The translations under genes and the position numbers were made by a program. Below the pieces are notes generated by a model. The model saw only the letters and a program-made list of their open reading frames with translations. It did not search any database and had not been told where the DNA came from. A stretch of 64,000 nucleotides of DNA from Owenia fusiformis (taxonomy: Eukaryota > Annelida > Polychaeta > Sabellida > Oweniidae): positions 10,451,598 to 10,515,597 of the forward strand of contig CAIIXF020000001.1 of NCBI GenBank assembly GCA_903813345.2, in the 5' to 3' direction. How positions within the stretch are numbered: the stretch's first letter is position 1; every line of letters begins with the position of its first letter. Shown here in pieces: positions 1 through 64,000 of this stretch.

Positions 1-10
1 AATTGAATTA

Positions 11-244
11 TTACATACCTTTATTCCAATGCCTACTTTGTATCAGTGACGTCATACTGTACATCTGTGTACGAGTAGAATTTGAACGAAATGAAACATG
101 ATGTTGTGATATTGTCATGTTTATCAAAGAATCTTATATCAAAATGAGGTAAGGGGACTATATCGATGAATCGGGCAATATCGATGGATTTAGCCCGCCA
201 ACTTTCCCATTGACTTCCATACAAATGCTTCGCTAGGTATGTAA
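11..244. mobile_element. MITE with TTACATACCT termini, copy A
   Basis: Begins TTACATACCT, ends AGGTATGTAA, flanked by TA on both sides. The interior matches a second copy at 5343-5541 (shared words such as acatctgtgt, gtagaatttga, attgacttccatacaaatgc). No coding capacity. Probably a non-autonomous TA-targeting (mariner-like) element upstream of AGBL5. Confidence 0.75.
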
Positions 245-329
245 TACTCGAGATACATGTATTTAGACCAAAGAGCGGCTACTATATCAACAAATAAATA
301 CTGCTGGGCTAGGCATAAACCTTAAGGTA

Positions 330-515
330 TTTACTACTGATCTGAGGTCTATATTACATGAAAACTCACCAAAATTTTTTGAATATTTGTTATGGCCCGC
401 CATGACAATGTCCCCCAATTATGACATCACATATTACTCATGTTACCAGATGTTGAAATATTGACTTCGCTCACAGTTTATAGAAGGCGTGAATACAGTC
501 ATGTTTGAATTCTGT
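330..515. repeat. Dispersed repeat, copy 1
   Basis: The run from ctgaggtctatattac through cagtttatagaaggcg and aatacagtcatgtt matches 27835-28055 in the same orientation and order. Family unknown. Confidence 0.6.
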
Positions 516-637
516 TTATGTCACATCTGTTTTAATTCCAGCTCCTTTCAATGTTCAGTTGAATGTAAATGGAAAGCATTACAATTAACATTGAAAAATA
601 AGCAGGACACATAGATACTAGCTGACACTGCCATTGT

Positions 638-667
638 ATGAAGATGATGAAAATGATGGCATTGTAA
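638..667 (+). promoter_or_regulatory. Possible uORF just before the AGBL5 start
   Basis: Five in-frame ATGs (638, 644, 647, 653, 656) encode MKMMKMMAL and stop at TAA 665-667, five bases before the AGBL5 ATG and in another frame. It matters only if transcription starts upstream of 638; a possible 5' UTR acceptor (taattccag) ends at 540. Confidence 0.4.
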
Positions 668-672
668 ACAAG

Positions 673-3600
673 ATGGAAATCAGATGTGGAGGGCTACTTT
701 TTTCTTCCAAGTTTGACTCTGGAAACCTAGCTAGAGTTGAAAAGGTCACAAGAGATGATGACGATTCAGAAGGTAACAAATCAGCGTTTTTCTAGGGATA
801 TTACGTCATAGGCCCCTACCCTATTTTGCTTTACTTGAACAGCTAAAATATATACCTCAGAGATACCTAATCCTACATGTTTACTGTACAAATCGGCTGA
901 ATCGATATAATCGAATCGATTCAATTGATACATATTGGTCAAATATTTACAAAGATTGCATTTTTGTTTGCTCCTTTATAATTATTATTGTATCTTATTT
1001 AAGGTGCTGTAACATTCATCAGTGGTTCAGATGTGAAGTGTGACTATGAATTCAATGCTTGGACAAACCCAGATTGTGGAGGAACACCCTTCGAGAATGG
1101 AAACAGGTTTGTACATGTATCTGAAAGCCGAAAAAATATTTGAAGAGAGTATTGGGAAATTTACCAAATATTTGGTTCAGGGTGTAATTTCACAGCCCTT
1201 TGTTAGATCGAAAACCTTACTTCCTCTTATGCTGTCCTCTATTATCTATATCCATTTACAGTAAAAAGATATTTATGTACATATAAAAGTAGCCAACATC
1301 AGTTTTAGATTTTGGCCTTGAAAATTACTTCCAATATGTCCAGAATAAGATTTTTAATCTGAGAGCTGATAGCATCAAAACTGTAAAATAACTGTATAAT
1401 AGTGAGAGGGTAATGTGGCTGCCTTGTTGTTAACATTCAGTATAATTTTCATTCACTATTTCAGGTCCTGGTTCTACTTTGGAGTTAAAGGTGCATCTGG
1501 GGGTAAGGTGATAAAGATCAACATAATGAACATGAACAAACAGGGTAAACTGTACAATCAGGGACATGCCCCTCTAGTGAAGACTGTACCTGGCAAAACA
1601 AGATGGGAGAGGATACGAGATAAGCCTTCTTGGGAGGTACAGTAGAGCTCTTATTAAAACATGCATACAAAGAGGCAATTACAGTAAAACCTGTCATAAT
1701 GAAAACCTCTCCTTAGTAAACACCTGTCTCTAGTGGACACCCTTCCTACGCACATACTCCACTGACTTCTGTATAAATTTTCCTCTCTGTAGTGAATACA
1801 TACCAACACTGAGCATTTTTTCTCAGCTAAATAATTTCAATATACTCAGGTTTACTTTACATGTAATTTTTACCATATCAAAAATCAAAAGTCAATTTCA
1901 CAAGTAGTAATGTTAATCAAAGTTATCACAATCAATTGGTGATAACTGTATGGACCGATAATCTAACATAGCAATTAATACTGTATTTATTCACATAGCT
2001 TTCTTATTTTATTACATTTCAGATGGTTGATGGTCAGTTTATATTGACGTTCACTCATCGTTTTCTTGAGTTCAGAGGTGCTACTACTTACTTTGCCTTC
2101 TGTTTCCCACATTCCTACAATGAGGCACAGGAGAAGATGAATGTCTTGGATTCAAAATTTGATCACTGCAAAAATTTGACTCCAAAAAGGTACTTGATTC
2201 AGATAGAGGTGTTCTTCCTTAACTTAGTACATGTACATGTAGGTACTTTGAAATTTCTAGTACATGCATTCTTTTGATATTGTGCCTGTACATCTCTACA
2301 TCCTAGGACTGGTATTTAACTTAATGATAGATAATAACTTAAAGACCCCATGCAAAGTTTGAAGATATTGTTTTTAATAATGATTCAAATCTCTTATGAC
2401 TTCTTGTTGTCATTTATGGTTGTTTTCTAACTTAATAATAGATAATGACTTAAAGGCCCCATGCAAAGTTTGAAAACATATTTTCATTATAATAATGATT
2501 CATGTATCATTTGTTGTGAATTAAAACCACATACAAACACTGTACGAGGTGAGATGTCATATCATGGTAAAATTATTTTCAGGAATCATTAATGATTTTA
2601 ACTTCTCGTACTTGTTGCTTTATCTGTCATTCCAGCCCCCCAGACAGTATTTACTACCACAGAGAGCTACTATGTAAATCCCTAGACAATCTCCGTGTAG
2701 ATCTGCTCACTATTTCCTCCTGTCATGGTTTGACAGACGAGGAGGAACCAAGATTTGACTCAAAGTTATTTCCAGATACTGATACGCCAAGATGTAAAAT
2801 ATTCAAGAATAAAAGGGTATGTTGACAAGGACATGTTCCATGCATTATTTTCTGAGATTGACTCAATGTCTTTATAAATCAAAATGATGTCATTGATGTT
2901 TATCTTAAACTTGATCATTGAATGTGTTTGACTTCCTTTGAAAATTTAAATTGAGGGTACTTAAAAGTAAATGGCAAATACAGTGTACATGTATGTTCAA
3001 AACGAGGGTATTTTAAAGGCAGAATCTGATCTATATGGGGTGACAAAATTACAAGCAACATGTATAATTGACCTACCAATCTATCCCTTACAATATCAAA
3101 TACAATATCTCCCAAAAGATTCAAAAAGTGCAAAAATGAGTGAAAAAATGTTTAAATTCTTCCATATAATAAGAATGGTAACCATTCTTATAGAAAAATG
3201 ATACATTGTTGTAAAAATCTTTAGTTTTCCTGGAATAAAGTATGCACTTTTGTGATTTTTAGAAAATAGACATGACAAGGAATGACACGAGCCAAGAATA
3301 TTCTGAAATTGAAACAATTTTTTGTTTAGCCTGCTCGCTATATCTGATTCTCTCTTTAAAGTAGATGACAAAAGTATCTTGTAGTAACATATATTCCAGA
3401 TTCATTGAATATAAAGGAATTTTTGTTCATTGAGATCTGCTACTTCATGGAGTTTCTATTTTCTATTTTCTATGTTTTCTATGTTAAATGTATTTCAGGT
3501 ATACTTCCTTAGCTGTAGAGTTCACCCTGGAGAGACCCCAGGTCAGTTTGTCTACAATGGATTCCTCGACTTCATTCTTAGGGAACACGACCCTAGAGCC

Positions 3601-6600
3601 ATTCAACTACGGAGACAATTCCTCTTCAAGTTAGTCCCCCTGTTAAATCCAGATGGCGTCTACAGAGGCCATTATAGAACAGATTCCAGAGGGGTAAATC
3701 TAAACCGGATGTACCTCGATCCAGACTTCAGTATATATCCAACTATTTATGCCGCAAAAAGTATAATGGTTTATCATCATGTGCATAATAGAAAAGATAA
3801 ATCGCATAATCCAGTATGTGCCAATAGAAATGTAAACAATTCTGCAGCAGCTAGGAAATCACATTCCAAAAGCGAGAACCAAGAAAGACCAAGCCTGCAG
3901 GACCCAACACTAACCACACAATCAGATACGATAACTATAGCTCCAACCATGGAATATAGAGACAATGGGACCACAGGAGTGTCCTCGAGGGATAAAACAT
4001 ACACATATGTATACAATGATATTTTAAAGAACTCGGAAGAACAAAACAAAGAAATAGATAGAACCAAACAGACTGGTTCAGTAATCCAAAGTGCCAAACT
4101 CAATGAAACCCAAAGCATTATCAAAAACTTCTCCGATATGGCTATTTCCAATCAGATACCAACTGCTGCTACTGATTTAAAAGAACAAACTAATGCTATT
4201 GTAAGTGAAGATACATTTAGTGATGATGATGATGCTACTGAGCATCTTGGAAATGAGGGATCTGAAGATGACGAAGATAATGCTGCACCAGTGTCAACAG
4301 GTAATTTGGTACCACAGAGCTGTCCTCAAAAGTGCTCATACATTTTCAATTCATTTTCAGTCTTTCTTAATTATCTGCTCTAAATATACTTAAAAGGAAA
4401 ACCTCACTTTATATCACTTCTTTAAGATTTCAATACTTGTATTGTGAAATTAATTGAATATTTTTTTGTAGCTTATGGTGCTATACCATGTTGCATCTTT
4501 TGTATTAAATACATTATGTAAAATAATTAACTTAAAATATGACAAAGGCAATACCCTTTTCATTCGTTTGACTTCGCTTCTCAGAGTAGAGCTTCGTCTT
4601 CACTCTTTCAGTTTTCCTGGGCTGTCACAGGCACCAATCTTTGGGGCGGGGCTGCTAAACTGTAATATAGTCTATACTAGGCAGAGTGTAGTTCACAACT
4701 AGATTCTGTGTGCAGGGTACAAAGGCACATGTCCTAGTTCTAGATAATATGATTGCCCTCCCCTTTGTTGGACCATTTGTCTTACCTACAGTATATACAG
4801 TAGCTGCATATAAAGTTCATATTTCTCCAATTTTCTAGGGAATGTGATTGCCTCCTGTTGTTTTAAGACCCCTAGATTTACCCCCAATATATCCAATAAC
4901 TGGTTATATACATATTTCTCATATCCTCTAGGTAATGTGTTTGCTCCTCACCTCTGTGACCCTAAACTTCTTAAGATACCTCCTGATGAGAGTGGGATTG
5001 CATTCTATGTAGACCTACATGGACATGCATCTAAGAGGGGCTGCTTCATTTATGGCAACCACTTCACTGATGAGGAATCTCAGGTCAGTACTAAGAAACA
5101 AACCATGTTTTTTAGAATCAATGTATTTGAAAATATATGTTGTACCTGTAAAGTTTTGAAGTCAAGATTTGAAGAAACTCTAAATGACCACCACTTTTGT
5201 GACAATTATGGATTGATTTATCAACAATTTGTTTGTTATTGGAAGAATGTACAATTGTGGATACAATAATAATATTTCCACGTTATTTTTCCACTAGGAT
5301 GCCAGTAAAGTAAACCCGACATTGTAAAAACATAACTGATGTATTACATACCTTTATTCCCATGGCTACGTTGTTTGTTGGATCAATGATGTCACACATC
5401 TGTGTGCTAGTAGAATTTGATGGAAATGAAACATGACATCATGATATTGCCACGGTTATTAAAGAAAACGGGCAATATTGGTGGATATAGCCCATTTACT
5501 TTCTCATTGACTTCCATACAAATGCTCCCTAGGTATGTAATAATGTTTCACATTGCAGATTGAAAACATGTTATATCCAAAGTTGATCTCCACAAATACA
5601 GCACACTTTGATTTCACTGGCTGTAACTTCACAGAGAAGAACATGTATACAAAAGATCGCAAATCTGGTACATCAAAAGAAGGAAGTGGGAGGGTCGGCA
5701 TGTACAAATCTATAGGCATTTTACATAGGTTTGTAGCATTGCATATTGTTTATGTTTTACATTTTGTGTACTTCTAGGTTGAAAATATGCTCTACCCCAA
5801 GCTTGTGTCTATCAATACTGCACATTTTGATTTTACCGGGTCTCTGTTCAGTCAAAAAAATATGTACACAAAGGATAAGAGGGATGGGTTATCCAAGGAA
5901 GGGAGTGGGAGAGTTGGGATGTACAAATCAATAGGAATTTTACACAGGTACAGAACCAGTAAATGACATCGATAGTTAATTTTATTTATGGTAACTAACT
6001 ATGATATCTTATTTAGTGTTTGCCCTTTAAGAATTAAGACTATTGTATTACACTTTAACATTTAACTGTTTCTGAGTTTGTTGTTTAAATGCAGGTTTTG
6101 ATTTTTTATTGTATAAATACAGGCTTTATTTCCTTGTATGAATCCAAGCTTCAATTCATTGTAAGAAGTATAAGTTCAGACTTTGATTTATCCTAAAATT
6201 GCACTTGAAGTCATACAGCTAAACTTGTAAAGTGGAACACCTCTAGAAAAGGAACACCTCTGTTAGTGGAAAACTTTTCAGAGTCCCAAGACCAACTGAC
6301 TTATATGAGCCTCCAAAGTAGAACATTTTATAGAGGTACCAAAGGTGTTCCACAAAGACAGGTTTTACTGTACTTCATTGAAGTTACACACATTATTGTA
6401 CAATTTCTTGCAGTACTATAGATGTTCTGTTCCAGTTGCACATTATTTTACAATTTCTTACAGTACTATAGATATTCTGTTCCAGTTGCACATTATTTTA
6501 CAATTTCTTACAGTACTATAGATGTTCTGTTCCAGTTGCACATTATTTTACAATTTCTTACAGTACTATAGATATTCTGTTCCAGTTGCACATTATTTTA

Positions 6601-9600
6601 CAATTTCTTACAGTACTATAGATGTTCTGTTCCAGTTGCACATTATTGTACAATTTCTTACAGTACTATAGATGATCTGTTCCAGTTGCACGTTATTGTA
6701 CAATTTCTTACAGTACTATAGATATTCTGTTCCAGTTGCACATTATTTTACAATTTCTTACAGTACTAAAGATGTTCTGTTCCAGTTGCACATTATTTTA
6801 CAATTTCTTACAGTACTATAGATATTCTGTTCCGGTTGCACATTATTTTACAATTTCTTACAGTACTATAGATGTTCTGTTCCAGTTGCACATTATTTTA
6901 CAATTTCTTACAGTACTATAGATATTCTGTTCCAGTTGCACATTATTTTACAATTTCTTACAGTACTATAGATGTTCTGTTCCAGTTGCACATTATTGTA
7001 CAATTTCTTACAGTACTATAGATGTTCTGTTCCAGTTGCACGTTATTTTACAATTTCTTACAGTACTATAGATGTTCTGTTCCAGTTGCACATTATTGTA
7101 CAATTTCTTACAGTACTATAGATGATCTGTTCCAGTTGCACGTTATTGTACAATTTCTTACAGTACTATAGATGTTCTGTTCCAGTTGCACGTTATTTTA
7201 CAATTTCTTACAGTACTATAGATGTTCTGTTCCAGTTGCACGTTATTGTACAATTTCTTACAGTACTATAGATGTTCTGTTCCAGTTGCACATTATTTTA
7301 CAATTTCTTACAGTACTATAGATGTTCTGTTCCAGTTGCACGTTATTGTACAATTTCTTACAGTACTATAGATGTTCTGTTCCAGTTGCACATTATTGTA
7401 CAATTTCTTACAGTACTATAGATGTTCTGTTCCAGTTGCACATTATTTTACAATTTCTTACAGTACTATAGATGTTCTGTTCCAGTTGCACGTTATTGTA
7501 CAATTTCTTACAGTACTATAGATGTTCTGTTCCAGTTGCACATTATTGTACAATTTCTTACAGTACTATAGATGTTCTGTATCAGTTGCACATTATTGTA
7601 CAATTTCTTACAGTACTATAGATGTTCTGTTCCAGTTGCACATTATTTTACAATTTCTTACAGTACTATAGATGTTCTGTTCCAGTTGCACATTATTGTA
7701 CAATTTCTTACAGTACTATAGATGTTCTGTTCCAGTTGCACATTATTGTACAATTTCTTACAGTACTATAGATGTTCTGTTCCAGTTGCACATTATTGTA
7801 CAATTTCTTACAGTACTATAAATGTTCTGTTCCAGTTGCACATTATTGTACAATTTCTTACAGTGCTATAGATGTTCTGTTCCAGTTGCACATTATTGCA
7901 CAATTTCTTACAGTACTATAGATGTTCTGTTCCAGTTGCACATAATTGTACAATTTTTACAATGTTTAATTCAAGTTATATATAAGTGTACAATTTTCAA
8001 TATAGCATTCATAAACATTTTATTCCAGTTAGAGAGTAATTTCAGATTTTAACACAGGAATTTCTCTTTTAGTTACACACTAGAGTGCAATTACAACACA
8101 GGACGTATGGTGAATTCTGTGCCACCTGCTTATGGGGATGATGGGAGAGCAACACCTCCTCCAGTGGCTGGATTCCCTCCTAAATATACAATAGAACATT
8201 ATGAAGAGGTAAATTTACAATAGAGCATTGTGAAGATGCAAATATACAATAGAACATTATGAAGAGGTAAATTAACAATAGAGCATTTTGAAGATGCAAA
8301 TATACAATGAAGGGATAAGTTTACAAGAGAGCATTGTGAAGATCCAAATATACAATAGAACAATATGAAGAAATAATTTACAATAGAGCATTGTGAAGAT
8401 GCAACAGATTATTATAAAGAGGCAAATATACTGAAGATTCCCTCCTAAATGTATTATAGAAAATGTATCATAATCTGAATGCTTTTTATTACTAAATAGT
8501 CATATACAGTATATAGACATTCATTCACTGCTAGGTTGGAAGGGCTTGTGCAGTTGCTGTATTAGACATGACGGAGACTAACCCCTGGTCTCGCCTTACT
8601 CTCTGTGAGCACAGCTGCCTGCATGGGGTGAGGGAGTGGGTGAGGCGATATATACGTAGCCTCCGAGGTCAACCGAGAAGTCTCCCTAGAAACATGGCAA
8701 AGGCAGCAAAAGCAGCTTCAAGGTATTTTCAAGTTACAAAATTTGTTAACAATGTACAACACATATTTGAAACCTATATTGACACTATAAATCAAATGAT
8801 CAAACGATCAGTGATCTCTTGTATTAATTCACAGCTTTGAAATGAATTAAAATGTTGCAAATATACATATTGACAGAGAAAGTGTTTTGTTACAGCATCT
8901 GTGAATGGTGAGTATATTGTGTATTAGTGTATATGTTAACTTGTATGTTCTGGTCTTGTCCTTTAATAATCACACACAGCTCGCTCACAAAATACAGGGT
9001 GTCCAAAATAGGACTGAAGAAAAGTTGATTAACTGGGCCAATCTTGCATATTCTGTCTTGAAATGACATCCGTTCAACAGATTCAACTGTGCATAGATGG
9101 GACAGGTGCCCACTTGGAACAGGTTTTGTAACCAAGTTAATCAAAATTTTCTTTGGTCCTGTTTTTTTGGATACCCTGTACGTGTACTTGTAATTTGTTC
9201 ACTCATAGTAATATTTACTATCTCACCAATATAATGTGTCTCACCAAGATTGTGTGCAACCTGCAGGCCTATGATAATGGCAAAAGGCAGGTCGTTTTAT
9301 TGCAGTCTCAAACACTGTTGATCAATAACCTGTTGAGACCCAGTGAATCATTGAAGTAACTGGATTCTTGTAATTTTGTTTCACCAGAAAGTCACTCCTC
9401 CCAGTTTTCAAATAGTGTTATCTACTGTACATTAAGAATTCTTCCATTTTTGTACCTTAAAATATTGTACTATTTCATGCATGCACATTTCTGGGTAAAC
9501 TGCTTGACTTGTCAATTTGTACCTATGTTTTATTGAGGGAAACAATCTTGAAAGATGAATGGATCACTTTGATCAAGATCATAGACACCCTGCCATGCAG

Positions 9601-12600
9601 GCGGAACAATTTTGAAAGATTTCTCAAGCTTTGCAAGTACCCACACTAGCTGTATTTTTTTTTTAAAAGTGATTCACACCAAACATTGTAGAAACTTCAG
9701 AGAGTTTCTGCTAACAGTACAGGAATTATTTTGACATTCGGACATAATGAAAACTTTAAGGAGTGACAATTGTAATATCTAATAAGTAATGATTTCTTAT
9801 GTATGCAATGTGTTCATGTTATAATATTGTAGTGAATACTCAAGACTTCTGTTCGCATTTAACATTTCTCTTGTAATAACTCTGGTAGTAATGGAACAAT
9901 TTTTTCAATTTTTAGATGTAAATGCATATGTATATATAAGTATGGTGCAATACAAAACATTATCTTTTGACAACAAATCTATTATACATGGCCACTTTGA
10001 GTGAGAAATGATGGCTTGCAGTCTTGTCTGACACTTGATAATTTTTATCCTATAGGATTTGCTTCACCTTGGTGTTAGTAGCCATTGCCTAGTAATGCAA
10101 AAAGTTTCAGGTATTCTAAGGGGCCCATCATGAATCAAACTTCTTGGCTTGCCTGACATCAACACAATCAGGGACGTGTTGTACTCTTTTTAATTCTTTA
10201 TTACATGTATCGTGTATATTAAATCATGATTTATGACGTTGAATGAAAAACTTGTCTAATTGTAGTGCTGTTGCTGCCGCAGCTGCTTCCCATAATGCAA
10301 CACGTAATTCTAAAGTAACCAATGATGCTTCTCGGTACTCCAAGTATGGTGATTCTAAATCAATTGATTCAACCAATCAGAGAACAGCGAGTCGCAAGTC
10401 AAATCTTCCACAAAGTAAAAGGGAGTTAGGCCCTGTTAAAGAATGTAAGTACACGTAAATTTTGTTCACGTGACTGAGGAATACTGTTTGTTCAAAGAAT
10501 CTTATTCCTAATTATGAGGTATTGATGTACAGTATAAGGAGTAGGGACCAATTGAATATTCCTATGTTGTCTTTAACAAGTTAGATTGAAAGTTTTCTTT
10601 TTAAAAATCAATGTATATTGACAGAACATGTTGTATTTTTCCCCTCAACTGCAACTATTACATTTTATGAATTAAATATCTGTGTATTGATTGATTCAGC
10701 TCGGCCATGGGAAAGGAACAGACGCAAAATGGGTGGAACAGTGTCATCAAGTAGCACATCCTCCTCAACTAGCAACAAGTCACCGGTAGCTGCAAAATCC
10801 CCAATCACCTTGACAATGACTACAGCGACATCTATAGATATGAAAACATTTTTTCCTGACCGTCCCTCACCTAAGCCATTTCTAGTTAACAAGCAGTCTG
10901 CACATATAGGTGACACAAACAGTAATGATGTTAACAAAGTATCTGAGAGCCATACTCAGTATAGCCCAAGGTCATTGAACTCTCTAGTAAGAGAGTTGTC
11001 TACAGATGGCAGTACAGTACTGTCGTTGGAAGAAGAAAAAATTCAACAGTTGAGAAATGTAGGTTTGAACTACGATTTTGATTTACATGTATATTGTATA
11101 GTATGTTTACATGAGGGTTATAAGTACTATGTTAAGGCAGGCTTTGATTTATGAGTTCATATATGTTCGTTTTTTGTATCTTTAACGGGTTTGGGATAGA
11201 TACCAAAAGAAGTGGTGATATTATATTCTTCTCCAACTTCCCAGTGACAGATGATGGCATTGAGCATCTGTAGCATTTGTTTGGAATAAATTACCATGAT
11301 AGTAAACCTCATAATCACATAAATGTTTACTTTGAATATGTTATGCTTGGGCATCCCCAGGGGGGGGGGTGCTATGTGCTATGGAAATATTGTTTAATTT
11401 AATATTGTTTTAACCCAATAATTTATGGATGTTATTTTATATTTTTCAGCTCCCCATATTGCACAAGCCACCAGCCCATCTCAATGGTGCCTCCATACTA
11501 GATACTCCTAAGTAAGTTCTATGATGTAGCTTTTGATTTATCCAGTCATGAAATATAATGCATATCTAGTATACATAAAGAGTATCCTTTATAGATGAGG
11601 TTCATGGTATTGGGGTAAATATAAAATATCTGCCTGATGCCTGGTGGTACTGCTTTTTTTATTCCCATATTTTTCCCCCATAATTTAATATATCTGCCCA
11701 CTTACCCAGGATGTTCAGTATAAGCCTGGCATCTTTTTCAGTTTTAGATTTCTTAGAAGTCAGGAATTTTTACTTTACTTACTGAGGTACCATTTTGAAA
11801 ATGTTGATTTGCTGATCAAATAGTTCTAGAATGTGTATAAAGACTAAAATACTAGGATACTAAGATACTTCCATAAGAAAAAATAATCCTAAGAAATGCA
11901 TTTTGGCAGCTGTTTGTGGGTCAATTAAATTACATGTATGCACAATTTCACTTCAGGTATACCCCAAACTCTCCAGTGTTTCGGTAATTATCCCACTGAA
12001 CAAAGTTCAAGTAGGGATAAAGAGAAACTATATACAGGGTGGTCAAAAAGTGAACCCTTGCAACAAGCTATATCTCAGTTATTTCCAGCACTAATGGGCT
12101 AATCTTTTCACATGTTTTAGAAAAAGGCCTAAAGTTTTAGTTGGTACCATAAAGGTCACTCAGTCTTAAATCTTGTAGAAGTTATAGGACATCAACACAC
12201 ATGCCTGATTAATGGATGATGTGCTGCTACCTGGTTATTACTATCATCAAAATCTTAATTCAATTTCAATTCAATTCAATTATTTATTTCATAATTCTTA
12301 TATAATATACACTATAAAAACAAGCCGCTAGACACCCTAGTGGGTATATGTTGCGGTTTAACAGAAATCATTAAAATGACAACTAGACTACATATAAAAG
12401 AAAACACTTATATTATGTTACATGTAGGTATATAAAAATGGTATTAACAATTAATCTAAGGATGTACAATGTAAAAATGTTACAAAAATCGGGTACCAGT
12501 ATAAAATCAACAGTATAGTATGATATTGGTATTATACATTATCGATAGATGAGTAGTTTTTTATATGAAGATTTGAAAATATTTAGAGTGGAGCATTTTT

Positions 12601-15600
12601 TAATATCATGTGGTAGAGCATTCCAAAGATTAGGACCCAGATAGCGAAGGGAAAGTTTAGAGCATTTAGGGATATGAAAATAATGCAATTGTCTTGTGTA
12701 ATGATGATGAATATTAATGTTGATATCAAACAAGTCTTGAAATAGATTTTTTGGAAGACTGGGGTGCTTATTAAAGATTTTGTACATGAACTGACCAGTA
12801 CAATATCTGTTGACATCAAAAATACTTAATATTCTAAGATCTTTAAATAGGGGAGCGGAGTGAGAAAGTCTATCCTTATTTAAAGCTAGCCTTAAGAATT
12901 GTTTCTGCAGTTTATGTAGACGATCATAAAATGATTTAAATGTGTTACCCCAGATTATGTTGCAATAATTTAATTGAGAGTGTATCAATGAGTAGTAAAT
13001 TGTTTTGAAACTGTCTATTTGAAGTAGATGTTTAATGTGATAAAGAGAACCAATGACTCGAGAAATTTTTGTTTCAATAGATTTTATGTGCTCTTTAAAT
13101 TTCAAGTTTTTATCAATAATAATTCCAAGAAAGTCAATTTTTTCCCGGAAATTTATGTTCTCATTGCGTATTTTAAGATTCAGATTTGTTTGATTTTTTT
13201 GGGGTCCAAATAGAATAGCATTGGTTTTGCCAATATTAAGTGAAAGTTTGTTTGCTTTAATCCAGTCATCTATTGAATTCAAGTTTGCATTAGTTCTAGT
13301 CATAAGTTCATTTAAATCATAATCACTATCAAGAAGATTGGTGTCATCAGCAAACATAATAAATTTTAGATTAGGGGCAACAAAAGGCAGATCATTTATG
13401 TAAAGAATAAATAATAGTGGTCCAAGTACCGAGCCCTGCGGAACACCACAATTTAGAGATGATTGTTTAGATTCATAATTGTTAATGGTGACATATTGTT
13501 TGCGGTCTTTTAAATAACTTTCAAACCAGGACTTAGCTATTCCTCTGATGCCATAATATTCAAGTTTTTGTATCAAAATGTCATAATTAATTGTGTCAAA
13601 GGCCTTGGAAAAATCTAATGTTATGCCAATGCTCGTTTTCCCCAAATCAGTTGATTTTCGAATTTGTTCAATGAAATATAAAATGGCCATGTAGGTAGAG
13701 TTGAATTTCTGAAATCCAAATTGATAAGTAAAAATAATTTCAAAACGTTCTAAAAAACCAGTGAGTTTGGCGTGCATGAGCTTTTCTAACAATTTAGAAA
13801 ATACAGATAAAACTGAAATTGGTCTATAGTTCGAAGGATTTGTAGTGACACCTTTTTTAAATACAGGTGTTACTTTGGCCAATTTGAGGGCGTCTGGGAA
13901 AATACCAGATTTAAAAGATAAGTTAAATATATACAAGAGTGGATCAATTAAAAACTGTCTTGCAGACTTAATAAGTGATGGTAGAATCCCATCAGGTCCA
14001 GGCGAGGAAGATTTTAGAAGACATATTTCTAATTCAAGCTCAGTTTTTGAGGTCTTTTTGAGATAAATAGATGATTGAACTTTTCAAGCTCTTGCTAGGT
14101 ATTCATTAAAGCATTTTTTGGATTTTGGAATCTCCTTGGCTAGATTTTTACCAATATTGGTAAAAAAATTATTAAATCCATTGGAAATGATTTCATGATC
14201 TGTTGTTTCCTTTCCATTTATAGTGAATTTAGATGGCAATGCAGCTTTTTTGTTTTTTCCAAGTAGTTCATTAATGATAGACCAAGACTTTTTAATGTTA
14301 CCACTTACTTCGGCAAACTTATTTTGATAATGTGTACGTTTTGAGTATTTAATTATGTGCTTAAGTTTATGGTTGAAGGACTTGTAAGCTTTTCCTGTTT
14401 TGCAACAGGGATTTTTCAAATATTTGGTATATAGCTTATTTTTAGTTTTGGCAGAAGTTAAGATGCCAGAAGTCAACCAGGGTCTATTAGGATCATGATT
14501 AACCTTGATAAATTTGGATTTGAGTGGAAATGAAGAATCATATTGTTCCATTAACAAGTTAATGAAGATATTAAATGCTATGTTTACATCTTGACTTTTA
14601 TAGCAAGGGGTCCAGTCGACATTCGAGAGTTTCTCAAGAAATAATTGCTTATTAGAGTCATTGAAATTACGATAACTGCTTAATGTTTTTTTAGATTTGG
14701 TAGTATCATAATGTGAAATGGAATAGATTGGAAAGTGATCAGAAATGTCCTCCATGATGATACCGCATCCATCAATATTAGGGACATTAGTAAAAATATT
14801 ATCTATAAGAGTTGCAGTCTTGTCAGTAATTCTTGTCGGCCTATATATTAGTGGGACATGGTTGAATGAATAAAACTGGTTCAGAAAATCATGTGTGGGT
14901 TCATGAGATTCAACCTTAAGTAAATCAATGTTGAAGTCACCCATGATGTAAGATAATTTACCCTCATCTGCTATTTTATTCATATAATCACCCAAGTCAC
15001 TATTAAAATGTGACACATCAACACCAGGTGGCTTATATATGACAGTAATAATGATATTTTTTGAGTTTTGACTGATTTAATCTTAAACTGGAGAGTGATT
15101 TGATTAAATATGTTTTGTTTGGTGGCATTTGCTACTCCCTGGAGTTGCTGTTTTTCTAGTTTTGTATGTTTTATTACCTAGCATGTTGACAGATTACAAA
15201 CCTTTAGGAGACCTGTTAATAGATTTTAACCTTCTAGATCTTCCTTAACCATTGTGAATTTGTTATCATAAAACAATAAAATCGGTTTTGTTATTTTACC
15301 CAAAATTAGATTTCACAAATCACATTCATTTTCAATGTGAAATGTGAATTATATAATTTACCTGAGATATCTCAAAGGTATCTTGATGATGTTCATCCCA
15401 GATATTACCAACATGCATTTTTATTTTTTTTTATTTTTAGATGTATTAATCCAAATAAACATAATACTTCAGTCAATTCTATTTGCTCACAGAAAGCTAT
15501 TTGGACATATACATGTATGGTTTAGAAAATGCTATATTAGCAGTGTAAATAGCTCTCTGTGCATTTGGTCAAAATATGATATAAAAATTAGACTTTTTAT

Positions 15601-18600
15601 TTAGATGAGCATTTAACAAAGGCAATTGAAATGATTGATCAAAATCAAATGTGAAAAAACTATGACTTTGTTTAGATTTGTATTTAACATTAAGCAATGT
15701 CTCAGAGTTAATTCAAATTATTGTGTTTCTTTAAACCTTAATAAATTACCAAGATGCTTGTATAGTCTAGTTATTTTACTAGTTCCCCCACTATAGGACA
15801 GGTTTTAACATGATGAAAATAATTGTCAGAGCATACAGGAAGTTCCCCTTGGTATTAATGTTACTGACATCCTTCTATTGTCATGCAGCTTCATAATCAT
15901 CATGTGTCCTGATTAATGAAAACTTGTTATCTTGTTGTAGCAGTCATATATTTCAGTGTTAATACATGAGTGTATGATCAGTTATGAATTTTCTAATACT
16001 AGAGAACAGTAGGAATATGTCTCAAGTTTTAGAATGTTATCAGAGTATTAATTGCTATTTATGTACCCATGCATTACCATTGAAATATTCCTACAGTACT
16101 ATGTATTTTTCAAAAAAAGGTCAGATCCAGTTAAGAGGAAGCTGAGACGTACATCCCATAGTTCAAGACGGAGAAGTTCCTCCCACAGTCCAAAAACTGT
16201 TGGACAAAATGGCCGCAAACCAGGAAGTGGAACCTCTGAATCTGATAATGGTGAAAGAACTTGGATAAAAAGCCGGCGTAAAAAATATTTTGGCAATAGA
16301 TCTAAAAGTCTCCAGGATCCAGAGCCAGAAAGAGGTATTTTCATTTCCAAAATGATTGTTAATGCTGGATTCATCCATTTGCCTTTCCAATTGTAAACAA
16401 TTTTTGGGCAAATGGAAACCGGCTATTGTCTGAACTCGGCCTATGTTGTTCATATTCATTTCATGGTAAATTACATTATTGATCTTGGCTCTAAATCCTA
16501 AATTTTGCAAAAAATTAAGACATTATTTTAGCCGTGTTTTTTGCAATATTACTCGCAGTGATTATATTTTACAATGAGCTTATTCATTATTGATCACATT
16601 AAAATTTTATTTATTTTTATATGGGTTATACTTATCCACAATATATATTTATTTTGGCATACCTTTACAATTTGACCTTCTTTTACCATTTGACTTACTT
16701 TTATCACACGACCTGTTTTTTAAAAATGAGCATAAGAAATTACCATGGGAGCCAATTAAATGGAAGTTCATATACAGCAGTTCATTAATGTTTCATCTTT
16801 TATGTTTATAGACAGTATAGCAGCTGATGGAACACTAGAAGCTACCTCTATCAAGTTTTCTCCAAGGTAAGGCAAACTGGAATAAAACTGTGTCCCTATA
16901 GTGTAAGAATGATACATAATACATGCACAAAAATGTAATTGGTGATACTTTGGTTTGTACTAGTCTTGCTCCAAGATTGTGTATTCCCCATGCACTTTAG
17001 CTTCCCAACACAACACCCTGTTGGAAAGTACAAGAGGGTGGGGGGGGGGTACGCAGTCTTGAGGCAAGACTAGTTTTGAATGTATTGCACACTGGACCTG
17101 ATTTTCTTGTAATACATGTAAGGCCTTGGGCTCTTGAATTAGTCTGATTTATCTTTAGAAATAGATCACGATTGAGAAGCTGTCTCACTGATCACCTTTG
17201 TTGAGAAAAAATTGATAATCTTCCTCAGATTGATAGGCTCATAAGTATTGTTTTGAAGTACCTTTAATAAGGGGCCTTTACATGTAGCTTTAATTCGAGA
17301 AAATCTTGTACTTTCTTTCCTGAAGCCTTGCAGTTCAAAAACTTCATAAACATAAACATATTATACAAGTATATGTGTTATTTTCCCTTCTACAGTTTTA
17401 TGAAGATTTACCAGCCTCATTCTACAGTACCTGCACCTTATACATTTTATATCTGATGTTTAAAGGTAGAATCAGTCTTAGATGGAATACTTATGTCATG
17501 TTATGGGAGTTGAAAAAAAGTTGTTCCTTTAATAGCTTCTAATCTTAGACTGATTCTCCCTTTGACTAAGAGTGCCGAATACATGTACATTTATGTGATG
17601 TCATTCAAAATGTATTGAGGATTTTATTGAGTAAATACTGTACTTAATTCTATCAGCCAAAGTCTTAATACATTTTGAGCAACCATGGGCTTTCGATATT
17701 CCATATCTATTGAAAGCCCATGGAGCAACCAAGCATATAGTTTTTGTAGAATAAGACTACATGTATAAGATCTATCCATCTAAAAGCAAACCTCTTTGTT
17801 GAAATGATAATAATTAATGTTTGGTATGAAGAATACTGAAACATTGCTTTACATTCTCTATGCCTTTCAAAGGATGATTACTTTATCAATGGTAAGTATA
17901 CAGCTTATATTACCCCACACGCATCTTACAGCATGGAGCTCTTCAAATGCTTCTGCTTGTCTGCCATCTTGGATTTTTTTTCAAAAGGAGGCTCTAGATC
18001 ACTTATATGCTTTTGACCTAATCAACATTTTGTGCTTCTGTAATGATAAATAATTATATCTGGATGATGTCATGTATTTCGAGAGATTATACTTACTTAG
18101 TTGCATTTTTAGAGATTGTCATGACTGGCATAATCCATGGCCAGGTTATGAATGTATCAATACTTACTCACTTTTTTATATCACTTTACAGCTGTCTTAA
18201 CCTTTATTCTCAAAGAGTGAAAAAAACATCCAATTAATCACATTGGACAAAAACAATTTACATCAATATAGTCTACCTACAGTACCATCCTTCCACTTTC
18301 ATGTATTATACTCTATGCATGCATGTGACATTTTGTGAGTAGGTAATTCTCTGCAACATAGATTTTTAGTTGGATTTTTGTTTATAAAAAATGTTTAACT
18401 TGTGTATGATTACTTTAACATGGTACATTCACTAATTTTGATACTTAATTATCCCAATGAACAAAGTTCTGATATAGGGATATACTATAGTGAAGCCTTT
18501 CTTCTATCCATCTTTCTGTCTCTCCGTCAGTCAGTCCCTCCGTCCATCCAGAAGTTAACTTGAATACTATATCTAGTTGATGGATTTTCTTGACATTTGG

Positions 18601-20681
18601 TGGAAAGATTGGTACGTGGTCCAGCCCACATGATCCGTTAAGCACTTTTGCTAATGAGAAACCACATATTAATTGGGTCTTAAGTTTCTTGTATGAACCC
18701 ACAGGATTGAACCTAGTGATTGACTGTTCTGGTAGTCAACTTAATTTCTACAGTTTCAGTTGGAAAAACATCCGAAAAATATATTTTGTTTAAAGCTTTG
18801 GTGAGGAAGCTGCTTTGCCTGCCCCATGCCTGGCTTTGCCAATGTACTCATACAGTACATGTACAGCTATTTAGCTCATCTTATCTGGTACTAACATTGT
18901 CCTACTTGCAATAGCTTCTGTCTTAAATACTCTATCAATCTTATATTTGAATTATTCATAAAATATAATTTGAACAAGGTAATATAGATTCTTTAAAATG
19001 CCTTCATATTCTTACTGAATAAAGTAAGGCCATATTGTATATCTAAGAATTTTCTCAAATTTAAAAGGTTTCATTTGAGGTTTATTTTTTGCAACTTGTA
19101 ATAGATGATCTTATTTCAACCCTGGTGAGCAGTTAGGAACTAGAAATAGAGGTTCTTATATGAGTACCTGTGCAAGATCGTCCATTCTTGATGAGCTTAG
19201 ATAATTCTTCTTTATCGAGTCGAAGACGAGATAAAGAAACATTATCAAAGCGAGTCAAGAATGGACGATATTGCACAGGTACGAGTACAAGAAAGTTTTT
19301 CTCATATGACTCTGTATTATGCCATATTTTCACCATTTTATCATAAAACTGAGTGAAAAATAGCTTCAAATTAATTGAACTTCATCTTTCAATTGTTATG
19401 ACGTCATAACAATATTGAAGAAAATACATAGATACACGTGGCAACAAAGCTCCATTGTTATGACGTCACAACTTAGTTTTGTAGAATTAGCATGGATACG
19501 CATAGCAACGATCTGTCCGTTGCCATGTTGTTGATGTTTATAGACCAGTGATGTCACAAGTGAATCTCATCTTGCACGTGTGACTTTTTAGGATGAAAGA
19601 TGGCAATATCTTGCATGGGGTAAAGATGGCTGTATCTTTGTTAGTCATATGAGAAGCACTTCTCCAGCATGTGCATAACTTTGCTTTACATTTATAAGTG
19701 ACCCACGTTATAGTAGATTTATCTGTATTATTGAAAATGGTTGTAATTTTAGCACAGCCTCTATTGCATTTAAAATCCTTTTTCAGTATCTTTAAGTAGA
19801 TCTAAATAATTGTTACTTTTCATGCCTGAATACATGTTTATTTGAAATCTACATAAAATAATCTAATAATTGGATTTGAGAATTGTTAAGCTATCATCAA
19901 ATTTTCATTTTCTTTGAAAATGTAATTTCTTGGTCCTGTAAATTTGGCGTATAAAGCCCATTTTTTAAATCATGAAAAATACAATATCTTTTCTTGTATT
20001 GGCTAGGTTATTTTTTACTAAGTAATAATTTCAAACTCCAAAGGGTAAATGATAGTTGGTACATTGAATTCAGTCTTTCTAATTTTCTCATTTCAGAGCT
20101 ACCACAAAAGATCCAGAATTGGAAAGCTTAACCAAAAAACACAGTGGCAAGTCTAAGAAAAACAAGAGGATGAATAAGGTATGCATGAAAAGTGGTATAA
20201 AAATATGTATTCAATCAAATATTCCATTTCACAATAAATTTCCTTTGGAGGAAACTCCCATGGAACACATTTCACTGTTAAGTTTGTATGACTACTATCT
20301 AATTATGTCACCAACACAAGTGGTGACATTGTTATAGTCTCCAACTTTTTTGTAGATGGCGTCTGGTGGTCAGTGGTTGGTGTTTGGTGTCTAATGTTTT
20401 TAACAAATGGCAGGTGGTGACATTTTGCATGGTAATGCCTTGTTTTAGTTTGAGTTAGTTTCCTGTGTGTTTTAATGAATTCAACTATTTTTCTTTTTCA
20501 GAAAACCATTCTCAATAATTCTGGAGAAGATACTGTCATTACACAATTAGGGAGACAAGGAATTGAAGATGACAGCAATGATTCGGGACCCAGTGGCATA
20601 ACAGTTAGTGACATTATTAGAAAAACTCAACCATTTAAACCAAAACAAAATACTGAAACTAACTTTTGGATTGATTTATGA
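673..20681 (+). CDS. AGBL5: Cytosolic carboxypeptidase-like protein 5 (tubulin deglutamylase), 17 coding exons
   Basis: M14D metallocarboxypeptidase; the family removes branch-point glutamates from polyglutamylated tubulin in cytoplasm and cilia. Exons: 673-772, 1004-1106, 1465-1636, 2023-2189, 2636-2816, 3499-4300, 4932-5083, 5559-5728 (or 5778-5947), 8073-8208, 8535-8722, 10266-10444, 10700-11058, 11450-11511, 16120-16334, 16812-16866, 20097-20178, 20502-20681. All have AG/GT borders, phases agree, and the sum is 1100 codons plus TGA. The N-terminal part closely follows vertebrate CCP5 (start [12 protein letters not shown], then NIMNMNKQ and RWERIRD). Zinc ligands are H250 and E253 in HPGE and H538 in [10 protein letters not shown]; the catalytic glutamate is E620 in [12 protein letters not shown] low-complexity acidic insert (about residues 350-508) and a basic Ser-rich tail make it longer than the human protein (about 886 aa). 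ATG 673 is in good context (aacaagATGG). The exon 14 acceptor (AAAAAAAG) is weak, so exons 13-14 are the least certain. Confidence 0.93.
1680..1815. repeat. Dispersed repeat starting TACAGTAAAACCTGTC
   Basis: In AGBL5 intron 3. The terminus recurs inverted at 6372 and in diverged form at both ends of the MITE 22769-23272, so these look like one terminal-repeat family. The other end of this copy is not recognisable. Confidence 0.45.
2308..2512. repeat. Two-copy tandem duplication (~118 bp) in AGBL5 intron 4
   Basis: Two adjacent versions of a segment containing acttaatRatagataatRactt and ccccatgcaaagtttga, about 118 bp apart, 120-330 bp before exon 5. No function seen. Confidence 0.6.
3017..3355. 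mobile_element. MITE with AGGCAGAATC termini and TTAA target
   Basis: In AGBL5 intron 5. Flanked by TTAA at 3013-3016 and 3356-3359; ends are imperfect inverted repeats around AGAATCWGAT. A clear relative (57892-58226, same order, same TTAA flanks) sits in the 5.7-kb inverted repeat of the GGT gene. TTAA targets suggest a piggyBac- or Kolobok-type mobiliser; none is present. Confidence 0.75.
4739..4950 (+). repeat. Three tandem versions of the AGBL5 exon 7 acceptor region
   Basis: tctagataatatgattgccc (4739), tctagggaatgtgattgcc (4834) and the true exon start tctaggtaatgtgtttgct (4927) are spaced 95 and 93 bp. Upstream tracts (catatttctc) are repeated too. Splicing at the second copy (exon start 4839) keeps frame with exon 7 and adds 31 codons without a stop. 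The first copy runs into a stop. Confidence 0.65.
5343..5541. mobile_element. MITE with TTACATACCT termini, copy B, next to exon 8a
   Basis: Related to 11-244: begins (A)TTACATACCT, ends AGGTATGTAA(T), TA on both sides. Its right end is 17 nt before the exon 8a acceptor, so the branch point of exon 8a may lie inside it or at its edge. Confidence 0.75.
5559..5728 (+). CDS. AGBL5: AGBL5 exon 8a, alternative version
   Basis: 170-nt exon, phase 0 in and phase 2 out, encoding [10 protein letters not shown] to GILH plus two bases of the next codon. Acceptor is cattgcag, donor is catag/gtttgt, which is weak. It keeps the GCNF-EKNMY stretch found in vertebrate CCP5. It joins exon 7 (ending at 5083) and exon 9 (starting at 8073) in frame. 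The segment lies between the third zinc ligand and the catalytic glutamate, so it contributes to the active-site region. Exon 8b is an equivalent copy just downstream. Confidence 0.88.
5778..5947 (+). CDS. AGBL5: AGBL5 exon 8b, alternative version
   Basis: Second copy of exon 8: also 170 nt with the same phases, acceptor cttctag, donor cacag/gtacag. It begins [10 protein letters not shown] and ends in the same KSIGILH. About 10 of 56 residues differ from 8a, mainly GCNFTEK becoming GSLFSQK and DRKSGT becoming DKRDGL. The latter is closer to the vertebrate DRRDGQ, so each copy keeps different ancestral residues. No stop or frameshift, and many differences from 8a are synonymous, which suggests constraint rather than decay. 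The intron between the copies is only 49 nt (5729-5777). Confidence 0.87.
6240..6372. repeat. Dispersed repeat ending GACAGGTTTTACTGTA
   Basis: Inverted relative of the repeat at 1680, with internal gtggaacacctct / aggtgttccac words. It directly precedes the minisatellite in AGBL5 intron 8. Confidence 0.45.
6382..7970 (+). repeat. 50-bp minisatellite, about 31 units, in AGBL5 intron 8
   Basis: Unit: TCCAGTTGCACATTATTKTA, CAATTTCTTACAGTACTATA, GATGTTCTGT. From 6431 to 7931 there are exactly 30 units of 50 bp with substitutions only. The first part (to about 6980) mostly alternates GATATTCTGT and GATGTTCTGT, a 100-bp higher-order period. Each unit has two acceptor-like sites (tttcttacag and tctgttccag). 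The first unit opens agttacacac, identical to the exon 9 junction (ttttag/ttacacac). The unit spacing is not a multiple of three, so frames rotate; it is not a coding repeat. The final ~100 bp decays toward exon 9. Confidence 0.95.
8180..8420 (+). repeat. Tandem copies of the AGBL5 exon 9 donor region
   Basis: The end of exon 9 (acaatagaacattatgaagag/gtaaat, donor at 8209) is repeated at 8267 and then in four or more decayed forms (acaatagagcattgtgaaga). The second donor GAG/GTAAAT is intact. Its use would add 58 nt and hit a TAG after four codons. Confidence 0.75.
8993..9180. mobile_element. Small mariner-type MITE
   Basis: Left end TACAGGGTGTCCAAAATAGG; right end reads GTACAGGGTATCCAAAAAAA on the other strand, with further pairing (gttaatc / gattaac) inside. 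188 bp in AGBL5 intron 10, no ORF. The rest of that intron (9181-10265) shows nothing recognisable. Confidence 0.75.
12031..12240. repeat. One-ended mariner-type terminus (TACAGGGTGGTCAAAAAG)
   Basis: Mariner-like inverted-repeat end in AGBL5 intron 13 beside the LINE. No partner end found, so possibly a truncated element. Confidence 0.35.
12539..14070 (-). pseudogene. LINE reverse transcriptase (one open block)
   Basis: The block is open from about 14070, and the first Met gives 465 aa (12539-13936). RT motifs: PGPDGI and [18 protein letters not shown] (motif A), [14 protein letters not shown] (motif B), the FADD catalytic box (motif C), then DFLGI. A C-terminal DUF-like region ([18 protein letters not shown]) is typical of CR1/jockey-group elements. 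The RT core is intact, but it is split from the endonuclease by a frame change. Confidence 0.85.
14084..15070 (-). pseudogene. LINE apurinic-like endonuclease C-terminal part
   Basis: 310 aa from the first Met (15016), open further to about 15070 ([10 protein letters not shown]). Exo-endo-phosphatase signatures: [18 protein letters not shown] and SDHFPI. It is followed by the linker between endonuclease and RT ([13 protein letters not shown]) and a stop, where the reading continues in another frame as the RT block. Confidence 0.8.
15076..16119 (+). other. AGBL5 intron 13, remainder
   Basis: AT-rich DNA with no element, RNA gene or conserved ORF recognised. It contains a competing acceptor (cctacag, ending 16096) that would put exon 14 out of frame. 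Confidence 0.5.
17464..17563. mobile_element. Short MITE (~100 bp) with AGGTAGAATCAGTCTTAGAT ends
   Basis: Left AGGTAGAATCAGTCTTAGAT and right ATCTTAGACTGATTCTCCCT are near-perfect inverted repeats. TTAA flanks on the left and a mutated version on the right. Related by its termini to the MITEs at 3017 and 57892. In AGBL5 intron 15 (16867-20096). Confidence 0.65.
17683..17723. repeat. 41-bp hairpin with CCATGGGCTTTC arms
   Basis: CCATGGGCTTTC and GAAAGCCCATGG flank a short loop, with gagcaa outside both. Probably a minimal inverted-repeat remnant. A half-site (gaaagcccatgg) recurs near 23697. Confidence 0.55.
18440..18620. repeat. Dispersed repeat with CCATCTTTCTGTCTCTCCGT tract
   Basis: The ttatcccaatgaacaaagtt start recurs diverged at 11988. 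The pyrimidine-rich (tccgtc)n tract followed by a conserved-looking stretch is a layout common in invertebrate interspersed repeats. Family not identified. Confidence 0.35.
19150..19670. mobile_element. Inverted-repeat element with nested hairpin
   Basis: 19164-19282 is a hairpin: gtacctgtgcaagatcgtcc pairs with ggacgatattgcacaggtac, and an inner CTTTATCG/CGAGATAAAG pair sits between. The right part (19540-19670: gatgtcacaagtgaatctcatcttgca to gttagtcatatgag) recurs inverted at 34238-34350. No ORF. Confidence 0.6.
20310..20440. repeat. Dispersed repeat in the last AGBL5 intron
   Basis: caagtggtgacattgttatagtct and aacaaatggcaggtggtgacattttgcatg are shared with 23545-23665 in the same order. 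Family unknown. Confidence 0.6.
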
Positions 20682-21310
20682 GCTGATTTAAATGCCGGTA
20701 ATCTGGCAAATTGTTGAGAACTGAACATTCCGAAGTGAACTTAGAATTAAAGACTTACATGTAGTATATGGTAAAGAACTGTTCGAGACTATACAAATGG
20801 TAAGGAACTATTCAGAACTAAACATGTGGTAAAGAACTGATTTGGCAAAGAACTGTTCAGAACTTAACATTTGGTAAAGAACTGTTCAGAACTGTGGAAG
20901 AGAACCATTCAGAACTAAACATATGGTAAAGAACTGATCAGAACTAAACATTTGGTAAAGAACTGTTCAGAACTAAACATTTGGTAAAGAACTGTTCAGA
21001 ACTGTGGAAACTGTTCAGAACTAAAGATGTTTTAAGAGAACTGTAGTTAAGAACTAGTATTTTGTAAAGAACTGTTTAGTACTAAACATATGGTACAGAA
21101 CTCTCTAGAATTTAACAGCTAAATAAGACGTATAAAACTGTTCTGAACAAGACCTGTAGAAGGGAACTGTTCAGAACTAAACATGTGTTAAAGAACTGTT
21201 CAGAACTTACATGTGGAAGAGCATTATTAATTAAGAAAAAGTATATGATAAAGAACTTTCCAGGAGGTAACATGTTGAAAAGAACTGTCCAGAACTAAGT
21301 ATTAAAGAAC
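20682..21310 (+). repeat. AGBL5 3' flank/UTR with degenerate 29-bp tandem repeat
   Basis: From about 20755, units like aaacatttggtaaagaactg + ttcagaact recur with a 29-bp period, best preserved at 20940-21000. Lies just after the stop codon, so probably within the 3' UTR. Confidence 0.75.
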
Positions 21311-22768
21311 TATTCTTAGAATGACGAATTAGAGTTCACAATTCCATGACTAGACCATTCAGTTAAACGAGTCTGCATAGGACCAGCACCATATTTTAGG
21401 CTTGTGTAAAATATTACAGTTTAGGTTCAGACTGAGCGTTTTCTGCAAGCACTATTTGCATAGGGTGATAATGTAATGGTTCCAAACCACCCATCCTGAC
21501 ATACATAAGGTTTTACAGTATTCATAACATTCTGTTTAATGTTTTTCAGATTTCACTTGAAAGGTAATATTGTTAAGATAAAAATGATAATTTACCCAAT
21601 TTAACCTTTGGTGATGAAAGGGTTAATTAGTAAACTTTGCATCCACTGAACTTTAATTATCTAACACTCTCAATGTTCCAATTTTGTATTGAAACCTGGG
21701 AAAATTGGGTGTCAAATATTTGAAGCTAGTGTAATATAAAGGCTGCTGCAGTAAAGGAAGTCACGTAACAGAAAGCATTTTTAAAGGGTGACGCATATCG
21801 TTTAGCAAATCGAACGCTCGTTTCTGGTGTTGCTCACCGTTTAGTATAAAAGGCCCGATCCCGGAATAATACTCAAGGGTTCACAGGTTCGAGGTCGTTG
21901 TGTCAACACCTCTAACTGTTATATAGCATAAGTCTATTATAGATCGTCACACATTTATAAAAGGGTGATTTTTATTTTGACAAATCAATTCCACATTTAT
22001 GGGTGAAGTTTCAGGATCTTCTATTTGTGTATAATAAGGAAAAATTGGCATCTAAATTTCCCCATAACGTAATAGCACACAGCTTGGCATATGAAATATC
22101 CTACAAATGAAACAAAGCAAGACAAACCGGTTTCTAATACAAGGATTTATATTGGCTGTTGTACATGTATTCTTTGAACGCAATCACTCTTTGGATAACG
22201 TTTTCAAAATCATTATAAACGGATTACTTTATCTCAAAGACAATTTCAATAAACTGGATTTTACAGAACTCCCCTTATTTCTTATAAATGGACTGATCCA
22301 GTTGATTCGCCTGGAGCCGCCATATTGTTTTTATACGGGATGCTAATCGGAACCCTTAAACAGTACATTAATTACAATGCTTTTTCACATCATAATTTGA
22401 GGAACAAAATAATTGAATTATCTTGACCAATTTAGACTTCCAACATTCCATTGTGCTTCACAAGATTTTTGAATCTCCAAACTTGTGAAATCTGATATAT
22501 GTACATGTCAATCTATTTAATGGTGCGCACAATGTTTGAACTGCTCTCAAAATAGTTCCTCCCTTGTTTGTTAACTGCCTTTTATAACGAAGGCACTTTT
22601 CTATATTTGTATATTTGCATTTGTTAAAAATGTAGAGTTGTAGAACAACCTAAGTTTACATAGGATTTCTAAAATATCAAAGAATATTTTTATTGTCAAC
22701 ACACCAGGTTTCTCTATTTAAAGACCATGTGTATTCATATAAAAATAATTGTATTTACATAAGGCCTG
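21311..22768. other. Intergenic / possible AGBL5 3' UTR
   Basis: No gene recognised. The first AATAAA after the AGBL5 stop that I noticed is at 22248-22253 and is a candidate polyadenylation signal; AATAAA words are frequent in this AT-rich DNA, so this is weak. Confidence 0.3.
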
Positions 22769-23272
22769 TACAGTAGAACCTTTCTAATGCTAATATCATT
22801 GGGACTGGCTAAAAGCATTTGGATAAGAAGATGTTCAAATTTCGAGGATTTGTGTCTGTATGGATTTTGAAGAAATATAAATGCATTCTCAAAGAATATT
22901 AATATTTCTATTGACCACATAGTTTTATGGCTTACCAAAATCTAATTCAAATGAATTAAGTCAAGTTAGAAAGACCCATTATGATTGAGACCATATGATG
23001 TTTTTTTCTGAAGTTTGTCATACAAATCAGTGTCAAATTGAAAATATTTGAGCAATTTTGTGAGAAAAGTGTGATGTTTTGTGAAAAGTGTTCAGATAAG
23101 ACAGGTTAAGTTTTCGAATATGAGTGTTCACTGTTCGAATTAGGAGGTGTTCAGAGCTCAAGGTTTTTTAACATGAAAGTCAATAGGAGGATAAACTGGG
23201 ACCGGAAAAAAAGTGTTTGGATTAAAAGATGTTTGAATTAGCCAGATGTTCATATATAGAAGTTTCACTGTA
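22769..23272. mobile_element. 504-bp MITE with TACAGTAGAACCTTTCTA ends
   Basis: Left TACAGTAGAACCTTTCTA; right end on the other strand reads TACAGTGAAACTTCTATA. The interior has paired phrases (ggataagaagatgttcaaat; gattaaaagatgtttgaatta) giving wider self-complementarity. No ORF. TA ends suggest a mariner-type target. Confidence 0.75.
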
Positions 23273-23542
23273 TACGGAAATACCTTTCTTATCTGAAACT
23301 TTTTTGCCATATATGTTGTCAGTCTCTATTTACATAGATGCTGTTATGTATGATATATTTGTGATCAATTTAATCATGCAGATACAAATGTGCATGCAGT
23401 GCTCTACCCAGGATTTTGTTTCTTTTGTTATTTTTTGGCAACATTTTAGAATTTTGTAATTTTGAGTGCAACATTTTAGTTTCTTATTTTCTATTGCAAT
23501 ATTTCATGAGGCACATTGAATTAATCGAGGAGTATTTTTAGG

Positions 23543-23680
23543 TCACCGCCACAAGTGGTGACATATTGTTATAGTCTACACCTTTTTTATGTACATTGTA
23601 AGGTATTTGGCAGTTGGCATCTGTAACAAATGGCAGGTAGTGACATTTTGCATGTTAATACCTTGTTTGTTTCACCGTGA
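23543..23680. repeat. Dispersed repeat, partner of 20310-20440
   Basis: Shares cacaagtggtgacat, gttatagtct and aacaaatggcaggta with the AGBL5 intron copy. Confidence 0.6.
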
Positions 23681-24859
23681 GCCTTCAAGAGACTTGAAAG
23701 CCCATGGTTTCATGAAATACATGGATATTCTACACCTCTGAGAATTCAATGTGAGAGGACACCGACTTGTACACCTTGAATTTGAACTTAACATGGAAAT
23801 TGCACATTTTCCAGTTCATAAACACAAACCCGTAGCATTACATTAACCATTGTGTCAAAAATAAAATGATGCATGTTAAAAACTTCTTATAAAATCTTTT
23901 CTAGTCTAGTCACTGTAGTGTCTAAGAAAGTGTCATATAAGTGTCTGTCTTGCACAGATGTATAGTGTCAACAATAGTCAAGGGTATCTTGATAGAGTTT
24001 ATATATTGTCAAATATTATAAATATATTTATATACTACATCAGCGGTGTCCAATTATCAAAAGTTGTGGAAAACAGAGATAATTTCATTTTGGTTTAATC
24101 CCACCTTCCTCATTTATGAAATGTTGATTTGTCACTTGAATATTAGAAATAAAAAAACCAAGACTCTTCGCTGACGAAACGATAATTTAACTCCTCCCGC
24201 TAAGGAAACTAGAATCTAATAAGTCCATAACTGTTGAGGATTGGACACTTCCCTTACTATATTATATGTATATCATTGGAATGTTTCTCACTCCCATTGG
24301 CTAATGAATGGTAACTAGAGTTAGAAAGATGAGCATATATTTACCCAAAGTTTTGTTTTCAAGTAGTACATTCCATATTTTATATTTCACCTGCGTTAAT
24401 CAGAGTAAGAAATATTACAATAACAAATATTTTGTCAAATATTCCAGTCGACAATTGACTAATGCTGAAGCCGTTTAATCTATTATCAGTAAATACATGT
24501 TTATCTTTCTCAAAATGGAGAAAATGAGCAATATCCACATCAATATAGAATGTTTTTGTCGTGTATAATATAGCATTGAAAGACATTACCATGTATCAAT
24601 GATATCCTTGCGTGCATCTAGTATCAGGTTCTCCCAACCTGAATAAGTTATTTGTGTGTGGGGCGGGGGGGGGGGGGTGAGCTGCAACACAAGGACATGA
24701 AGCAAGAGCACATTCCTGCTATTGGTCTATATATTCCCCATGTATCCCTTGCAGTTACATGTAAACAGTAGATGGGGACGTTAGAACTTGAATCCAGAAT
24801 ATAAAATGTATTTATTGTTCAAATCTAACAAAAAATGAAAACAAAATGAATTTGAATTA
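23681..24859. other. Intergenic, no gene seen
   Basis: AT-rich. A 13-base G run at about 24665-24677 is the only notable feature. Confidence 0.4.
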
Positions 24860-24931
24860 TAAAAGGTGTCCATAAAGTCTCTACACAGACTTTGTATCGT
24901 AATTGTAAAGAGACTTTATGGACAACCTGTA
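24860..24931. mobile_element. Tiny palindromic MITE (~72 bp)
   Basis: aggtgtccataaagtctcta faces taaagagactttatggac aacct, a hairpin with a ~20-nt loop. The outer end reads TACAGGTTGTCC on the other strand, like the mariner-type ends elsewhere. Confidence 0.65.
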
Positions 24932-27283
24932 TATTGTACTTGTACAATTTTGTGTATATGTTATACAATTATATGAAAATGTAGTGTCATTTTAGTCACA
25001 TAGATATTGTATTATATAGTTTTGTATTGTGCATGTTTTCATATACAATGTATATGTAAATATACTAAATAATGTATGAAATGCTTCAAAAGGAATCCTG
25101 TATGTAGCATAAGAGTGAAATGTGAATAATATTGTCTTTTGACATAAAATAAATCATAAAACGTTTTTATCTGTTATATGGTATTAGTAATCAAACTATT
25201 GTCATACATTTATAAACTTAAACAATTCTTTAACAATAATCCAGATGCCAGAAGGTAGTTACCAGTTTCACCACCAGGTGGCTAATTTTGATCAGATAAC
25301 ATGACAGATATATACAAAGTTCCCTTAACCTTAAACTTGAATATTCATCAGTTCTACTGGATCAATTTTTAATATTACCCTTCTGTATCTGATAGTTACT
25401 GGACATTGTAAAACAAAAATAATATTTGTCCAATAAAAGAAATAAATAAAAGAAAATATCACTTTTTGTGATTTCATAACATGGAGTCTATGGGGAAATA
25501 CCCTGACCTAGAAGTCTCATTAAAAAAAAAATCAAACTTTATAAACAACGTTGAAACCACATCTACACGAAATTTGATATCACTTTCAGTGAATTTTGAA
25601 TATTTAATGATAATCAAGATTATTTCTACTCGCATCTAGTCTATTGGGAATCATGGGATTTCTTCTTAATCTAATTATAATTACGAACTGGAATTGGGTC
25701 ATAGCTACTACAACCTGTAAATATGTTACATTGATTTTAATAAAAAAATCATTCAGTGAATTCTACACTCGTCAACCTTTTTCTTTAGTTGAATAGGGTT
25801 TGCTTGATAAGTATTCTGTTTGTTTACCATTTATTCATAGCATTCATTGACAAAGTGCAAAGGGCACGATGACTTGCAAAGGGACAATTTTCAATTCTAT
25901 TTTCAATTCATTTCAATATATAGATGATTCCTTGATCAGCATAATCCTGAGCCTAACAGGCATAATCATTCAATGAAATTGAACAAGTGACACCATTTCT
26001 GATGTTTATGCTTTACATCTATAAAGTATAACATGAATATTAAGAACTAGTTATGTAAGGCCAATGAATCAGCAAACATGTCAAGATTGAGACGAAATTT
26101 GCAATTCAAAATTGAAGTACTATTAGCATTTTAGGCAGTGAAGGTAAAGGAGTAGTATTCAAATATTTTCTCTATATTGGTATTGTTCAAACAGTCCATT
26201 GACTCATGATTTCACTTATTGTCACACATTTGAAACATGTTTTTTAAATATGTACAGGGTGGGCCAAAAAGATTTTGAACATTTTTTCCATTTATTGTAA
26301 CTTTTTTGTTAGTCATGTATTATCTTCAATACTTTAGGAAATTGTTGACAATTCATTTTCAACAGCTTGTGTAAATATGAATATACTAGCTTAACATTTA
26401 ATTATTCAACGCAATGTCTTCCACCCACCACCTGAACAATCAGTCTGAGCTGTATTTAACAGGCATACATGATTTTAAATGGTTTTGTGACATATTGTGC
26501 CAGTTTTGAGATAAACTGAGTTTAGGTAGTCTATATTATCCAAGGGAGACGTGTCTTGCTTCTAGAGATAACTCTATATGTTTTAATTGATGGAAAGTGT
26601 TGAGACCATTTGAAGGGTACATATTGTATGGTTTGAAAGACACTGTAATTTTCAGCAGCAATATATGTCTCAAGCAGAGAAAAGAATGGGTATCGATATG
26701 GCGAACTTTTTGAACACACGTTTCTCTTAAACCAGTCATCAGACATTTCTGAAAATCTCACAAATTGTCAATTTAATGGCCATCTTTTGAATGGAACAAT
26801 ATAATTTGAAATAGATATACATACTTTCATCTATATTGTTTTAAAAAACACATCAAACACTTGTTTTGTTCTTGGTATCATGTTTCCAGAATGAAATGAA
26901 ACATCTTTCCGAACCTCATTGGAACAAAACGACATAAACACAACATGTTTAGGTCTCTCAATATTCTTGTTAATGAAATAAAAGGTTTTTGTTGATTTTT
27001 ATTTATTTTGGGGGGATTTTGTTAAATACTTTTTTAAAACCAAAAATTCCTTTGTATAACTTTAATATTGAGAGGTCTAAAAACATGTTCTATATGCTAT
27101 TTTGTTCCTACAAGGTTCGGAAAGACATTTTATTTCATTCTCAAGAATGGGTAGAGAGGAGCAAAAACAATTGCGCTAAAAAAACAAAAAATGTTAACAA
27201 AAACAGTAATATAAAATATTTCTAAATAATTTTCGCATTAAATTGTTGTCAATCAGTCAACATTACATTAAATACCATGTTTT
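24932..27283. other. Intergenic, no gene seen
   Basis: AT-rich DNA with a one-ended mariner-type terminus (TACAGGGTGGGCCAAAAAGA at 26256) like that of 31752-32376. No partner end or ORF recognised. Confidence 0.4.
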
Positions 27284-27496
27284 TTACAGAATGTTTTCAA
27301 AGATTGGTTTAAGAGAAAAACATTGTTGAATCCAGTTCTCCATATCGATACCTATCCTTTGTACATTTTTCACGACACACGATGGTATACAGATCATCAG
27401 ATAATCAAATCTGGTAGCAAAATCATACATTTTAATATAACACTTGTTTAATTGTTCAATGAAATCCAAATCAAGGGTTGGCATACTTTGAGCCAT
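27284..27496 (-). pseudogene. Possible Tc1-type transposase C-terminal remnant
   Basis: 70-codon frame starting AQSMPTLDLDFIEQL, which resembles the Tc1 phrase QSPDLNPIEHLW in decayed form. The same DNA recurs at 42370-42480 inside an element with Tc1/mariner-like ends. The resemblance is short, so identification is tentative. Confidence 0.35.
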
Positions 27497-27834
27497 TTTT
27501 TGTTAAGGGCAAATTATAACATATCTGCAGGGAACATATTTTTTAACGAGCTACCATTGAAAAATCACCATTCCCAATTCATTCTTTAGAGTTCATTCAA
27601 GGGTATGTCAATTCCTGACACATCCTATTCACACACTTCTAGATGATTTTTGAAAAAAATCCAAATCAAAAGAATTTTATTTGCTATTTCATTTTGTATC
27701 AAATAGAGGAGTTCATAATGACCTTATGAAGTTACAGTTAGTCACTGAAAACTAGTAAATTCAATATCAAATATTTTTGAAGAATGTAATTAAGAAATAT
27801 AAACCAAAGAGCATGGGCGTATTCGACGATATTA

Positions 27835-28055
27835 TCCCTGCTCTGAGGTCTATATTACGATTCGAACATGAAAACTCACCAAAATGTTTCGAACATTCCG
27901 TATGGTCCGCCATTACTACGACCCGCCGTTATGACGTCACACATTACACGTATTACCAGGGGTATTCTTCGCGAATATACCCCGGGTGAAATGTTGACTT
28001 AGTTCACAGTTTATAGAAGGTGCGAATACAGTCATGTTCGAATACTTATTTAATC
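27835..28055. repeat. Dispersed repeat, partner of 330-515
   Basis: ctgaggtctatattacgattcgaa, gttgacttagttcacagtttatagaagg and gaatacagtcatgttcgaat match the copy upstream of AGBL5, with a GC-richer middle (acgacccgccgttatgacgtc). Confidence 0.6.
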
Positions 28056-28552
28056 ATGGCGCACAATAAAAGTCGTAATGACTGCATGAATATTCTCAAT
28101 TTGTACTGACGATAGAAGTGACAGATGACAAATATTGTATTAATGGAATGAAAAATAGGCTGAAATTCCAAAATGACCAAATTGAAATAGCAATATATCC
28201 ACTGTGCTCTGTAGGCTCTAACATTAAACATCTCTTTTAAATGTTAATGCCTTGCAACAAAGAACAACTAATGCTGAAAAACCTATTTGTTCTTTCTTTG
28301 AATTGAAAATAAAAACTTTGAAAACATTCCATTTTCTATCACGGTTCCGCTGTTTTTATCATTAATGAGAATCATAAACGTTTTGAGAAATGAGAAATGA
28401 AAACTTTTAGATGAACTTGTGAATCATTATAAACTTTAATTTGTTTTTGAGAAATGAAAATTTTATTATCTTATTGAAGGATGCTGTCAAATCCTTTTTA
28501 GACACACGATTTGAAACTTGTGGAAAGCTATTCCTCTCGTCTTTCTGGCAAA

Positions 28553-29152
28553 TACACTCCCCTCCAAAAGTATGGCAACCTTAGCTCCCTGCCTCCTCTT
28601 TATATTTGAATTTTTTTTTACATAACCTGCGAGGAAAATACTTATAATATTGATATATAATTAATGACATTAACACGATCCACTAAAGTTTGATCATATT
28701 CTTGAAATTAGAGAAAATACTAAATACACTGAAACAGCAACAATTTAATCTTAAAATGATCCCCGAGATGAACGTGCATCTAAAAAAAACTCATTTTTTC
28801 GCAATGGATTTATTTTAACTTAAAAAGTGATGGATAATAAATACCAATTCGATCAAATGCTTGCGTTTATAAATAATACATATGCTTTTAATAATAACTC
28901 ATTTCAAAATGTTTCTATTATTTTATATTTGCTTTTGAGGACTTATCAGCCCCGGGGACTTAGCAAGAATTTTTTTGTTTGAAATGAAACAAAACGGAGG
29001 CGCACAGATTTGAAAGAAAATTTTTAAGACAGTTGGTTTATTTCACTGTAGATGGAGCAGCTTTTTAGTTGCATAATGTCATGATGCTCCGAGGTCTTCC
29101 CAAAATTAGTCAATCCCAACCCTGAGGTTGCCAATCTTTTTGAGAGAAGTAT
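28553..29152. mobile_element. 600-bp element with TACACTCCCCTCCAAAAG ends
   Basis: Left TACACTCCCCTCCAAAAGTA; right end on the other strand TATACTTCTCTCAAAAAGAT, both followed by TGGCAACCT. The right half (28660-29152) matches 43445-43980. No intact transposase. Confidence 0.65.
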
Positions 29153-31151
29153 AAATTTACTATTTTTATCTACTGGTCATATAAATTGAATATATGTTTC
29201 TGGTTATTGCAATGAATTTTTCCACAAATATTTTTGGGGGAAATCCCGACCGGGGGTTTGCCCGAACCCATCGAACCCCCGGTCCCTACGGCCATGATTA
29301 TCATGACCATGACACAAATAATAATTTTACCTTTATCTGAATTTTGTTGATTTAACTGCGATAATAAAGTCTATTGAATAAAAAGAAAAATGTTCCAATT
29401 TTTATTGGCTCACCTGTAATGTTAAATGATGTAAATAACCCTACCGTGTGCTGATGTAAAAATATTTAAATCGAACTCTCGTCTTGACCATAACATTAGC
29501 ATGTTTTGGAAATAAGGCCGATAGGACGATGTTAAAATCAATATAGACACATGTTCCTTTCAAAATTAAGTAAACACTTTGAGACTGAGTGAAGAGTATT
29601 TACGATCTAACCTGTTTGGTAGAATCCATAATATTTGACTGATACAAAGTATAATACATATATTTGCAAGCAGGATTTGTGTAGCTTAGAAAGTACACAA
29701 TGGGGTTCGCGAAGGGTAAATCCGACATTCAAAATGTGTAAACACACGTTTGTTCACGTGATGAGATACATCCATGTTACAAAAAGTATGTGTGGCACAT
29801 TTTACAAATATTCGAATGAGAGCGACAAATGTTAAGCATCCGAAAATTTTGAACTAAATTAACCATTATTTAGTTTGATTTTCTTTTAGCAAAACAAAAC
29901 AGACGGACGATGCATGCGAAATTTCCGATGATGCGAATGATGCCGCAAAGTTGTGGATGTGCCAAAACACTCACTGCTATTGTGTGAAAAACAGAGGTGT
30001 CTTGGTTCTCTTGGTCTCGCTATCTATCGATCTAAAAATAAACATCACAAGAATTAGGTTTAAATTGAAAAAAACAAAGTATCTTGCCTTGTTGCCTGAA
30101 GGCAGGACATCTTGTTGAGAGAAACAGTTACTGAGCACAGAGACGTATAAAACTGTTTTATATGTCTCTGCTTGGCAACACATGCGAGGGTTACAGTGGT
30201 AAGCATTTACACGGTGATTTAGTAAAGATATCTGGCATAAAAGGTTTAAAATACGTCAACGGCAGAATCAGAGCAATAAAGTGATTTAATTTTGATAAAG
30301 TGATTTAAAAATCACAAAAAACTTAGGCGATATATACAAAAACAAGTTTATACAAGTCTAGTGTTATCTTTTATTTTTCCAGAAGTTGATTTTGCTTTTT
30401 AGTTTCATCTAGTATTCATGTACCAGCCTCTCTCACCCTGGGTAAGTATTCAAGAGATATTTGGATGAAAGTAAAAAATGTATATCAACGAGTCAAATTG
30501 ACCATGTCGTAATCTACCCTTTAGGTACCCCATCATGCATTTCTGTGCCAGGCACTTTCTCAAATACTAATTTTAACGCCAGGACTTTTTCCTGTAAAAA
30601 TACACGGCCACGGATCGCATTATACATTTACTAATAAGGATATTGGTCCCAGAAGTAGAACGGTAAGTTTAATAAAATATGTAGAGGTTTCAGTTTGTTA
30701 TTGTTGTTCAATTTAGTAGAACGGTTGACTCATCAGATCATGTGAGCTATTGATATGAAAACTTATAATTTATTCGCATAAAGATTTGTATATGACCCAA
30801 GGAGCGTAGCCAGCTTTCAGTCAGTCAGTCAGTCAGATCGCCAAAAAAAGTTGGTTTCCAGTCAATTGTCCAGTGCGATTGTGTTATAAACAAGCCAAAA
30901 AAGATTTATTTTGAATTTTACGAAAATTAATGCAACTTCCTTCAAAATTGAGCTATAGGCTATAGAAGCTTTAAATAAAAAGCATTTTAAAGCTCTTTTC
31001 TTTTTCTCTTTCATGGTTTTATTGGTTATGGGGGGGGGGGGGGCTGCGATTGCACCCATCGCACCCACTGGATACGCCTATGGACCCCATTTACTCTATT
31101 TATTTCCAGATTAAAATTTATTATCGCTGATTTACATCTAGACAATTAACG
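29153..31151. other. Upstream region of the GGT gene
   Basis: Contains a repeat tail shared with 44040-44120 (gggggaaatcccgac, acccccggtccctacggc, 29233-29290), a 29-bp hairpin with TATAAAAC (30138-30166), a (GTCA)n run (30817-30835) and a G13 run (31029-31043). Promoter not identifiable. A possible 5' UTR acceptor (tttccag) ends at 31110. Confidence 0.35.
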
Positions 31152-61566
<30,415 letters not shown>

Positions 61567-62177
61567 AAACAAATCTTTGACTTTCAACTATAGTTCTCCA
61601 GTCTCCATTCGTTTGACTTTGACGTCAGTATTAGACTCTCACATTAATTTTTAACAAGTGAGGAATTATTAAATCGACGATTCCGTTGTCTTCTGAACTA
61701 TTTGTTCGCAAATGTGTACATTTTCTTAAACATATGATATTGATACACGTTTGTGATAAAAATGTCGTGGGAATTCTGCCCACAACGTGTGAAATAAGGA
61801 AAAAAGAAAGATCATACCTTCTACGTTCCGACATTTTGTTACCGAAACGGTTCCAGCGTAATCGAGTGGATCACCAGTGAGAAAATGATGACTTAAGATT
61901 AGAAATCGATAAAAGTTACCCGCATACAATTGATTTACTACTTCATTGATAGAGGAATAATTCTCAAAAGATTTTGCCTCGTCTGCATCATCCTGCTGGC
62001 CACGCTACAGGTTACACTTTTATAATAACATGCATATTATTTGAATTATCGACTAAATATATATTTTTACAAAATGTCTATGCAAATATATAAAGTAAAT
62101 GTATACAATTGTTCAAACAAATTGTTTTTGTTGCTAGCATATTTGATTTCCACATAAGGGTTCAATATCACTTGTAT
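61567..62177. other. Convergent 3' region between GGT and the acidic-protein gene
   Basis: Should contain both 3' UTRs. I see no canonical AATAAA on either strand, so variant signals or overlapping transcripts are possible. No other feature. Confidence 0.4.
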
Positions 62178-63998
62178 TTAGAACGTGTTTGTGTAAGGCA
62201 TCGCTGTTGCATTGTGAGTCGTAATAACTTGCATCTCTGGCATTTCGAGACCATCATTAACGGAATTGTTTTGAACTGTATATGTAGCATCTGATTTACT
62301 AGGTTTAATATCAACTGCTTCTACTTCTGCTTCCTGTTTTGCGGCGGTGTTTAGCTTGGTCTTCCTTTCGAGGGTACTCTGTGCTATTTCTAATACATGT
62401 TCCGCAGACTTCGTGTAGGATATGGCGTCTGAATTAACACTTTTCGACGAGGGCTCCCTGTTAAGAGAACCATGGATGTTTGTGTTAGCGTTTTCGATAT
62501 CCTCCCGTGTTACTGGGTCCGTGTTAACATTTACCAACGAAGACGATGGACTTATGTGTGTCGAGCTTGTGTTTTGGATTAGTGTATCGATATCTGTTAT
62601 TTCAACGCTTGCCATATTCACGGCTTCTTGGTTTTCAAACATCGATGGTTTTGTGGAAACAATATAGTCTTCATCATCACTAGCAGGTCGTTCATCTCTA
62701 GTGCTACCAACGACACTCGATTCGTCAGATACTGAACGCTGTCCGGATAAAACAGGTATATCACCATCATTGACTTTCTCAGCTGAGTCCACAGCTATGG
62801 GAATTTCGGAAGTAGTGTCCGTTTCAAATAATATTCGCTCTTCTGATGTTGTAACGCTTGTCTCAGATTCAATAACAATAGCTTCCTTGTGTTGATCTCC
62901 AATAATTTCCTTTCTTTCTTCTTTGCTATATTCAACATTTTCAAAATCGTACTTGCCATGCGTTTCAGACGTAGTTGACGATAGATCATCTTCGTCATCA
63001 TCTTCGTCATCATCCTCCCTCACACCCCCCTCATCATCATCACTGTCTTCCTGGTCAGCACTTTCACTTTGATTATCACGTGCCTCTCCTTCGTTTACTA
63101 TTGTCGACGCTAATGTTATTTCTTTACTTACGCTTGCTTCAACATCTGTTTTCAAAGTATCATTTTCACCTATATTTTCAATTTCAACGACAGTTATTTC
63201 ATCTACACTAGTAACATCGTTTCGGGTCTCCTCTTTTTGTTCACTGTGAATTTCTGTTTGGATTGCATGTGTAGCCTCTCTTGTTATTTTTTCATCCAAA
63301 TCAACCCGAGTGTCCTCAAATGTAGTGTCTTCTCTTATGTTTATTTCTTCTACTTTTACGTCAGAATCTATTCGGGCCTCCTCAGTTGTTTTATCGTTGG
63401 TTGTGCTCACAACACTTGTATTGACATCGAACTCAGTTATGTTTTCATTAGTTACAGTGAGCTCTTCAACAGTATTGTCTGATGTTGAGTTGTGGTCTAC
63501 GTAACCAAATGTTGGGGATTGTATTCCTGTTGTTCTGTTTATACTGCTGTATATTGCGTGTATATTTTCGTCCGATTCAGCTTCACTTACAATATTGTCA
63601 AGAGGTTGGAGAGCTTTTTTAACTGCACTGTCATCGTGAAGTTCGCGATCGGGACGGGTGGATTCTTTCAGACTTTGGTCTATATCCGTCGTTGATTCAC
63701 TAATAGTTACTCTTTTCCGTTCTTTCGACTTCGTTTGTTTCGTTTCCATCGTCTCATTGTGGACAGTCACATTATTTTCTTTAAGTAGTTGGGATGAAGA
63801 CGCAACCTGTGATTTTGTTTGTGTCTCCTCATGATCAATCGCTTGGTTTTCGACGACGATTGTCGAGTGCGTCATGTCAGAGATAGGGGTGCGGGTAGCT
63901 TCATTTACGGTTGTGTCAAACTGGGGGATTTCAAGTACTCCATCGCCACCACTTACGGAAACGATTGTGGAATGTGGACCAATTTGTCTTACTTCCAT
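62178..63998 (-). CDS. Acidic, Thr/Ser/Glu-rich disordered protein, partial
   Basis: Open for 606 codons from Met at 63998 to TAA at 62178; the true start may lie beyond the window. No conserved domain recognised. Composition is dominated by Glu, Asp, Thr, Ser and Val, with an acidic core about residues 310-335 (QEDSDDDEGG, then EDDDEDDDEDD), and no membrane segment or signal peptide is visible. The long open frame in AT-rich DNA and uneven residue use argue that it is real coding sequence. Function unknown. It converges on GGT, with no overlap of coding parts. Confidence 0.75.
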   Translation of the reverse strand: MEVRQIGPHSTIVSVSGGDGVLEIPQFDTTVNEATRTPISDMTHSTIVVENQAIDHEETQTKSQVASSSQLLKENNVTVHNETMETKQTKSKERKRVTISESTTDIDQSLKESTRPDRELHDDSAVKKALQPLDNIVSEAESDENIHAIYSSINRTTGIQSPTFGYVDHNSTSDNTVEELTVTNENITEFDVNTSVVSTTNDKTTEEARIDSDVKVEEINIREDTTFEDTRVDLDEKITREATHAIQTEIHSEQKEETRNDVTSVDEITVVEIENIGENDTLKTDVEASVSKEITLASTIVNEGEARDNQSESADQEDSDDDEGGVREDDDEDDDEDDLSSTTSETHGKYDFENVEYSKEERKEIIGDQHKEAIVIESETSVTTSEERILFETDTTSEIPIAVDSAEKVNDGDIPVLSGQRSVSDESSVVGSTRDERPASDDEDYIVSTKPSMFENQEAVNMASVEITDIDTLIQNTSSTHISPSSSLVNVNTDPVTREDIENANTNIHGSLNREPSSKSVNSDAISYTKSAEHVLEIAQSTLERKTKLNTAAKQEAEVEAVDIKPSKSDATYTVQNNSVNDGLEMPEMQVITTHNATAMPYTNTF

Positions 63999-64000
63999 TG

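Follow-up and report, generated by a model that had tools for sequence, protein, structure and literature searches.

The window, meaning the whole stretch of 64,000 nucleotides analyzed here, carries an AGBL5 (CCP5) gene on the plus strand, starting at position 673. The gene was modeled as exons 1 to 12 (673-11058), with further 3' exons lying outside the model, and its 12 exon positions are in frame with AG/GT boundaries. The eighth position is represented by two adjacent exons, 8a and 8b, and repeats lie on both sides of this pair. The features to which we refer are as follows.

673-772, 1004-1106, 1465-1636, 2023-2189, 2636-2816, 3499-4300 and 4932-5083, plus strand: AGBL5/CCP5 exons 1 to 7, placed by their frames, AG/GT boundaries, open joined frame, alignment to CCP5 and Pfam
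5335-5542, plus strand: one copy of a MITE-like repeat that is dispersed in the genome and whose short inverted ends read ATTACATACCT...AGGTATGTAAT; the left edge is the start of the query, so the element covers at least this interval
5559-5728, plus strand: exon 8a, 170 nt, phase 0 to 2, encoding IENMLY...GCNFTEK...GILH
5729-5777, plus strand: spacer between 8a and 8b, 49 nt, with donor GTTTGT and acceptor CTTCTAG
5778-5947, plus strand: exon 8b, 170 nt, phase 0 to 2, encoding VENMLY...GSLFSQK...GILH
6389-7961, plus strand: minisatellite with 31.5 copies of a 50-nt unit, in the intron between 8b and exon 9
8073-8208, plus strand: exon 9, joinable to 8a or 8b and carrying SYTLECNYN
8535-8722, 10266-10444 and 10700-11058, plus strand: exons 10 to 12, placed by their frames, splice sites and open joined frame

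The predicted product contains the CCP N-terminal domain (PF18027) and the M14 domain (PF00246) in a Pfam search with the 8b version, and the best PDB matches of the joined core in its 8a version are CCP5 chains (E 1.1e-161). The catalytic core aligns throughout with fish CCP5 (PDB 8v3q and 8v3m; the fish is presumably zebrafish). Either isoform would contain the motifs HPGE (exon 6), DLHGH (exon 7) and YTLE (exon 9), since these lie outside the swapped exon. We take DLHGH to be the motif of the third zinc ligand and the Glu of YTLE to be the catalytic Glu. Chain 8v3q has an Ala where the window has this Glu, which is consistent with a catalytic mutant. The gene is apparently single-copy in the assembly, given that searches of its 498 Mb, in which N stretches and search filters allow misses, reported neither another CCP5 gene nor a third copy of 8a/8b. 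Matches to M14 carboxypeptidase exons number at least 93, and many of them lie on one contig (C3, G000:C3), which suggests clusters of digestive-type carboxypeptidases there. Of the 299 listed matches to M14 exons, to the dispersed element described below and to kinesin, one lies on C80 and the rest on C1-C12. Erythrocruorin linker domains, an annelid feature, match at three places on C6, and a search for mitochondrial COX1 gave no match in the assembly.

On re-reading the DNA, we found the coordinates, 170-nt lengths, phases, open frames and splice sites that the earlier note gave for 8a and 8b to be exact. Each exon is bounded by AG and GT, is entered in phase 0, is open in that phase and is left in phase 2. 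Exon 7 ends on a codon boundary and exon 9 completes a serine codon, split as AG and T, after 8a or 8b, and either exon alone yields an open product of 903 residues over the modeled exons 1 to 12. Double inclusion shifts the frame, as the note had stated, with the first stop at residue 667. When both exons are skipped, the first stop comes at residue 581, and when the spacer is retained, the frame runs to a TAG directly before 8b. The note had also described the exons as diverged versions of the same 56-residue segment between the third zinc ligand and the catalytic Glu, and alignment to 8v3q agrees with this description: the 56 residues of 8a align without a gap to CCP5 456-511 of that chain, with identities of 41/56 for 8a and 40/56 for 8b over the segment. 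The two exons encode proteins that are identical at 45 of 56 residues (80%), and their nucleotides differ at 49 of 170 positions, with 32 of these differences at third positions (over the 168 nt of whole codons) and a longest identical run of 11 nt. They match each other at E 1e-25 within one contig, and stops, frameshifts and loss of splice sites are absent from both.

The comparison of dN/dS between the copies that the note had proposed was run with a pairwise codon model. Synonymous sites are saturated, at a dS of about 4 or higher: the estimate of dS ran to its boundary, the likelihood dropped by 1.94 lnL at a dS of about 4.1, and a dS of 1.2 was worse by 11. Purifying selection is strong, with an omega of 1 rejected (2dlnL 75.6) and omega staying below 0.09 across the range profiled. 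At 12 of the 15 fourfold sites where 8a and 8b encode the same residue, the nucleotides differ, and segment positions 39-56, which include SKEGSGRV, are identical in protein between the exons yet differ at 9 of 54 nucleotides. A fit in which one copy has been neutral since the duplication was 25 lnL worse, and confining the neutral phase of one copy to the last 5, 10 or 20% of the time still cost 2.9, 4.7 and 7.8 lnL, respectively. Given the low omega and the rejection of a neutral copy, we infer that both exons have been translated and constrained for most of a long history, with which a very recent loss in one of them would still be compatible. Compared with fish CCP5, 8a has 4 private residue changes and 8b has 5, while 9 changes are common to both and all three sequences differ at 2 sites. 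Because of the changes common to both copies, the duplication probably took place after the split from vertebrates, as judged against this one outgroup. With synonymous sites this saturated, the pair would be expected to extend to related genera at the least.

The splice sites of both exons were scored with a matrix built from the gene's 11 other sites, which is small and makes the scores indicative only. The acceptors scored 9.5 (8a) and 11.6 (8b), against a leave-one-out range of -4.1 to 9.5 for the gene's others, and the donors scored 5.3 (8a) and 7.6 (8b), against 3.2 to 9.2. The donor hexamer of 8a is that of exon 2, and the donor hexamer of 8b is that of exon 3. Two yUnAy matches in the spacer place branch-point-like As at distances of 24 and 31 nt from the donor of 8a; the spacer is too short for any A to lie 50 nt from that donor, and any branch point for 8b has to fall within 49 nt. 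Introns as short as 49 nt are spliced in some animals. The spacer is shorter than all 40 of the other introns estimated, comprising 12 in AGBL5 (231-2125 nt) and 28 in kinesin genes of the same genome (about 118-4569 nt), the latter derived from 70 match rows that were picked by eye out of 144. We also inspected by eye two kinesin matches in which an intron of about 48 nt could have gone unnoticed, and neither contains one. In vertebrates, the steric limit for the distance from donor to branch point is put at about 50 nt in passages of two papers (PMC7969005; PMC5740500). The earlier note had considered the spacer probably too short to be spliced as an intron; the length of 49 nt stands as exact, and the claim that this is too short draws its support from the vertebrate threshold and the 40 introns estimated here. 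Because the spacer is below the vertebrate limit and shorter than the other introns, a steric block combined with the frame would be the most likely mechanism of exclusion. We also considered competing RNA secondary structure as the mechanism and set it aside, since no convincing structure was found among 10 region pairs tested against 100 shuffles. For the strongest pairing, between intron 7 and the end of intron 8, 1 of 100 shuffles did as well (5, 7 and 7 for those that followed), and we treat it as chance.

Exclusion of this kind is known from vertebrate OGDH, in which, according to passages of PMC7969005, the choice between exons 4a and 4b is enforced by branch points that are 25 to 41 nt away from the 4a 5' splice site, less than the proposed limit of about 50 nt. 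As in AGBL5, these are anciently duplicated exons of an enzyme gene with a donor-to-branch-point distance of less than 50 nt. In OGDH, however, the branch points are far from the 3' splice site, whereas in AGBL5 the whole intron is 49 nt. The two OGDH isoforms have also been demonstrated and have a known difference in calcium sensing, whereas the AGBL5 isoforms are predicted from DNA sequence. Among human clusters of mutually exclusive exons, passages of PMC5740500 count steric interference in 57 (9%) and lengths not divisible by three in 377 (60%), and both constraints apply to the AGBL5 pair. Neither AGBL nor carboxypeptidase is mentioned in the main text of that paper. A mouse Agbl5 variant that encodes a putative 412-residue isoform, as described in passages of PMC10953240, differs from the 8a/8b pair in having no exon swap in the core. 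Searches for the pair in collections of viral and prokaryote contigs gave pattern matches (5, 28 and 36) but no relative. The earlier note knew of no exon swap in CCP5, and we likewise found no description of one in CCP5/AGBL5 in our searches of open-licence full texts. A mutually exclusive exon pair is a known kind of system, of which the CCP5 instance is one without a description that we could find.

Taken together, 8a and 8b are adjacent homologues of equal length and phase, with splice sites and with frames compatible with the outer exons; the frame shift and the 49-nt spacer would both act against double inclusion, the steric part by analogy with vertebrates, and protein-level purifying selection acts on both copies. 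Given these properties and the saturated dS, we consider it likely that the two exons arose by an ancient tandem duplication and form a mutually exclusive pair within the apparently single-copy AGBL5 (CCP5) gene. In such a system, exon 7 would be joined to 8a or 8b and then to exon 9, and a splice from 8a to 8b would be blocked because every possible 8b branch point is so close, at most 49 nt, to the donor of 8a. With both exons included, or both skipped, the frame would shift and lead to an early stop and probably to nonsense-mediated decay. The CCP5 enzymes translated from the two mRNAs would share the zinc site, the catalytic Glu and the SKEGSGRV...ILH block, and would differ in the segments at fish residues 465-467, 477-481 and 489-493. 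From the DNA we infer that both exons would be in use in vivo, that misspliced forms would decay and that the isoforms may differ in function.

The repeats next to the pair may bear on the use of the two exons. The right edge of the MITE-like element lies 16 nt upstream of 8a, and the element covers the usual branch-point zone of this exon. It is one of at least 62 matches genome-wide (40 of 831 candidates were scored), and a second copy of the same dispersed element lies at about 9-246, upstream of the AGBL5 gene. The copy beside 8a departs from the majority sequence of 10 other copies at 11 of 198 sites (5.6%), a figure that is biased low given that 9 of the 10 are the element's best genome matches. 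For 8a, yUnAy matches within 60 nt occur only at -9, -49 and -53, and an AG in the element (5531-5532) sits between the distant matches and the true acceptor. The element could therefore weaken 8a or could have recently silenced it. On the far side of the pair, the minisatellite unit contains TACTATA and pyrimidine-rich AG sites. By the small acceptor matrix, 28 of the 93 AG sites at 6389-7990 equal or exceed the 8a acceptor in score and 4 of 93 equal or exceed that of 8b. The minisatellite may be a series of decoy acceptors lying between 8b and exon 9. Either repeat could affect the choice between 8a and 8b. A 29/58-nt tandem repeat at 8181-8404 starts inside the 3' end of exon 9 and crosses its donor into the intron.

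We considered that only one of the exons may be in use now and that its partner was silenced too recently to have decayed, the most likely candidate being 8a, with the transposon-like insertion at its acceptor. This would fit the position and divergence of the element, the sparse branch-point matches of 8a with an AG intervening before its acceptor, and the codon model, in which neutrality for the last 5% of the time is only weakly disfavored. Against this, the 8a acceptor scores above 98.3% of the 3485 AG sites on the plus strand of the window, and the AG of the element scores -1.5 compared to its 9.5. Both copies are also intact, and 8a has few changes of its own besides the 2 ambiguous sites. 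We therefore regard present use of a single exon as unlikely. It is less likely still that the main role of the pair is to turn the gene off, through inclusion of both exons or of neither and subsequent decay (regulated unproductive splicing), rather than to make two enzymes. Both nonexclusive forms do shift the frame, but the protein sequence of a poison exon is free to change, and the amino acids of both copies are constrained; on the strength of this conservation we rejected a role as a poison exon only. The short spacer should in addition prevent double inclusion. We give next to no credence to an artefact of assembly or of recent duplication, or to a relic copy that is not transcribed, given that the former is contradicted by the saturated synonymous divergence, with only short identical runs and intact sites on both exons in one contig, and a relic since the duplication by the 25-lnL deficit of that fit.

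If 8a and 8b are indeed mutually exclusive, their 11 residue differences, at segment positions 1, 10, 12, 22, 23, 25, 26, 34, 35, 36 and 38, mark where the two enzymes would diverge. The fish CCP5 chains have one version of the segment, and 8b departs from it at the CxF motif, where GCNF in 8a is replaced by GSLF and the Cys by Ser. Two CCP paralogues in the genome read NCSF...SKEATARV (L014, by tblastn alignment) and SCKF...SKEGTGRV (L017, lined up by eye). The CxF Cys is thus kept in all four of the other CCP segments compared (fish CCP5, 8a, L014 and L017), and 8b alone has Ser. Exon duplication was not seen in the two paralogues, each of which gave one segment match within 20 kb of its sequence. 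CCP5 is described in the abstract of PMC12185745 as removing branch-point glutamates. We tentatively propose, as a possibility that we hold at well below even chances, that 8a encodes the standard CCP5 and 8b, with its CxF Cys lost and its 477-481 and 489-493 stretches changed, a second eraser with an altered choice of substrate (a different tail, a different chain length or a non-tubulin protein), picked by tissue or life stage, such that splicing would set which tubulin-code marks are erased. If one gene does make two versions of the core by an exon swap, splicing could alter specificity without any change in the number of genes. The AGBL5 pair would also provide a case, in an enzyme, in which exclusion is imposed by an extremely short intervening intron. 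Its residue differences within the catalytic domain, a natural set already tested by evolution, offer a way to probe CCP5 specificity.

Other tandem repeats were seen in the window and in the genome. Arrays of a 183-nt repeat lie at 55669-57704 and 59179-60353 of the window, and their consensus units look, on inspection by eye, like reverse complements of each other. At a kinesin locus elsewhere (L013 246-3089; G000:C2, about 23266345-23269188; gene on the minus strand), 17.9 tandem copies of a 159-nt unit occur with 97% matches. This unit holds a kinesin motor-domain exon, and a stop codon and a separate acceptor-like sequence occur in the units that were read; the array may be either a satellite of recent origin that carries an exon or a large set of exons in tandem.
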